Positions 1 through 64,000 of a DNA stretch of 64,000 bases are shown in pieces. The stretch spans positions 1 through 64,000 of the forward strand of contig NZ_AFOY02000016.1 of the NCBI RefSeq assembly GCF_000217955.3. Direction: 5' to 3'. Under the pieces are notes generated by a model. That model was not told where the DNA came from. It saw only the letters and a list, made by a program, of their open reading frames with translations, and did not search any database. The position numbers and the translations under genes were made by a program. This DNA comes from Pseudomonas fluorescens HK44. GTDB lineage: Bacteria; Pseudomonadota; Gammaproteobacteria; Pseudomonadales; Pseudomonadaceae. Every line of letters starts with the position of its first letter. Position 1 is the first letter of the stretch.

Positions 1-1
1 T

Positions 2-265
2 TCATGGAGCGCTTACAGTACTTGCACGGAACGCTACGACAAAGACGGCATGACGGTCGAGCAGTTGGCGGACTACGTGAAACCGTATTGGCCGATCCTC
101 AAGACTCGGTTGCTGGCCGGCGAGTATCAGCCGTAAGGTGTACGCGCCGTCGAAATCCAAAAAACCAAAGGCGGGACAAGGCAGCAGGGCATTACCAGTG
201 TGGTGGATCGTCTGATCCAATAGGCTCTGCTGCGACAACTCACGCCGATTTTCGAACCGCCGTAT
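2..265 (+). pseudogene. Group II intron reverse transcriptase remnant
   Basis: The second forward frame reads like the N-terminal half of an LtrA-type reverse transcriptase: DKDGMTVEQL, then RLLAGEYQP, AVEIQKTKGGTRQQGI, VVDRLIQ, ALLRQLTPIFEPPY. These match the conserved order of RT blocks 0-2 in group II intron maturases. The frame carries two in-frame stops (TAA at 134-136 and TAG at 221-223). It ends abruptly after PIFEPPY, with no YADD catalytic block, no maturase domain and no endonuclease domain. It runs off the left edge, so the upstream part is not seen. It is a non-functional relic. Confidence 0.8.
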
Positions 266-322
266 ACGGAACCGTATGTCCATGTATGTGAGAGGACGGC
301 GGCTGTGAAGCCGCCTCCTACT
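266..322 (+). other. Group II intron 3' end (domain V/VI remnant)
   Basis: The stretch holds GAACCGTATG, then TGTGAGAGGACGGCGGCT and a GGCGGCT/AGCCGCC hairpin with loop GTGA, closing with CCTCCTACTCGAT. This is the usual layout of the 3' half of domain V, domain VI and the 3' splice end in bacterial group II introns. It follows the broken reverse transcriptase frame directly, so most of the maturase and the 5' half of domain V appear deleted. The exact 3' boundary (about 320-322) is inferred from the ACTCGAT ending. Confidence 0.65.
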
Positions 323-496
323 CGATCTGGCGATCGAGTTTCCCGAAAGGCAGAGCAATTCCGCCTTTTGTCCGAAAATTAAAATTACGTATGTAATATA
401 TCGTTTTAATTATGCCTATAATAAAACCGTCGCCCGTACAGGTCCCCAAGAGCCGGGCATTCAACATCCCTCAGGCATCTTCCCGGAGTTGCAGCT

Positions 497-1291
497 ATGA
501 ATTCTATCCAGTCCAAAGGTATCGCCCTGATCACCGGCGCTTCATCCGGAATTGGTGCGGTCTATGCCGAGCGGTTGGCGGCGCGTGGTTTTGACTTGCT
601 GCTGGTAGCTCGCGATGAGCAACGTCTGCAGGTCGCAGCAACAAGGTTGCGGGCCGAGCATGGTGTGCAGGTCGAGGTGTTGAAGGCGGACCTGACGCTC
701 AAGGCCGATTTGTTGGCGGTGGAGCAGCGTCTGCGCAGTGATTCCGGCATCAGCCTGCTGCTGAACAACGCGGGTATCGCCGCGGATGGCTCTTTGGCCA
801 GTGCCGACACGGATCAGCTGGAGCGGATGATTCAGCTCAATGTGGTGGCGGTGACACGTTTGGCTGCTGCGGCAGCCGCGAATTTTTCGACGGTCGGGCG
901 CGGTTCGATCATCAATCTGGCGTCGGTGGTTGCGTTGATTCCCGAGCGTTTCAACGCGACTTATAGCGCGACCAAGGCTTACGTGCTGAGCCTCACGCAG
1001 TCGTTGAATGCTGAGCTGAGTGGGTCGGGCGTGCAGGTTCAGGCGGTGTTGCCAGGGGTGACGCGCACCGAAATCTGGGAGCGCTCAGGGATTGATGCCA
1101 GCGCTATCCCGGCGGAAATGGTGATGGAGGCAGGGGAGATGGTCGATGCGGCATTGTCGGGATTCGATCAGGGTGAGTTGATCTCCATTCCTTCATTACC
1201 TGATGCCGCAGACTGGAATGTTTTTGTTACCGCACGCCACGCGCTAGGGCCAAACCTGTCGAAGAGTGCTGCGGCTTCGCGCTACAAGTAG
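497..1291 (+). CDS. Short-chain dehydrogenase/reductase (SDR)
   Basis: A 264-residue classical SDR, an NAD(P)-dependent oxidoreductase with a Rossmann fold. The cofactor motif TGASSGIG lies near residue 14, NNAG near 90, a Ser in the INLASV strand near 140, and the catalytic pair YSATK near 155. The substrate cannot be deduced. The ATG at 497 follows a GGAG (484-487). It is preceded by an AT-rich stretch (about 375-420) that probably holds the promoter. The next two genes on the same strand, a FadR-type regulator and a DUF1989 protein, may form a small catabolic cluster with it. Confidence 0.9.
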   Translation: MNSIQSKGIALITGASSGIGAVYAERLAARGFDLLLVARDEQRLQVAATRLRAEHGVQVEVLKADLTLKADLLAVEQRLRSDSGISLLLNNAGIAADGSLASADTDQLERMIQLNVVAVTRLAAAAAANFSTVGRGSIINLASVVALIPERFNATYSATKAYVLSLTQSLNAELSGSGVQVQAVLPGVTRTEIWERSGIDASAIPAEMVMEAGEMVDAALSGFDQGELISIPSLPDAADWNVFVTARHALGPNLSKSAAASRYK

Positions 1292-1372
1292 TGGCGCTCT
1301 TCACTTAACAACTGGCATGAATAGTGACGGCTCATTGACTGACGATTGTTGAACAATCCTGAGGCGATGAGC

Positions 1373-2026
1373 ATGAGTAGCGGACTGTCCCTGGCGGACC
1401 ACATCACACTGGAGTTGCGCGCCGATATCATCGGCGGTCGTTTGCTGCCAGGCAGGGCGTTGGTGGAAGGTGATCTGGTGATTGCCTACAACGCCTCGCG
1501 CAATACCATCCGCGAAGCGCTGCACCGCTTGGGGCAGGAAGGCCTGACCCTTTATGTCCGAAATAAAGGCGTGATAGTTCGCCAGCTCGGCGCCGATCAG
1601 GTGCGCGACCTGTTTCAGGTCCGGCGCACGCTGGAGTTACAGGCCATCAGTGCCAGCCGACCGCTGCGCGAATACCAATCCGATCACATGATCGAAGCCA
1701 TTGAGGCCTCGCAACTGGCTCGCGAGCGTGAAGACTGGCGGGCTGTCGGCACCCACAGCCTGCGTTTTCATCAGCATATTGTCGGCTTGTTACGCAGCCC
1801 GTTGTTCGATGAATTCTTTACCAACGTCGTTGCACAACTGCGTCTGGTGTTCAGTGCGGCGCCCGATGAATCACGCTTTCAAGCGCCCTGGCTTGAGCGC
1901 GACCGGCACATTCACGACTTGCTGGTCGAAGGCGACAAGCCTGGCGCTTACGATGCCTTGAGCGATTATCTCGATGATTCCGAACAGCAATTGCTTGAGT
2001 TGTTCAACCATCCTTCCCGTCACTGA
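1373..2026 (+). CDS. GntR-family transcriptional regulator (FadR/FCD type)
   Basis: About 217 residues. An N-terminal winged helix (residues about 5-70, with SRNTIREALHRLGQEGL as the recognition region and RNKGVIVRQL as the wing) is followed by an all-helical FCD-type ligand domain. The FCD signature is seen in FQVRRTLELQA and in the His residues at HSLRFHQHIV and HIHDLL. These regulators usually repress nearby catabolic genes until an organic acid binds. Starts at 1346 (TTG), 1367 and 1373 are possible; GAGG at 1361-1364 sits 8 bases before 1373 and decides for it. The stop is 15 bases before the DUF1989 gene, a likely target or partner. Confidence 0.88.
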   Translation: MSSGLSLADHITLELRADIIGGRLLPGRALVEGDLVIAYNASRNTIREALHRLGQEGLTLYVRNKGVIVRQLGADQVRDLFQVRRTLELQAISASRPLREYQSDHMIEAIEASQLAREREDWRAVGTHSLRFHQHIVGLLRSPLFDEFFTNVVAQLRLVFSAAPDESRFQAPWLERDRHIHDLLVEGDKPGAYDALSDYLDDSEQQLLELFNHPSRH

Positions 2027-2041
2027 TCGAGGACTCACGCC

Positions 2042-2893
2042 ATGTACAAAGACTATCCCGCGGCTTATCAGGTCAGTAAGGGCTCGGCGTTGCAGGTCGA
2101 TAAAGCCTTCTACGAGCGGATCCGCGATACACCGGCCGGGCGCACGCTGATCGAGCAATTTGAAGTGCCGATCCGCACCGGACGCGCCTGGCATGTGCCG
2201 GCGGGGCATGTGTTTCGTGTGACCACGCCGGTGGGCCCGCAAGTGGGGGACTTCAACGTCTGGAATGCCAACGACCCGCGCGAACGGCTGTGGGCTGCGC
2301 GGACCCGGCAACTGCAGGGCGCTCATGTCAGCACCCATGACCGGCTCTGGTCGAACCTGCCCTTTCTGCGACCGTTGGTGACCATCACCGACGATAGCCT
2401 GGCCAACTATGGCATCGACGAACATGGCGGACGTTTGCACGATCTGCTGGGCACGCGCTGCGACCCCTATGTGAACAAAATGCTCACCGGCGAGGACTTC
2501 CATCACCATTGCCATTCGAACCTGACCCGCGCCGTGTTACCTCATGGTCTGACCGAGTTTGATGTACATGACGTGCTGAACATCTTTCAGTGCACGGGGC
2601 TCAATCACGACGATATGTACTTCATGAAGGCCTGTCCGGCGCAGAAGGGCGATTATCTGGAGTTCTTCGCCGAGATCGATCTGCTGTGTGCATTGTCGAC
2701 CTGCCCGGGGGGCGATTTGTCGCTGCCGATGTGGGGGCCGAATGCGCAGGACCCATTAAGTGTCTGCCGGCCGTTGGGCGTGGAAATCTATCGTTTGGAG
2801 CCGACGTTGCTCGAAGGCTGGAGCCAGCCTGAGCGGGCGGCCTATAAAGGCCTGCATGGTTTGCACATCGCCAAGGCCGAGTGGGAGAAGTAG
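2042..2893 (+). CDS. DUF1989 / urea carboxylase-associated family protein
   Basis: 283 residues. The central part carries the DUF1989 pattern: GRAWHVPAGHVFRV, QVGDFNVWNA, HDRLWSNLPFL, TDDSLANYG, the His/Cys-rich FHHHCHSNL, HDVLNIFQCTGLN and CPAQKGDYLEFFAEIDLL. Relatives include the two urea carboxylase-associated proteins, now linked to carboxyguanidine deimination. No urea or guanidine carboxylase gene lies nearby, and this protein is longer than the roughly 200-220 residue partners, so its substrate is open. It is probably cotranscribed with the GntR gene just upstream. Confidence 0.82.
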   Translation: MYKDYPAAYQVSKGSALQVDKAFYERIRDTPAGRTLIEQFEVPIRTGRAWHVPAGHVFRVTTPVGPQVGDFNVWNANDPRERLWAARTRQLQGAHVSTHDRLWSNLPFLRPLVTITDDSLANYGIDEHGGRLHDLLGTRCDPYVNKMLTGEDFHHHCHSNLTRAVLPHGLTEFDVHDVLNIFQCTGLNHDDMYFMKACPAQKGDYLEFFAEIDLLCALSTCPGGDLSLPMWGPNAQDPLSVCRPLGVEIYRLEPTLLEGWSQPERAAYKGLHGLHIAKAEWEK

Positions 2894-2903
2894 AGAAGTT
2901 TTT

Positions 2904-3037
2904 GTGGCGAGGGAGCTTGCTCCCGCTCGACCGCGCGGCGGGCGCCATTCCAGTGTAAGCGCTACATCCGAAGAAAATGTGCGGGGGACTCCTGGGGCCG
3001 CTTCGCGGCCCAGCGGGAGCAAGCTCCCTCGCCACAG
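2904..3037. repeat. REPIN, REP type 1 (GTGGCGAGGGAGCTTGCTCCC)
   Basis: Two inverted REP units about 80 bases apart: GTGGCGAGGGAGCTTGCTCC at 2904-2923 and its mirror GGAGCAAGCTCCCTCGCCAC ending at 3036. Each unit is itself a partial palindrome. The same REP type recurs at 44686-44816. It lies between the convergent DUF1989 and DUF2897 genes. Confidence 0.9.
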
Positions 3038-3042
3038 TTCAG

Positions 3043-3210
3043 TCAACGGTCCTGCGCATCCTTGGCGTCCGCTGCGGCGTTGCGCTCAGCAACGCGTTTA
3101 CGTTGCTCCTCGGTCAATTCCACTTTGTTCGCGGTGTCGCGCAGCAACATCAAGCCACCGACGATCGATCCGATAGCAACCACCAGAATCAACCAGGCAT
3201 ACCAGGGCAT
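3043..3210 (-). CDS. DUF2897 family small membrane protein
   Basis: A 55-residue protein starting MPWYAWLILVVAIGSIVGGL. It has one N-terminal membrane segment (residues 4-22) followed by a charged Lys/Glu/Arg-rich tail ending in DAQDR. A strong AAGGAGA ribosome site lies just before the ATG at 3210. Small proteins of this kind (DUF2897) are common in Pseudomonas and, to my recollection, often sit beside kdp. No function is known. Confidence 0.85.
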   Translation of the reverse strand: MPWYAWLILVVAIGSIVGGLMLLRDTANKVELTEEQRKRVAERNAAADAKDAQDR

Positions 3211-3399
3211 AGCGCTCTCCTTAAGGGCAGGTTTTGACGCAAATGGTTTCGCGTCACGCCGTGCCTATCCACTTTGAGTCACAGCGTTTCTCTGTGGTTC
3301 CATTCTAGGCCTGTTCCGCTTGGTTCACCTCATCGAAGACCGGTCAACATCGTCTCGGCAGGGCGTCCGCACGCCGCTGTAACCTGCGCGTAAACCCAC

Positions 3400-3420
3400 T
3401 CTTTACGCCTTCTTTATGCC
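3400..3420 (+). promoter_or_regulatory. Candidate KdpE operator (tandem direct repeat)
   Basis: TCTTTACGCC (3400-3409) is followed by TCTTTATGCC (3411-3420): two 10-base direct repeats differing at one base, with an 11-base period. OmpR-family regulators such as KdpE usually bind two tandem repeats of this size. The site lies about 90 bases upstream of kdpF. The link to KdpE is inferred. Confidence 0.5.
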
Positions 3421-3508
3421 GCGCCCAACCCTTCGCTCTCGTTCCTTTACAGCCTTCCTACGGACAATTGCGCCACACGCGGCAGTCGCCGTACGACGGA
3501 GAAATTCC

Positions 3509-3598
3509 ATGAGTGTTCTGGACGGGGTGTCCCTGCTGTTGGCGGTGGGACTGTTCATTTATCTATTGGTTGCGCTGTTGCGCGCGGATCAGCACTAG
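3509..3598 (+). CDS. kdpF: Potassium-transporting ATPase small subunit KdpF
   Basis: A 29-residue single-span peptide (MSVLDGVSLLLAVGLFIYLL, then VALLRADQH). KdpF is the small lipid-like stabilising subunit of the KdpFABC potassium pump in the inner membrane. It ends 8 bases before kdpA and opens the kdpFABCDE operon. The size and the hydrophobic core followed by RADQH fit the family. Confidence 0.92.
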   Translation: MSVLDGVSLLLAVGLFIYLLVALLRADQH

Positions 3599-3606
3599 GA
3601 GCGGCT

Positions 3607-5301
3607 ATGCACAGTTATGACTATTGGCTGATCCTTGCGTTCTTCGCCATGGTGCTGGTTCCGGCACCGTTCCTGGGAAGGTTCTACTACAAGGTGATGG
3701 AAGGCCAGCGCACCTGGCTGACACCGATCCTCGGACCGGTGGAGCGCGGTTGTTATCGCGTGGCCGGGGTCGACCCGCAGAGCGAACAGAGTTGGCAAAA
3801 ATACACCCTGGCGTTGCTCGCGTTTAACCTCGCGGGTTTTTTGCTGTTGTTCGCGATCCTGTTGTTTCAGGACTACTTGCCACTCAACCCGCAAAACCTG
3901 CCGGGGCAGGAGTGGACGCAGGCGTTCAACACTGCCGTCAGCTTCATGACCAACACCAACTGGCAGTCCTACAGCGGTGAAGCGTCCCTGAGCTACCTGA
4001 GCCAGATGATCGGCCTCACCGTGCAGAACTTTGTCAGCGCCGCCACCGGCCTGGCCGTGCTGGTTGCCTTGTGTCGCGGCATCGGTCGCAAATCGGCACA
4101 AACCCTGGGCAACTTCTGGGTCGACATGACCCGCGCTACGCTCTACGGCCTGTTGCCGCTGTGCCTGTTGCTGGCGTTGTATCTGGTTTGGCAGGGCGTG
4201 CCGCAAACATTCGCCCATTACGTGAATGCGCTGACGATGCAAGGTGTGGATCAAGTGATTCCGCTGGGTCCTGCGGCCAGCCAGATTGCGATCAAGCAAC
4301 TGGGCACTAATGGCGGTGGTTTCTTCGGCGTCAACTCGGCGCACCCGTTCGAGAACCCGAACGCCTGGAGCAACCTGGTTGAAATGGGATCGATCATTCT
4401 GATCCCGGTGGCGCTGGTGTTTACCTTCGGCCATTACGTCAAGGACCTGCGTCAGAGCCGGGCGATCATCGCCTGCATGCTCGCGCTGTTTCTGATCGGT
4501 GGTGCGGTGTCGCTGTGGGCTGAATACCAGCCGAACCCGACCCTGAACAACGTCGCGGTTGAACAGACTGCACCGCTGGAAGGCAAGGAAGCACGCTTCG
4601 GTACCACGGCGACCGTACTCTGGTCGGTGACGACCACCGCGGCCTCCAACGGCTCGGTCAACGGTATGCATGACAGCCTCAACCCGCTGAGCGGCATGGT
4701 CGCGCTGATCAACATGATGGTCGGCGAAGTAATCTTCGGCGGCGTCGGCGCCGGCCTCTATGGCATGTTGCTCAATGTGCTGATCGCGGTGTTCCTCGCC
4801 GGTCTGATGATCGGACGCACACCGGAATACCTCGGCAAGAAACTGCAAGCCAAGGAAGTCCAGTTGCTGGTGGTGACCTTGCTGGTGATGCCGATTGGCG
4901 TGCTGGTATTGGGTGCGATTGCGGCGAGCCTGCCTGGCCCTGCGGGAACGATCAGCAACCCCGGCCCCCATGGTTTTAGCCAGTTGCTGTACGCCTACAC
5001 CTCCGCCAGTGCCAACAACGGTTCGGCATTCGGCGGCCTGAACGCGAACACGCCATTCCATAACCTGATGCTGGGCCTGGGCATGTTGATCGGGCGCTTC
5101 GGCTACATCCTCCCGGTACTGGCCCTGGCCGGCAGCCTGGCGATGAAGAAAACCGCGCCGATTGGCCAGAACAGCTTCCCGACCCACGGCCCGCTGTTCG
5201 TGACGTTGCTGACGGTGACCATTTTGCTGGTGGGGGGGCTGACCTTCCTGCCGACCCTGGCGTTGGGGCCTATCGCTGAACACTTGAGCCTAGGCTTCTG
5301 A
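3607..5301 (+). CDS. kdpA: Potassium-transporting ATPase subunit KdpA
   Basis: 564 residues, the usual length. KdpA is the channel-like, potassium-binding subunit of the Kdp pump, related to K+ transporters with four M-P-M repeats. Filter-like segments include [52 protein letters not shown] and [14 protein letters not shown]. About ten membrane spans. The long antisense frame over this gene is a codon-bias shadow. KdpB follows 8 bases later. Confidence 0.97.
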
Positions 5302-5309
5302 GGGATTTG

Positions 5310-7391
5310 ATGATGAATATGCCCGTTCGTGTATCGAAAAAAACCGCGCCGCACGCTGTGCCGGCGCAACCTGTCGAGCAACCGAAAACCGCGATCTCGG
5401 CCCTGTGGCGGCCGGCGCTGGTGCAAGCCTTCGTCAAGCTTGACCCACGGCAGTTGAAACGCTCGCCGGTGATGTTGGTGGTCGAGTTGACCGCGATCCT
5501 CACCACCGTGTTGTGCGTGATTCCAGATCCGGCAGTGCCGACTTTTGTCGCGGCGCAAATTGCGCTGTGGCTGTGGTTCACCGTGTTGTTCGCAAACTTC
5601 GCTGAAGCCCTGGCCGAAGGTCGCGGCAAGGCTCGCGCCGACAGCCTCAAGGCCGGCAGCGAAGGCTTGAGCGCTCGGCGTAAAAAAGCCGATGGCAGCT
5701 TTCAGGTAGTGCCAGCGGTCAGCCTGCGCAAAGGCGATGTGGTTCGCGTCGAAGCCGGCGAGATGATTCCCGGTGACGGCGAGGTGATCGAAGGCATTGC
5801 CGCGGTCAACGAAGCAGCGATTACCGGTGAGTCCGCGCCAGTGATTCGCGAGTCTGGCGGCGACCGTTCGGCGGTCACCGGCAACACTCGACTGGTGTCT
5901 GACTGGTTGCTGGTGCGCATTACCGCGAACCCAGGTGAATCGACGCTGGATCGCATGATCGCGCTGGTGGAAGGCGCCAAGCGCCAGAAAACCCCGAACG
6001 AAGTGGCGCTGGATATCCTGCTGATCGGCCTGACCATGATCTTCCTGGTGGTGGTCGTGACCTTGCAGCCGTTCGCCCACTTCGCCAACGGCAACCTGCC
6101 GCTGGTGTTTCTGGTGGCGTTGCTGGTGACGCTGATTCCAACCACCATCGGCGGCTTGTTGTCGGCCATCGGTATCGCCGGCATGGACCGTCTGGTGCGG
6201 TTGAACGTGATCGCCAAATCCGGCCGTGCGGTGGAAGCGGCGGGCGACGTGCACGTGTTGCTGCTGGACAAGACCGGCACCATCACTTTCGGTAACCGTC
6301 GGTGCACCGCGATTTATGCAGCACCGGGTGTCAGTGCCAAGGAGCTGGCGGAAGGCGCGCTGTTCGCTTCGCTGGCCGACGACACGGCCGAAGGCAAGTC
6401 AATCGTCGAGTACCTGCGTGGACTTTATCCACAGGCTGAACCGTCCGCCGAGATGCTGACCGTTGTACCGTTCAGTGCCGAAACCCGCTTGTCCGGCGTT
6501 GACTATCAGGGTCGGGTCTACCGTAAAGGTGCGGTGGATTCGGTGCTGGCCTTCATCGGCCTGACTCGTGCCGAGATACTGCCGGCGATGTCCCGGGAAA
6601 TCGACAAGATCGCCCAAAGCGGCGGTACGCCATTGCTGGTGTGTGCCGAGGGTAAGTTGCTCGGTGCGATCCACCTCAAGGACGTGGTCAAGCCGGGCAT
6701 TCGCGAGCGTTTCGCCGAGCTGCGCAAGCTGGGGATTCGCACGGTCATGGTGACCGGCGATAACCCGCTGACCGCGGCGGCGATTGCCGCTGAAGCCGGT
6801 GTCGATGACGTGTTGGCCGAAGCGACGCCGGAGAAGAAACTCGCCCGCATTCGTCACGAGCAGAACGACGGTCGTCTGGTCGCCATGTGCGGTGACGGTG
6901 CCAACGACGCACCGGCTCTGGCACAGGCTGACGTCGGCATGGCGATGAACGACGGGACGCAGGCCGCGCGTGAAGCGGCGAACATGGTCGACCTCGACAG
7001 CGATCCGACCAAGCTGCTGGACGTAGTGCAGATCGGTAAAGAGTTGCTGGTGACCCGCGGCGCGTTGACGACGTTTTCCATCGCCAACGACGTGGCCAAG
7101 TACTTCGCCATCTTGCCGGCGCTGTTTGCGGCGATCTACCCGCAACTGGGCGTGCTGAACATCATGCACCTGAGCAGTCCGCAGAGCGCGATTCTCTCGG
7201 CCATCGTCTTCAACGCCTTGATCATCGTCGGACTGATCCCGTTGGCCCTGCGCGGGGTACGTGTCCAGGCCGCGAGCGCTGCACACCTGCTACGTCGCAA
7301 CCTGTTGATCTACGGCGTGGGCGGCATCGTGGTGCCATTCGTGGGCATCAAGCTGATCGACATGCTGCTGACCGCACTGCACTTGGTGTAA
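5310..7391 (+). CDS. kdpB: Potassium-transporting P-type ATPase subunit KdpB
   Basis: About 693 residues. KdpB hydrolyses ATP to drive potassium uptake. The phosphorylated Asp of DKTGT is near residue 319, the actuator motif TGES is in [10 protein letters not shown], and the hinge motif is [10 protein letters not shown] followed by [16 protein letters not shown]. An ATG at 5310 or 5313 is preferred over the TTG at 5307 because a GAGGG (5300-5304) lies upstream. A REPIN in the 152-base gap after it separates kdpB from kdpC. Confidence 0.97.
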
Positions 7392-7418
7392 CGGTGTAAC
7401 GCGAGCGCTGCGCGCTCG

Positions 7419-7483
7419 ATCGCGGGCAAGCCTTGCTCCCACGGAATCACGCAGGACCGTAGGAGCAAGGCTTGCCCGCGATG
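7419..7483. repeat. REPIN, REP type 2 (TCGCGGGCAAGCCTTGCTCC)
   Basis: ATCGCGGGCAAGCCTTGCTCC at 7419-7439 is mirrored by GGAGCAAGGCTTGCCCGCGAT near 7462-7482, with about 22 bases between. It lies inside the kdp operon between kdpB and kdpC and can form a long hairpin in the transcript. Confidence 0.9.
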
Positions 7484-7543
7484 AACGCAACGCGGTGCAG
7501 CTGACAGACCGCTGTATTTGTTTTCCGATTCGAGGGTTTTGAA

Positions 7544-8089
7544 ATGTCTACTATGATTCGTCCGGCCTTGAGCCTGCTTGTCCTGATGACCCTGATCACC
7601 GGCGTCGCTTATCCACTGGTGGTAACGGGTGTTGCCCAGGTCGCGTTCCCTGATCAGGCCAATGGCAGCCTGGTGCGTGACACCGATGGCAAGGTGCGCG
7701 GCTCGTCCCTGATTGCCCAGGATTTTGTCGGTGATGCGTGGTTCCATCCACGGCCATCGGCGGGCGCATTTGCGACCGTATCGAGCAGTGCGAGCAACCT
7801 GGCACCGAGTAATCCGGCGCTCGCGACCCGGGTGATCGACGATGCCAACAAACTGCTGGTGCCAGGCCAGGGGCCAGTGCCCTTGGCGTTGCTGACCACC
7901 TCTGGCAGCGGCCTTGATCCACACTTGCCTCCGGCGGCAATTGCCTATCAACTGGCGCGGGTTGCGGCGGCGCGCAACCTGCCGATATCGACGGTCGAGC
8001 AGTTGATGGATGCGCACATCGAGCAACCGTTGGTGGGCCCTCCGGTGGTGAATGTGCTGGAACTGAACATCGCGCTGGAGAAGTTGTAA
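7544..8089 (+). CDS. kdpC: Potassium-transporting ATPase subunit KdpC
   Basis: 181 residues, the normal size. One N-terminal membrane span ([20 protein letters not shown]) and a periplasmic domain with the typical [28 protein letters not shown] and [13 protein letters not shown] motifs. It completes the KdpFABC pump and is thought to assist potassium delivery or ATP affinity. REPINs on both sides separate it from kdpB and kdpD. Confidence 0.97.
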
Positions 8090-8105
8090 GACCGTGCGGC
8101 CGTCA

Positions 8106-8170
8106 ATCGCGAGCAGGCTCGCATCCACAAGGACGGTGATGAACCTGCGGGAGCGAGCCTGCTCGCGATG
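8106..8170. repeat. REPIN, REP type 3 (ATCGCGAGCAGGCTCGC)
   Basis: AATCGCGAGCAGGCTCGC near 8105-8122 is mirrored by GCGAGCCTGCTCGCGAT ending near 8169. It lies between kdpC and kdpD, the second REPIN inside this operon. Confidence 0.88.
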
Positions 8171-8220
8171 ACGGTTTTGCAATCACCACCTGAACAACAG
8201 ACAAACAGAGACTTTCAAGC

Positions 8221-10872
8221 ATGAGCGACTCCGGCCGCGCCGACGCACTGTTAGCAGATTTGCCCCGCGATGGTCGTGGCCGGCTCAAGGTTTTTCTCGG
8301 TGCCGCACCTGGCGTCGGTAAAACCTACGCCATGTTGCAAGCCGCCCACACCCAGCTGCGCCAAGGCGTGAAAGTCATCGCCGGGGTGGTGGAAACCCAC
8401 GGTCGGGCGGAAACCGAAGCGCTGCTCGGCGGTTTGCCGCAGCAGCCGCTGGTGCGTTCGGAATACCGTGGCGTGATGCTTGAAGAAATGGACCTCGATG
8501 GCCTGCTCAAAGCCAAGCCAAAACTGGTGCTGGTCGATGAGCTGGCTCACAGCAACGCCCCCGGCAGTCGCCACGCGAAGCGCTGGCAGGACATTCAGGA
8601 GTTGTTGTCAGCGGGCATTGACGTGTACACCACGGTCAACGTCCAGCATCTGGAAAGTCTTAACGATCAGGTGCGCGGGATTACCGGCGTGCAAGTGCGC
8701 GAAACCCTGCCTGACTGGGTGCTGCAAGAAGCCTACGAACTGCTGTTGATCGACCTGCCGCCGCGCGAGCTGCTCGAGCGGCTGCGCGATGGCAAGGTTT
8801 ATGTGCCGGAGCAGGCGCGAGCGGCGATCGATGCGTTCTTCACCCAAACCAACCTCACGGCATTGCGCGAACTGGCGATGCAAACCGCGGCGGCGCAAGT
8901 CGATGATGACCTCAGTCGCGGCTATCGACAGTTGGGCCAAGCGGCGCCGGCCGTGCGCGGTCGCTTGCTGGTGGGCGTCGATGGCGATGCCCAGGCCGAG
9001 CGTCTGGTGCGGCATGCCAGTCGGGTCGCGCAGCGTCGGCATTTGCCGTGGAGTCTGGTGCATGTGGACAACGGCAGCGTGCGCGACGAGCAATCGCGTT
9101 TGCGCCTGCAAAGCGCTCAACAATTGGCTGAACGGCTGGGCGGCGAAGTGGTGCTGCTGCGCGCTGGCGAAGTGGCGAAAACCCTGATTCAACACGCCAC
9201 CGAACGGCGTGCCAGCCTGCTGCTGGTCGGGCAGTCGCGTCAGCGTTTGCGCCGTCGGCTGTTCGGCGGAGGGTTGGCCTCACGCCTGTTGCGCAATGCC
9301 CGAGGCCTGGAAATCAACGTCCTCGACAGCGATGAACAACAGCATCAGCCGCGCCAGCGTTCGGCGCATTCGTTGGTCTGGTTCGACTATGCGCTGGCGC
9401 TGTTGGCGACGGTGCTGGCCAGCGCTTTGGCGTGGGCGGTGTCGAGTATTTTGCCGCTGCCGAATATCTCGCTGGTGTTCCTCGCGGCGGTGTTGCTGGT
9501 GGCGGTACGCAGCAGCCTCGGGCCAGCGCTGGCGTGTGCGGCGTTGTCATTTCTGACTTACGATTTCCTGTTCATTCCGCCGACTTTCTCCTTTGCGATT
9601 CAGCGTGAGGAAGACGTACTGACGCTGCTGTTTTTCCTGCTGATGGCGGCGCTCACCGGTAATCTCGCGGCGCGTCAGCGGCGACAGTTGGAAGCCTTGC
9701 GCGACACTCAGCAAGAGACCAGCGAACTGCTCGACCTGTCGCGCAAGCTCACCGCCGCCACCGATCGGCAAGCCGTGATCAGCGCGGCGGCGGCACACTT
9801 GGTCGGCTGGAACGATCTGCAATTGTGTCTGGTTAACCGGGACGGGCAGGGTGGCTGGAAGGTCGAAACCGGTGGCCCGCTGCAGTTTTCCGAAGCCGAG
9901 CGTGCTGCCGCCGACTGGGCCTGGCAGCACGATCAACCGGCCGGCATGGGCACCGGCACATTACCGTTCGGTCGTTGGTGGTGGTGGCCGTTGTCGGTCG
10001 ACGACGGACCGTTGGGCTTGCTCGGCGTTTGCCCGAAAGAGGGTCAGCAGCTCAGTGGTCAGCGGCGACGCTTGCTGACTGCATTAAGTCAGCCACTGGC
10101 TCAAGCGCTGGCCCGTGCGCAGTTGGCCGATGATCTTGAGGCGGCGCGCCTGCACGGTGAAACCGAACAATTGCGCAGTGCTTTGCTGGCGTCGGTGTCC
10201 CATGATTTGCGCACACCGCTGACGTCCATGCGCGGCAGCATCGACAGCCTGCTGGCGCTGGGCGAGGCGATCCCGCTGGAGGATCGCCGTGAGTTGCTGG
10301 AAGGCACTCGTGATGAAGCCGAACGGCTCGACCGCTATATTCAGAACCTGCTGGACATGACGCGCCTGGGCCACGGCGCTTTGAAGCTGGCGCGCGATTG
10401 GGTGTCGCCGGCGGATATTGTCGGCAGTTCGCTCAACCGTTTGCGCGCAGTGCTGGCGCCGTTGCAGGTGAGCACCGATGTGCCGAGCGAGTTGCCGTTG
10501 CTCTATGTGCACGCAGCATTGATCGAGCAGGCGCTGGTGAATGTGCTGGAAAACGCCGCACGCTTTTCGCCGGCCCATGGCCGTTTGCAGCTGAGTGCCG
10601 GCGCCAGTGACAGCGAACTGTTTTTTTCCGTGAGTGACGAGGGACCGGGCATTCCCGAAGAGGAACGCGCGAAGATCTTCGACATGTTCTACACCGCCGC
10701 CCGAGGTGATCGGGGCGGGCAGGGCACCGGGCTGGGGCTGGCGATCTGTCAGGGCATGGTCGGCGCCCATGGCGGACGGATCAGTGTCGCTGACGGCATC
10801 GAAGGGCGCGGCACCTGCATCACCATTCATTTGCCATTGCAGGAGCAACCGGGTTTTGAAAGTGAAGCCTGA
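8221..10872 (+). CDS. kdpD: Sensor histidine kinase KdpD
   Basis: 883 residues, full length. Order: N-terminal KdpD domain with Walker A GAAPGVGKT (near residue 28) and LVDELAHSNAPGSRH; a Usp-like domain (about 245-370) with GQSRQRLRRRLFGGGLASRLLR; four membrane spans (about 385-480); a GAF-like region; HisKA with phosphoacceptor His661 in SVSHDLRTPL; and an HATPase domain with N, G1 (DEGPGIP) and G2 (GTGLGLAI) boxes. It senses potassium limitation or turgor and phosphorylates KdpE. kdpE follows after 60 bases. Confidence 0.97.
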   Translation: MSDSGRADALLADLPRDGRGRLKVFLGAAPGVGKTYAMLQAAHTQLRQGVKVIAGVVETHGRAETEALLGGLPQQPLVRSEYRGVMLEEMDLDGLLKAKPKLVLVDELAHSNAPGSRHAKRWQDIQELLSAGIDVYTTVNVQHLESLNDQVRGITGVQVRETLPDWVLQEAYELLLIDLPPRELLERLRDGKVYVPEQARAAIDAFFTQTNLTALRELAMQTAAAQVDDDLSRGYRQLGQAAPAVRGRLLVGVDGDAQAERLVRHASRVAQRRHLPWSLVHVDNGSVRDEQSRLRLQSAQQLAERLGGEVVLLRAGEVAKTLIQHATERRASLLLVGQSRQRLRRRLFGGGLASRLLRNARGLEINVLDSDEQQHQPRQRSAHSLVWFDYALALLATVLASALAWAVSSILPLPNISLVFLAAVLLVAVRSSLGPALACAALSFLTYDFLFIPPTFSFAIQREEDVLTLLFFLLMAALTGNLAARQRRQLEALRDTQQETSELLDLSRKLTAATDRQAVISAAAAHLVGWNDLQLCLVNRDGQGGWKVETGGPLQFSEAERAAADWAWQHDQPAGMGTGTLPFGRWWWWPLSVDDGPLGLLGVCPKEGQQLSGQRRRLLTALSQPLAQALARAQLADDLEAARLHGETEQLRSALLASVSHDLRTPLTSMRGSIDSLLALGEAIPLEDRRELLEGTRDEAERLDRYIQNLLDMTRLGHGALKLARDWVSPADIVGSSLNRLRAVLAPLQVSTDVPSELPLLYVHAALIEQALVNVLENAARFSPAHGRLQLSAGASDSELFFSVSDEGPGIPEEERAKIFDMFYTAARGDRGGQGTGLGLAICQGMVGAHGGRISVADGIEGRGTCITIHLPLQEQPGFESEA

Positions 10873-10932
10873 CGCTGCCTGCGCTACTCTTCGTGCACTT
10901 CCCTTGCCACTTCTTTTTGCTGATTTGAAACC

Positions 10933-11631
10933 ATGAGCCAGACCACGACCATTTTGGTCATTGACGATGAACCGCAGATCCGCAAATTCCTGCGCATCAG
11001 CCTGGCCTCCCAGGGCTACAAAGTTCTTGAGGCTGGCACCGGCACCGAGGGCCTGGCCCAGGCTGCGCTGAACAAGCCGGATTTGCTGGTGCTCGACCTT
11101 GGCCTGCCCGACATGGACGGCCAGCAAGTGCTGCGCGAATTCCGTGAATGGTCGACGGTGCCGGTGTTGGTCCTGTCAGTGCGCGCCAGCGAAGGGCAGA
11201 AAGTCGAAGCGCTGGATGGCGGCGCCAACGATTACGTGACCAAGCCGTTCGGCATTCAGGAGTTTCTGGCGCGGATCCGCGCCTTGTTGCGGCAGGCTCC
11301 AGCGGGGGAAGCCCAGGAAGCGGCGCTCAAGTTCGGCCCGTTGACGGTCGATCTGGCGTACCGGCGGGTATTGCTGGACGGTGCCGAAGTGGCGCTGACC
11401 CGCAAGGAGTACTCGGTGCTGGCGCAACTGGCGCGCCACGCCGGGCGGGTCATCACCCAGCAGCAGTTACTCAAGGACATCTGGGGGCCGACCCACACCG
11501 AAGACAGCCATTACTTACGGATTGTGGTCGGGCATTTGCGTCAGAAACTGGCGGATGACCCGACCCGGCCGAGGTTTATCCTGACCGAGGCGGGGGTAGG
11601 GTATCGGTTGTTGAATGAGGCTGGCCTGTAG
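10933..11631 (+). CDS. kdpE: Response regulator KdpE
   Basis: 232 residues. Receiver domain (1-115) with acidic pocket IDDEPQ, phosphorylated Asp55 in LDLGLPDMDG and Lys in TKPFG, followed by an OmpR-type winged-helix domain (about 130-228, LTRKEYSVLAQLARH...). It activates kdpFABC in answer to KdpD. The tandem repeat at 3400-3420 is a candidate binding site. Confidence 0.96.
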   Translation: MSQTTTILVIDDEPQIRKFLRISLASQGYKVLEAGTGTEGLAQAALNKPDLLVLDLGLPDMDGQQVLREFREWSTVPVLVLSVRASEGQKVEALDGGANDYVTKPFGIQEFLARIRALLRQAPAGEAQEAALKFGPLTVDLAYRRVLLDGAEVALTRKEYSVLAQLARHAGRVITQQQLLKDIWGPTHTEDSHYLRIVVGHLRQKLADDPTRPRFILTEAGVGYRLLNEAGL

Positions 11632-11654
11632 TCCAGCGTTGTTTGGTGAATCGC

Positions 11655-11748
11655 TATCGCGAGCAGGCTCGCTCCCACATTGGTTCGGTGCTGAGCACAA
11701 ATTGTGTGAACAGTGAAGATTCACTGTGGGAGCGAGCCTGCTCGCGAA
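11655..11748. repeat. REPIN, REP type 3
   Basis: TATCGCGAGCAGGCTCGCTC at 11655 pairs with the mirrored GAGCGAGCCTGCTCGCGA ending near 11747, with TCCCACA/TGTGGGA continuing the stem. The spacer is about 40 bases. It lies between the convergent kdpE and patatin genes and serves as an intact model for the REPIN interrupted by the IS at 15.6 kb. Confidence 0.9.
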
Positions 11749-11783
11749 GAGGCCCTGACAGTCACTCGAGAATCTCCAAATCC

Positions 11784-12821
11784 TCAATCGCGCTCATTCT
11801 CATACCGATCCAGCGTATCCCGGGCAATCTCCTGTCCCAGCGCGATCAGTTCCGGGGCCTTGTAGAACTCGAAAAACCGGCAAACCCGCTTTGGCACGTT
11901 GATCAGGATGTCCGGTGGATAACCGGCGATCTTGTACTGCGCCAACGACGTTTGCATCACTTCGAAGCTTTGGTTGATCAAGTCCAGCAACGAGGCCGGG
12001 CCAACATTGTCGATGATGAATGAACCCGTGGCAGATTTCGGCGCCCCGACGCCCTCCGGGGCTGCGGCGGCTTGTTGCGCCTCGGGTTCGGCGGATTCGA
12101 TCCAGGGGTTGATTTCGGCGGCTTCACTGCGCAGTGCTTCCTGTTCCAGAAGCAGCAATTGTTCGGCCTGTTTGCGGCGGAAGGGCAGGCGTGAACCGAG
12201 CGAATTGATCAGGTTGTCGAAGCGGCTTTTGAATGCGGCCGGGCGCTGGATCACCGGCAATTGATAGTGCCGCTGGTTGGTCGAGTTGAGGTTGACTGCA
12301 ATGATCAGATCGCAATGGCTCGAGACCACCGGAACAATCGGCAGAGGATTGAGCAGGCCGCCGTCGACCAGCATCCGATTGCCTTGCATGACCGGGGTGA
12401 ACAGGCTGGGGATCGCCGCCGAGGCGCGCATTGCCTGGTGCAGGCAACCTTCCTGGAACCAGATTTCCTGTTGGTTGGTCAGGTCGGTGGCCACGGCCGT
12501 ATAGGGGATGCGCAGGTCCTCGATGTTGATTTCGCCAACGATCTTGCGTATCTGTCCGAACACTTTCTCGCCGCGTATCGCCCCAAGACGAAAGCTCACG
12601 TCCACCAGGCGCAGTACATCAAGGTAATCCAGGCTTTCGATCCAGTCGCGGTAATCGTTGAGTTTGCCGGCGGCGTAGATACCGCCGACCACGGCACCCA
12701 TGGAGCAACCGGCGATACAGGCAATGTCATAACCGCGTCTTTCGATTTCCTGGATAACTCCAATATGGGCATAGCCTCTGGCGCCACCTGAACCCAGCAC
12801 CAATGCGACACGCTTTTTCAT
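11784..12821 (-). CDS. Patatin-like phospholipase (RssA/NTE type)
   Basis: 345 residues. Patatin hydrolase fold with the oxyanion motif GSGGARG at residues 10-16, the nucleophile elbow GCSMG and the catalytic Asp in LVDGGLLNPLP. Such proteins are Ser-Asp dyad acyl hydrolases, cytoplasmic or membrane-associated. ATG 12821 is chosen over 12839 because AAGGGGCG lies about 9 bases before it. The C-terminal 100 residues, with an Ala/Pro/Glu-rich linker, vary in this family. The physiological substrate is unknown. Confidence 0.88.
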   Translation of the reverse strand: MKKRVALVLGSGGARGYAHIGVIQEIERRGYDIACIAGCSMGAVVGGIYAAGKLNDYRDWIESLDYLDVLRLVDVSFRLGAIRGEKVFGQIRKIVGEINIEDLRIPYTAVATDLTNQQEIWFQEGCLHQAMRASAAIPSLFTPVMQGNRMLVDGGLLNPLPIVPVVSSHCDLIIAVNLNSTNQRHYQLPVIQRPAAFKSRFDNLINSLGSRLPFRRKQAEQLLLLEQEALRSEAAEINPWIESAEPEAQQAAAAPEGVGAPKSATGSFIIDNVGPASLLDLINQSFEVMQTSLAQYKIAGYPPDILINVPKRVCRFFEFYKAPELIALGQEIARDTLDRYENERD

Positions 12822-13044
12822 GACTCGCCCCTTCATCAAACAGGCTTCAACAATGCACCCATTGAGGGGCGTGCTTCAATCATGTTGACTCAGGGTCAAG
12901 CTGTTAGCGTCGTTTTTCCGATACTCAATAACGGCACATGGATATTCTCGCGGGCGCTATAGTTTCCATGGGGAACCAAGGCACTTTTTGCAGCATTGGC
13001 CGTCTTACCTGCACGATTGTTTTTTATACCTCGAGGAATCATTG

Positions 13045-13323
13045 ATGAAAGCCTGGATCTGTCTGCCGTTGATCGTGTTGGTGCTTGCCGGTTGCGCAGG
13101 AAAATCTGCTTACCGCGACAGTTGCGGTAGTCAACTGGACGCCGCCTGGCAGGAGCTGGACATTGCCAAGGCCGAAGGTTTCGCTGGCACCGTGAGTTAC
13201 TCCAAGGCGCTTTCGCTGCTGACCGGGGCCAAGACCCAGCAGCAGTTCGAGGCCTATGAGGGCTGCACTAAAAAAGCCGAGAAGGCACGCTTCTATATTC
13301 GCGAATCCCGCGCAGGGCGTTGA
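13045..13323 (+). CDS. Small lipoprotein, unknown function
   Basis: 92 residues with a type II signal peptide: MKAWICLPLIVLVLAGC, lipobox LAGC, acylated Cys at residue 17. The mature part is helical and charged, with two further Cys (DSCGS and EGCTK) that could form a disulfide. GAGGAA lies just upstream of the ATG at 13045, so the upstream in-frame ATG at 12988 is not used. I do not recognise a named family, but similar lipoproteins are conserved in Pseudomonas. Confidence 0.78.
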   Translation: MKAWICLPLIVLVLAGCAGKSAYRDSCGSQLDAAWQELDIAKAEGFAGTVSYSKALSLLTGAKTQQQFEAYEGCTKKAEKARFYIRESRAGR

Positions 13324-13420
13324 ATCCACCATAACCTTGCGCACTGTCGGCACCCGGTTTTACCGCCAGCATGGGCGTAAACTTGCGATCTGATGTTGGT
13401 TGTCGACTTGGGAGAGAGCG

Positions 13421-14188
13421 ATGTCTGCGTTGGTGAATCGGTTGGTGGCCAAGGTGTTGGGGCTGGAAGTGCGTTTGCTGGCCTGCCAGGCGCGCTTGAG
13501 CGTCAGCACCGACTCTGAAGCGCTGCATGACTTGCGCACGACGGTTCGCCGTTTGCGCAGCTTGTTGCGGCCATTGCGCGGTTTACCCGGTGTCGAGCAG
13601 CTTGAGGCAGCAGCGTCAGGCGTTGGAAGCCTGACAACGCCGTTACGCGACCGTGAGGTATTGGCGGCGTACTTGCTGGCACACGGTCAAGCGGACGCGG
13701 CCAAGCGCCGAATGGTGCAAATGGCGCAAGCCTATCCGGTTGTGGCTGGTAGCCCGGAACTGGCGCAGCTATTGATGATCCTCGACGCCTTCCCGCGCTT
13801 TTTGCGTGCCTCCCAGCGTCAAGGCTTGCTCAAGGGCTTGCGTGCACGCATCGAGAAACGTCTGGCCAAACAATTGAAAGCGCTGGATATGGCCCTGCAC
13901 GATCCCGCGCATGACCGCCATCGCCTGCGTCTGTTGATCAAACGCGTGCGCTATGCGATCGAAGCCTATCCGGAACTGGATCGCTTGCCCACAGCTGCCA
14001 TGCCGCGTCTCAAGTCGGCACAAGAAGCGCTCGGCGACTGGCACGATTGCTGGCAATGGTTGGCCCGTGCCGAGCACGAGCCCGACTTGCTGCCTTGCGT
14101 GGCCGTCTGGCGGGCAACCATGACCAAGGCTGAAGGTCGCGCCGATCGGGTGCTCGACAAACTCATATCGGCTTGCTTCAAAGCCTGA
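13421..14188 (+). CDS. CHAD domain-containing protein
   Basis: 255 residues. Helical CHAD domain (conserved histidine alpha-helical domain) with HDLRTTVRRLRSLLR near residue 35, RHRLRLLIKRVRYAIEAY near 165 and LKSAQEALGDWHD near 200. CHAD proteins bind inorganic polyphosphate and can associate with polyP granules. No CYTH triphosphatase domain is fused here. The ATG at 13421 has GGAGAGAG upstream; the TTG at 13400 does not. Confidence 0.87.
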   Translation: MSALVNRLVAKVLGLEVRLLACQARLSVSTDSEALHDLRTTVRRLRSLLRPLRGLPGVEQLEAAASGVGSLTTPLRDREVLAAYLLAHGQADAAKRRMVQMAQAYPVVAGSPELAQLLMILDAFPRFLRASQRQGLLKGLRARIEKRLAKQLKALDMALHDPAHDRHRLRLLIKRVRYAIEAYPELDRLPTAAMPRLKSAQEALGDWHDCWQWLARAEHEPDLLPCVAVWRATMTKAEGRADRVLDKLISACFKA

Positions 14189-14310
14189 CGTGGATTGCCT
14201 TTCGTCGCCGTTGGCGGCCTATCTGTCAGCCTCTTTGGCCGGAATAGGCGCTGTACAGGCACTGCTGGCTGGTTAACATCCTTCGATCCTTTTCCAGCCT
14301 TGAGGTTTCC

Positions 14311-15108
14311 ATGCGCTTTTCCGATTTGCTCGACGCCGTGCGCCGTTCGCCACATGAGCTGTCTATTCCGGTGGAATGGGCCCAGGGCCGCGCAAGTTTC
14401 GGCGGTCTGGTCGCGGCGTTGCAGTACGAAGCCATGCGCGCGAAAGTCCCGGTGGATCGCCCGGTGCGTTCATTGGCGATCACCTTTGTCGGTCCGGTCG
14501 AACCGGGTGTGCCCGTGAATTTTGAAGTGGATGTACTGCGCGAAGGCAAAGCGGTCAGCCAGGTGCTGGGACGAGCGGTGCAGAACGGCCAGGTGGTGAC
14601 CCTGGTTCAGGGCAGCTTTGGCGCCTCGCGTCCCTCCGAGGTCGAGGTGGTGGCTGCGCCCGCGCCCGAGATGAAACACTGGGATGATTGCCAGGAGTTG
14701 CCCTACATCAAAGGCGTGACGCCTGAGTTCATGCGACACCTGGCGATGCGTTGGAGTGTCGGCGGTCTGCCGTTCACCGGTAATAAATCCCGGGAGATGG
14801 GCGGCTGGGTTCGCTTGCGTGGCGATGTCAAGGACGAGCCGGTCACCGAGGCGCACATTCTGGCGCTGGTGGATGCCTGGCCTCCGGCGTTGTTGCCGCA
14901 CCTGAAGAAACCGGCGGCGGGCAGCACCCTGACCTGGACCATCGAATTCGTTCAGCCGTTGCAGGCGTTGAGCACGCTGGACTGGTGCAAATATCTCGTT
15001 GAAATCGAACATGCGCGTGACGGATATGGCCACGCCGCTGCAGCGCTGTGGAGCACCGAAGGGCAGTTGATTGCGCTGAGCCGGCAGACAGTGACTATTT
15101 TTGCGTAA
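14311..15108 (+). CDS. Acyl-CoA thioesterase family protein (double hotdog)
   Basis: 265 residues. The layout matches TesB-like/4HBT_3 thioesterases: an N-terminal hotdog half with FGGLVAALQYEAM and RSLAITFVGPVEPG, and a second half with LALVDAWPPALLPHLKKPAAGSTLTWTIEF and GYGHAAAALWSTEGQLIALSRQ. Asp-Gln-Thr type residues (D288-like LVDAWPP, SRQTV) are visible. It probably hydrolyses acyl-CoA; the chain length is not deducible. Confidence 0.83.
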   Translation: MRFSDLLDAVRRSPHELSIPVEWAQGRASFGGLVAALQYEAMRAKVPVDRPVRSLAITFVGPVEPGVPVNFEVDVLREGKAVSQVLGRAVQNGQVVTLVQGSFGASRPSEVEVVAAPAPEMKHWDDCQELPYIKGVTPEFMRHLAMRWSVGGLPFTGNKSREMGGWVRLRGDVKDEPVTEAHILALVDAWPPALLPHLKKPAAGSTLTWTIEFVQPLQALSTLDWCKYLVEIEHARDGYGHAAAALWSTEGQLIALSRQTVTIFA

Positions 15109-15113
15109 ACCCC

Positions 15114-15476
15114 TTAGCGGTGATGGCGCTTGCGCCAGGCGCGCCACCAGCCGCCGCTGAGGACAAAACGCGGGAACGTCAGGAATTGCTCGACCAGCAA
15201 GCGCGACACCGCATCCTTGCGATCACTGAACGGCTCGGAGGCTTGCGCCTCCAGGCTGTGACCGTGACGTTGCAAGCCAAGCGCGGCGAGCAGACCGACG
15301 ACCCCGATGGCGACGTTCAGAATACTCAGGCCGAACACCCCGGAAACGATCAACAGAAAGGCCACGATAAACAGCGGCACGGCAATCAGGTGCAACACCA
15401 GATTGGTCGGGTGCCGGTGGTTTTGCGGGTACATGCGCCATTGCCAGGCGGGAAGGTTGGGGTGACGTTTGCCCAT
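15114..15476 (-). CDS. Mpo1/DUF962-like small membrane protein
   Basis: 120 residues. An N-terminal HRHPTN motif, two membrane spans (HLIAVPLFIVAFLLIVSGV and LSILNVAIGVVGLLAALGL) and a QRHGHSLE motif after the second span fit the Mpo1-like family, whose yeast member is an iron-dependent fatty-acid alpha-dioxygenase. The match is by motif only. The ATG at 15476 follows a GAGGA site. It is convergent with the thioesterase gene, 5 bases apart. Confidence 0.68.
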   Translation of the reverse strand: MGKRHPNLPAWQWRMYPQNHRHPTNLVLHLIAVPLFIVAFLLIVSGVFGLSILNVAIGVVGLLAALGLQRHGHSLEAQASEPFSDRKDAVSRLLVEQFLTFPRFVLSGGWWRAWRKRHHR

Positions 15477-15603
15477 GTGGGTAATCCTCGATCCGTGTTG
15501 AACACATGATTGAAGGATAGGTGGGGCGAGGGTCGTCGGCGAATCAAGGCTGGCTATCGGTGTGATAGGTGTCATGGCCAACATTGATGTTGACTGGTCT
15601 GGC

Positions 15604-15631
15604 GCTATCGCGAGCAGGCTCGCTCCCACAG
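15604..15631. repeat. Left half of a REPIN (type 3) split by the IS
   Basis: CTATCGCGAGCAGGCTCGCT then CCCACA: identical in design to the left half of the intact REPIN at 11655. Its partner half is at 16997-17022, on the far side of the insertion sequence. Confidence 0.85.
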
Positions 15632-15723
15632 GAGTACGCATTCCAATAATGAAATGGCTACCCCCGCCGCCCCCTGTGATCGCCCACTAAGCTTTCGCAG
15701 GGGGCTCATCGGAGACCGTTGCC

Positions 15724-16749
15724 ATGAACAAAGTAGCTATTGCCGCCATCGATCTGGGAAAACACTCTTTCCATCTACACGCGCAAGATGATCGTGGTCA
15801 TGAGCTTTACCGCAAAAAGTTTACTCGTGCGGCGCTCATGCAGCACCTGATGAATCTCGAACCCTGCACCGTTGTGATGGAAGCCTGCGGCGGAGCCCAC
15901 TTCATGGCGCAGGAGGTCGCGAAGCTGGGACATACGCCCAAGCTCATTGCCCCGCATCTCGTACGCCCTTACGTGAAAAGCAACAAAAACGACTTCGCTG
16001 ATGCCGAGGCGATCTGCGAGGCGGCGACTCGTCCAACAATGCGCTTTGTACACCCCAAAACCCAGGCTCAGCAGCTGCTGGCCATGCTCAACTCGACACG
16101 CGATTCGTTCATCAAAGAGCGCACCGCGACCGTCAATCGGATTCACGCAGCGCTTTTGGAGGTCGGCGTCAGTCTGGCCACAGGCTTCAAGCCCATCAAA
16201 GAACTGCCCGCTCGGCTTGAAGCGAGTTCAATTCCTGTGCCCATCAAAAAACTTCTGACGAGGTTGCAGGAGCACTTCACCTATCTGGATGGGCAGATCA
16301 AGACGCTGGACAAGGAAGTGGAATGCCAGGCCGCCGAAGATGATCTGGCGGCTCGTTTGATGACCATGCCCTGCGTAGGCCCGATCACCTCCAGCGTCCT
16401 GGCTGCCGAATTGGGCGATGGCAAGCAGTTCAAATGCGGCCGAGGCTATTCGGCCTCAATCGGGCTGATACCCAAACAGCATTCTACGGGCGGCAAGACC
16501 GTCCTGCTGGGCATCAGCAAGCGAGGTGATCGCAACCAGCGGCGCCTGCTTGTCCAATGTGCCCGTGTTTACCTGATGCAACTGGACCGACAGAAAGGCT
16601 GGCTGGCGGACTGGGTCCGGCAGCTATTGGCCCACCATCACTCCAACCATGTGGTCTGCGCGCTGGCCAACAAGCTGGCAAGGATCGCCTGGGCGATTGC
16701 TGCCCACCACACTGAATTTGATGCAGGGCCAACCGCGATGAACGCCTGA
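15724..16749 (+). CDS. IS110-family (IS1111 group) transposase / bridge recombinase
   Basis: 341 residues, intact. The N-terminal RuvC-like DEDD domain has Asp in AAIDLGKHSF, Glu in VVMEACGGAHF and the Asp pair in KNDFADAEAICEA. A coiled-coil middle region (about 135-210) is followed by the C-terminal Tnp/transposase_20 domain with MPCVGPITSSVLAAELGDG and the catalytic Ser region GRGYSASIGLIPKQHSTGGK, then GISKRGDRNQRRLLVQCA. RPTMRFV is typical of the IS1111 group. No frameshift is present, so the element may still be active. Confidence 0.93.
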   Translation: MNKVAIAAIDLGKHSFHLHAQDDRGHELYRKKFTRAALMQHLMNLEPCTVVMEACGGAHFMAQEVAKLGHTPKLIAPHLVRPYVKSNKNDFADAEAICEAATRPTMRFVHPKTQAQQLLAMLNSTRDSFIKERTATVNRIHAALLEVGVSLATGFKPIKELPARLEASSIPVPIKKLLTRLQEHFTYLDGQIKTLDKEVECQAAEDDLAARLMTMPCVGPITSSVLAAELGDGKQFKCGRGYSASIGLIPKQHSTGGKTVLLGISKRGDRNQRRLLVQCARVYLMQLDRQKGWLADWVRQLLAHHHSNHVVCALANKLARIAWAIAAHHTEFDAGPTAMNA

Positions 16750-16759
16750 CCCTGCTGTC

Positions 16760-16960
16760 ACCCGAGCACCACCCACCTGGTTTTGCGATGCTGGATAACA
16801 GATGACGTGAACGGCTAACCGGCCTGACGACAACCCTGAGCTCCCACACGGCTGAAAGGCCGTTCGAATAATTAGGATCGTTAGGCATCGATTCTCATCG
16901 AGGCGCGGGGTTGCCACCCCACACAGACGCCGGATAGATGAAAGCAAGCCAAACACGCAT
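16760..16960 (+). ncRNA. Candidate bridge RNA of the IS1111-type element
   Basis: The noncoding region after the transposase stop folds into visible hairpins. One is GAACGGC (16809-16815) with GCCGTTC (16859-16865), enclosing a 43-base loop; others are CGAT/ATCG near 16888-16899 and GGGG/CCCC near 16907-16920. The first loop holds GCTCCCACA (16840-16848), the exact reverse complement of the chromosomal TGTGGGAGC that begins right at the predicted right end of the IS (16997-17005). That is what a right target guide would look like. The limits of the RNA are approximate. Confidence 0.55.
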
Positions 16961-16996
16961 CAAAAACAGTATTGCAGAAAAGGGGGTAACCATAGA

Positions 16997-17022
16997 TGTG
17001 GGAGCGAGCCTGCTCGCGATGG
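16997..17022. repeat. Right half of the split REPIN (type 3)
   Basis: TGTGGGAGCGAGCCTGCTCG followed by CGAT, the mirror of the REP half at 15604-15631. Without the IS the two halves would be separated by only about 15-20 bases, a normal REPIN loop. Confidence 0.85.
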
Positions 17023-17027
17023 GGTCC

Positions 17028-18509
17028 TCAAAGCTTCAACTGCCCGATCGCCTTGCTCAACTCACCCGCCAGCGTCGCCAGTTCATTGCTGGTGGTGGCC
17101 GAATCCACGGTCTGCTGCACGGTGTTCTCGGTGACGTCCCGGATGCTCACCACCGCGCGGTTCATTTCCTCTGCCACCTGGCTCTGCTGTTCCGCCGCCA
17201 CGGCAATCTGTGTGTTGCTTTCACGCATCTGCGCTACGGCACCGGTGATCTCTGCCAGCGCAGCGCCAGCCTCTTGAGCCTGCTGCACGCAGTCGTCGGC
17301 CTTGAATGAGCTTTCCTGCATGAAGTCCACCGCATCTCGTGTACCGGCTTGCAGCGCGGAGATCATGCTGGTGATTTCGTCAGTGGAGGTCTGGACACGC
17401 TTGGCCAGATTACGCACTTCATCGGCGACCACCGCAAAACCCCGGCCCATTTCCCCGGCGCGCGCGGCTTCGATGGCGGCGTTCAGGGCCAGCAGGTTGG
17501 TTTGCTCGGCGATGCTGTGAATCACGCTGACCACGCCGTTGATTTTCTGGCTGTCTTCGGCGAGACGCTGAATCATCTCGGCGGTTTGCTGCACCCCGGT
17601 GGACAGCCCGGCGATGGACTGCTGTACCCGGCTGACCACTTCCTGGCCACTGCCGGCGAGGGTGTCGGCAGTTTGCGAGAGGTCGCGAGTGGCGCCGGCA
17701 TGTTGAGCGATGTGATAGACCGTGGCCGACATCTCATTGATCGCGGTGGCGGCCTGATCGGTTTCGCTTTGCTGGCCGAGCATGCCGTGGCGTACGTCGT
17801 TCATGCTGGCGGCCAGGCGCGCCGCGCCGACATCCAGTTGGCGGGCGGTATGGGCCACAGTGTTGACCACGCGCTGGTAGCCGGCCTGCATGGCGTTGAA
17901 GGCGCCGGCCATCTGACCCACCTCATCGGTGCAAGACAGCGGCACGCGAGCGGACAGGTCGCCGGTTTTTTCGACGTGCAGCATCACGTCCTTGAGGGTG
18001 TTGAGTTGGGCGAGCAGAAAACGGATCAACAGTTGCGAGGCGCCGAGCATCGCCAACATCAGGATGAACACGGCCGCCGCGTAGTTGGCGAATCGTTCGC
18101 TGAACACCTGACTCAAACTCGGGCCATAGGCCAGAACGGCAATCTGTTCACCATTGGCGCGTGATAGCACCTGGGCACCGATCAACGGGTTCTCGCCAAA
18201 CAGTGGCATGTCATTGAGGTCGACCCAGCCGTTGGCGTTGTTCAACTCGGGTAATGGCTGTTGGTTCAGCAGGGGGATCTGGCCTTTGCCGAAGCTCAGG
18301 AAATGCTCGGCTTCAGGCAAGGCCTGGCCGACCGGCCAGCCGCTGATGAGCCGCGCTTGAGCGACCGCCGACTGTTGTGAGGCCTGGTTGCGTGCTTGTT
18401 GCTCCAGCTGCACGGCATACAGCACCAGCAACAGGGTGGTGACGAAGGCGACCGCGTTGACCGCCCAGAATTTGTATTTCAGCGAAATATTGCTAAGCCA
18501 GGCACCCAT
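17028..18509 (-). CDS. Methyl-accepting chemotaxis protein
   Basis: 493 residues. An N-terminal membrane span (about 12-35), a short periplasmic sensor of about 115 residues with no recognised ligand motif, a second span (about 150-170), a HAMP domain and a long cytoplasmic coiled coil. The signalling tip reads [34 protein letters not shown]. It should relay a periplasmic signal to CheA/CheW. ATG 18509 is chosen over the TTG at 18545; [15 protein letters not shown] gives a normal start. No C-terminal CheR-binding pentapeptide is seen. Confidence 0.93.
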
Positions 18510-18610
18510 GGAGGTCTTCTCTGATAGCGGAAACAGTATTGGCAAGGTGCCAGTATTGTGCCGCTATTCAGTGAAGGGCTTTTTGATGTGGATCAATGAG
18601 GAAGGCGGGC

Positions 18611-19417
18611 TCACTCAACCGACGGCAAGCCAAAAAACGCTCGCGCACACGCGGTGCTGTGGGCCGCTACGTCTTCCAGGCTTTCGCCACGGTGCAAGGC
18701 CACCTCACGCAGCACTTCGGTCAGATACGCCGGTTCATTGCGCCCATTCTTGGGCTTGGGGCGCAGGCTGCGGGGCAACAGGTACGGCGCGTCGCTTTCG
18801 AGCATCAAGCGCCCAGGCGGAATCTCGCGGACCAGCGGGTGCAGGTGAGTGCCGCGGCGTTCGTCACAGATCCAGCCGGTGATGCCGATATGCAGGTCGA
18901 GGTCCAGGTAGCTGAACAGCGCCCGCTTCTCGCCGGTAAAGCAATGCACCACGGCGGCCGGTAGCTGATCGCGGTAGTCGCGCAGGATTTCCAGCAGGCG
19001 CTGGCTGGCATCGCGCTCATGGAGGAACACCGGCAATTGCAGTTCGACGGCCATTGCCAGGTGCTCTTCGAGCACTTTTTCCTGTTGCGGACGGGGCGAG
19101 AAGTCACGATTGAAATCCAGCCCGCATTCGCCGACCGCCCGAACGTTTGGCTCTTTGAGCAAACTGCGCAAGCGCTGAGCGCTGTCGGCATTCCAGTCAC
19201 TGGCCGAATGTGGGTGGATACCGGCGGTGGAGAACAACCGCTGCCCGGTTTCGTCCAGTTGCTGGCACAGATCCAGGGCCTGTTCACTGCCTTCGACACT
19301 GGTGCCGGTGAGCACCAATTGGCAGACGCCAGCGGCATAGGCGCGGTCGAGTACCGTCTGGTGTTTGTCGGCGAAACTGGGGTTGGTCAGGTTGACGCCG
19401 ATATCGATGAGTTGCAT
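18611..19417 (-). CDS. tatD: TatD family metal-dependent hydrolase/DNase
   Basis: 268 residues, TIM-barrel amidohydrolase fold. The N-terminus reads [12 protein letters not shown], as in E. coli TatD itself, rather than the HxH form of other family members. Metal and active-site motifs: [36 protein letters not shown] and [13 protein letters not shown]. TatD proteins are 3'-5' DNases/RNases implicated in DNA repair. It is not part of a tatABC operon here. Confidence 0.9.
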
Positions 19418-19650
19418 GGTGTGACCCTAGCCTTTGGCCGGAAAGCATACCAGAGCTGTAGATTTATAATAAAAATCAAGAACTACAAAGAGTTAAAGCT
19501 GTCTTTTGATGCCGGAAGAGAGCTTCGACGAGCCGGTTGGCCGTCGCGGCTGCACTCTTTCGCACTCTGCCAGCGCTCCAGGCGCTCTGTTTCTGTCGAC
19601 CCGCGGCTCGAAATATCGAGACGTTGGACAGTATTCTTTCCGGAGAACGG

Positions 19651-21072
19651 ATGACACGACTCCAGGTTTTGCTAGTGCTGTGCTTGTCGATGCTGCTGCC
19701 GATGCCGGCCGTTGCGCGATTGGCGGGTCCCTTGGAAGCCGTTCAGTCGGGCAAGGTCCGCGATCTGGCGGAAATTCGCGGCAGCCGTGTGCTGCGGGTG
19801 CTGGTCAATCAAAGCCGCAACAGCTCCGGCGAGGTCCAGGGCCAGACCATCGGCGTTGAGTACCATCGTCTGCGAGCCTTCGAACAGTACCTCAATGGCC
19901 ATGCCCGTGACGGCCAGGAAATCTCCCTCAAGATCATCCCCAAAGCCAAGGATCAATTGCTCGGCGCGTTACAGCGTGGCGAGGGTGACCTGGTAGCACC
20001 GGGGGAGTTGCTCGATGCGCAGTCCGCGCACGCGGTCAGTGCCAGCGAGCCGATTGGCGCAAACGTGCCGTTGCTGCTGGTGGGGATCAAGGGCGAGCGC
20101 CGCTATACGCGCCTTGAACAACTTTCCGGAAAAACCCTGGCCCTGCCCACCGGTAGCGCGGCCGGTGAGGCGATCAACCAGATCAATCAGAAGCTGGCGC
20201 TGCGCAAGCTGCCACCGGTCAAGGTCGAATGGGTCGACCCGAGCCTGGCGGTCGAAGACGTGCTGGAGATGGTGCAGGGCGGGATTTTTCACCTGACCAT
20301 CGTCGAGCAACCGATTGCCGAGCGCTGGGGGAAAATCCTGCCCAAGCTGCGTTTCGATCGGCAGGTGGTCATCAGCGAGCCGGGCAAGGAGTACTGGTTC
20401 GTCCGTCGTGATGCCTCGATGTTGCGAGCGAGCATTGATCGCTTCCTGCAAGCCTATAAGACCCCGTCTGATGAGGATGTGGCTTTCCTGCGTATTTACC
20501 GACGCTTGTACCAGGTTCACTATCCACTGGATCGCGCCGACCGCCAACGTCTTGAGAAGCTGCGCCCGGTCCTGCAAAAGCACGCCCGCGAACAGGGCAT
20601 GGACTGGTTGAACCTGGCGGCACTGGCGTTCAAGGAATCGGCGCTTGAGCCAAGCACCCGCAGCGGCAGTGGCCCTACCGGGTTGATGCAAATTACCCCG
20701 TCGGCGGCGCAGCGGGTCGGGGTCAATAACATTCAGTCCGTGGACAGCAATGTGCAGGCCGGGGCCAAGTACCTGGCGCTTATCCGTCGCAAGTTTTTCG
20801 CCAGCCCCAAGCTCAATGAGCGTGAGCGCATGGCTTTCGTTCTGGCGGCCTACAACCTTGGACCGGAACGTGTCCAGGGGATGCGTGCCGAGGCCCGGCG
20901 CCGCGGATTGAACCCCAATCAGTGGTTTTTCCAAGTCGAGCGTATTGCCGTGGAGCAGGTGGGAATGGGTCCTGTCAGCTATGTTAATAGTGTGAATAAA
21001 TACTTTTTGGCATATGACCGGGAGCGGGAGTCGTTGGAGCCTCAAGGGCAGAAAATTGTCTCGCGCAAATGA
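19651..21072 (+). CDS. MltF-like lytic murein transglycosylase
   Basis: 473 residues. Signal peptide (about residues 1-23, ending PAVARLA), a periplasmic solute-binding (SBP_bac_3-like) module (about 45-290) and a C-terminal SLT/lysozyme-like domain (about 325-460). The catalytic Glu is in LAALAFKESALEP, followed by GPTGLMQITPSAAQRVGV and AYNLGPERVQGM. It cleaves peptidoglycan glycan strands to anhydro-muropeptides; the SBP module may sense cell-wall fragments. The ATG at 19651 after GGAGAACGG is preferred to upstream in-frame starts. Confidence 0.9.
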   Translation: MTRLQVLLVLCLSMLLPMPAVARLAGPLEAVQSGKVRDLAEIRGSRVLRVLVNQSRNSSGEVQGQTIGVEYHRLRAFEQYLNGHARDGQEISLKIIPKAKDQLLGALQRGEGDLVAPGELLDAQSAHAVSASEPIGANVPLLLVGIKGERRYTRLEQLSGKTLALPTGSAAGEAINQINQKLALRKLPPVKVEWVDPSLAVEDVLEMVQGGIFHLTIVEQPIAERWGKILPKLRFDRQVVISEPGKEYWFVRRDASMLRASIDRFLQAYKTPSDEDVAFLRIYRRLYQVHYPLDRADRQRLEKLRPVLQKHAREQGMDWLNLAALAFKESALEPSTRSGSGPTGLMQITPSAAQRVGVNNIQSVDSNVQAGAKYLALIRRKFFASPKLNERERMAFVLAAYNLGPERVQGMRAEARRRGLNPNQWFFQVERIAVEQVGMGPVSYVNSVNKYFLAYDRERESLEPQGQKIVSRK

Positions 21073-21175
21073 TCGACTAAACTGATTGTTATGGCGGGGT
21101 TTTTGCGCTTTTAACATTATGTTTACTGATTAATATGGCGGTCAACCAACACACACTTACACTGGATGACATAAC

Positions 21176-21610
21176 ATGAGCACACTGATCAACAAGGTAC
21201 TGTCCACCCGTGCTGGCTACGGCCTGACTGTTCTGCGGATCTTCGTCGGCGTCATCTTCGCTGCCCACGGCTCACAGAAACTCTTCGGCATGTTCGGCGG
21301 TTATGGCATAGCCGGCACCGCGCAGTACATGGAAAGCATCGGCCTGGCACCAGGTCACCTGATGGCAATCCTGGCCGGTGGTACCGAGTTCTTCGCCGGT
21401 CTGGCGCTGATCATTGGCCTGCTGGTACGCCCGGCTGCGCTAGGGCTGACCTTCCTCTCTCTGGTCGCCATTTTATCGGTGCACATCCACAACGGTCTGT
21501 TCATGGCCAACAATGGTTATGAATTCGCCCTGGCCTTGCTCGGCGGCAGCATCGCCGTACTGATCGAAGGCGCCGGCAAGCTGTCGGCAGACCGTGCCAT
21601 CACCGGCTGA
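21176..21610 (+). CDS. DoxX family membrane protein
   Basis: 144 residues with four predicted membrane spans. The DoxX pattern is clear: LRIFVGVIFAAHGSQKLFGMFGGYG near residue 20, then LAPGHLMAILAGGTEFFAGLALIIGLLVRPAALGL. DoxX proteins are poorly characterised; some take part in thiol redox stress complexes. A strong terminator follows. Confidence 0.9.
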   Translation: MSTLINKVLSTRAGYGLTVLRIFVGVIFAAHGSQKLFGMFGGYGIAGTAQYMESIGLAPGHLMAILAGGTEFFAGLALIIGLLVRPAALGLTFLSLVAILSVHIHNGLFMANNGYEFALALLGGSIAVLIEGAGKLSADRAITG

Positions 21611-21626
21611 CCGCTCTGACTCAACC

Positions 21627-21656
21627 AAAAGACCCGCCTGTGCGGGTCTTTTTTTT
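21627..21656 (+). terminator. Rho-independent terminator after doxX
   Basis: AAAGACCCGC, loop CTGT, GCGGGTCTTT, followed by a run of T. Confidence 0.9.
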
Positions 21657-21859
21657 GTTGCGCGAGAATCTTGACACTGTCCTGTCGGCTTCTCTAGGAT
21701 GTTTGCCATGCGCCGATTTAAACAGCTACTTGCGGGGCGCCAGGTAACTCATCCAGTTGCCGACAGAAGCTTGAAACAGGCTTCGAAATACCGCTAAAGC
21801 GCTGGTTCGGTGTTGCCTCTCACCTGCCATGCAGACTTTTGAGGCAGAGACACGACACG

Positions 21860-22168
21860 ATGAATGCACTACGCCCCCCAGTACGTCCCGCGCCGATCAC
21901 GGCACACCTGACCCAGCGCAATCCAAAAATCCTCCTTGGCGGTAATCATCAGCCGACGCTGCTGCGTTATCTCGATGGCTGGCCACGCCGTACCGGCGGC
22001 CCGGCAGCGTTTCTGATCCAGTTTGTCGAAGACGGCGAATCGTTGGCGCGTTTTGCCAGCGACAGCTTCGATCTGGCGGTGATCCAGTCGCCCAGCGCCG
22101 AAGACGCAGCCGAAGTAATCAGGCAATTGACGCGTGTTGCGCGCCAAGGGTTGATTACCCGTCGCTAG
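21860..22168 (+). CDS. Conserved hypothetical, methyltransferase-like tail
   Basis: 102 residues. I do not recognise a family. The C-terminal half (SDSFDLAVIQSPSAEDAAEVIRQLTRVARQGLI) resembles the strand-helix-strand end of a SAM methyltransferase fold, but no SAM-binding glycine loop is present, so this may be a degenerate or truncated form. The ATG at 21860 is chosen within a longer frame that opens at 21839. Its TAG overlaps the stop codon of the convergent greB gene. Confidence 0.65.
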   Translation: MNALRPPVRPAPITAHLTQRNPKILLGGNHQPTLLRYLDGWPRRTGGPAAFLIQFVEDGESLARFASDSFDLAVIQSPSAEDAAEVIRQLTRVARQGLITRR

Positions 22169-22662
22169 GGATAGTCGATTGCGACGATATACACAAACTG
22201 CTCGCCGGTAGGCGTCTGCACCCGGACCTCGGCATCCAGCGCCTTGCCGATCAAGGCCCGCGCCAGCGGTGAGTCGATGCTGATCAGGCCTAGTTTGAGG
22301 TCAAGCTCATCCGGGCCGACGATGCGATAGCGCGACTCTTTGCCGTGTTCATCTTCGATGGTCACCCAGGCCCCGAAGTAGACCTTGTTCGGGTCACTGG
22401 GTTTTTCGCTGACAACTTTGAGCGCTTCCAGCCGCTTGGTGAGAAACCGCACGCGGCTGTCGATCTCGCGCAGCATCTTTTTGCCGTAGGTGTACTCGGC
22501 GTTTTCAGAGCGGTCGCCCTGCGCAGCAGCCTCGCTGACGGATTGGGTCACCTGGGGGCGGCGTACATGCCAGAGTTCATGGAACTCGGCACGCATCCGC
22601 GCTTCGCCCTCGGGCGTGATGAGGGCAGTGCCGGCGGTGCGAGGAGGGCGATAGCGGCTCAT
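22165..22662 (-). CDS. greB: Transcription elongation factor GreB
   Basis: 165 residues. An N-terminal antiparallel coiled coil with the acidic tip QGDRSENAEYTYGKK and a C-terminal FKBP-like domain with GAWVTIEDEHGKESRYRIVGPDE and ISIDSPLARALIGK. GreB reaches into RNA polymerase to promote cleavage of backtracked RNA. The sequence MSRYRPPR is a typical Pseudomonas GreB start. Confidence 0.95.
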   Translation of the reverse strand: MSRYRPPRTAGTALITPEGEARMRAEFHELWHVRRPQVTQSVSEAAAQGDRSENAEYTYGKKMLREIDSRVRFLTKRLEALKVVSEKPSDPNKVYFGAWVTIEDEHGKESRYRIVGPDELDLKLGLISIDSPLARALIGKALDAEVRVQTPTGEQFVYIVAIDYP

Positions 22663-22696
22663 TGCGGTTTCTTTTGGTCAGGAGGCATCAAGTTTA

Positions 22697-25201
22697 TCAA
22701 CCCTCGCGCAAGACTGTCAGGGGGCTGGCATTCAGCGCCCGACGAGTGCCGAACACGCCCGCACCGCCGATCAGCAATGCGCCAATGACTGGCAGCCACA
22801 GCAGCCACGGATGCGGATGCCAGGCCAGATCGAACGCATAGCGGTAAAGCACCAGGCTCACCAGTTCCGAGCCAAGTGCTGCGAGCAAACCGCTGACCGC
22901 ACCGAGCAAGCCAAACTCGATCCGTCGTGCCTTGACCAACAACTGCCGTTCGGCGCCCAGAGCACGTAGCAATGCACCTTGGCGAATGCGCTCGTCGAGC
23001 GTCGCCTGCAAGCCGGAAAACAGCACCGCCATGCCGGCCGCCAGCACGAACAACAACACGTACTCGACCGCCAGGGTGACTTGCTCAAGGATACTGCGCA
23101 GCTGCGCCAGCAAGGCTTCGACCTGCAGAATGGTCACCGCCGGGAACGCCCGCGCCAGGTCGATGATCTGTTGGTCATGACCGGCCGCCAGGTAAAAACT
23201 GGTCAGGTACGTGGCCGGCAGGTCTTTCAAGGTGCCGGGCTGGAAGATCATGAAGAAGTTCGGCTGGAAGTTGTCCCAGTTGATCTTGCGCAGGCTCGTG
23301 ACCTGCGCCTCGCGGTTGACCCCACCGACGGTGAAAACCAGATGATCGCCGAGCTTGAGCTTCAGGCTCTCGGCCACTTTGCCTTCCACCGAAACACCAG
23401 GTACGTCGCCTGTTGGTTGCGCAGACCACCAGCTACCGGCCGTGATGCTGTTGCCGGCGGGCAGGTCGGCAGCCCAGGTCAGGCTCAGATCGCGCTGGAT
23501 GGCACGATCACCTTCAGTGTCCTTGCTGACGATGCCTTGCACCGGCTCGCCGTTGATGCTGATCAGCCGTCCCGGCACCACCGGGTAGAGCGGCGCGGAT
23601 TGAGCGGACAGTTCAATCAGGCGATCAGTGAAGGCCTGTTTGTCGGCGGGCAAGATATTCAGTGCGAAGTAGTTGGGGGCGTTCTTTGGCAACTGGTTTT
23701 GCCAGGTGTCCAGCAATTCACCACGTAGCAGGGCGATCAGCGCCATCGACAACAGAATCAAACCGAAGGCCAGCGATTGTCCCGCCGCCGCCAGCGGGTG
23801 ACGCAGCAATTGGCCCAGCCCCAGTCGCCATGGCAATGAGGCACGGGCCAACAGACGCCGCAGGCTGTTGAGTACCAGCAGCAACAGGCCGCCGAGGACC
23901 AGTGCGGCGATGACACCGCCACCAAGCAGGGCGAAGGTCAGTAGCAGGTCCAGGCTCAAGCGCCACATGATCAGACCCAAGGCTGCCAGTGCGGTGCCGT
24001 AAACCATCCAGGTGCTTGAAGGGATTGGCAGTATGTCGCGGCGCAGTACCCGCAGCGGTGGAACGCGACCCAGTGCCGCCAGTGGCGGCAGGGCGAATCC
24101 GGCGAGTGCGACCAGGCCGGTGCCGATTCCGGCGACGGCCGGCAGCAGCCCGCCGGGCGGTACATCGCTGGGCAGCAATTCACCCAGCAAGGCGAACAAC
24201 CCCAACTGCGCGAGCCAGCCAAGGAGGGCACCGCTGAGGCTGGCCAGCAGGCCGAGCACAGTCAGTTGTACGCTGAACAGCAGCAGGGTTTCCCGACGCG
24301 ACAAACCCAGGCAACGCAGCAGCGCGCTGGCGTCGAAACGGCGGGTGGCGAAACGGGTGGCCGAGAGCGCCACCGCAACGCCGGACAACAGCACCGCGAC
24401 CAGGCTGGCCATGTTTAAGTAACGTTCGGCTTTGCCCAGGGCTCCGCCGATTTGCCGGTTGCCGTCGCGGGCGTCCTGCAGGCGCTGGTTGGCGGCCAGC
24501 CCCGGTTTGATCAGCTGTCGATAGGTTTCCAGGGCCGGTGCCGTGCCGCGCCAGAGTTCGTGGTAACTGACCCGGCTGCCGGGCTGCACCACGCCGGTGG
24601 CCGCCAGATCGGCGAGATTGATCATCACCCGGGGCGTGAGGCTGTAGAAGTTGCCGGCACGGTCCGGTTCATAGGTCAGCACGCGGGTCAGGTGCAGGCT
24701 TTTCATGCCGACGTCGATGGTGTCACCGACTTTCAGGTTCAGCGCCGTCAGCAGGCGCGCCTCGGCCCAGGCTTCGCCCGGTTTCGGACTTCCTCCGGCC
24801 TCTTCGGGAGCGAACGGAGCGGGCGCGCTTTTCAGTTGGCCGCGCAGTGGATAGACCCCGTCGACCGCTTTGATGCTCGACAGCTGAATGCCGTTGTCGG
24901 TGGCGATGACGCTGGAAAACTCCACCACTTGCGCGTGTTGCAGCCCCAGCTCCTTGCCGGATTGTATTTGTTCCGGGCGAGCGGGCGAGCTGCCTTCCAG
25001 CAGCATATCCGCGCCCAGGAACTCGGTGGCGCGCAGCAGCATGGCACCGTTCAGGCGGGCGCCGAAGTAGCCGATGGCGGTACTCGCCGCCACGGCGACC
25101 AGCAGGGCGAAGAACAACACCCGCAGCTCACCGGCGCGGGCATCGCGCAGCAATTGGCGAATGGCGAGGCTGAACAGGCGCAACAGCGGCAAACGTGCCA
25201 T
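22697..25201 (-). CDS. FtsX-family ABC transporter permease (YbbP-like)
   Basis: 834 residues. Two FtsX/MacB-type permease modules: one membrane span near the N-terminus (LFFALLVAVAASTAIGYF), clusters of spans about 260-480, and the last three spans about 710-830 (EYVLLFVLAAGMAVLFSG; LLGAVSGLLAALGSEL; LLWLPVIGALLIGGAGVFG). Large periplasmic loops lie between. This matches the E. coli YbbP type, which pairs with YbbA and neighbours tesA. Its ATG shares one base with the stop of the ATPase gene (TGATG), so translation is coupled. Confidence 0.9.
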   Translation of the reverse strand: MARLPLLRLFSLAIRQLLRDARAGELRVLFFALLVAVAASTAIGYFGARLNGAMLLRATEFLGADMLLEGSSPARPEQIQSGKELGLQHAQVVEFSSVIATDNGIQLSSIKAVDGVYPLRGQLKSAPAPFAPEEAGGSPKPGEAWAEARLLTALNLKVGDTIDVGMKSLHLTRVLTYEPDRAGNFYSLTPRVMINLADLAATGVVQPGSRVSYHELWRGTAPALETYRQLIKPGLAANQRLQDARDGNRQIGGALGKAERYLNMASLVAVLLSGVAVALSATRFATRRFDASALLRCLGLSRRETLLLFSVQLTVLGLLASLSGALLGWLAQLGLFALLGELLPSDVPPGGLLPAVAGIGTGLVALAGFALPPLAALGRVPPLRVLRRDILPIPSSTWMVYGTALAALGLIMWRLSLDLLLTFALLGGGVIAALVLGGLLLLVLNSLRRLLARASLPWRLGLGQLLRHPLAAAGQSLAFGLILLSMALIALLRGELLDTWQNQLPKNAPNYFALNILPADKQAFTDRLIELSAQSAPLYPVVPGRLISINGEPVQGIVSKDTEGDRAIQRDLSLTWAADLPAGNSITAGSWWSAQPTGDVPGVSVEGKVAESLKLKLGDHLVFTVGGVNREAQVTSLRKINWDNFQPNFFMIFQPGTLKDLPATYLTSFYLAAGHDQQIIDLARAFPAVTILQVEALLAQLRSILEQVTLAVEYVLLFVLAAGMAVLFSGLQATLDERIRQGALLRALGAERQLLVKARRIEFGLLGAVSGLLAALGSELVSLVLYRYAFDLAWHPHPWLLWLPVIGALLIGGAGVFGTRRALNASPLTVLREG

Positions 25202-25887
25202 CAAGGCTCCAGAGGGTCGACGACCAGCAGGCCGGCTTCAAGGCGGATCAGGCGGTGGCAGCGGTGTGCCAGGCGTTCGTCGTGAGTCACCAGGACCAGG
25301 GTCGTGCCGCTTTCTTTATTGAGTTCGAAGAGCAGATCGCTGATGTGCTCGCCGGTGTGCGTGTCGAGGTTGCCGGTGGGCTCATCGGCAAACAGCACAT
25401 CGGGTTCGGCGGCAAATGCCCGGGCGATTGCCACGCGCTGCTGTTCGCCGCCAGAGAGCTGGCGTGGCGAATGGCTCAGGCGTTGGCCCAGGCCGACGCG
25501 ACGCAGCAGTTCGGTGGCGCGTTCGCGGGCGTCTTTGCGGCCGTCCAGCTCAAGCGGCAACATGACGTTTTCCAGGGCGTTGAGGCTGTCGAGCAACTGG
25601 AACGACTGGAACACAAAGCCGACATGCTCGGCGCGTATCCGCGCGCGCTGGTCTTCATCCAGCTTGCTCAGGGCTTGCCCGGCAAGGGTGACTTCGCCGC
25701 TGCTGGGCAGGTCGAGGCCGGCCAGCAGGCCGAGCAGGGTGGATTTGCCTGAACCGGAACTGCCGACGATGGCCAGGCTGTCGCCCCTGTTCAGTTCCAG
25801 GCTGAGTTCGTGCAGGATGGTCAGTTCACCTTCCGCGCTGGGAACCACTTTGCTAAGGTTCCGCGCAGTGAGAATGCTTGCGCCCAT
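25201..25887 (-). CDS. ABC transporter ATP-binding protein (YbbA-like)
   Basis: 228 residues. Walker [10 protein letters not shown] near residue 42, Q-loop FVFQSF, signature [14 protein letters not shown], Walker [13 protein letters not shown] and switch His in VTHDE. It belongs to the LolD/MacB/YbbA group and drives the adjacent FtsX-type permease. The start at 25887 is 10 bases from the divergent tesA start. No strong Shine-Dalgarno is seen before it, but an upstream start would invade tesA. Confidence 0.92.
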
Positions 25888-25897
25888 GGAGAGTCCG

Positions 25898-26503
25898 ATG
25901 CGTGTGTGGTTTTTGAGTGCTGGCCTGGCCTTGATGTGCATGGCCCAGAACGCAGCGGCGGGTACAGTCCTGATCGTTGGCGATAGTATCAGCGCGGCTT
26001 TCGGCCTGGATACCCGGCAAGGGTGGGTGTCGTTGCTTGAGCAGCGGCTCAAGCACGAAGGTTTCACCGAGACGGTGGTCAATGCGTCCATCAGTGGCGA
26101 CACCAGTGCCGGCGGCCAGGCACGCCTGCCGGCGCTGCTTGCGGAGCATAAGCCTGAGGTGGTGATTCTCGAGTTGGGGGGCAACGACGGGCTGCGTGGA
26201 TTGCTGCCAACGCAATTGCAACAAAATCTTGCGTCGATGATCGACAACGCCAGGGCCAGCGGTGCCAAGGTGCTGTTGCTCGGTATGCAACTGCCACCCA
26301 ATTATGGGGCGCGTTACAACGAGGCTTTCGCGAAGGTCTACAGCGATCTGGCCGACGAGAAAAAAGTCCCGCTGGTGCCGTTTTTTCTTCAGGGAATCGG
26401 CGGGAATCCCGAGCTGATGCAGACCGATGGCATTCACCCGGCGGTCGCGGCCCAGGGCAAGTTGCTGGAAAATGTCTGGCCTACGCTAAAACCGCTGTTA
26501 TGA
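25898..26503 (+). CDS. tesA: Multifunctional acyl-CoA thioesterase/arylesterase TesA
   Basis: 201 residues. Signal peptide ([22 protein letters not shown]), so periplasmic. SGNH/GDSL hydrolase blocks: GDSIS with catalytic Ser, the Gly in [12 protein letters not shown], the Asn in [10 protein letters not shown], and the Asp/His pair in [13 protein letters not shown]. It hydrolyses acyl thioesters and esters. The ATG at 25898 follows GGAGA; an ATG at 25886 would add four residues. The long frame opening at 25304 runs over the antisense ybbA gene and is not used. Confidence 0.93.
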
Positions 26504-26561
26504 CGCTTTTCTAGCGGCAGTCTTTCGGCTAATGTGGCGCCCCCCTGATTTGGAGCCCCCG

Positions 26562-26855
26562 ATGCCGCGTCCTGCCTGGTCCCTGTTTGCCTACCAACTG
26601 ATCGAGCCTGACGAACAGCTGGATCTGTTCGCCTGCCAGGAAGTCCGGGTGCATCTGGTGACGCGTCAACTGGAGTTGGGCGGTTCGGCCGACCGTACCC
26701 TGTGCGGCACTTTGCTGCCGGCACAACCGCGCTGGTCGAGCGTCGACCGGACGGTGTTCCAGGACCAGCGACTGTGCTCGCTGTGCCGGGCGATTCTGGA
26801 GTCGCAAAAGCGCGGTACATCGCCGATCTGGCCTGAGTTGCGCTTCGAGCTGTAA
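26562..26855 (+). CDS. Conserved hypothetical protein
   Basis: 97 residues, soluble, no signal peptide. Cysteines at FACQEV and LCSLCRAIL (a CxxC-like pair) could bind metal, but no known domain is recognised. TGGAG lies upstream of the ATG at 26562. It follows tesA by 58 bases on the same strand. Confidence 0.68.
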   Translation: MPRPAWSLFAYQLIEPDEQLDLFACQEVRVHLVTRQLELGGSADRTLCGTLLPAQPRWSSVDRTVFQDQRLCSLCRAILESQKRGTSPIWPELRFEL

Positions 26856-26959
26856 AGCCCCCCAAAGGGCAGTCCATCGACCTGGCTCCCCGAATTCGGG
26901 GGCTTCGGTGTACAATCTTGCCCCCATACCCTCTGTTGATCATACGAAGGATGTTCCGG

Positions 26960-27928
26960 ATGTTGCCGCGCTTTCCTGCCGTCACCCGCTACTTGTCTCT
27001 TGCCGCCTTGTGTGTAGCGGGTCCCGTTGCAGCATTGGAGCTGCCTTTGCCGCCGCCGGGCGAAGATATCGTCGGCCAGGTGCAAACAGTCAAAGCCAAG
27101 TACGAAGACACCTTTGCCGATCTGGGCACCACCTACGATCTGGGCTACCTGGAAATGGTCGCCGCCAACCCGGGCGTCGATCCGTGGTTGCCAGGTGCTG
27201 GTACCGAAGTCGTATTGCCAACGCGCTTCATCCTGCCACCAGGCCCGCGTGAAGGCATCGTGATCAACCTGGCCGAGTATCGCCTCTACTATTACCCGAA
27301 AGGCCGGAACGTGGTGTACACCTTCCCGCTGGGTATCGGTCGTGAAGGCTGGGGCTCGCCCATCGCCCACACCAGCATCACTGCCAAAACACCGAACCCG
27401 ACCTGGACCCCTCCAGCCTCGATCAAGGCCGAACACGCCGCCGATGGCGATCCGCTGCCAAACGTCGTGCCGGCCGGCCCGGACAACCCTCTGGGGCCGT
27501 TCAAGTTCACGCTGGGCACACCGGGCTACCTGATTCACGGTTCGAACAAGAAGTTCGGCATTGGCATGCGTACCAGCCATGGCTGCTTCCGCATGTTCAA
27601 CAACAATGTGCTGGAAATGGCCGGCATGGTGCCGGTGGGAACGTCGGTGCGGATCCTCAACGACCCGTACAAGTTCGGCATGAGTGGCGGCAAGGTTTAC
27701 CTGGAAGCGCATACGCCGCTGGACGACACTGGCAACCCGTCGGTGGTCGACAAGCACACTGCGGTGATCAATGCTTTGCTCAAGCGTGAAGATCTGGCCA
27801 AAAACCTGCGCATGAACTGGGATGTGGTGCGCGACGTGGTCGCCGCTGAAGATGGCATGCCGGTGGAAATCGCTGTACCGAATACCTCCACTCCTGTGGC
27901 GTCGGCTGTACCGATCGACCTGCAGTAA
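26960..27928 (+). CDS. L,D-transpeptidase (YkuD/ErfK type) with LysM
   Basis: 322 residues. Signal peptide (to about AALEL), a LysM-like peptidoglycan-binding segment (about 40-85, TYDLGYLEMVAANPGVDPWLPG...VVLPT), and a YkuD domain (about 95-235) with the IHGSN His and the catalytic SHGCFRM Cys. It acts in the periplasm, forming 3-3 crosslinks or attaching lipoprotein to peptidoglycan; the oprI gene lies just downstream on the other strand. The ATG at 26960 has AAGG about 9 bases upstream; 26951 lies too close. A TACAAT at 26911 may be its -10. Confidence 0.9.
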   Translation: MLPRFPAVTRYLSLAALCVAGPVAALELPLPPPGEDIVGQVQTVKAKYEDTFADLGTTYDLGYLEMVAANPGVDPWLPGAGTEVVLPTRFILPPGPREGIVINLAEYRLYYYPKGRNVVYTFPLGIGREGWGSPIAHTSITAKTPNPTWTPPASIKAEHAADGDPLPNVVPAGPDNPLGPFKFTLGTPGYLIHGSNKKFGIGMRTSHGCFRMFNNNVLEMAGMVPVGTSVRILNDPYKFGMSGGKVYLEAHTPLDDTGNPSVVDKHTAVINALLKREDLAKNLRMNWDVVRDVVAAEDGMPVEIAVPNTSTPVASAVPIDLQ

Positions 27929-27940
27929 GCGCTTCAAACG

Positions 27941-27976
27941 ACCCGCCGAGGCCTCATGGCGTCGGCGGGTTTTTTA
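27941..27976 (+). terminator. Terminator after the L,D-transpeptidase gene
   Basis: ACCCGCCGA and TCGGCGGGT pair around GGCCTCATGGCG, followed by a run of T with one A. Confidence 0.88.
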
Positions 27977-27999
27977 TTGCCCTCGGTAAAACCCGGGCA

Positions 28000-28033
28000 A
28001 AAAAAAAGCCGACCCAAAAAATGGATCGGCTTG
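28000..28033 (-). terminator. Terminator of oprI
   Basis: On the minus strand, AAGCCGATCC and GGGTCGGCTT pair around a T-rich loop, followed by nine T. Confidence 0.88.
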
Positions 28034-28053
28034 ATAACAATCCCGAAGGACTA

Positions 28054-28305
28054 TTACTTGCGGCTAGCTTTGTCCAGCATGCGCAGAGCACGCTCGTTAG
28101 CTTCGTCAGCAGTCTGTTGTGCTTTTTGAGCAGCAGCCAGAGCTTCATCAGCTTTACGGTAGGCTTCGTCTGCACGAGCCTGGGAGCGAGCTGCTGCGTC
28201 TTCAGTAGCAGTCAGACGTGCTTCGGTTTCTTTCGATACGCTGCTGCAACCGGTAGCCAGAACTGCGGCCAGAGCCAGAGCAGAGAATTTCAGAACGTTG
28301 TTCAT
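28054..28305 (-). CDS. oprI: Major outer membrane lipoprotein OprI
   Basis: 83 residues, the exact OprI length. Signal peptide with lipobox ATGC (acylated Cys at 20), then a heptad-repeat helix rich in Ala, Glu and Lys, ending in LDKASRK, whose terminal Lys is the usual attachment to peptidoglycan. It is a Braun lipoprotein equivalent, one of the most abundant Pseudomonas proteins. A near-consensus promoter lies about 115 bases upstream and a strong terminator follows. Confidence 0.97.
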
Positions 28306-28426
28306 CGTGTTCCCCTTCAAGGACTTTCTATTAAGTAGCTGTCTCCTCAGAGTGAGGAAATAGCCGGCGTACATACTACCCATTACTTGTAGTAAGTAAA
28401 CTGACGTAGCGCAAGAAGCAAAAAAA

Positions 28427-28455
28427 ATTGTAGGCGCGGAATCTTTTTCGAGCAA
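28427..28455 (-). promoter_or_regulatory. Sigma-70 promoter of oprI
   Basis: On the minus strand, -35 TTGCTC (28455-28450), a 17-base spacer and -10 TACAAT (28432-28427), followed by a T-rich start region. The predicted leader is about 115 nt. Confidence 0.75.
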
Positions 28456-28941
28456 CTTTTAATCGTGTTGTATAAAAATTACTCAGCTGGGAAGCCCGTC
28501 CTGAGCGACCTGCTGGTATAGCTGACTGATGCTGGCGGCTGTTTCACACTCTAGAGCCAAAGTCGCTCTATATCGATTCGTCTACACTTTTGTTCAGAAT
28601 TTGCGCAGCGGCTCACGCCTCTTTCGTGCATGTAGAGGTGACTTTAACAAGCCTGGCTCGTCTTAAGTCTCAACATCCGGCAATGTTCAGGCTATCGACC
28701 AGGGGAGATGTTCGGTCGAGCCGCTGCTACGTGCCCTGCGCTGAGTCAGTGCAATCGACGTGATGACAAGTGCGCCTTGAGCATTTCAGCCTTTGGTGCC
28801 TACTATTCGATATGTGTCCGGTTGCGCGGGATGGGTGCAGTTCTTCTCGGTGTCCAAACAGACACGGGGTGGCGTAGAGGTTCCTTCGCCGGGAAAACAT
28901 CGGTAAGGTAGGGGTCAGTTCAAGACCCGCGAGGAGTAGTG
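28456..28941. other. Noncoding stretch between oprI and the GNAT gene
   Basis: About 490 bases between divergent genes. A 67-codon frame at 28708-28911 has no ribosome site and no protein-like composition, and I do not accept it. The stretch presumably holds the GNAT promoter and upstream oprI sequences. No clear hairpin-plus-T-run was found, so a small RNA is not supported. GAGGAG at 28931-28936 is the ribosome site of the GNAT gene. Confidence 0.5.
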
Positions 28942-29223
28942 ATGAGCGAGGCGTTGTCCATCCACCATGACCAGGCTGGTCATCAGTTCGAGACCAATGT
29001 GGACGGTCATCGTGCCTACCTGACCTATATGGATCTGGGGAAACAGACCCTGGATATCTATCGTACTTTCGTGCCCAACGCGTTGCGTGGTCGCGGTATT
29101 GCGGCGGCGTTGACCGAACAGGCGCTGCAGTACGCCGAGGAAATGGGCTACACAGTCATTCCATCGTGCTCCTACGTGGAGCGCTACATGGAGCGTCACC
29201 AGCGGCACGCGGCCAAGCTCTGA
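28942..29223 (+). CDS. GNAT-like N-acetyltransferase (YidJ/Gcn5-related, short)
   Basis: 93 residues, the size of the short GNAT_2 group. Acetyl-CoA binding motif RGRGIAAALTEQALQYAEEMG (split here: RGRGIAAAL, then TEQAL) follows VPNALRG, and the end has the conserved PSCSYVERYMERH. The substrate is unknown. The ATG at 28942 is 6 bases after GAGGAG. Confidence 0.88.
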   Translation: MSEALSIHHDQAGHQFETNVDGHRAYLTYMDLGKQTLDIYRTFVPNALRGRGIAAALTEQALQYAEEMGYTVIPSCSYVERYMERHQRHAAKL

Positions 29224-29238
29224 TCAGGATCACCGAAT

Positions 29239-29269
29239 AAAAAAACGCCGGGCTTGGCCCGGCGTTTTT
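29239..29269. terminator. Bidirectional terminator, GNAT/DAHP synthase
   Basis: AAAAACGCCGGGC, loop TT, GGCCCGGCGTTTTT. A runs on one side and T runs on the other serve both convergent genes. Confidence 0.92.
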
Positions 29270-29286
29270 GTGTGCGCTGAATGTGG

Positions 29287-30363
29287 TCAGGTGCGTTGAC
29301 GTTTCGGCAGCACATCCTTGAGCTTGGCATGCATGCTGCGCAAGGTGTTTTCGGTAGCGGTCCAATCGATGCAGGCGTCGGTGATCGACACGCCGTATTG
29401 CAACTCGGCGAGGTCTTTCGGAATCGCCTGGCAGCCCCAGTTCAAATGGCTTTCGACCATCAGACCGATAATCGACTGGTTGCCTTCGAGGATCTGGTTG
29501 GCCACGTTCTCCATCACCAGCGGTTGCAGTGCCGGGTCCTTGTTGGAGTTGGCGTGGCTGCAATCGACCATGATGTTCGGCTTGATCTTCGCCTTGTTCA
29601 GCGCTTGCTCGCAGAGCGCGACGCTGACCGAATCGTAGTTCGGTTTGCCGTTGCCGCCGCGCAGCACTACGTGACCGTAGGCGTTGCCTTTGGTGGTGAC
29701 GATCGACACACCACCTTCCTGGTTGATCCCCAGGAAGCGGTGCGGGCTGGAAACCGATTGCAGGGCGTTGATGGCAACCGTCAGGCCACCGTCGGTGCCG
29801 TTCTTGAAGCCGACTGCCGAGGAAAGGCCCGAAGCCATTTCACGGTGAGTCTGGGATTCGGTGGTGCGCGCGCCAATCGCCGACCAGCTGATCAGGTCCT
29901 GCAGGTACTGTGGCGAGATCGGGTCAAGGGCTTCGGTCGCCGTCGGCAGGCCCATCTCGGCCAGGTCCAGCAGCAACTGACGGCCAATGTGCAAGCCGTC
30001 CTGAATCTTGAACGAGTCATCCAGGTACGGGTCGTTGATCAGGCCTTTCCAGCCGACGGTGGTCCGTGGTTTCTCGAAATAGACTCGCATGACCAGATAC
30101 AGGGTATCGGACACTTCAGCGGCGAGTACCTTGAGGCGCTCGGCATATTCGTGTGCAGCCTTGATGTCGTGGATCGAGCAAGGCCCGATAACGACGAACA
30201 GGCGGTGGTCGGTGCCATCCAGGATATTGCGAATCACTTCGCGGCCCTTGGTCACGGTGTGCAGGGCAGCATCGCTCAGGGGGATATCACGCTTGAGCTG
30301 GTCAGGAGTGATCAGCGTCTCGTTGGAGGCGACGTTTAGGTCATTGATCGGTAAATCAGCCAT
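29287..30363 (-). CDS. Class I DAHP synthase (3-deoxy-7-phosphoheptulonate synthase)
   Basis: 358 residues. It condenses phosphoenolpyruvate with erythrose 4-phosphate, the first step of the shikimate pathway. AroFGH-type motifs: VVIGPCSIHD, MRVYFEKPRTTVGWKGLINDP, ATEALDPISPQYLQDLISWSAIGARTTESQ, GFKNGTDG, VDCSHANSNKDP and GLMVESHL. Feedback sensitivity (Phe, Tyr or Trp) cannot be read reliably. A class II enzyme is encoded at 42411-43757. Confidence 0.95.
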   Translation of the reverse strand: MADLPINDLNVASNETLITPDQLKRDIPLSDAALHTVTKGREVIRNILDGTDHRLFVVIGPCSIHDIKAAHEYAERLKVLAAEVSDTLYLVMRVYFEKPRTTVGWKGLINDPYLDDSFKIQDGLHIGRQLLLDLAEMGLPTATEALDPISPQYLQDLISWSAIGARTTESQTHREMASGLSSAVGFKNGTDGGLTVAINALQSVSSPHRFLGINQEGGVSIVTTKGNAYGHVVLRGGNGKPNYDSVSVALCEQALNKAKIKPNIMVDCSHANSNKDPALQPLVMENVANQILEGNQSIIGLMVESHLNWGCQAIPKDLAELQYGVSITDACIDWTATENTLRSMHAKLKDVLPKRQRT

Positions 30364-30507
30364 CGTGTTACTCGTCAGGTCACGGGTGCCGGCCGCCAGC
30401 GATCCCCGCGCGGCGGAGCACAGCATGATTTAAGCGCAGCGGGGAGCAGAACCTTAGCGCGTTACGCGGTTGCTCGACAATGGGCAGGCGCGGGTTTAAT
30501 CCGGCGC

Positions 30508-30939
30508 TTACTGCGCAAAGGCCTGTCGAACCGTCTCATGGGAGTACTCGGTGGCATGCTGGTCGAGCCATTTGAGGGCCAACGCCTCGATGCCTTGCTG
30601 TTCGACCTGGGGCTTTTGCTGACGGCAAAAACGTTCAATCTGGCAGACCTGCTCGCCCATCCGTGCTTTGAACAGGGTCTGTTCGTCAATGATCGCGATG
30701 CCGACCAGATAACCGTGCTTTCGTCGCAGGCACCAGGCCACATAGCCCAGATAACAGACATTTTCGCTCAGGGTCGGCATTCGCACTTCCAGTGCCGTTC
30801 CTTTGCGCCAGGCGCGGTGGTAATTGCAAGCCACGCCTCCGAGACTGATAGTGTGCAGTTCTTGCCGAGAAATACACTGATGCTTGCGCAACGTTAACTC
30901 GACAGGCACATCGTCAGGATGAGGAATAAAGCGCCCCAT
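30508..30939 (-). CDS. PilZ domain-containing protein
   Basis: 143 residues. The N-terminal half carries a PilZ-like pattern: basic RKHQCISRQ, then HTISLGGVACNYHRAWRKGTALEVRMP and LGYVAWC, consistent with a c-di-GMP binding beta barrel, although the canonical RxxxR and D/NxSxxG motifs are only partly kept. The C-terminal 60 residues are helical with no recognised domain. The ATG at 30939 has TTGGAG about 9 bases upstream. It overlaps the start codon of the divergent thioredoxin-like gene. Confidence 0.72.
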   Translation of the reverse strand: MGRFIPHPDDVPVELTLRKHQCISRQELHTISLGGVACNYHRAWRKGTALEVRMPTLSENVCYLGYVAWCLRRKHGYLVGIAIIDEQTLFKARMGEQVCQIERFCRQQKPQVEQQGIEALALKWLDQHATEYSHETVRQAFAQ

Positions 30940-31324
30940 GAACACAGACTCCAAGTGTCGGTCATTCGACAGTGCTTCTCCCAGTATAGTGGTCGAATGC
31001 GAGCTGACTGATTTCGATGCCGACCAGCGGTTGTTGGCGATGAGCGGTGTGTCGCTGGTGATTTTTACCAGCGTCGGCTGTTCCGGTTGCCGCTGGGCGC
31101 GCCAGCAGTTGCCGGAACTGGAGCTTGATGTCGATCAGTTGTGCTGGATCGACGCGGGGAACAACGGTGGCGCGGTAGAGCGTTATCAGGTCTTTCATTT
31201 GCCCGCGCTGTTTGTCGTGCGCGATGGCGAGTTTTATGGGGCGCTACAGTCGCGCCTGGCCCGCACCGAGCTGAATGCTGCACTGGGGCAGGCGCTGAGT
31301 CGAAATCCAGAGGAGTTGCCATGA
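30938..31324 (+). CDS. Thioredoxin-like protein
   Basis: 128 residues if started at 30938. Thioredoxin fold with strand VSLVIFTSVGCSGCRWA, so an active-site CSGC near residue 48-51, and the cis-Pro region FHLPALFVVRDGEF. It probably acts as a cytoplasmic thiol-disulfide protein. The first 17 residues are poorly conserved in type, and ATG 30938 overlaps the divergent PilZ start, so a start at the GTG near 30989-30992 is possible. The stop overlaps the next ATG (ATGA). Confidence 0.8.
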   Translation: MNTDSKCRSFDSASPSIVVECELTDFDADQRLLAMSGVSLVIFTSVGCSGCRWARQQLPELELDVDQLCWIDAGNNGGAVERYQVFHLPALFVVRDGEFYGALQSRLARTELNAALGQALSRNPEELP

Positions 31325-32283
31325 CGGGCACAGCAGTTGAAAAACCGAGAATCGGCATTATCGGCACCGGGGCAATCGGTGGCTTTTACGGCATGATGCT
31401 GGCGCGGGCCGGGTTCGATGTGCACTTTCTGTTGCGCAGCGAGTTTTCAGCGGTCGCCGAGCGCGGCCTGCAACTCAACAGCGCGCCCTATGGTGCGTTG
31501 ACCTTGAATCCGCTTCAGGCGTATTCGTCGGCCGACGATATGCCGCTGTGCGACTGGCTGCTGGTCGGCGCGAAAACCACCAGTAACGCCGAGCTCGCAC
31601 CGACGATCATCAAGGCTGCGGCGCCGGGGGCGAAAGTCCTGCTGCTGCAAAATGGCCTGGATGTCGAAGACAGCCTGCGCGATCTGTTGCCCGACTCACT
31701 GCACTTGTTGGGCGGGTTGTGCTTTATCTGTGTGCACCGCGCGGGGCCCGGAGTGATCGAGCATCAGGCACTCGGTGCGGTAAACGTGGGGTATCACAGT
31801 GGGCCGGCGCTTGATGACGAGACGGCCCGTCAGGCGATTGTCGAGCAGGGGGCGGGGCTGTTTCGTACCGCCGGTCTTGAATCGCAGGCGATGGCTAACC
31901 TTCAGCAGGCGCGCTGGCAAAAACTGGTCTGGAATGTTCCTTACAACGGTTTATCGGTCTTGCTCGGCGCGAGCACGACACCGCTGATGGCCGATGACAG
32001 CAGCCGCGAACTGATTCAGGCGTTGATGGCCGAAGTGGTGAAGGGCGCACTTGCCTGTGGCCACAGCATGCCGCCGGGGTATGCCGAGCACCTGTTCAAG
32101 GTCACTGAAAAAATGCCCGACTACTGGCCGAGCATGTACCACGACTACCAGCATAAACGGCCACTGGAACTGGCAGCGATTTATGCGCGGCCATTGGCAG
32201 CCGCCAACGCCGCCGGTTGCGAGTTGCCGAAAATCGAGGCCTTGTATCAGGCCTTGAGTTTTGTCGATCGGCATAACGGTTAA
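31321..32283 (+). CDS. 2-dehydropantoate 2-reductase family protein (PanE/ApbA-like)
   Basis: 320 residues. An N-terminal Rossmann fold with IGIIGTGAIGGFYG, a central VGAKTTSNAEL and LLLQNGLDVEDSL, and a C-terminal helical domain with KLVWNVPYNGLSVLLGAST and PSMYHDYQHKRPLEL (the conserved S-M-x-D-x-x-x-x-R/K-x-E pattern). NADPH-dependent ketopantoate reduction for coenzyme A is one possibility; many Pseudomonas paralogues are not the main PanE. ATGA overlap with the thioredoxin-like gene indicates coupling. Confidence 0.85.
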   Translation: MTGTAVEKPRIGIIGTGAIGGFYGMMLARAGFDVHFLLRSEFSAVAERGLQLNSAPYGALTLNPLQAYSSADDMPLCDWLLVGAKTTSNAELAPTIIKAAAPGAKVLLLQNGLDVEDSLRDLLPDSLHLLGGLCFICVHRAGPGVIEHQALGAVNVGYHSGPALDDETARQAIVEQGAGLFRTAGLESQAMANLQQARWQKLVWNVPYNGLSVLLGASTTPLMADDSSRELIQALMAEVVKGALACGHSMPPGYAEHLFKVTEKMPDYWPSMYHDYQHKRPLELAAIYARPLAAANAAGCELPKIEALYQALSFVDRHNG

Positions 32284-32307
32284 GTCGTTTCACCCGGGGG
32301 GAGCAGC

Positions 32308-33213
32308 ATGGCAAAAGGGATAGGCGACAGATTGGTGCTGGCGATTTCTTCGCGGGCGCTGTTCGACCTGAGCGAAAGCCACAAGGTGTATCTGGCGAGC
32401 GGCGTCGAGGCTTATCGGCAGTATCAGATCGAGCACGAAGACGAAATCCTCGAACCGGGTGATGCGTTCCACCTGGTGCAAAAACTGTTGAACCTCAACA
32501 CCAGCCTCGGTCGGGCGCGGGTCGAGGTGGTGCTGGTGTCGCGCAATAGCGCGGACACCGGTTTGCGGGTTTTCAATTCGATTCACCATTACGGCCTGAC
32601 GATTTCCCGCGCGGCGTTTGTCGGCGGGCGCAGTCCGTATCCGTACCTGAAGGCCTTCGGCTGTGATCTGTTTCTCTCCACTCACGCCGATGACGTACGC
32701 AGCGCACTCGATGCCGGCTTCGCGGCGGCGACGATTCTGTCGGGCGGTGCGAGCCGCGCCGCCAGCGAAGAGTTGCGCATCGCCTTTGATGGCGACGCCG
32801 TGTTGTTTTCCGATGAGTCGGAGCGGGTTTATCAGGCGGATGGACTCGAAGCCTTTCAGGCCAACGAACGCGAAGCCGCTCGCGAGCCGCTACGCGGTGG
32901 GCCCTTCAAGGGCTTTCTGGCAGCGCTCAATCTGTTGCAACGCGAGTTTCCTGAAGACAGCTGTCCGATCCGTACTGCATTGGTGACCGCGCGTTCGGCA
33001 CCCGCTCACGAGCGGGTCATCCGTACCTTGCGCGAGTGGGATATTCGACTCGACGAATCGCTGTTTCTCGGCGGGTTGGCCAAGTCTGCATTTCTCGAAG
33101 CCTTCGCCGCCGACGTATTTTTCGACGACCAGGCGGGCCATTGTGAGTTGGCCCGTGAGGTGGTTGCCACCGGTCACGTCCCTCACGGCATCAGCAATGA
33201 ACTGAAGGTTTAA
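32308..33213 (+). CDS. Cytosolic 5'-nucleotidase (cN-I-like)
   Basis: 301 residues. Pattern of the 5'-nucleotidase family related to eukaryotic cytosolic nucleotidase I: an early LVLAISSRALFDLSESH, EVVLVSRNSADTGLRVFNSI, SRAAFVGGRSPYPYLKAF, IAFDGDAVLFSDESERVYQ and SLFLGGLAKSAFLEAFAADVFFDDQ. The AFDGD Asp pair would be the HAD-like nucleophile region. It probably dephosphorylates nucleoside monophosphates. It follows the PanE-like gene by 24 bases and is probably in the same transcript. Confidence 0.85.
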   Translation: MAKGIGDRLVLAISSRALFDLSESHKVYLASGVEAYRQYQIEHEDEILEPGDAFHLVQKLLNLNTSLGRARVEVVLVSRNSADTGLRVFNSIHHYGLTISRAAFVGGRSPYPYLKAFGCDLFLSTHADDVRSALDAGFAAATILSGGASRAASEELRIAFDGDAVLFSDESERVYQADGLEAFQANEREAAREPLRGGPFKGFLAALNLLQREFPEDSCPIRTALVTARSAPAHERVIRTLREWDIRLDESLFLGGLAKSAFLEAFAADVFFDDQAGHCELAREVVATGHVPHGISNELKV

Positions 33214-33307
33214 GCCCGGCGTTCAATGCCTTGCGCAGGATGTCGAACTCGCTGTGGCACTGCTAAGCTGAATCAAACGCCGCCATCTCGGCATTCGAGG
33301 AGGTCAT

Positions 33308-33808
33308 ATGATTCATTCGATGCTGTATGCCACTGACCTCGGCCTGTACGCACCCTTTGTGATGCAGCATGCGTTGGCGTTGGCACGAACATTCAAAGCC
33401 GATCTGTATGTGGTGCACGCAGTTGAGCCCATGGGGCTTTTTGCTGAATCGGTGTTGCAGAGCTATCTCGATGAGCAAGCCTTGAATGAATTTCACAGCC
33501 AGGGTTTGAGCACAGTGATGGCCAATATCGAGCAGCGGGTATTCGACAGCTTCCGTGAAGAGTTGGGGGAGGGGCAGCAGGATCTGGCGCTGATTCAATC
33601 GGTCAGAGTATTTCAGGGCGATCCGTCACAGGTCATTCTTGATCAGGCACAGAAACTCTCGGTGGATTTGTTGATCCTGGGAAGTCACAGCCATGGGGCC
33701 GGTGGAGAAACACCGTTGGGGCGGACCGCTGCACGCGTGTTGCAGTTGTCGCAGGTGCCGGTTTACCTGGTGCCATTGTCGCAGCGTCGGCGTCACGGCG
33801 ATATTTAA
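33308..33808 (+). CDS. Universal stress protein family
   Basis: 166 residues, single Usp domain. It starts IHSMLYATDLGLYA, has a VVHAVEP strand, the LLILGSHSHGAG loop and TPLGRTAARVLQLSQVPVYLVP at the end. The G-2x-G-9x-G-S/T ATP loop is only partly kept (GSHSHGAGGETPLGRTA), so ATP binding is uncertain. GGAGG lies upstream of the ATG at 33308. Confidence 0.9.
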   Translation: MIHSMLYATDLGLYAPFVMQHALALARTFKADLYVVHAVEPMGLFAESVLQSYLDEQALNEFHSQGLSTVMANIEQRVFDSFREELGEGQQDLALIQSVRVFQGDPSQVILDQAQKLSVDLLILGSHSHGAGGETPLGRTAARVLQLSQVPVYLVPLSQRRRHGDI

Positions 33809-33912
33809 GGCGAGAATGCTGGCCCTTTGATGAAAAAGTTCTAGATTTATTCTTCAAACCATTAATATAGTTATATACCGTCGCTGATGCCCGTGGCGTC
33901 TATCTGCTTTGA

Positions 33913-34896
<984 letters not shown>

Positions 34897-34908
34897 TCAC
34901 ACAGGTCA

Positions 34909-35391
34909 CTACACTACCTCGGTGACAGCGAATTGTTGCCGAGTGCCTGCCACCACGATCTCTACCTCATCACCCTCGAACTTGCCCAGCAAACTTTTGC
35001 CCAGCGGTGAGCGCGGGGTGATGACCGTAATCAGTTGCCCCACCAGATCAACCTTCAAGCCGGCCGCATCAGGGGCGAGGAACAGCCACTGTTCGCGTCC
35101 CTTTTCGTCTTCCAGCCCCAACAGCGCACCGACTTCAATCCCGCGCTGATCGTCATAAGAGCGCAATGTCAGGTTCTGGCACAGCACCAGTGACTGGCGG
35201 ATTTCCTCCACCCGTTTGGCCTGTCCGGCGGCGAGATAAGACGCTTCCAGTCCCAGGGTGTCGTACTTGTTCTCGGCGATGTTTTCTTCGTGGGTCGCGG
35301 TTTCGTACGCGGTTTGCGCTGCGCGCTCGGCGATGTCGAGATCGACCGCAAGCTTTTCCAGGATCAGCTGGTGGACCGTATGTTTGTTCAT
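34909..35391 (-). CDS. GreA/GreB-family elongation factor-like protein
   Basis: 160 residues. The N-terminal helical hairpin has the tip region ATHEENIAENKYDTLGLEAS, similar to the acidic GreA tip but lacking the exact GDLxEN form; the C-terminal FKBP-like half has KVDLVGQLITVITPRSPLGKSLLGKFEGDEVEIVV. It may bind the RNA polymerase secondary channel like a Gfh/Rnk-type factor. True greB is separate at 22165-22662. The stop of the upstream membrane gene is 2 bases away. Confidence 0.78.
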   Translation of the reverse strand: MNKHTVHQLILEKLAVDLDIAERAAQTAYETATHEENIAENKYDTLGLEASYLAAGQAKRVEEIRQSLVLCQNLTLRSYDDQRGIEVGALLGLEDEKGREQWLFLAPDAAGLKVDLVGQLITVITPRSPLGKSLLGKFEGDEVEIVVAGTRQQFAVTEVV

Positions 35392-35393
35392 GA

Positions 35394-35795
35394 TCAATCG
35401 CAGAATTGCTGGACGTTGGCGCGGCTTTTTTCGGTGGGCGCGGTTTGGTCTTGCTGTAGCCAGAACTGGCATTTCGGGTTGGACAGGTTGCGGGTATTGC
35501 TGCGTGCCTGATCGAGCGTTTGCTGTTGCGCCTGTTTGCGCAGGTTTTCCTTGTACTGCTCGAACATCTGATTCTCGGGTGCCGGTTCAACCACCGCAGG
35601 CTTGGGTTGAGTCAGTTGGTGCGCCGCCTCGGCAAGCGGGGCGAGTTGTTCGCTGAACAGCAGTTTCGACACCAGCCAGCAGGTCAGCGCGATGGCCAAA
35701 AAACCCAGCCACAAACCCACGGCGATGCTGGCAATCAGTTGCAATGGACTGAGTGTGATGGACACCGTGCGGCGAACGTGTGGACGGTAGGGCAT
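35394..35795 (-). CDS. Hypothetical single-span membrane protein
   Basis: 133 residues. A basic N-terminus (MPYRPHVRRTVSITL), one or two hydrophobic segments (LQLIASIAVGLWLGFLAIALTCWLV), then a Pro/Gln-rich extramembrane tail with two Cys (KCQFW and QQFCD) near the end. No family recognised. GGAGGCAGCC precedes the ATG at 35795. Its TGA lies 2 bases before the Gre-like gene, so the two form an operon. Confidence 0.72.
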   Translation of the reverse strand: MPYRPHVRRTVSITLSPLQLIASIAVGLWLGFLAIALTCWLVSKLLFSEQLAPLAEAAHQLTQPKPAVVEPAPENQMFEQYKENLRKQAQQQTLDQARSNTRNLSNPKCQFWLQQDQTAPTEKSRANVQQFCD

Positions 35796-35917
35796 GGCTG
35801 CCTCCTGGCGAGGGTTGTGGGCTGCGGCGATTGTCGCATGAAGATTAATCGGCGTCGGCTCTTCTGCACGCAACGATTTATGCGGACAATTGAGATCTTT
35901 GCCCCACGGAGCCCGTA

Positions 35918-37051
35918 ATGAAAGTCGACTGGGATATTTTCTGCACTGTCGTCGACAACTACGGCGACATCGGCGTGACCTGGCGCCTGGCCAGGCAGTT
36001 AGTGGCCGAGCATCACTGCGCGGTACGGCTGTGGGTCGATGACCTGCGGGCGTTCGAACGCTTGTGCCCGGAACTCGACATCACTGCTGCCCGGCAGTGG
36101 CAGCAAGGCGTCGAGGTCTGCCATTGGCCGGCCGACTGGGCGCCGACAGAGGCCGCCGATGTGGTGATCGCGGCGTTCGCCTGTCAGTTGCCACATGCCT
36201 ATATGGAAGCAATGGCGGCGCGCGAAAAGGCTCCGCTGTGGATGAACCTCGATTATTTGAGCGCCGAAGACTGGATCGTCGGCTGTCATGGTTTACCGTC
36301 GGTGAAGTACAAACAGGTGCAGAAGTACTTCTTCTTCCCGGGGTTTCAGGCCGGGACTGGCGGCTTGCTGCGTGAGCGCGGGTTGCTTGAGCGGCGTGAG
36401 CAGTTTCAACACAGCGCTGAGGCTCGGCGCGAATTCCTGCAAGGGCTGGGTGTCGATCGCGCCGACGGTGCACGGCTGATGTCGTTATTCGCCTACGAGA
36501 ATGCGGGATTGGCCGATTGGCTGGACGTCATGGCGGGCGACGCTCATGCCACTCATTTGCTGGTGCCCGAGGGCCGGATCCTGGGCGACGTCGAGCGCTG
36601 GCTGGGCGTTGAAGGGCTTGGTGTCGGCGCATTACAGGTGCGCGGTGCGTTGACCGTGCAGGTATTGCCGTTCGTCCGACAGGATCAATACGACCTGCTG
36701 CTGTGGAGTTGTGATTTCAACGCGGTGCGTGGGGAGGACTCGTTCGTCCGCGCGCAATGGGCGGCCCGACCAATGCTGTGGCATATTTATCAACAGGAAG
36801 AAGATGTCCACCTGGACAAACTCGAAGCCTTTCTGACGCTGTACACCGCAGGCCTTTCACCGGCGGCAAAAGTGGCACTCGTCGGGTTATGGCGAGCGTG
36901 GAACACGGGCGCTGGAATGGCTCAGGCATGGGTTGCGGCACAGGAACACTGGCCAGAACTGCAAAAGCACGCCCAGACATGGTGTCTGGAACAGGCTTTG
37001 CAGGCCGATCTTGCTGCGGCGCTGGTGCAGTTTTACCTAAATTGGATATGA
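35918..37051 (+). CDS. earP: Protein-arginine rhamnosyltransferase EarP
   Basis: 377 residues. EarP transfers rhamnose from dTDP-L-rhamnose to Arg32 of EF-P, which lets EF-P relieve ribosome stalling at polyproline. GT-B fold; DNYGDIGVTWRLARQL gives the catalytic Asp13 and Asp17, and the C-terminal FNAVRGEDSFVRAQW holds the conserved Glu near 273. efp, its substrate gene, follows after 48 bases. Confidence 0.95.
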   Translation: MKVDWDIFCTVVDNYGDIGVTWRLARQLVAEHHCAVRLWVDDLRAFERLCPELDITAARQWQQGVEVCHWPADWAPTEAADVVIAAFACQLPHAYMEAMAAREKAPLWMNLDYLSAEDWIVGCHGLPSVKYKQVQKYFFFPGFQAGTGGLLRERGLLERREQFQHSAEARREFLQGLGVDRADGARLMSLFAYENAGLADWLDVMAGDAHATHLLVPEGRILGDVERWLGVEGLGVGALQVRGALTVQVLPFVRQDQYDLLLWSCDFNAVRGEDSFVRAQWAARPMLWHIYQQEEDVHLDKLEAFLTLYTAGLSPAAKVALVGLWRAWNTGAGMAQAWVAAQEHWPELQKHAQTWCLEQALQADLAAALVQFYLNWI

Positions 37052-37099
37052 TACGCGGCCTAGATTTTTGTAAATCCCATCCAAATTCGGATATTCGCA

Positions 37100-37669
37100 A
37101 TGAAAACTGGTAAAGAACTGAAACCCGGTACGGTGATCCGTCTCGAAAACGACCCTTGGCTGGTTCAGAAAGCTGAATTCACCAAGTCCGGTCGTAACAG
37201 CGCGATCATGAAGACCAAGCTGAAAAACCTGCTGACCGGTTACAAGACCGAGATCGTTTACAGCGCTGACGACAAACTGGACGACGTAATCCTCGACCGC
37301 AAAGAAGCGACCCTGTCGTTCATCAGCGGCGACACCTACACGTTCATGGACACCACCGACTACACCATGTACGAGCTGAACGCTGAAGACATCGAAGCTG
37401 TTCTGCCTTTCGTTGAAGAAGGCATGACCGATGTTTGCGAAGCGATCTTCTTCGAAGAACGTCTGGTTTCCGTAGAACTGCCGACCACTATCGTGCGTCA
37501 GGTTGACTACACCGAAGGTTCCGCTCGCGGTGACACTTCCGGCAAGGTGATGAAGCCTGCCAAACTGAAGAACGGTACCGAGCTGTCGGTTGCCGACTTC
37601 ATCGAAATCGGCGACATGATCGAGATCGATACCCGCGAAGGCGGTTCTTACAAAGGCCGCGCTAAATAA
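37100..37669 (+). CDS. efp: Elongation factor P
   Basis: 189 residues. Three beta-barrel domains. The loop of domain I reads [11 protein letters not shown] with Arg at position 32, the rhamnosylated type that goes with EarP rather than the lysylated EpmA/B type. EF-P binds near the ribosomal E site and speeds peptide bonds at prolines. A clean terminator follows. Confidence 0.97.
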
Positions 37670-37689
37670 GCGCAGTTTTTGCAGGAAAG

Positions 37690-37720
37690 AAAAAGCCCGA
37701 CCATCGAGTCGGGCTTTTTT
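37690..37720 (+). terminator. Terminator after efp
   Basis: AAAAAGCCCGAC, loop CATCGA, GTCGGGCTTTTTT. Confidence 0.92.
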
Positions 37721-37745
37721 GTGCGCGTCTGTCGGGTACGAACAT

Positions 37746-38165
37746 TCAGACAGTGACGTGCAGGCGAACGTCTACGTTGCCGCGAGTGGCGTTGGAGTAC
37801 GGGCAGACCTGATGCGCGGCGTCGACCAGCGCTTGCGCATCGGCGTGTTCCAGGCCGGGCAGGCTGACGTGGAGGTCGATGTCCAGACCGAAACCACCTG
37901 GAATCTGGCCAATGCCGACGTGAGCGGTGATCGAGGCGTCATCAGGGATTTTGCGCTTGGTCTGGCTGGCGACAAATTTCAGCGCGCCGATGAAGCAAGC
38001 CGAGTAACCGGCCGCGAACAGTTGCTCAGGGTTGGTCGCCGCGCCGCCGGCACCGCCGAGTTCTTTTGGCGTGGCGAGTTTCACGTCGAGGATGTTATCG
38101 CTGGAAACGGCACAACCATCACGGCCGCCGGTAGCGGTTGCAACTGCGGTATAGAGAGTTTGCAT
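37746..38165 (-). CDS. ohr: Organic hydroperoxide resistance protein Ohr
   Basis: 139 residues, OsmC/Ohr fold. Reactive Cys57 in GYSACFIGAL and Cys121 in QVCPYSNATRGN, the two-Cys thiol peroxidase pair that reduces organic and fatty acid hydroperoxides with lipoyl-dependent recycling. The N-terminal TAVATATGGRDG is typical. The ohrR repressor gene lies upstream on the same strand, with palindromes in between. Confidence 0.95.
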   Translation of the reverse strand: MQTLYTAVATATGGRDGCAVSSDNILDVKLATPKELGGAGGAATNPEQLFAAGYSACFIGALKFVASQTKRKIPDDASITAHVGIGQIPGGFGLDIDLHVSLPGLEHADAQALVDAAHQVCPYSNATRGNVDVRLHVTV

Positions 38166-38192
38166 GGTGTGAGCCTCGTTCGGGGTGATTGA

Positions 38193-38260
38193 TTAGCGCT
38201 AAAGGTTTGCGCGCTAACTAAGTGCGAAATAAATGTAGCTCGTTAATATTTTGCGCGCAA
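38193..38260 (-). promoter_or_regulatory. ohr promoter with candidate OhrR operators
   Basis: Two perfect 10-base palindromes, TTAGCGCTAA (38193-38202) and TTGCGCGCAA (38251-38260), and the related TTTGCGCGCTAA (38206-38217). On the minus strand TTGCGC (38260-38255), a 17-base spacer and TACATT (38237-38232) look like a sigma-70 promoter whose -35 sits inside the second palindrome, so binding there would block transcription. Assignment to OhrR is inferred from position. Confidence 0.6.
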
Positions 38261-38384
38261 GATTAATTTTTAAAAATGTTTATCGAAGGCCGGCTGGCAA
38301 GTGGATAAATGCGCCTGGAAGCATCGAGCTAGAGGTGTTGGCGAGGGATATGTGAGGAGAGGGATTTTTGTCTCAGGGCAGCCG

Positions 38385-38479
38385 TCATCGCGGGCAAGCC
38401 TTGCTCTTACAGGTTTAGTGTCGAGACACAATGTTGCACTCGTCGCATAACCTGTAGGAGCAAGGCTTGCCCGCGATGA
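38385..38479. repeat. REPIN, REP type 2
   Basis: TCATCGCGGGCAAGCCTTGC at 38385 and the mirror GCAAGGCTTGCCCGCGATGA ending near 38479, about 55 bases between, with TACAGG/CCTGTA continuing the pairing. It separates ohrR from the ohr promoter. Confidence 0.9.
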
Positions 38480-38508
38480 ACGATAACGCGGTAGCTCAGG
38501 CAGGCCGC

Positions 38509-38970
38509 TCAGAGACTGTCTTGCAGGTGGTTACGCAGGTTCTGCAGATCGGCTTGTAGTTTGCGCATCTGCTCCAGGGTCTGGCCGCTGGCGCCGAGGA
38601 TGCACGGTGGAACCTCCCGGGCTTTTTCCCGCAGGGCACGACCTTGTTCGGTCAGCTCGACAATTACCACGCGTTCATCTTCGCGGCTGCGGGTACGGCT
38701 CAGCAGGCCTTCGGCTTCCAGGCGTTTGAGCAGCGGGGTCAGAGAGCCGGGGTCGGTCAGCAGGCGGCTGCTGATCTCGCCAACAGTCAGCCCGTCGCGT
38801 TCCCACAGCACCATCATCGCCAGGTATTGCGGATAGGTCAGGCCCAGCGCTTGCAACAAGGGTTTGTAGACCTTGGTCATCAGCAGTGACGTTGAGTGCA
38901 GGGCAAAGCACAGCTGGTTATCCAGCAGCAGGTTGTCGCAGTTGTCCGGGGTGTTGCGTTGGGTGCTCAT
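38509..38970 (-). CDS. ohrR: MarR-family organic peroxide sensor OhrR
   Basis: 153 residues, winged-helix MarR dimer. The peroxide-sensing Cys is Cys21 in DNQLCFALHS, and a second Cys in EVPPCI marks the two-Cys OhrR class. [32 protein letters not shown] and REDERVVIVELTEQG fit the family. It should repress ohr until oxidised. The ATG at 38970 follows AAGG; the upstream ATG at 38997 lacks a site. Confidence 0.9.
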   Translation of the reverse strand: MSTQRNTPDNCDNLLLDNQLCFALHSTSLLMTKVYKPLLQALGLTYPQYLAMMVLWERDGLTVGEISSRLLTDPGSLTPLLKRLEAEGLLSRTRSREDERVVIVELTEQGRALREKAREVPPCILGASGQTLEQMRKLQADLQNLRNHLQDSL

Positions 38971-39147
38971 GTCTAAACCTTGATCATTCATCGCCATGAA
39001 TTTAGCGGTCGAGTCTTTAATGCGCCAGATAATTTTCGGTTATTGCCGACCAGGGCCGCACACGGCAGGGTTTCGACGTGACTGCGCGTTTCCCTGTGTG
39101 TGTCGACTGCGTAGGATGCGAGGCCTGATGTGAGGGGGGAGTCGTCA

Positions 39148-39897
39148 GTGATTGAGTTAGTGATGTATCTGGTGCTCGGCGCTGCGCTGGGCACTGTAGG
39201 CGGTGTGTTCGGGATTGGCGGTGGTTTGATCGCGATTCCCGCGTTGGGCGTGTTGTTCGGTCTGGATCAGCAAATTGCCCAGGGCACGGCGCTGGTCATG
39301 GTGGTGCCGAACGTGATGCTGGCGCTGTGGCGCTATCACCAGCGCAATCGCATCGAACTGCGCCACGCGTTGCCATTGGCCTCGATGGGCTTCTGCTTTG
39401 CCTGGATCGGCTCGGTCTGGGCGGTGGGCATTGACGCACAGCTGATGCGCATCGGTTTTGTGGCGTTCCTGATCGCCTTGTCGGCCTACAACCTGTTGCG
39501 CATGTTCATGGCCACTGCGCCGGCTGCCTCGCAGATGCGTTACTCGTGGCCTTGGCTGGGGGTGTTGGGTGCTGCATCGGGGACCATGGGCGGGTTGTTC
39601 GGCGTGGGTGGGGCGGTGGTGGCGACGCCGGTGCTCACCAGCCTGTTCGGCACCACGCAAGTGGTGGCTCAAGGGTTGTCATTGGCGCTGGCCTTGCCCA
39701 GCACCGGCGTCACGCTGGTGACTTACGCGGTCCATCATCAAGTGAACTGGAGCATCGCACTGCCGATGGCGGCCGGTGGTTTACTGAGCATCAGCTGGGG
39801 CGTGAAGATCGCTCACGCCATGCCGGAGCGTTTGTTGCGCGGGTTGTTCTGTGCCTTTCTTGTGCTCTGCGCGGTGATGCTCGCCTTTAAAGTTTGA
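39148..39897 (+). CDS. TauE/SafE family membrane exporter
   Basis: 249 residues with about eight membrane spans in two halves, each with a glycine-rich motif: GGVFGIGGGLIAIPAL and GGLFGVGGAVVATPVL, the TauE/SafE hallmark. Probably exports sulfite or organosulfonate; the substrate is not known. A GTG start at 39148 after a GAGGGGGGAG run is favoured. Its end overlaps the convergent LysR gene by 11 bases. Confidence 0.87.
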   Translation: MIELVMYLVLGAALGTVGGVFGIGGGLIAIPALGVLFGLDQQIAQGTALVMVVPNVMLALWRYHQRNRIELRHALPLASMGFCFAWIGSVWAVGIDAQLMRIGFVAFLIALSAYNLLRMFMATAPAASQMRYSWPWLGVLGAASGTMGGLFGVGGAVVATPVLTSLFGTTQVVAQGLSLALALPSTGVTLVTYAVHHQVNWSIALPMAAGGLLSISWGVKIAHAMPERLLRGLFCAFLVLCAVMLAFKV

Positions 39898-40768
39898 AGC
39901 CTTCGACAATGTGCTCCGCCAGGCATTCGGTGATGGGCGAAGGGTTGTTCAGGTTGCGCACCAGCATGATGCTGGCTTCGGGCAACAGCGGCAGGCCTTC
40001 AGCCTCGCCGAGGATGCGCATATCCTGGGTGATCAGGCTTTCCAGCTGCGCAGTGACCGCCAGCCCGGCGCTGACCACCGCCATGATCGCTGACAGGCTC
40101 GAACTGTTGTAGGCAATCCGGTACTCGCGCCCGGAAGCGTCCAGCGCATTGCAGGCCCAGATCCTGCAAAAACAATCACTGTTGAACATCGCCAGGGGCA
40201 ACGGTGTTTGCTCGTTGGGGCTGAAGCACTGCGCCTGCGCCCAGACAAACCGCTCCTTGCGCAGCAACTGGCCGATCTCGCTGCCGGGTTCGCGGGTGAC
40301 GATCGACAGGTCCAGGTCCTGACGCAGCAGTAACTGCTTGGATGACTCGCAATGGACTTCGATCTGGATCAGCGGATAGGCCTGGGCAAAGCGCGAGAGG
40401 ATGCCCGGCAGGAAGCGCATGACATAGTCATCCGGGGTGCCGATACGTACCGTGCCGACCATGTGCGGCTCACGCAGGGTGTTGAACACTTCGCTGTGGA
40501 GTTTCAGGATCCGCCGGGCATAACCGAGCAACACCTGACCCTCGGCGGTCAGCTTCACCTGACGGCCGTCGCGCTGAAACAACTGGCGTTGCAGCACGTC
40601 CTCTTCCAGCCGTTTCATTTGCATGCTTACCGCCGATTGCGTGCGATTCACCAACTCGCCAGCGCGGGTGAAGCCACCTTGGTCGGCAATGGCAACGAAG
40701 GTGCGCAGGACTTCCGTATCGATACTCGGGTAGTGGCTCAATTCATCAATCTCCGAGATGTATTGCAT
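39887..40768 (-). CDS. LysR-type transcriptional regulator
   Basis: 293 residues. N-terminal winged helix-turn-helix (DTEVLRTFVAIADQGGFTRAGELVNRTQSAVSMQMKRLEE) and a C-terminal substrate-binding domain with GTVRIGTPDDYVMRFLP. No good ribosome site precedes ATG 40768 or 40777; GGAG sits before an in-frame TTG just downstream, so the true start may be some 12 codons later. Divergent from the DUF1127 gene, a frequent arrangement in Pseudomonas, so it may control it. Confidence 0.88.
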   Translation of the reverse strand: MQYISEIDELSHYPSIDTEVLRTFVAIADQGGFTRAGELVNRTQSAVSMQMKRLEEDVLQRQLFQRDGRQVKLTAEGQVLLGYARRILKLHSEVFNTLREPHMVGTVRIGTPDDYVMRFLPGILSRFAQAYPLIQIEVHCESSKQLLLRQDLDLSIVTREPGSEIGQLLRKERFVWAQAQCFSPNEQTPLPLAMFNSDCFCRIWACNALDASGREYRIAYNSSSLSAIMAVVSAGLAVTAQLESLITQDMRILGEAEGLPLLPEASIMLVRNLNNPSPITECLAEHIVEGFKL

Positions 40769-40835
40769 AAGAAACATTCGTTGGATTGATCTTAGCTCCG
40801 GCGCGAGACTTCAGTCATCTACAACGGAGGGCAAG

Positions 40836-41054
40836 ATGATGAAAGGTCAAAAAGGTTATGTGCTGGTTGGAAAGTTTCACGGGTTTTCTCTGGGCCATTG
40901 GCTGGAAAAAATCCTCCGCTGGCATGAACTCCACCGTGAGCGCGCTTTGCTGGCCAGCATGAGTGACGAAGCGCTCAAGGATATCGGTATCAGCCGCGCC
41001 GATGTCGAGCATGAAGTTGTCCGGCCATTCTGGGATGACCCGATGCACAAATGA
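40836..41054 (+). CDS. DUF1127 (YjiS-like) small protein
   Basis: 72 residues. The DUF1127 core is HELHRERALLASMSDEALKDIGISRADVEHEV, ending in FWDDPMHK. Small Arg-rich DUF1127 proteins have been tied to RNA and phosphate or carbon metabolism in alpha-proteobacteria; the role here is unknown. CGGAGGG lies upstream of the ATGs at 40836 and 40839. Confidence 0.9.
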   Translation: MMKGQKGYVLVGKFHGFSLGHWLEKILRWHELHRERALLASMSDEALKDIGISRADVEHEVVRPFWDDPMHK

Positions 41055-41118
41055 GTACCGAGCTGCTACACAACAAGCTTCACACTGAGGTAGTTTGCGA
41101 GCAGACAAGGAGATGCAC

Positions 41119-42348
41119 ATGCCCGCAGAACTGTCCTTATCCCTCAAACAGGCTCGGCGTCTGGCGCTGGCCGCCCAGGGTTTCACCGGGCGCCAGCCGC
41201 CAGCGGCGATCAAGCCCGCTCAGCTCAACCGCCTGATCGAACGCCTGGGCATTTTGCAAATCGATTCGGTCAACGCACTGGTGCGCTCGCACTATCTGCC
41301 GCTGTTTTCGCGTCTTGGCAACTACTCCGCCGACTTGCTCGACCAAGCTGCCTGGGGCCAGGGCCGACAGCGTACGTTGTTCGAGTATTGGGGGCATGAA
41401 GCGTCATTGTTGCCGCTGTCGATGTACCCCTTGATGCGTTGGCGCATGCAACGCGCGGCGCAAGGCGAGGGGATTTATCAGCAGCTGGCGCGTTTTGGTC
41501 GTGAGCAGCAAGAGACCATTCGCCGTGTTCTGGCTTCGGTCCAGGAGCGGGGGGCGCTCGGCGCTGGCAGTTTGTCGACGCGCCAGGAACGGGCTGGTCC
41601 ATGGTGGGATTGGAGCGCTGAAAAGCACGCACTGGAATGGTTGTTCGCGGCTGGCGAAGTAACGGTGGCGGGGCGTCGCGGCTTCGAGCGTCTATACGAT
41701 TTGCCGGAGCGGGTGATTCCCGAATCGATCCTCAAGCAACCGCTGCTCGGCGAAACCGAGGCGCAACGCGGGTTGCTGTTGCATGCAGCCCAAGCGTTGG
41801 GTGTCGGCACGGAAAAGGATCTGCGCGACTATTTTCGTTTGAGCCTGACCGAGTGCCGCAACGCTCTGGCCGAGCTGGTTGAAAATGGCGAGTTGCTGGT
41901 GTGTGGGGTGCAGGGCTGGAAGCAGCCGGCGTACTGCCTGCCGGAGCCAAAAATACCGCGTAAGGTCGAGGCCAGTGCATTGCTTTCGCCCTTTGATTCG
42001 TTGATCTGGGAGCGCAGTCGAACCGAGCGGCTGTTCGATTTTCGTTATCGGCTGGAAATCTACACGCCACCCGGCAAACGGGTTTACGGCTATTACGTAC
42101 TGCCGTTTTTGCACAACGAACGAATTGCCGCGCGGGTTGATCTTCGAGCGGAGCGGGCGTTGGGCCGGTTGGCGGTGCATGCGGTGCACGAAGAAGAACA
42201 AGGCTTGGATGAGCGGGGGATGCAGGCGTTGGCGGCGAATTTGCGGCAGATGGCTGATTGGCTGGGGCTGGAACAGATTCAGCTCAATTGCCCGCGGGCC
42301 AGTGCGACGCGGTTACGGGTGGCATTGACGCAGATTGGCGGTGCCTGA
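41119..42348 (+). CDS. AlkZ/YcaQ-like DNA glycosylase (HTH_42 family)
   Basis: 409 residues. Winged-helix-rich HTH_42 protein with LGILQIDSVNALVRSHYLPLFSRLG, holding the QID (Q-hydrophobic-D) catalytic motif of the YcaQ/AlkX branch that unhooks interstrand crosslinks, and LFEYWGHEASLLP. C-terminal blocks LLSPFDSLIWERSRTERLFDFRYRLEIY and GYYVLPFLHNERIAARVDL are typical. AAGGAG ends 6 bases before ATG 41119, which decides over the ATG at 41113. Confidence 0.87.
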   Translation: MPAELSLSLKQARRLALAAQGFTGRQPPAAIKPAQLNRLIERLGILQIDSVNALVRSHYLPLFSRLGNYSADLLDQAAWGQGRQRTLFEYWGHEASLLPLSMYPLMRWRMQRAAQGEGIYQQLARFGREQQETIRRVLASVQERGALGAGSLSTRQERAGPWWDWSAEKHALEWLFAAGEVTVAGRRGFERLYDLPERVIPESILKQPLLGETEAQRGLLLHAAQALGVGTEKDLRDYFRLSLTECRNALAELVENGELLVCGVQGWKQPAYCLPEPKIPRKVEASALLSPFDSLIWERSRTERLFDFRYRLEIYTPPGKRVYGYYVLPFLHNERIAARVDLRAERALGRLAVHAVHEEEQGLDERGMQALAANLRQMADWLGLEQIQLNCPRASATRLRVALTQIGGA

Positions 42349-42356
42349 TCTGACGC

Positions 42357-42378
42357 CATCGCGAGCAGGCTCGCGATG
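42357..42378. repeat. Single REP unit, type 3
   Basis: CATCGCGAGC, loop AG, GCTCGCGATG: a near-perfect 22-base palindrome between convergent genes. It has no partner nearby and may also serve as a transcript-end hairpin. Confidence 0.8.
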
Positions 42379-42410
42379 ACGGTCTGACGAATACCGAAAG
42401 GCTTACTGAC

Positions 42411-43757
42411 TCAGCGGCGAACCTGCTTCAGGGTCTCAGCAATCAAGAACGCCAGCTCCAGCGACTGATCGGCGTTCATCCGTGGGTCGCAATGGGTGTG
42501 GTAACGGTCTGACAAACCATCTTCGGTAATTGGCCGTGCGCCGCCGATGCATTCGGTGACGTTCTGCCCGGTCATCTCGATATGAATGCCACCGGCATAC
42601 GTACTTTCTGCTTCGTGGACCTGGAAGAACTGCTTCACCTCGCCGAGAATCTGCGCAAAATCCCGGGTCTTGTAGCCACTGCTGGCCTTGATGGTGTTGC
42701 CGTGCATCGGGTCGCAACTCCAGAGCACTTTCTTGCCTTCGCGTTCGACCGCACGAATCAGTTGTGGCAGATGGTCGCCGACCTTGTTTGCGCCCATGCG
42801 TGCGATCAGGTTCAGGCGGCCCGGATCGTTGTCAGGGTTCAGCACATCGATCAGGCGAATCAGTTCTTCGGTGTTCATGGTCGGGCCGACCTTGACCCCG
42901 ATCGGGTTGTTCACCCCGCGCAGGAACTCGACATGAGCGCCGTCGAGCTGACGCGTGCGATCGCCGATCCACAGCATGTGCGCCGAGCAATCGTAGTAAT
43001 CGTTGGTCAGGCTGTCGCGACGCACGAAGGCTTCTTCGTAGTTCAACAGCAGCGCTTCGTGGGCGGTGAAGAAACTGGTTTCGCGCAGTTGCGGCGAGCT
43101 GTCCATGCCGCAGGCGCGCATGAACGCCAGGGTTTCATCGATACGGTCGGCCAGGTGGCTGTATTTTTCGGCCAGTGCCGAGTTGGCGATGAAGTCCAGG
43201 TTCCATTTATGCACTTGATGCAAGTCGGCAAAACCGCCCTGGGCAAAGGCCCGCAGCAGGTTCAGGGTCGCAGTGGACTGGTGATAGGACTGCAACAGGC
43301 GATCCGGGTCGGGTACGCGGCTTTTTTCGTCGAAACCGATGCCGTTGACGATGTCGCCTCGGTAGGCCGGCAAGGTCACGCCGTTGATGGTTTCGTCATT
43401 GGCCGAGCGCGGCTTGGCGAACTGCCCGGCCATACGCCCGACTTTTACCACCGGGCAACCGGCGGCGAAGGTCATGACGATCGCCATTTGCAGCAGGACT
43501 TTGAAAGTGTCGCGGATTTTCGCCGCCGAAAACTCGGCGAAGCTTTCCGCGCAATCGCCGCCTTGCAGCAGAAACGCCCGGCCCTGGGTCACCTCGGCAA
43601 ACTGACGGCGCAACTCCCGGGCCTCACCGGCAAACACCAAGGGCGGATAACTGGCCAGGCTTTGCTCGACTGCGCGCAAATGTGCAGCGTCAGGGTAGTG
43701 GGGTTGTTGCTGGATCGGCAGGGCGCGCCAGCTGTCAGGGCTCCAGGGTTGGCTCAT
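42411..43757 (-). CDS. Class II (plant-type) DAHP synthase
   Basis: 448 residues. Diagnostic class II blocks: [60 protein letters not shown]-like ([12 protein letters not shown]), [31 protein letters not shown] and [16 protein letters not shown]. It catalyses the same reaction as the class I enzyme at 29287, with no sequence similarity. The long class II form is expected for core aromatic biosynthesis rather than phenazine Phz[15 protein letters not shown] matches the usual Pseudomonas start, hence 43757. Confidence 0.94.
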
Positions 43758-43913
43758 CATGGACTCTAGTGTTTTACGGTCGGACGTTTATGTTATCAGC
43801 AATTAGTGCGTGACCTGTTCCTGAAGCTTGGCGGACAATTGCGCCTTTGCCGCGCCAAGCGGAACGAATGATTGCGTTGCCGGGGATCAGCCCGACAACG
43901 ACTGGGAGACGAA

Positions 43914-44669
43914 ATGACTGAGGAGCGCGTCGAGCATCTGCTCGCCGAGGTGTTTGATGAATTCGGCATGATCCGGGTGCTGGAAGTGGCGGATTACCGT
44001 TTTCTCGAATTTGGTGATGCCATCGAGCAGAGCTGCGTGTTCACCGCCGATCCGAGCTGGCTCGAGTACGACTACACCCGCGCGATGCTGATTGGTGCGC
44101 TGTGCCATGATCAGCCGGAAAGCGCGCTGTTTCTCGGCCTGGGTGCAGGCACCCTGACTCAGGCGTGCCTGAAGTTCCTGCCGCTGGAAGACGTCGAAGC
44201 GATCGAGTTGCGCCCGGACGTACCGCGTCTGGCCATCGAGTACCTGGGGCTGGACGACGATCCTCGTCTGTATATCCGCATCGGCGACGCCCTCGAGTTG
44301 CTCGAGACGGCCGAGTCGGCGGATCTGATTTTCGTCGACCTTTATACCGATGTCGGTCCGGGTGTCGGCCATTTGGCCTGGGGGTTTCTGGAAAACTGTC
44401 AGAAACGCCTGAATCCGGGCGGCTGGCTGGTGATCAATCAATGGGCGACCGATGACGGCAAACCGCTGGGTGCAGCGTTACTGCGTGGGCTCTATCACCG
44501 ACATTATTGGGAGCTGCCGGTGAAAGAGGGCAATGTGATCCTGATCGTGCCAGCCGACCTTGACCAGGAACTGGACATGCAAGGATTGACCGCCCGCGCC
44601 GAAGCGCTGGCGCCGCGATTGGGGTATTCGTTGCAGCCGCTGATCAAGGCGATTCGCCCGGCGACGTGA
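43914..44669 (+). CDS. Spermidine synthase-like methyltransferase-fold protein
   Basis: 251 residues, Rossmann fold. ALFLGLGAGTLTQACLKFLP matches the nucleotide-binding loop, followed by VEAIELRPDVPRLA and the DLIFVDLYTDVGPG strand, as in spermidine synthases and their paralogues. The polyamine-site residues of true SpeE are not evident, so a polyamine role is uncertain. GGGAGACGAA precedes the ATG at 43914. Confidence 0.82.
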   Translation: MTEERVEHLLAEVFDEFGMIRVLEVADYRFLEFGDAIEQSCVFTADPSWLEYDYTRAMLIGALCHDQPESALFLGLGAGTLTQACLKFLPLEDVEAIELRPDVPRLAIEYLGLDDDPRLYIRIGDALELLETAESADLIFVDLYTDVGPGVGHLAWGFLENCQKRLNPGGWLVINQWATDDGKPLGAALLRGLYHRHYWELPVKEGNVILIVPADLDQELDMQGLTARAEALAPRLGYSLQPLIKAIRPAT

Positions 44670-44685
44670 ATTCTGGCGAGCCACT

Positions 44686-44816
44686 GTGGCGAGGGAGCTT
44701 GCTCCCGTTGGGGCGCGAAGCGACCCCAGAACCGGCAAGCGCCGTCTTTCTGATACACCGCGATTGCTGCTTCACGACTGCTGCGCAGCCGAACGGGAGC
44801 AAGCTCCCTCGCCACA
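44686..44816. repeat. REPIN, REP type 1
   Basis: GTGGCGAGGGAGCTTGCTCC at 44686-44705 and the mirror GGAGCAAGCTCCCTCGCCAC near 44796-44815, with CCGTT/AACGG extending the stem. It lies between convergent genes, as at 2904. Confidence 0.9.
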
Positions 44817-44825
44817 AAGGCAATG

Positions 44826-45617
44826 TCAGCAGCCTTTGAAGACCCCGGGGCGTTTCTCGATCAACGATCGCACCCCCTCTTTGGCGTCTTCACTGTTGAG
44901 CAACTTCTTGACCAGCGCTGGCAAAGCCAATGCCGCCGCTGTTTCACCCTCCAGATGAGCCTGACGTGCGGACTGCAAGGTCGCCTGAACTCCCAGCGGC
45001 GCCTGCCTGGCAATGCGTTCTGCCAGCTCGATCGCACGCGGTAACAGGTCTTCGCTGACCATGACCTCCTGCACCAGCCCCAGACGCAGCGCTTCGTGGG
45101 CGTCGAACTCATCGCCGGTCAGCAGCCAGCGCATGGCATTGCCCCAACCGGCTATCTGATGCAGGCGCAAGGTTGCACCGCCAAAGGGGAAGATGCCGCG
45201 CTGCACTTCCATTTGCGCAAAGCGGGTGTTGCTGGCGCAGAGGTTGATATCGGCGGCTAACATCAGTTCGATGCCAATCGTCAGGCAATAGCCCTGGGCC
45301 GCAACAATCACCGGTTTGCTGACCCTGGGGCCAACGAACACCCCCCACGGATCGCAACCGCCGGCCGGGGTTTGCCAGCCTTCGGCCAGCGCAGCGCTGA
45401 CGCTCGCCAGGTCCAGCCCGGCGGTAAAGTGCTCGCCATGACCGAACACCACCGCGACGCGGGCCTCGCTGTCGGCTTCGAACTCGCCATAGGCCAGGCT
45501 CAGCGCGTTGAGCAGATCGAGGTCAAACGCATTGCGCTTGGCCACCCGGTCCAGCCCGATCAACAGGACATGACCGCGTCGTTCACGGCTGACGCGACTG
45601 CAATCAGGTTGATTCAT
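44826..45617 (-). CDS. Enoyl-CoA hydratase/isomerase (crotonase) family
   Basis: 263 residues, crotonase fold. Oxyanion-hole segments HFTAGLDLASV and QGYCLTIGIELMLAADINLCA, and FGGATLRLHQIAGWGNAMRWLLTG. The place of the first catalytic Glu is occupied in part by other residues, so hydration versus isomerisation cannot be told. It probably acts in fatty acid or related acyl-CoA breakdown. GAGGAAA lies before ATG 45617. Confidence 0.88.
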   Translation of the reverse strand: MNQPDCSRVSRERRGHVLLIGLDRVAKRNAFDLDLLNALSLAYGEFEADSEARVAVVFGHGEHFTAGLDLASVSAALAEGWQTPAGGCDPWGVFVGPRVSKPVIVAAQGYCLTIGIELMLAADINLCASNTRFAQMEVQRGIFPFGGATLRLHQIAGWGNAMRWLLTGDEFDAHEALRLGLVQEVMVSEDLLPRAIELAERIARQAPLGVQATLQSARQAHLEGETAAALALPALVKKLLNSEDAKEGVRSLIEKRPGVFKGC

Positions 45618-45813
45618 GGGATATTTCCTCGGGCGGGGAAGGGGGCTCAGACCAAAGGTCATGGCCTGAAAGATGAACCGTTTAAGTGTCATGACCAACA
45701 GGGCCGGGCTTTTGAAAAATAGACCGTTGCACGATTATCCGCAAAGCCTGTGACACAACGGTGTATGCCGGTTTTTTCCGACAAATAAAGCTCCCTTTTT
45801 TGGTGAATTCCGG

Positions 45814-46038
45814 TATAGTGCGCGCCGGTCTTTAGCCAGGCCGCGTTTAGGTAGCGCAATTCCCCGAAGTCAGCTTCGGCTGCACGTCCGCACAGCGGAC
45901 TCTTCCTTGACGAATCTTTTTCATTCATTCGTTTTCGCAAATCCCCGCCGACAAAGCAGCCAGGGCGACTCTTGAGTCTTACACGGCATGCGCAGCTTTG
46001 GAGCATGGGTCTTTGCGGATGCACTTAGAGGCAGACCC
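45814..46038 (+). promoter_or_regulatory. Promoter and long structured leader of the DEAD-box helicase gene
   Basis: A -10-like TATAGT at 45814-45819 would start a transcript near 45826, giving a leader of about 213 nt. It holds two tandem hairpins: CCGAAG-TCAG-CTTCGG (45864-45879) and GTCCGC-ACA-GCGGAC (45886-45900), followed by a T-rich stretch. Long leaders are usual for cold-shock helicase genes and often serve autoregulation; that role is inferred. No clear -35 was found. Confidence 0.5.
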
Positions 46039-47712
46039 ATGACCCAGGAAACCGGCGGCTTCGCCGCTTTTAATCTTAATCCGAATATTCTTGCAGCCGT
46101 CATCGCGACTGGCTACGAAGAGCCTTCGGCTATTCAGCAGCAATCGATCCCGATCATCATGGCCGGTCACGACATGATTGGTCAGGCGCAAACCGGTACG
46201 GGTAAAACCGCTGCGTTCGCCCTGCCGATCCTGCATTGCATCGATCCTGCTAAGCGCGAGCCGCAAGCCCTGATCCTGGCGCCAACCCGTGAGTTGGCGC
46301 TGCAAGTAGCAACCGCTTTCGAAACCTACGCCAAGCAAATGCCCGGCGTTACCGTTGTGGCCGTTTACGGCGGCGCGCCTATGGGCCCGCAACTGAAAGC
46401 AATCCGTAATGGCGCACAGATCGTTGTCGCCACTCCGGGCCGTCTGTGCGACCACCTGCGTCGTGACGAAAAAGTATTGGCAACCGTGAACCACCTGGTT
46501 CTCGACGAAGCTGACGAAATGCTCAAGCTGGGCTTCATGGACGACCTGGAAGTTATCTTCAAGGCCTTGCCGGCAACCCGTCAGACCGTATTGTTCTCGG
46601 CTACCCTGCCGCAGTCGATCCGTGCCATCGCCGAGCGTCATCTGCGTGATCCGCAGCACGTGAAGATCCAGACCAAGACTCAGACCGTTACCGCGATCGA
46701 ACAGGCTCACCTGTTGGTTCACGCTGACCAGAAGACCTCGGCTGTATTGAGCCTGCTGGAAGTGGAAGATTTCGACGCGCTGATCATGTTTGTGCGTACC
46801 AAGCAAGCGACCCTGGACCTGGCCAGCGCCCTGGAAGCCAAAGGCTACAAAGCCGCTGCGCTGAACGGTGACATTGCCCAGAACCAGCGTGAGCGCGTGA
46901 TCGAATCCCTCAAGGATGGCCGTCTGGACATCGTTGTGGCGACCGACGTTGCTGCTCGTGGTCTGGACGTTCCGCGTATCACTCACGTGTTCAACGTTGA
47001 TATGCCGTACGATCCAGAGTCCTACGTTCACCGTATCGGCCGTACTGGCCGTGCCGGTCGCGAAGGTCGTGCACTGCTGCTGGTGACTCCACGCGAGCGC
47101 CGCATGCTGCAAGTGATCGAGCGCGTAACCGGTCAAAAGGTTGCTGAAGTTCGCCTGCCAGACGCTCAAGCTGTTCTCGATGCACGCATCAAGAAACTGA
47201 CCAACAGCCTGTCGCCGCTGGTTGGCGATGCCGAATCGACTCACGGTGATCTGCTGGATCGCCTGACTGCCGACATCGGTTGCACCCCGCGTGCACTGGC
47301 TGCTGCTCTGCTGCGCAAGGCTACCAACGCTCAGGCACTGACCCTGGCTGCTATCGAGAAAGAACGTCCACTGGTGCCGAACAACGCACCGCGTGGCGAT
47401 CGTCCAGAGCGTACCGGTGATCGTCCGGACCGTGGTGACCGCGAGCGTCGTGCTCCGATCCCATTGGCCGAAGGCCGTGCTCGTTGCCGTACCGCGCTGG
47501 GTGCGCGTGATGGTATCGCTGCCAAGAACCTGCTGGGCGCTATCCTCAACGAAGGTGGTCTGGCTCGCGAAGCAATCGGTCGTATCCAGGTGCGTGACAG
47601 CTTCAGCCTGGTCGAGTTGCCGGAAGATGGTCTGGAGCGTCTGCTGACCAAACTGAAGGACACTCGCGTTGCCGGTAAGCAGCTGAAACTGCGTCGCTAT
47701 CGCGAAGATTGA
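46039..47712 (+). CDS. deaD: DEAD-box ATP-dependent RNA helicase (DeaD/CsdA-like)
   Basis: 557 residues. Q motif before AIQQQSIPII, Walker A AQTGTGKT, PTRELALQVA, DEAD box VLDEADEML, SAT in FSATLP, HRIGRTGRAGREGR, and a C-terminal DbpA/CsdA-type RNA-binding domain (about 485-555) after an Arg/Asp/Pro-rich linker. It unwinds RNA in ribosome assembly and mRNA decay, especially in the cold. AGAGG lies 8 bases before ATG 46039. The 615-codon antisense frame is a shadow. Confidence 0.95.
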   Translation: MTQETGGFAAFNLNPNILAAVIATGYEEPSAIQQQSIPIIMAGHDMIGQAQTGTGKTAAFALPILHCIDPAKREPQALILAPTRELALQVATAFETYAKQMPGVTVVAVYGGAPMGPQLKAIRNGAQIVVATPGRLCDHLRRDEKVLATVNHLVLDEADEMLKLGFMDDLEVIFKALPATRQTVLFSATLPQSIRAIAERHLRDPQHVKIQTKTQTVTAIEQAHLLVHADQKTSAVLSLLEVEDFDALIMFVRTKQATLDLASALEAKGYKAAALNGDIAQNQRERVIESLKDGRLDIVVATDVAARGLDVPRITHVFNVDMPYDPESYVHRIGRTGRAGREGRALLLVTPRERRMLQVIERVTGQKVAEVRLPDAQAVLDARIKKLTNSLSPLVGDAESTHGDLLDRLTADIGCTPRALAAALLRKATNAQALTLAAIEKERPLVPNNAPRGDRPERTGDRPDRGDRERRAPIPLAEGRARCRTALGARDGIAAKNLLGAILNEGGLAREAIGRIQVRDSFSLVELPEDGLERLLTKLKDTRVAGKQLKLRRYRED

Positions 47713-47740
47713 TCCGCTCTCGGGCTGATTGATCGCACAT

Positions 47741-47773
47741 AAAAAATCCCCGACTGGTTCGGGGATTTTTTTT
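47741..47773 (+). terminator. Terminator after deaD
   Basis: AAAAAATCCCCGA, loop CTGGT, TCGGGGATTTTTTTT. Confidence 0.93.
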
Positions 47774-47810
47774 GCCTGCTGTTTTGTGTCTGGCCTCTTG
47801 AGCGGAGTTG

Positions 47811-47840
47811 CCCCCATCGCGAGCAAGCTCGCGATGGGGG
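47811..47840. repeat. Single REP unit, perfect palindrome
   Basis: CCCCCATCGCGAGC, loop AA, GCTCGCGATGGGGG: 14 of 14 bases pair. It lies between the deaD terminator and the convergent dioxygenase gene. Confidence 0.85.
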
Positions 47841-47856
47841 CGACGCGGTATATCGG

Positions 47857-48624
47857 TCAGCCGAAACGATAGATGTCCATCCCCAGCGCACCCATGGTGA
47901 AACCCTCGTGGGCGATGCTGAAATCGCCACCGGCGCCACGGGCGAAGTACAGTGGCAGCAAATGCTCGTCGCTGGGATGGCTGCGCACGGCATTCGGGGC
48001 TTGCTGGCGATAATCGTGCAGGGCGACTTCATCGTTTGCGGCGAGCTTTTCAATCATCCAGTCGCGAAAGGCCTTGGCCCAGGGTTCGACACTTTCCGGA
48101 CCGGCATGCCAGTCCAGCTCGCGCAGGTTATGGGTGATGCTGCCGGAGCCAATCAACAACACACCTTGCTCGCGCAGACTGGACAGCGCGCGCCCGACGC
48201 GGGTTTGCAGGGCTGGGCCAAGACGACTCGGCAGCGACACCTGCACCACCGGAATGTCGGCCCGCGGATACATCAGAGACAGAGGGACCCAAACACCATG
48301 ATCGAGCGGGCGCTGGCTATCGAGCTGTGCCGGCAAACCATCCGCGTCGAGTAACCCGGCGACCTGCGCCGCGAGTTCCGGCTGGCCGGGTGCGGGGTAT
48401 TGCACCGCGAACAGCGCAGCGGGGAATCCACCGAAGTCGTGCCAGGTTTCTGGTTGCTCAGCGCTGCCGACGCGCAGGTCCTGGCTTTCCCAGTGTGCGG
48501 AAACGATCACGATGGCCTTGGGTTTCGGTAGCTCGCTGGCCAGACGTGCGAGCGCCGGCCCACTGGCGCCGGGCTCCAGTGCCAGCATGGGTGAGCCGTG
48601 AGAGATAAACAGGCTGGGGAACAT
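47857..48624 (-). CDS. DODA-type extradiol dioxygenase (YgiD-like)
   Basis: 255 residues. LigB-superfamily zinc or iron site: FISHGSPML, IVIVSAHWES, DHGVWVPLSLMYP and the late His in GSITHNLREL and HPSDEHLLPLYFARGA. Close to E. coli YgiD, 4,5-DOPA extradiol dioxygenase. The in vivo substrate in Pseudomonas is unknown. Confidence 0.9.
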   Translation of the reverse strand: MFPSLFISHGSPMLALEPGASGPALARLASELPKPKAIVIVSAHWESQDLRVGSAEQPETWHDFGGFPAALFAVQYPAPGQPELAAQVAGLLDADGLPAQLDSQRPLDHGVWVPLSLMYPRADIPVVQVSLPSRLGPALQTRVGRALSSLREQGVLLIGSGSITHNLRELDWHAGPESVEPWAKAFRDWMIEKLAANDEVALHDYRQQAPNAVRSHPSDEHLLPLYFARGAGGDFSIAHEGFTMGALGMDIYRFG

Positions 48625-48727
48625 GAATAAGGTCCTGAGCGTTAAGATAGGAGCATCTTCAGTCAGATCATTGATCTAAATCTAATATAAGTTTTAGGGC
48701 ATATAGATCGAATTATCAGGGGGATTT

Positions 48728-49384
48728 ATGCAGCCTGAGTTTTGGCAAAAGCGTTGGGAGCTCAATCAGATCGGTTTCCATCAGTCAGAGGTTAATCCTT
48801 ATTTGCAGCAATACTGGCCGCAATTGAATCTGACGAAGGGCTCACAGGTGCTGGTGCCGCTCTGTGGGAAAAGTCTTGATCTCGTGTGGCTGGCCGGGCA
48901 GGGGCATCGGGTGCTGGGTGTCGAGTTATCGGAAAAAGCCGTTGAGGAATTTTTTCGTGAGCAGCAACTGACACCGCAGATCACCGAACAAGGTGCGTTC
49001 AAGGTCTACCAGGCGGGGTCCCTGGTGCTGTGGTGCGGAGATTTTTTCAGCCTGACCGCAGACGATGTGGTCGATTGTGTGGCCGTCTATGATCGGGCGG
49101 CGCTGATTGCCTTGCCACCGCCCATGCGCGAACAGTACGCCGCGCACTTGAGCCAGACTTTGCCGGCAACCTGTGAAGGCTTGTTGATTACGATGGACTA
49201 CGATCAGGCGCAATTGGCCGGTCCGCCCTTTGCCGTGACGGATGAAGACGTGCAGACGTTACTGGGCGGTCGCTGGCGGCTCGATTTCTGTGAGGTGCGG
49301 GACATTCTGGGGGAGAGCTGGAAGTTCCTCCAGGCGGGCGTTACGCGCCTTGAGGAGCGTGTATATAAATTGATCGCTCGCTAA
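48728..49384 (+). CDS. tpm: Thiopurine S-methyltransferase
   Basis: 218 residues. MQPEFWQKRWELNQIGFHQ is the family signature start; VLVPLCGKSLDLVWLA and HRVLGVELSEKAVEEFF form the SAM site; VYDRAALIALPPPMREQY follows. Bacterial TPMT methylates selenium and tellurium oxyanions as well as thiopurines. An AT-rich segment lies upstream and a terminator follows. Confidence 0.95.
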   Translation: MQPEFWQKRWELNQIGFHQSEVNPYLQQYWPQLNLTKGSQVLVPLCGKSLDLVWLAGQGHRVLGVELSEKAVEEFFREQQLTPQITEQGAFKVYQAGSLVLWCGDFFSLTADDVVDCVAVYDRAALIALPPPMREQYAAHLSQTLPATCEGLLITMDYDQAQLAGPPFAVTDEDVQTLLGGRWRLDFCEVRDILGESWKFLQAGVTRLEERVYKLIAR

Positions 49385-49402
49385 ACCGCAAAAGATCGGC
49401 AT

Positions 49403-49433
49403 AAAAAAAGGGGCGATCAGATCGCCCCTTTTC
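49403..49433. terminator. Bidirectional terminator, tpm/htpX
   Basis: AAAAAGGGGCGATC, loop A, GATCGCCCCTTTTC, with A and T runs on either side. Confidence 0.9.
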
Positions 49434-49450
49434 TATCACCGCAGAACTTC

Positions 49451-50338
49451 TCAGCCGCGACGACGCAATGCGTCGATCCGCTCTTCCAGCGGTGGGTGGC
49501 TCATGAACATGCGGGCGAACCCTTGCTTGATGCCACCGTTGATGCCAAAGGCATTCAGGGTGTCCGGCATGTGCACCGGCAGGCCTTGTTCCGAGCGCAA
49601 GCGCTGCAGGGCGCCGATCATGGCGCTGGTGCCGGCCAGGCGGGCGCCGGCTTCGTCTGCACGGAATTCGCGTTTGCGCGAGAACCACATGACGATCGCG
49701 CTGGCCAGGATACCCAGCACCAGTTCGGCGAAGATGGTCGCGACATAGTAGGCAATGCCTTGGCCTTCTTCGTTTTTGAAAATCACCTTGTCGACGAAAT
49801 TACCGATGATCCGCGCGAAGAACATCACGAAGGTGTTCACCACGCCCTGAATCAGCGCCAGCGTTACCATGTCGCCGTTGGCTACGTGACCGATTTCGTG
49901 GGCCAGAACGGCTTTCACTTCATCGGGCGAGAAACGCTCGAGCAAGCCCTGGCTGACCGCGACCAGCGCGTCGTTCTTGTTCCAGCCGGTGGCAAAGGCG
50001 TTAGCCTCGTACGCCGGGAAAATCCCGACTTCGGGCATCTTGATTCCGGCTTCGCGGGACAGTTGCTCGACGGTTTGCAGCAGCCATTGTTCATGGCGAG
50101 TGCGCGGCTGGCTGATGATTTGGGTGCTGGTGCTCATCTTCGCCATCCACTTGGAGATGAACAGCGAGAACAGCGAGCCGGCGAAACCAAAGACCGCACA
50201 GAAAATCAGCAGCTGATTGAGGTTGAGATCAACCCCGTTGGCCGCCATGAACCCGTTGAAGCCGAAAAGGCTCAGGGTGATGCTGGCAATCAGCACGACC
50301 GCCAGGTTAGTGGCCAAAAACAGCAGGATGCGCATCAT
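49451..50338 (-). CDS. htpX: Protease HtpX
   Basis: 295 residues. Membrane zinc metalloprotease (M48) with four spans and the catalytic HEIGH in [18 protein letters not shown]. It degrades misfolded inner-membrane proteins. [15 protein letters not shown] is the usual Pseudomonas start. AGGAGA lies about 11 bases upstream. Confidence 0.96.
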
Positions 50339-50383
50339 GGTTGTAGAAATCTCCTCGTGCTAAATATGTAGCGTACTGCGGGG

Positions 50384-50412
50384 TATATAAGGTGCTGCAC
50401 CGGGCTATTCAA
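50384..50412 (-). promoter_or_regulatory. Likely htpX promoter
   Basis: On the minus strand TTGAAT (50412-50407), a 17-base spacer and TATATA (50389-50384), about 45 bases upstream of the htpX start. A heat-shock sigma factor site was not clear. The rest of the 313-base gap holds only the hairpin at 50615-50641. Confidence 0.5.
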
Positions 50413-50614
50413 CCGGGTGACTATTTCAAACTGTGTCCTACAGCTGGATTCTAGATGCTTGCAGGGCATTTCTGACGTCACCTGAAGAGATATTTGGCTG
50501 GATTTTGCTTTCACAAGTCCCGCCGCTATTGGGCGTAACCGGCAGTCGCGTAAATCCGCCAGCACTCAAGGCGCTGTCGCAGTCGAAGCATGGAGATATG
50601 TTGCTGAATTAATC

Positions 50615-50641
50615 GCCGAGGGCCATTTTGAGGCCCTCGGC
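50615..50641 (-). terminator. Hairpin after the aminotransferase gene
   Basis: GCCGAGGGCC and GGCCCTCGGC pair perfectly (10 bp) around a 7-base loop, just past the stop of the minus-strand aminotransferase gene. The following sequence is AT-rich, not a pure T run, so it may be a weak terminator. Confidence 0.65.
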
Positions 50642-50651
50642 GTCATCGCGC

Positions 50652-51863
50652 TTACTGGCGATAGGACTTGAGGAAGTTGCCGATCCGACCGATAGCCATG
50701 TCCAGTTCGTCCACTCGAGGCAGGGTCACGACGCGGAAGTGGTCCGGCCATGGCCAGTTGAAGGCTGTGCCCTGGACCACCAGCAGTTTTTCCGAGAGCA
50801 GCAGGTCGAGGACGAACTTTTCATCGTTGTGGATTGGGCAGACTTTAGGGTCGATCCGCGGGAACGCGTAGAGCGCGCCCATCGGTTTGACGCAGCTGAC
50901 GCCCGGGATGTCGTTGAGCAGCTCCCAGGTGCGGTTGCGCTGTTCCAGCAGGCGCCCTTGCGGCAGCACCAGGTCATTGATGCTCTGATAACCGCCCAGT
51001 GCGGTCTGGATCGCATGCTGGCTTGGCACGTTGGCGCACAGGCGCATGTTGGCCAGCATGTCGATGCCTTCGATGTAGCTTTGGGCGTGATGCTTGGGAC
51101 CGGAAATGGCGATCCAGCCGGAGCGGAAACCGGCAATCCGATAGGACTTGGACAGACCGTTGAAGGTCAGGCACAGCAGGTCCGGCGCCAGGGACGCGGT
51201 GCAGATGTGCACGGCATCGTCGTACAGGATCTTGTCGTAGATCTCGTCGGAGAACACCACCAGATTGTGCTGGCGAGCCAGTTCCAGCATGCCCAGCAGG
51301 ACTTCTTTGGAGTACACCGCACCGGTCGGGTTGTTCGGGTTGATGATGACCAGAGCCTTGGTGTTCGGGGTGATCTTGGCCTTGATGTCGGCCAGGTCCG
51401 GCCACCAGTTGGCTTGCTCGTCGCACAGGTAGTGCACCGGATTACCGCCTGCCAGGCTGACCGCTGCGGTCCACAGCGGATAGTCGGGGGCCGGAACCAG
51501 CACTTCGTCACCGTTGTTGAGCAGGGCCTGCATCGACATCACGATCAGCTCGGAAACGCCGTTGCCCAGGTAGATGTCTTCGATGCCGACACCTTCTACC
51601 TGTTTCTGCTGGTAATACTGCATGACGGCCTTGCGCGCACTGAACAGGCCTTTGGAGTCGCTGTAGCCCTGGGCGGTCGGCAGGTTGCGGATCACGTCCT
51701 GGAGGATTTCATCGGGCGCTTCGAAACCAAAAGGCGCCGGGTTGCCAATGTTCAGCTTGAGGATGCGATGGCCTTCCTCTTCCAGGCGTTTGGCGTGCTT
51801 GAGCACTGGGCCGCGAATGTCGTAGCAGACGTTGGCGAGCTTGTTCGATTTGCTGACCTGCAT
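50652..51863 (-). CDS. PLP-dependent aminotransferase (AlaA-like)
   Basis: 403 residues, class I/II fold. [36 protein letters not shown], the Asn of [11 protein letters not shown], Asp-Glu in SDEIYDKI and the PLP lysine in [14 protein letters not shown]. Closest to E. coli AlaA, a glutamate-pyruvate transaminase that makes alanine. It is divergent from msrB. The start at 51863 (MQVSKSNKL) is chosen; the frame upstream is not protein-like. Confidence 0.92.
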
Positions 51864-52087
51864 GGCGATGTGTTCCCGAAAATGAACGATCCAGACGCTG
51901 TTTGAACTACCGTACTGGGAATCCTGCGTTTTCACACGGGCCTGGCGCCTGGGGTCACCGCACCAAAATCCGTTTGAATGCGTGTAACGCGGCTGCCAGA
52001 CTGGCATTTAACGAGGCGCAATCATACGTGCCGCCTGATCCGTGGAAAAGGTACAGATCAGGCTTTTTCAGAAGCAGAGGTATGACC

Positions 52088-52483
52088 ATGGAAAAGTTGG
52101 AAAAAACCCTGGAAGAATGGCGCGCGATGCTCGACCCGGAGCAGTACAACGTTTGTCGTTTGAAGGGCACCGAGCGGCCGTTCTCGGGCAAGTACAACGG
52201 CACCAAAACCGAGGGTGTCTATCACTGCATCTGCTGCAACGAGCCGCTGTTCGATTCAACTGCCAAGTTCGATTCAGGCTGTGGCTGGCCGAGCTTCTAC
52301 GAGCCGATCGGCGAGAGCGCCATGGTCGAGATTCGCGATATCAGCCACGGCATGATTCGTACCGAAGTGGTCTGCGCCAAGTGCGATGCGCACCTGGGGC
52401 ATGTATTCCCGGATGGCCCGCCACCGACCGGCTTGCGTTATTGCATCAACTCGGTGTGCCTGGACCTGGTGCCGCGCGAATAA
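52088..52483 (+). CDS. msrB: Peptide methionine-(R)-S-oxide reductase MsrB
   Basis: 131 residues. Two zinc CxxC pairs (CICC and CAKC), GCGWPSF, and the catalytic Cys in RYCINSVCL. It repairs methionine-R-sulfoxide in proteins. AGAGG (52076-52080) sits 7 bases before ATG 52088, so the start at 52082 is less likely. Part of the redox-repair group at this end of the window. Confidence 0.95.
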
Positions 52484-52599
52484 TGTAAGTCCTGACCTGC
52501 GGCAGCTCCTTGTCGGCAGGTTATTGATTTATTAAATTGCACACAATCTAATTGCTCGCTATGTTTAAGCCTTCCTCATCTTCCACCGGAGCATGCGCG

Positions 52600-53085
52600 A
52601 TGACCGAGAACCTGCTGAGTATTCCCTGCACCACCATCAAAGGTGAGCAAAAGACCCTGGCCGATTACGCCGGCAAAGCGCTATTGGTGGTCAACACCGC
52701 CAGTAAATGCGGCTTTACCCCGCAGTACAAAGGACTGGAGGAGTTGTGGCGGACCTATAAGGATCGAGGCCTGGTGGTGCTCGGGTTTCCGTGCAACCAG
52801 TTCGGTAAACAGGAACCGGGCAATGAAGGGGCGATTTCCGAGTTCTGCGAACTGAACTTCGGTGTGAGCTTTCCACTGTTCAAAAAAATCGACGTCAACG
52901 GTAGCGACGCCCATCCGCTGTTTGTTCAGCTGAAAAAGCGTGCGCCGGGTCTACTGGGCTCCCAGGGCATCAAGTGGAATTTCACCAAGTTCCTGATCGG
53001 CCGGGATGGCAAGCTGGTCAAGCGTTTTGCGCCGACGACCAAGCCGCAGGACCTGACCCGCGAGATTGAAGCCCTGCTCAAATGA
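52600..53085 (+). CDS. Glutathione peroxidase family (BtuE-like, Cys type)
   Basis: 161 residues. NTASKCGFTPQYKGLE holds the peroxidatic Cys at 37 (Cys in place of Sec), FPCNQFGKQEPG the second Cys/Gln segment, and WNFTKFLIGRDG the Trp-Asn pair: the full catalytic tetrad. It reduces hydroperoxides, probably with thioredoxin. GGAG lies 8 bases before the ATG. The last four bases ATGA overlap the next gene, an OhrR-like regulator. Confidence 0.93.
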   Translation: MTENLLSIPCTTIKGEQKTLADYAGKALLVVNTASKCGFTPQYKGLEELWRTYKDRGLVVLGFPCNQFGKQEPGNEGAISEFCELNFGVSFPLFKKIDVNGSDAHPLFVQLKKRAPGLLGSQGIKWNFTKFLIGRDGKLVKRFAPTTKPQDLTREIEALLK

Positions 53086-53543
53086 ATGATGTGTCAGCCG
53101 ATTCGCTGCTGCTCGACAGTCAGCTCTGCTTCAAGCTGTACGCCGCGTCCCGAGCAGTGATCCGCGGCTATAAGCCAATGCTCGATCAACTGGGCCTGAC
53201 GTATCCGCAATATCTGGTGATGCTGGTGCTATGGGAGTGGCAGCAAAGTGCGCCCGAGCAGCCAACAGTCAAAGCCCTTGGCGAGCGACTGTCGCTGGAT
53301 TCCGGGACGCTCACGCCGTTGCTCAAGCGTCTTGAGCAGTTACACCTGGTCCAGCGTCAACGCTCGGCGCGCGATGAGCGGGAAGTGCACTTGAGTCTGT
53401 CGCCGGCAGGGGTTGCCCTGCGCGAACAGGTCGGGCCGCTCAAGGCACGCCTGTTGTGCGACAGTGGTGTCGATCTTGAGCGCTTGGGTGAATTGCGCGA
53501 CGGCCTTGATCAACTGCTGGGGCAGATCAGGGCGCTATCGTAG
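53082..53543 (+). CDS. MarR-family regulator, OhrR-like
   Basis: 153 residues. Nearly the same pattern as ohrR at 38509: [13 protein letters not shown] with Cys16 at the peroxide-sensing position, [33 protein letters not shown] and [14 protein letters not shown]. The VPPC motif of the second Cys is missing, but a Cys follows at ARLLC, so it may be one- or two-Cys. Translationally coupled (ATGA) to the peroxidase gene, whose expression it probably controls. Overlaps the convergent hybrid kinase by 17 bases. Confidence 0.87.
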
Positions 53544-55854
53544 CCGGCACCCACTGTTCAAGCAGGGCCGCCAGTTCCTCGCGACGGAACGGTTTCGCCA
53601 GATAATCGCTCATGCCTGCCGCACGGCAGCGTTCGCGCTCCTCGGGCATGGCGTTGGCGGTCAGGGCAACGATCGGCAGATCCGGCCAGCGCCCGCTGTG
53701 ACGGATCTGCCGGCTGGCCTCGTAGCCGTCCATCACTGGCATGTTGCAGTCCATCAGCACCATGTCGAATTCCTTGAGTTCCAGCTGGTCGAGCGCTTCG
53801 GCGCCGTGGGAGGCGACAACCACCTTGCAGCCCAACTTGCTGAGCATGCCTTTGGCCACGAGCTGATTGACCGGGTTGTCTTCCACCAGAAGGATTCTTG
53901 CCCGCCGCTGGGGCGTGAGGCTTGACTCTTGAGCATCGGTGACGAGAGCGACTTCGTCGGCCTGTAAAGTGCGTCGTAGTGTCTGGTAGAGCGCATTGCG
54001 GGCCAATGGGCGTGCTTGTTGTTGCAGGGGGGCGAGGGCAGCCGCTTCTTCACTGGGCATGAAACTGCCATAGGCAGTCACCAGCAGAATCGGCGCGGTC
54101 ATGCCCGGACGTACTCCGAACAGACATTCCGGGCAGTCAGTGATCATCACATCGGGCGATAACCCGATCAAGGCGTCGTCGATGGTGCGCTGTTGGTACT
54201 CCAGCCCCCAAACGGGCAACAGATTACCTAACAGTTCGGCCAGACCGCTGCTGGCGGCGGTAATCGCCAAGACCTTGCCTTGCAGGGGGGCGGGAATGAT
54301 TGCCGGCGTGTGGGCCGGCAACGGCAGTTCGGCGCAGAACTGACTGCCGAAACCAGGTTCTGAACTGATGCTGAGGCGGCCCTGCATGGCTTCGCACAGG
54401 TTGAAGGTCAGGGCCAAACCCAGCCCGGTACCACCGAACTGACGAGAGATGCCCGCACCCGCTTGGGTAAACGGCTGGAAGATTTTGAGCTGATCATCCT
54501 GCGCGATGCCGATTCCGGTGTCGCAGACTTCGATTCTGACGCCGTCTTCGTGGGTGCTCAGGCGCACGTCCACCCGTCCAAAACGGGTAAATTTAAGGGC
54601 GTTGGAGAGCAGGTTGCTGACAATCTGCCGAACCCGCATCGGGTCGCCGAGCACCAGAGACGGGAACTGCGGATCAATCAGGCATGTCAGTTCGACGCTG
54701 GGCGCGGCGTTCTGTGACAGCAGGTTGGCGGTGTCTTCGATCAGTGAGCCGAGGTCGAACGGAATGCGCTCCAGCTCAAGCTGACCCGCATCGAACTTCG
54801 ACAGGTCGAGAATATCGTTGAGCAGTTCCACCAGTACTTTGCCGGAGTCGTGGGCAATCGACAGTTGCTGGCGTTGTTCGGCATTTAGCGGACTGTCCAG
54901 CGAGAGCGCGATCATCCCCAGCAAGCCATTGAGCGGCGTACGGATTTCATGGCTCATGTTGGCCAGAAACACAGAGCGTGCCTGGGCCATGTCCAGAGCG
55001 GTCTGGCGCGCGATTTCCAATTCTTCGTTCGATACCGTCAATCGGCTATTGATCGCTTTCAGCTCACCGGTACGCGCCGAGACGATGTTTTCCAGTTGCC
55101 CGAGGTAGTCGGTCAGACGGTTTTCGGCATTGCGGCGTTGCTGGATTTCCGTGGTCATGTTTTCGAATTGCTGGTTGGCCACCGTGACCAGGACGCCGAT
55201 CTCATCGTTTTCATGTGCTACCGGACACTCCAGCGGTGGCTGCTCTGAACTGCTCGGGTCACGTGCACTCAGTTCGCGAATTACCCGCACCAGCGGTTTG
55301 GTGAGCATCACGTAGAACAGCGCCAGCAAAATCCCGGTCAATATCAGGCTGCGGACAAAACCGTTGATCAGAGTGACTTCGGCCCGGCGCAGAAAGCGGC
55401 TGCCAAACGTGTAGGTGTCAATATCCAGTTGCAAGGTGCCGAGGGACTCATCGGGCAGGTGGTCGAGGAACAGGCGGTCCTTGAACTGTCGATTGGCGCC
55501 GAACAGAAAGTCGCTGATCACCCGATAGCCGCCGTTTTGCGGGTCCGGGCGTTTTACGCTGGCGAGGATCGTATTGTTGTTATCGCTCAGTTGCGCACTG
55601 ATCACTGCGGGTGAGCGCAGCAGGCCGAGGGTCAGTTCCTGGGCCAGTTCGGCATCGATGTTGTAGGCGATCCGCGAAGCCGGGTTATGGCTGATTTCCA
55701 GCAGCGAGTGTATTTCCCGGTTGATGGAGGCGTCTTCGCTGGCATAATCGATGCCTATTTGCACCAGGCTGAGCAGGGTTCCCAGAATGAAACCGACCAG
55801 CACTGTGAGCCTGGCTTGCTTGTAAGACAGTCGGTTGGTGAACTTGATATCCAT
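53527..55854 (-). CDS. Hybrid sensor histidine kinase/response regulator
   Basis: 775 residues. Two membrane spans (about 15-35 and 165-185) frame a periplasmic domain of about 130 residues; HAMP; a coiled coil; HisKA with phosphoacceptor His302 in NMSHEIRTPLNGLLG; HATPase with GTGLGLAL; a degenerate receiver (about 520-625) with TDCPECLFG; and a proper receiver with Asp702 in MDCNMPVMDGYE. There is no HPt domain, so a separate phosphotransfer protein is needed, unlike the kinase at 57446. Signal unknown. ATG 55854 gives a normal membrane start. Confidence 0.92.
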   Translation of the reverse strand: MDIKFTNRLSYKQARLTVLVGFILGTLLSLVQIGIDYASEDASINREIHSLLEISHNPASRIAYNIDAELAQELTLGLLRSPAVISAQLSDNNNTILASVKRPDPQNGGYRVISDFLFGANRQFKDRLFLDHLPDESLGTLQLDIDTYTFGSRFLRRAEVTLINGFVRSLILTGILLALFYVMLTKPLVRVIRELSARDPSSSEQPPLECPVAHENDEIGVLVTVANQQFENMTTEIQQRRNAENRLTDYLGQLENIVSARTGELKAINSRLTVSNEELEIARQTALDMAQARSVFLANMSHEIRTPLNGLLGMIALSLDSPLNAEQRQQLSIAHDSGKVLVELLNDILDLSKFDAGQLELERIPFDLGSLIEDTANLLSQNAAPSVELTCLIDPQFPSLVLGDPMRVRQIVSNLLSNALKFTRFGRVDVRLSTHEDGVRIEVCDTGIGIAQDDQLKIFQPFTQAGAGISRQFGGTGLGLALTFNLCEAMQGRLSISSEPGFGSQFCAELPLPAHTPAIIPAPLQGKVLAITAASSGLAELLGNLLPVWGLEYQQRTIDDALIGLSPDVMITDCPECLFGVRPGMTAPILLVTAYGSFMPSEEAAALAPLQQQARPLARNALYQTLRRTLQADEVALVTDAQESSLTPQRRARILLVEDNPVNQLVAKGMLSKLGCKVVVASHGAEALDQLELKEFDMVLMDCNMPVMDGYEASRQIRHSGRWPDLPIVALTANAMPEERERCRAAGMSDYLAKPFRREELAALLEQWVPATIAP

Positions 55855-56020
55855 GGTGTGCTGAACCACTTTCGTTTCCCTTCTGGGCGAAGCATAGCCG
55901 ATCATCGGTGGGTTTCGGCATGACTGACGGGTGAGCCATTATCGCGATAATCCCGGCATTACGCGCTGTGCCTGGTTTTCTGTCCCCCATCATTACTGTG
56001 AACGTGCCTGAGGAGAAGTC

Positions 56021-56911
56021 GTGGATTCGCGATTGAATGCATTTCTTGAACGCGCCGATGCGGTTCTGGCTCGTATCGAGCCGTTACTGCCCGCGCAACG
56101 CACAGCCATCGACTGGACGCAGTGCCTGGCGGCACGCTGGCAGCGCGAGGGTCGGAGCGGATTTCTGTTGCCACTTGAGGTCAGCCTGGACATGCGTCTG
56201 TCTGACCTGATCGGGGTCGACAAGCAGTTGGAACAGTTGGGGCGAAACACCCGGCAGTTTCTCGACGGCATGCCTGCCAACCACGCGCTGCTCTGGGGTT
56301 CGCGTGGCACCGGTAAATCGTCGCTGGTGCGGGCCTTGCTGGCCGAGCACGCCAAGGGCGGTTTGCGCCTGATCGAGATTGAACGCGATCACCTGGCGGA
56401 CCTGCCACGCGTCGTCGAGCAAGTCGCCAAGCTGCCTCAGCGCTTTGTGCTGTTTTGCGACGATCTGTCGTTCGAGGCCGGTGAGGGCGATTACCGGGTG
56501 CTCAAAAGCGTGCTCGATGGCTCGCTGGAACAGGCGCCGGATAACGTACTGCTGTACGCCACCTCCAACCGTCGCCACCTGGTTCCGGAAAAAGAAAGCG
56601 ATAACGAAAACTGGAAAATGGTCGACGGCGAGCTTCATCCCAACGAGGCGGTCGAAGACAAGATTGCGCTGTCGGATCGATTTGGCCTGTGGCTGTCGTT
56701 TTATCCTTTTACCCAGGAGCACTTCCTCAATGTGGTCGAGCATTGGGTGGGAGCGTTGGCAGGCAAGGCCGGTCTTGAGTGGAAACGTGATGAAGAACTG
56801 GAGATTCTCGCCGTTCGCTGGGCGACCGGGCGCGGTAATCGCAACGGCCGTTGCGCGTATCAATTTGCCCGGTATTGGGTTGGACTGAAGTTGTTGGAGC
56901 ACAAGGCATGA
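56021..56911 (+). CDS. DUF815 family AAA ATPase
   Basis: 296 residues. Walker A GSRGTGKSS near residue 92, Walker B VLFCDDLSFE, sensor-like LLYATSNRRHLVP and the conserved ESDNENW acidic block, all DUF815 marks. The function is not established. A GTG start at 56021 follows GAGGAGAAG. Its stop overlaps the ATG of the methionine sulfoxide reductase gene. Confidence 0.88.
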   Translation: MDSRLNAFLERADAVLARIEPLLPAQRTAIDWTQCLAARWQREGRSGFLLPLEVSLDMRLSDLIGVDKQLEQLGRNTRQFLDGMPANHALLWGSRGTGKSSLVRALLAEHAKGGLRLIEIERDHLADLPRVVEQVAKLPQRFVLFCDDLSFEAGEGDYRVLKSVLDGSLEQAPDNVLLYATSNRRHLVPEKESDNENWKMVDGELHPNEAVEDKIALSDRFGLWLSFYPFTQEHFLNVVEHWVGALAGKAGLEWKRDEELEILAVRWATGRGNRNGRCAYQFARYWVGLKLLEHKA

Positions 56912-57390
56912 TCGATTTGCAAAAGAGCGGTGCGGGACTTGAGGGCTATGGCCTGCTCTGCGCGCAGTTGGAGTCGTTGCTGGCGGATGAGCGCGACTTT
57001 ATCGCCAACGCCGCGCAGTTTTCGGCGTTCTTGTTCAATCAGCTCGATGACCTGAACTGGGCCGGGTTTTACCTCAATCGCAACGAGGAACTGGTGCTCG
57101 GGCCGTTTCAGGGGCAGATCGCCTGCGTGCGCATTCCGTTCGGCCGTGGCGTTTGCGGCGCAGCGGCCGCTACCCTTCGCACTCAACGGGTTGAAGATGT
57201 GCACGCGTTTGCCGGGCATATTGCCTGCGACAGTGCCTCGAACAGTGAATTGGTGGTGCCTTTGGTCAAGGATGGTCGGTTGATTGGCGTGCTGGATCTG
57301 GACAGTCCTTTGCTGGCGCGTTTCACCGTTGATGATCAGGCCGGCATTGAGCAGTTGGCGGAGATTTTCTTGCGTTTGACCGAGTGCTGA
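56908..57390 (+). CDS. msrC: Free methionine-(R)-sulfoxide reductase (GAF domain, fRMsr)
   Basis: 160 residues, one GAF domain. LNWAGFYLNRNEELVLGPFQGQIACVRIPFGRGVCGAAAATLRTQRVEDVHAFAGHIACDS carries (in separate blocks) the three Cys at IAC, GVCG and IACD that fRMsr uses, and PLVKDGRLIGVLDLDSP closes the fold. It reduces free Met-R-sulfoxide with thioredoxin. The ATGA overlap with the DUF815 gene means coupling. Confidence 0.9.
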   Translation: MIDLQKSGAGLEGYGLLCAQLESLLADERDFIANAAQFSAFLFNQLDDLNWAGFYLNRNEELVLGPFQGQIACVRIPFGRGVCGAAAATLRTQRVEDVHAFAGHIACDSASNSELVVPLVKDGRLIGVLDLDSPLLARFTVDDQAGIEQLAEIFLRLTEC

Positions 57391-57445
57391 TCAAACCCGT
57401 AGCCGCTGCCGAAGGCGGCTGCTACGAGTTGCTTCAGGGCAGGTT

Positions 57446-60400
57446 CTACACGTTGGCGTGATGACGGATCTGTCGTTGTAGCGCCTGCTCCAGCTCAAGC
57501 ATGGCGTGCTCTACGCCTTTGCAGCGGGCCTCGAGTTGGTCCGCACCGATGTTCTCATGACATACGCGCTCAAGCGCTTCGCAGCCGTCGATAAGCTTTG
57601 AGGCCTGAACGATACGGGCCGCACCTTTGATTTTGTGCGCCATATCGATGAAGGCTTGCGGCCCGCTTGCAGGTGGCAGTGCGAGGAGTTCCTGGCGGTC
57701 GAGGCGATTGCTGTTGAGCAGTTCGGCGAGCAAGCGCTGAACCAGTTTTGGATCGCCGCCGGTGAGTAACTGCAAGCCGTCCAGGTTAAAGGCTTGATCG
57801 TCAATGATCGGCTTGAGTGCTTCCAGTCGCTGGCCCAGCGCGGGCAGGCTGATGGGTTTGAACAGGCAATCGTTCATGCCTGCCTGTCGGCATCGCTGTT
57901 TTTCCTCCGGTTGAGCATTGGCGGTAAAGCCAAGCACCGTACAGGGCGGGCGCTGCTCATCGTGCTCGGTCTTGCGGATGGCACGGGTGAGTTCGTAGCC
58001 ATTCATCACTGGCATGTTGCAGTCTGCAATCACCAGGTCGAAATGGCCTTCTTTCCATGCCTGGAAACCTGCCTCACCGTTGTTGGCCGTGACGGACCGA
58101 TGCCCCAGAAAGCCGAGTTGCTGGCACATGAGCAAGCGATTCGCGGGATGGTCGTCGACCACCAGCACGTTCAGGGTGATCGTGGCGTTCGCGATGACCG
58201 GTTGTGGGGTGTCCAGCATCAGGGCGTCTGGCAGCACGGCCATCGGCAATGAAATCCGGACCTGAGTGCCGATCCCGGGCGAACTGGTCAGTTGCACGCA
58301 ACCACCCATCATTTCGCACAGGTTGCGGCTGATCACCAACCCCAATCCAGCGCCGCTTCTGGCCAAATGCCCGCTGTTATCGGCCTGACTGAAAGGTTCG
58401 AACAAGCGTCGCTGATCGTCTTCGCTGATGCCGATTCCGCTGTCATTGACCCACAACTCCATCTGGAGGCTGCCGGGCTCCGAGGCCGGTTGCAGATTGA
58501 CCTTGATCGTCACCTGGCCGTGCTCGGTAAACTTGATGGCATTACTGATCAGGTTGGACAGTATCTGTTTGAAGCGCAGGGGGTCGATCAATACATCGGG
58601 CTGTTCAGCGCTGGTGGGGTGCTCCAGCACGAGACAGAGGTTTTTTTGCCGGGCCAATCCATCGAAAACCCGCACGACCGATTCAATCGTCTCGCCAAGG
58701 TTCACCCGCTCTGGCGCCAGGCTCAAATGGCCAGACTCGATTCGGGCAATATCGAGTATGTCGCCAATCAACTCCAGCATGTCCTTGGCCGAGCTATAGG
58801 CCACTTCGATAGCCGGCCGATCCAGATGACCCTGATCGGCCCGTTTCAATGTCAGTTCGAGCATGCCGATCACCGCATTCATCGGCGTGCGGATTTCATG
58901 ACTCATGGTGGCCAGGAAGGTGCTCTTGGCGCGATTGGCTTTGTCCGCCTGTTCTTTGGCGGACCTGAGCTCATCAAAAAGCTGCCGTCGTTCGCTGATG
59001 TCGATCCAGCCTCCAATGATCCCCTGGACCTCACCCGTCGAGTCCCGATAGGGAAGAATCCAGTGATAGATCGTCAGCCTTTTCCGGCCAATGTGCAGGG
59101 GGCGGTCGAGAATCAACGGGACACCTTCGGCCACCACACGCTGGTAGTCGGCCAGGTATTCCCTGGCTTCGAACTCATTGCTCATGGCGCCCTGCATGAG
59201 GTTTTTGCCAATCACGTCTTCGCGTTTGGCACAAAAGGCCTCCAGATAGCTGTCGTTACAACTTTGCAGCAGTCCTTCACGGTCCCGTACGTAGATGGGG
59301 TGAGGTGTACCGTTGACCAGCGTGCGCATGAATTCGAACTGGTCGTTGAGTGCGCGTTCTGCCTTCTGGCGTTGCTTGATCTGCCTGCGCATGTGGGCAT
59401 TCCAGGCCAGCGAAATCAGCAACAAAAGACCGCTGCCAATGACCAGTTGATAGAACAGGCGATGGTAGTTGCGCCAGGTGCTATTGGCGGTGCCCGTGTA
59501 GCCGCGCCAGCGGCTGTTGATTATTCCCAGCTCGTCCGGCGCAATGCTGAGCAGGGCTTTGTCGAGGATGGAGTGCAGTTCTGTAGCGCTGCGCGCGGTT
59601 GCCAGTGAAAACGCGGCTTGCTGTGTCCCGACAGTCGCGCTGATTTGCAATGCATCCTCGAACACTTGCGATGAAATGAAGTAGTTGGCAATCACCAATG
59701 AATTGACTGCGCCGTCGACCTGACCTTTGGCGAGTAACTCCACCGCGCTGAAACTGTCAGGCGTTTCAATCAACTGGATCGTCGGGTATGTGCGGTGCAG
59801 ATAGTCGAGGAGCGGATTGCCCTGAGTGATGGCGAGGCTCTTTCCATTCAATTGCTCAAGACTGATTGGGCTGGAGCTGCTCTTTCGGGTCAGTAGTACA
59901 AATGAATTTTCCAGGTAGGGCCGAGTGAAGCTCAATTGTGCCTCGCGTTCGGGGCTAGGAATCATCGCGCCAATCAGGTCAGCCTGGTTCCCTTTGACCT
60001 GGCTGATCATCTCGCTGTCACTTTGGCTGCGGTGAATCTCGAAGCGCAAACCGGTTCGAAGCCTGATCAGTTCGAGCAAGTCGGCGGTTATTCCCCGAAA
60101 GCTCTCGTCGGCGTCAAAGAACGTCAGCGGGGCGAAGGCATCGTTGACGACCACGCGAACAACGGGGTGCTGCGCAAGCCAGCGTTCCTCACGGTTGGTC
60201 AATTGCAGTTTGTGGTCAGTCAGAAGGATGTCGCTGCCCGCGCTCCAGCGTTTGGCAATGTTTTCCCGCTCGCCCGCGGGCATTTCCTTGAGTACAGCGT
60301 TGATGATTGCCAGCAGGTCCGGATTGTCCTTGCTGACCGCGAAGCTGAAGCCATAGGCCTCATGTTTGCCGAAGTTGGCCATCCGTATATTTTTCAGATA

Positions 60401-61075
60401 GCCCTTGTTGATCATGAAGTGGGTGGAAATGGTATCGCCAAGGAATACGTCTGCCTGGTCGAAGGCAACGGCATTGATCGCATTCTGGTAGGACGGGTAA
60501 GAGGTGATGATGGCCTTGGGGTATTGCGCCTTTACCTCTTCCAGCGGCAGATAGTGATAGACCATGCTCAAACGCATGTCGGCAAGACCTTCGGTCAATG
60601 ATCGGTTTTCTGCATTCCGAGTGACCAGAACCGGTTGATCTATGGCGTAGGGGGCAGACAGTACGATGCTGGAACGTCTTCCTTCAAAGCTATTGGCCGT
60701 TCCGAGCAGGTCGACGTCGCCGTTTTCGAGTGCTTCGATGGCGGCCTCTCGGGAGAGGTAACGACGGACCTTGATCGACAGGCCCAGGGATTGTGCTAGG
60801 ACCCCTGCGTAATCAGCCGTGAAACCCTCATAGTCGTGACCGCTGATCGTTAAATCGAAAGGAGGGTAGTCAGGCGCGGAGGTCCCCAGGACCAGTTCGC
60901 GCTTGTTGTGCAGCCACAGCCGTTGTGATTTATCCAGTTGAACGTCCATGTAACCTGCCGTTGAGCGACTGAGCAGCGTGTAATTTCCGATTCCGCTGTC
61001 TGCTCCGGACACAGAGGTGCTCAGACATAAACCTGCACTCAAATACAATAAATAGTCCTTTAAACACCTGGGCAT
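57446..61075 (-). CDS. BvgS/EvgS/RocS-type phosphorelay sensor kinase
   Basis: 1209 residues. Signal peptide, two tandem periplasmic SBP_bac_3 (Venus-flytrap) domains (about 60-280 and 305-525), one membrane span (about 545-565), PAS (about 590-700), HisKA with His726, HATPase with GAGLGLVI, receiver with Asp1018 in ADCNMPVMNGYE and C-terminal HPt with His1147 in MAHKIKGAAR. The relay His-Asp-His passes to the LuxR-type regulator upstream. ATG 61075 is chosen over a GTG at 61087 that overlaps the regulator stop. Confidence 0.94.
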   Translation of the reverse strand: MPRCLKDYLLYLSAGLCLSTSVSGADSGIGNYTLLSRSTAGYMDVQLDKSQRLWLHNKRELVLGTSAPDYPPFDLTISGHDYEGFTADYAGVLAQSLGLSIKVRRYLSREAAIEALENGDVDLLGTANSFEGRRSSIVLSAPYAIDQPVLVTRNAENRSLTEGLADMRLSMVYHYLPLEEVKAQYPKAIITSYPSYQNAINAVAFDQADVFLGDTISTHFMINKGYLKNIRMANFGKHEAYGFSFAVSKDNPDLLAIINAVLKEMPAGERENIAKRWSAGSDILLTDHKLQLTNREERWLAQHPVVRVVVNDAFAPLTFFDADESFRGITADLLELIRLRTGLRFEIHRSQSDSEMISQVKGNQADLIGAMIPSPEREAQLSFTRPYLENSFVLLTRKSSSSPISLEQLNGKSLAITQGNPLLDYLHRTYPTIQLIETPDSFSAVELLAKGQVDGAVNSLVIANYFISSQVFEDALQISATVGTQQAAFSLATARSATELHSILDKALLSIAPDELGIINSRWRGYTGTANSTWRNYHRLFYQLVIGSGLLLLISLAWNAHMRRQIKQRQKAERALNDQFEFMRTLVNGTPHPIYVRDREGLLQSCNDSYLEAFCAKREDVIGKNLMQGAMSNEFEAREYLADYQRVVAEGVPLILDRPLHIGRKRLTIYHWILPYRDSTGEVQGIIGGWIDISERRQLFDELRSAKEQADKANRAKSTFLATMSHEIRTPMNAVIGMLELTLKRADQGHLDRPAIEVAYSSAKDMLELIGDILDIARIESGHLSLAPERVNLGETIESVVRVFDGLARQKNLCLVLEHPTSAEQPDVLIDPLRFKQILSNLISNAIKFTEHGQVTIKVNLQPASEPGSLQMELWVNDSGIGISEDDQRRLFEPFSQADNSGHLARSGAGLGLVISRNLCEMMGGCVQLTSSPGIGTQVRISLPMAVLPDALMLDTPQPVIANATITLNVLVVDDHPANRLLMCQQLGFLGHRSVTANNGEAGFQAWKEGHFDLVIADCNMPVMNGYELTRAIRKTEHDEQRPPCTVLGFTANAQPEEKQRCRQAGMNDCLFKPISLPALGQRLEALKPIIDDQAFNLDGLQLLTGGDPKLVQRLLAELLNSNRLDRQELLALPPASGPQAFIDMAHKIKGAARIVQASKLIDGCEALERVCHENIGADQLEARCKGVEHAMLELEQALQRQIRHHANV

Positions 61076-61083
61076 CCTGTCTC

Positions 61084-61710
61084 TCACACTAGCGCGTTAC
61101 GTTTTGCCATCTCGATAAGTTCTACCAGGGATTTGGCCTTGAGTTTTTGCATGAGTCTTTTTTTGTAGGTGCTGACGGTCTTGTTGCTGAGGAACATGCC
61201 TTTGGCAATTTCCTTATTGGTACGACCCTGGGCGAACAGTTGCAGGACCATCAGTTCGCGATCATTGACGGACTTGAACAAATCCAGTTCAGCGCAGAGC
61301 GCTTCGTCCCCGCGAACCGGGTTCAAGGCCTGGCTGGGGAAGTAGTTGTAACCGGACAGCACGGCTTTGATGGCACTGAGCAGTTCGCTGAGATCTTCCT
61401 GCTTGCAGACATAACCGGAGGCCCCGGACTGCATACAGCGGATGGCGAACAGTGTTGGGCTCTGGGCCGTCAACACCAGTGTTTTCAGCGGGGTACTCAT
61501 TGCATTGAAGCGGGAGAGAACTTCCAGCCCGTCGAGTTTAGGAATGCTGATGTCAAGAATAATCAGGTCGGGCATGCATTCGCGAACCATCTGCATCGCA
61601 TCGACTCCGTTGTCGGCTTCACCGACTACTTTGTAACCTTCATGTTCCAGCAACATACGAACTGCAAGGCGAATGACGGGGTGATCGTCGACAATAAAAA
61701 CTGAGTTCAT
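61084..61710 (-). CDS. LuxR-type response regulator (BvgA/EvgA/RocA-like)
   Basis: 208 residues. Receiver with Asp53 in ILDISIPKLDG and a NarL/LuxR helix-turn-helix (about 145-205) with LFAQGRTNKEIAKGMFLSNKTVSTYKKRLMQKL. It is the likely output of the kinase encoded 8 bases downstream. MNSVFIVDDHPVIR fits the usual start at 61710; 61716 is also possible. A palindrome lies about 85 bases upstream. Confidence 0.92.
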   Translation of the reverse strand: MNSVFIVDDHPVIRLAVRMLLEHEGYKVVGEADNGVDAMQMVRECMPDLIILDISIPKLDGLEVLSRFNAMSTPLKTLVLTAQSPTLFAIRCMQSGASGYVCKQEDLSELLSAIKAVLSGYNYFPSQALNPVRGDEALCAELDLFKSVNDRELMVLQLFAQGRTNKEIAKGMFLSNKTVSTYKKRLMQKLKAKSLVELIEMAKRNALV

Positions 61711-61788
61711 AATCATGTCCCATACGTGCGCAAATAAAGCGAGCACCTTAGCTCAGATAAGTGCGTTGACACATGAACTGACGGGGCT

Positions 61789-61816
61789 GTAGGTGCAATA
61801 TAGGACATGTCCTACA
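61789..61816. promoter_or_regulatory. Palindrome upstream of the two-component operon
   Basis: TAGGACATGTCCTA (61801-61814) is a perfect 14-base palindrome; it ends CCTACA (61811-61816) and a mirrored TGTAGG stands at 61789-61794. EvgA and BvgA bind inverted TTCCTACA- or TTTCCTA-like sites, so an autoregulatory site is plausible. The assignment is inferred. Confidence 0.5.
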
Positions 61817-61871
61817 TTAAAAGAGGCATCGGACTACGCATGAACTAGGTTTGTGAGGAAGAGCGAGAATA

Positions 61872-62003
61872 TTAGTCGGGCATGTAGGTGCCCTTATTCA
61901 GGGTGGATATATGCTTTTGCAATAAGTGCCAGATCTCTGTTTTCTGGTGCGTGGTAATACTGAGGCTTCTCTGTTTGTCGTGAGGTGTCTGAAGGTTTTC
62001 CAT
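61872..62003 (-). CDS. Possible 43-residue small protein
   Basis: The frame starts MENLQTPHDKQRSLSITTHQ and continues KTEIWHLLQKHISTLNKGTY to MPD. Its ATG shares one base with the TAA of the receiver gene (TAATG), the usual sign of translational coupling. It has no strong ribosome site of its own and matches nothing I know. It could also be a decayed C-terminal extension of the receiver. No other gene covers 61711-62002. Confidence 0.35.
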   Translation of the reverse strand: MENLQTPHDKQRSLSITTHQKTEIWHLLQKHISTLNKGTYMPD

Positions 62004-62410
62004 TAATAGTGTTTGTTTGTAAGGTCGGGAAGGGTCAATAAGTTTATAAATTCAGATTGTTTCAGCGGTTTCGCCAAATAACCCAGTAATGGCAGTCGTT
62101 GCTCGTGTGCGTTTTTTTTCAAGGTGTCCAGTTCGATTGAGTCAAGGCTGCTCAGGATGATTGCCTGTTGTATCAGGTGCTGGTGGCTGGCAATACCAAT
62201 CAGGTCAAGACCGGAGAGGTCTGGCAGGCATTGATCGCACAGCAGTATTTCGAAGGGGCGTTGCACTTGTATCATCGTCTGTAATGCATTTTCGGCGTTA
62301 TCTACGGCGGTGACCTGAGTAAAACCGTAACTTTCAAGTAAGTATTGGGTTGCTTTCAGCTGAAAAGGATGGTCCTCCACCAGCATGATGCGCAGATCGT
62401 AGTTGAACAT
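62003..62410 (-). CDS. Stand-alone receiver protein, RocR-like
   Basis: 135 residues, one receiver domain: acidic residues in VEDHPFQ, Asp59 in LLCDQCLPDLSGLDLI, IILSSLDSIE and the Lys in LGYLAKPLKQSEFINLL. The C-terminal half resembles the receiver of P. aeruginosa RocR (ILSS and the GxLxKP block), but no EAL phosphodiesterase domain follows. It may modulate the kinase by competing for phosphate. GGAAAG sits before ATG 62410; ATG 62422 is possible. Confidence 0.8.
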   Translation of the reverse strand: MFNYDLRIMLVEDHPFQLKATQYLLESYGFTQVTAVDNAENALQTMIQVQRPFEILLCDQCLPDLSGLDLIGIASHQHLIQQAIILSSLDSIELDTLKKNAHEQRLPLLGYLAKPLKQSEFINLLTLPDLTNKHY

Positions 62411-62596
62411 ATAGCTTTCCATGAGGATGGTCGAACTGCGGTGTGCGTCAGAAACAACCTTGTCGATTTAATCAGTACTGTCTTGTTTGCCATTGCTGGA
62501 GTTCTATCAGCTGTAAGGCCCCCAATCCTGTTGTTCAGGATAGAGTGATTATTTCGTGTGTATATAGAGCAAACGATCAGTTTACTCTGCACAGGA

Positions 62597-62622
62597 TGTA
62601 GGGGGATTCTCCCGGTACTACA
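62597..62622. promoter_or_regulatory. Dyad upstream of the receiver gene
   Basis: TGTA (62597) and TACA (62619) flank GGGGGATTCTCCC, itself 10 of 13 bases symmetric. It lies in the 266-base gap between dgt and the receiver gene and may be an operator. The binding protein is unknown. Confidence 0.35.
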
Positions 62623-62676
62623 AAGTATTGGGGGGATCAGCCGTCACGGAATATTCCGGGCGACTGATCGATTGAT

Positions 62677-64000
62677 TTAGTGGTGGCTGGAGCGTCCGGT
62701 CATTTCCAGTGCCATTTCGCTGGCATAGCTGTCGGTCATGCCGGCGATGAAGTCGATCATGCGTAAAAACGAGTTATGCAAAGGGCCGTGCGGGTCGGGT
62801 GCATTATTGCCCAGCAGATCGAGTATGCGCTGGTTCTTGAACGAAGCCGTGCGACCACCGTGCTGTTCCAGTGCCGCCCCACAAAAGCCATTCAGCAGAA
62901 TTTCCAGTGTGGTGTAAGCGCCGATTTCATGCAGGGTTTTGCGTTTGTCCTGGAAGATTTTTTTACGCGCCATGTCCTTGGCATTCAGTACGCAACGCTT
63001 GGCGGGCCCGTGCATGTGTTCTACCAGATCGCCGTGAAGGGTGCCGGCCAATAGCGCGTCCTGCTGCTCGACGAATGCTCGTGCTGCAGCGTTGGTCAGG
63101 TGCTCGATGGCTTTGCCGCGAAGAATTGCCAGTTTGCGGCGACGCGAGTCATCGGGGCCGAGTTGACGGTAGGTTTCCGGCAGATCATCACCGACCAGGC
63201 CGAGCAACAGGGATTCCACCTCGGCGTACTCCAGAAGCTCCATCTCCAGGCCATCTTCAAGGTCGATCAAGGCGTAGCAGATGTCGTCGGCGGCTTCCAT
63301 CAGGTAGACCAGAGGATGTCGGGCCCAGCGCTGTTCCTCGAGTTGAGGCAGGCCGAGTTTCTGCGCAATCTGCTCCAGCAGGGGCAGTTCACTTTGATAG
63401 CAACCGAACTTGTGTTTTTTGTAACCCAGCGAATCGGCATGGCGCGCGGTCCACGGATATTTCAGATAGGTGCCCAGCGTTGCGTAAGTCAGGCGTGTGC
63501 CGCCGTCAAACTGGTGGTATTCCAGTTGGGTCAGGACCCTGAAGCCCTGGGCGTTGCCCTCGAAGTTGAGGAAATCGTTGCGTTCGACTTCGCTCATGGC
63601 GTCCAGCCAGCCTTTATCCGCGGCTTGTTGGAACCAGTAGCGGATGGCGTCTTCACCCGAGTGGCCAAAGGGTGGGTTGCCAATGTCGTGGGCCAGGCAC
63701 GCGGACTGCACCACCATGCCCAGATCGCTAGGCTCGCACCAGTCGGGCAGGGCGCTGCGGATGGTTTCACCGACGCGCATACCCAATGAGCGCCCCACGC
63801 AACTGACTTCCAGTGAGTGGGTCAGGCGCGTGTGGATATGGTCATTGCTGGACACCGGGTGGACCTGGGTCTTGCGCCCAAGACGGCGGAAGGCTCCGGA
63901 GAAAATGACCCGGTCGTGGTCTTTATGGAAGGGGCTGCGACCGAGCTCTTCCGGGCTATGCAGCGGTTTTCCGAGGCGTTCACGATTAAGCAGGGTATGC
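62677..64000 (-). CDS. dGTP triphosphohydrolase-like protein (HD), 5' end beyond window
   Basis: 441 codons visible, with the frame open to the right edge ([19 protein letters not shown] is the first visible part), so only a few N-terminal residues are missing. HD-domain metal residues: [13 protein letters not shown] and [33 protein letters not shown] is a dGTPase signature. It hydrolyses dNTPs to nucleoside and triphosphate. The size fits the shorter Dgt-like group (about 443 residues) rather than E. coli Dgt (505). Confidence 0.92.

Follow-up and report, generated by a model that had tools for sequence, protein, structure and literature searches.

A conserved stand-alone receiver beside a Roc/BvgAS-type sensor kinase and LuxR-type regulator in Pseudomonas, a possible competing acceptor of phosphoryl groups

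In this work, we describe a stand-alone receiver encoded in a 64,000-nucleotide stretch of the Pseudomonas fluorescens HK44 genome (hereafter the window), which looks like a real, conserved signalling protein able to accept phosphate and without any output part. We take it for a single-domain response regulator in a Roc/BvgAS-type relay and favour, at roughly even odds, the proposal that it serves there as a competing acceptor, or sink, for phosphoryl groups of the HPt domain of the neighbouring kinase; such a role fits the anatomy of the locus. The receiver gene occupies a fixed place in a conserved gene order, its active site is intact, it evolves under purifying selection, and in some relatives it occurs together with a gene for a RocR-type protein that retains its EAL domain. 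The partners in the relay were assigned by neighbourhood alone.

Table 1. Features of the locus (window coordinates)
Feature	Position	Strand	Remarks
dgt-like gene	62677..63999, continues past window edge	-	Conserved upstream neighbour of the receiver
Stand-alone receiver	62003..62410	-	135 aa when started at the conserved Met; with the ATG at 62422, 139 aa
43-codon frame	61872..62003	-	Judged a chance feature, outside the system
Palindrome TAGGACATGTCCTA	61801-61814		Upstream of luxR; candidate operator
Conserved block, mostly non-coding	61700..61852	-	Upstream of luxR; recurs in relatives
LuxR/NarL-type response regulator, EvgA/RocA-like	61084..61710	-	208 aa; Pfam Response_reg and GerE
Unorthodox sensor kinase	57446..61087	-	1213 aa; Pfam domains given in the text

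The genes of the locus run on the minus strand in the order dgt-like gene, receiver, LuxR-type regulator and sensor kinase (Table 1), and we take the first of these to be dgt (dGTPase). According to Pfam, the kinase consists of two SBP_bac_3 domains, PAS, HisKA, HATPase_c, a receiver (974-1088) and an HPt (1119-1204, at about 57476-57733 of the window). A Roc/BvgAS-type relay, in line with the Roc relay of the initial annotation, is thus supported, with an HPt-bearing unorthodox kinase and a LuxR-type regulator adjoining the receiver. EvgS and EvgA are the top NCBIfam models for kinase and regulator, and the architecture of the pair is that of BvgAS/EvgAS; however, both proteins score below the model cut-offs (518 bits against 1995 for EvgS, 169.5 bits against 251 for EvgA). 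The regulator has an alternative GTG start at 61746, which would give 220 aa. BvgAS/EvgAS systems are not known to carry a stand-alone receiver. The locus also resembles the Roc systems of P. aeruginosa (RocS1/RocA1/RocR and RocS2/RocA2), in which an SBP-type unorthodox HPt kinase is combined with a regulator of the LuxR type and has a RocR-type receiver for its second target, with the difference that the second target in the window is a receiver without EAL. With dgt as a neighbour, gene order may point to orthology with RocS2/RocA2. No RocR-type REC-EAL was found in the window's own cluster by open reading frames, Pfam or tblastn. A search of Rfam over 61000-62700 returned nothing at the gathering score, and promoter and terminator scans yielded hits at about chance level.

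The receiver matches Pfam Response_reg (PF00072) over residues 12-128 of 139 (2.4e-12; 47.4 bits against a gathering score of 30.2). Pfam finds no second domain, which bears out the earlier description of a receiver-only frame. Its phosphorylation residues are the acidic pair E16/D17, the phosphoacceptor D63, S91 and K118 (numbered from 62422), and none of the five varies among the 121 aligned receivers; the alignment used 121 of the 124 parsed rows, leaving out L045 (misparsed), L158 (another locus) and L160 (truncated receiver). Membership in PF00072 is therefore indicated both by the score above the gathering cut-off and by the intact acidic pair, Asp, Ser/Thr and Lys. Because residue 5 (62410) is occupied in 119 rows, 110 of them with Met, and residue 1 is filled in just 29 rows, 62410 appears a likelier start than 62422, in a comparison that may be biased by row starts chosen by script. 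An AlphaFold2 model built with three close sequences was too poor for a fold search (mean pLDDT 58.7); it has strands and helices ordered as in a receiver, but alpha3 is not built.

Receivers of this family are present in 123 of 298 Pseudomonas genomes (E <= 1e-15), in every case in a frame no longer than 244 codons and therefore too short for a REC-EAL protein of about 400. For gene order, we compared the loci of 120 of these 123 genomes together with three named loci; the three genomes outside the 120 are the window's own, G050 and G022, the last taken separately. The order and direction dgt-receiver-luxR-kinase are kept in 117 of the 123 loci, the exceptions being L042, L063, L068, L093, L153 and L158, and dgt lies upstream of and codirectional with the receiver in 121; conserved neighbours other than the relay genes and dgt were not seen in the loci compared. 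The receiver gene is under purifying selection, with dN/dS values of 0.053-0.391 over 18 pairs (17 at or below 0.23, one at 0.39). Among plasmids, only 31% matches turned up, in two Cupriavidus metallidurans records.

The LuxR regulator was found in 246 of 298 genomes at E <= 1e-85, a count that includes a paralogue with 67% identity. The window's own genome has such a regulator, 67% identical to that of the window (L311, contig C21:118231-118854, plus strand), with no kinase match among the open reading frames of 17 kb. We examined 19 loci without a full receiver, namely 17 whose genomes encode a close LuxR regulator but gave no receiver match, and those of G228 and G022. L237 has a partial receiver match, L221 and L235 have scraps, and the remaining 16 have none, with dgt-luxR gaps of 300-470 nt. 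The receiver gene thus decays in places, as also in L160, where an 82-codon frame is left. It is dispensable, since closely related LuxR-kinase pairs exist without it and retain the HPt (10 of 10 loci looked at). The HPt of receiver-less loci has a median identity of 54% to that of the window, against 62.6% (n 35) where the receiver is present and LuxR identity is comparable. As a mark of receiver loss, however, this divergence is not specific: the periplasmic part of the kinase follows the same trend (67% without the receiver, 74% with it), and the HPt median is 54% even among receiver-positive loci whose LuxR identity lies at 84-90%.

When 57 genomes were searched with a 741-nt DNA query, 19 gave matches, and the part of the query that recurs outside the receiver gene is the block adjoining luxR (Table 1). 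The palindrome within it, TAGGAN4TCCTA, is a candidate autoregulatory operator upstream of luxR. This motif occurs in 73 of 120 receiver-luxR gaps (the 120 of 124 loci in which luxR was found and the gap measured 100-450 nt) and in 7 of the 19 loci without a full receiver, where it stands 104 nt before luxR. It was not found in 15 loci of sister genera.

In the mechanism that we consider the likeliest, the HPt with which the kinase ends, a natural donor for receivers, would supply phosphoryl groups to both the LuxR regulator and the stand-alone receiver, and the receiver, having no output domain, would drain them and compete for them. Such competition would lower or sharpen activation of the LuxR regulator, and in lineages that keep RocR beside the receiver it would have the same effect on the c-di-GMP branch. 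Rhizobial CheY1 is a phosphate sink. Like CheY1 and PilH, for which the role has been proposed, the window's protein is a lone output-less receiver beside a multi-target kinase; unlike them it is not of the chemotaxis type, and its sink role is a proposal. PilH has been discussed as a possible sink (PMC5812489). In P. aeruginosa, where the roc2 locus carries the tags PA3044-PA3045, two-hybrid tests show the RocR receiver binding to the HPt domains of RocS1 and RocS2 alike (PMC3083521). RocR3 may have an impaired EAL, yet it retains part of its antagonism towards cup expression, through a mechanism that its authors leave to be determined (PMC12051241). In the literature searched we found no phosphotransfer or genetic experiments on any member of the family, and in its titles and abstract openings no description of a stand-alone receiver in a Roc locus.

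The main alternative is that the receiver has an output of its own by protein contact, so that the HPt-phosphorylated protein binds some effector or the kinase itself. We regard this as a real possibility, though clearly a lesser one than competition for phosphate. CheY, DivK and the EPS-activating single-domain regulators act by protein contact. In its favour, F20, Q21, L22, L93, L98, A105 and L116 are invariant in the 121-row alignment and lie outside the active site, although some of them may belong to the buried core. Second among the NCBIfam models for the receiver comes EpsW, which has a single domain itself (40.9 bits, with the cut-off at 200), and a 2025 paper reports a single-domain regulator that acts on an initiating phosphoglycosyl transferase (PMC12802240). 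The distribution of variation argues the other way. Over 119 rows, mean entropy is low at beta1 and the acidic pair (0.30), alpha1 (0.59), the beta3 loop (0.57) and beta5 (0.47), and high in the alpha2 region (1.78), alpha3 (1.37), alpha4 (2.09) and alpha5 (2.22). Variation therefore peaks in the helices alpha4 and alpha5, which commonly form the contact face; in the LuxR receiver next door these two exceed alpha1 by less (alpha1 0.22, alpha4 0.52, alpha5 0.37), with the qualification that the stand-alone receiver as a whole evolves faster than the adjoining LuxR regulator. Furthermore, of the neighbours only the relay and dgt were seen to be conserved in the loci compared. The conserved active site, alpha1, beta3 loop and beta5 would be compatible with, though no proof of, selection for docking on a phosphodonor and for phosphorylation, with no single constant partner for output; partners that change quickly could likewise explain why the output face varies.

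It has also to be considered that the receiver modulates the relay without phosphate, binding the kinase or its HPt and controlling it allosterically, with phosphorylation only secondary. This reading draws on a second relay in the window's own genome, where a pseudo-receiver of 144 aa (contig C14:15244-15675, plus strand; L312:7245-7679) lies upstream of another LuxR-EvgS-like pair and would represent its extreme form. Pfam does not recognise the pseudo-receiver, but hhalign aligns it with our receiver profile A1 at 96.9% over 86 columns. It is widespread in the genus: a search of 149 genomes found relatives of it in 98 (E <= 1e-6), in at least five of which (G020, G050, G068, G115 and G126) the best match is the window's own receiver family. 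Among the 30 best-scoring loci, the window's genome included, the phosphoacceptor position holds Asn in 29 and Ser in one, the Lys is absent from all 30 in a poorly aligned column, a LuxR regulator lies within the 1.5-kb flanks in 27, and a RocR-type EAL in four. In this family the Asn at the phosphoacceptor is the firm part of the sequence evidence, the loss of Lys less so. Hence a related stand-alone receiver in which Asp has become Asn is conserved before another LuxR-kinase pair, as control by binding would allow. For the window's receiver, the same explanation is improbable in view of five active-site residues invariant in 121 of 121 sequences, which pure binding would not need. Putting the two families together, we tentatively suggest that Pseudomonas BvgAS/Roc relays have a recurrent additional part, absent from the papers searched: a stand-alone receiver next to the LuxR regulator, in two versions, one a phosphorylatable competing acceptor and the other a phosphate-blind Asp-to-Asn mimic that would occupy the HPt.

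The initial annotation had called the window's protein a RocR-like receiver deprived of its EAL domain, and had suggested that the locus may have been rewired from c-di-GMP output towards a phosphate sink, or have decayed. The likeness holds insofar as the nearest receivers outside its own family, by family model and by profile, are of the RocR/PvrR type, many of which share with the stand-alone receivers an EDxPFQ start of alpha1. It is nevertheless a distant one: PvrR heads the NCBIfam matches, by its receiver part and with 50.1 bits, far below the equivalog cut-off of 580, and RocR itself (PDB 3sy8) is matched by phmmer only at E = 0.045. Profile A1, made from 32 receivers, was searched against 198 genomes of the family (19 genera) and 274 of the class. 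In the family it matches 35 genomes from five genera, 28 of them in short frames (genera g1, g30 and g33) and seven in frames of 407-499 codons, which are not stand-alone and of which two (L288 and L290) are REC-EAL by eye; in the class it found the window's own receiver and one REC-EAL-like frame. Of 17 wider loci taken from the sister genera g30 and g33, 15 were found to have a LuxR regulator of the window type, 16 the kinase and 14 dgt.

In four of the sister-genus loci (L292, L293, L294 and L303), a RocR-type REC-EAL gene stands directly before the stand-alone receiver, with a related LuxR-kinase pair, and within the window's genus one cluster (L314, genome G228) unites kinase, LuxR regulator, a REC-EAL protein of 426 aa and a stand-alone receiver of 137 aa. 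That the window's protein is a RocR deprived of its EAL is consequently not supported. Relatives with RocR-EAL at this place, which the initial annotation had named as a sign of decay, do exist, but decay does not follow from them because they also have the separate receiver. Downstream of the tandem genes in L292 lies a dCache-HAMP-HD_5 protein (5102-8068) that is perhaps a c-di-GMP phosphodiesterase. An EAL-YkuI_C gene adjoins dgt in another sister-genus locus (L295:584-1759), and many relatives likewise have EAL matches beyond dgt; in the window's genome, no EAL match was found in 9 kb around dgt.

In a tree of 62 receivers, all 33 stand-alone ones form one clade (100/99) spanning three genera, and RocR (3sy8) belongs to a group (99/96) that comprises the receivers of the tandem REC-EAL genes and three further ones. 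The 62 rows remain after removal of L003 (wrong frame) and L287 (short) and include, besides the window's receiver, only 16 of those in L038-L160 and 5 of the 30 PvrR-type loci L187-L216; 14 of the 20 REC-EAL loci L241-L260 were skipped, missed by a motif or length filter. Topology tests did not reject the joining of the stand-alone receivers with the RocR clade (p-AU 0.146), nor all REC-EAL proteins as one clade (p-AU 0.389; complementary split 0.384), so that the stand-alone clade may be nested among REC-EAL receivers or lie beside them, with loss of an EAL as one possible origin. Since the two kinds of protein co-occur as separate genes and the stand-alone receivers form one clade, the latter are a separate paralogue of the RocR-type receiver, an additional component of Roc-type systems and not a RocR cut short. 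An intact PvrR-type REC-EAL is moreover encoded elsewhere in the window's genome (664 bits against the cut-off of 580). Its cluster (L240, contig C9:44000-58000) holds two RcsC/PvrS-like kinases, the PvrR REC-EAL, an RcsB-like regulator and two divergent genes that we took by eye for a fimbrial subunit and chaperone.

That a RocR REC-EAL protein lost its EAL, leaving a receiver and a leftover frame, is accordingly very unlikely. The RocR-type genes at the same place in some sister-genus genomes lend this idea some colour, as does L297, where only a 54-residue match to a RocR-type EAL precedes the stand-alone receiver (7528-7683) and RocR seems to have decayed while the receiver stayed. The receiver gene itself is degraded in L160, L221 and L235, and a REC-only protein arising by insertion in rocR is reported for two P. 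aeruginosa strains (PMC12051241), which is a different thing from the window's receiver. On the other hand, the receiver is found next to REC-EAL genes, in a clade of its own across three genera, with an active site intact in the window's genus, purifying selection and frames of at most 244 codons in 123 genomes; between 61500 and 62700 no EAL remnant was detected (best tblastn E = 0.11), and neither an EAL fusion inside the stand-alone clade nor relaxed selection on it was seen.

With regard to the 43-codon frame, the TAATG overlap between the receiver stop and its ATG, as first described, is present in the sequence, but the coupled small gene inferred from it does not hold up, the frame being neither conserved nor longer than chance would give. 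The overlap exists only in the window and L138 among 124 parsed loci (the window included, L045 misparsed), and their peptides are unrelated. The peptide has no Pfam or NCBIfam match. The closest relatives, L038-L041, all lack the ATG and have indels in this stretch. When sequences are generated from the 295-nt gap by a first-order Markov model, 55% contain a closed frame of at least 43 codons (either strand; ATG, GTG or TTG starts), or 33% with ATG starts alone, and 25 of 120 receiver-luxR gaps have such a frame somewhere. The frame therefore appears to have arisen by chance. Its translation as a coupled small protein, suggested by the overlap and by a 63% tblastn match in L038, is scarcely credible when that match lies in a stretch with indels and no ATG, none of the other 122 related loci matches at E <= 1e-4, and 33-55% of the simulated gaps hold such a frame.

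Work on the Roc systems of P. aeruginosa counts RocA-type and RocR-type proteins as the targets of shared kinases. An output-less receiver that is conserved in many Pseudomonas beside the same kinase-regulator pair, and beside RocR in other lineages, would be a missing node of these networks. It would also separate competition for the HPt from degradation of c-di-GMP, which are hard to tell apart for RocR, and the pseudo-receiver family would offer a natural comparison of phosphate competition with mere occupancy. For Pseudomonas, the receiver probably tunes the sensor and its regulator by competing for phosphate.
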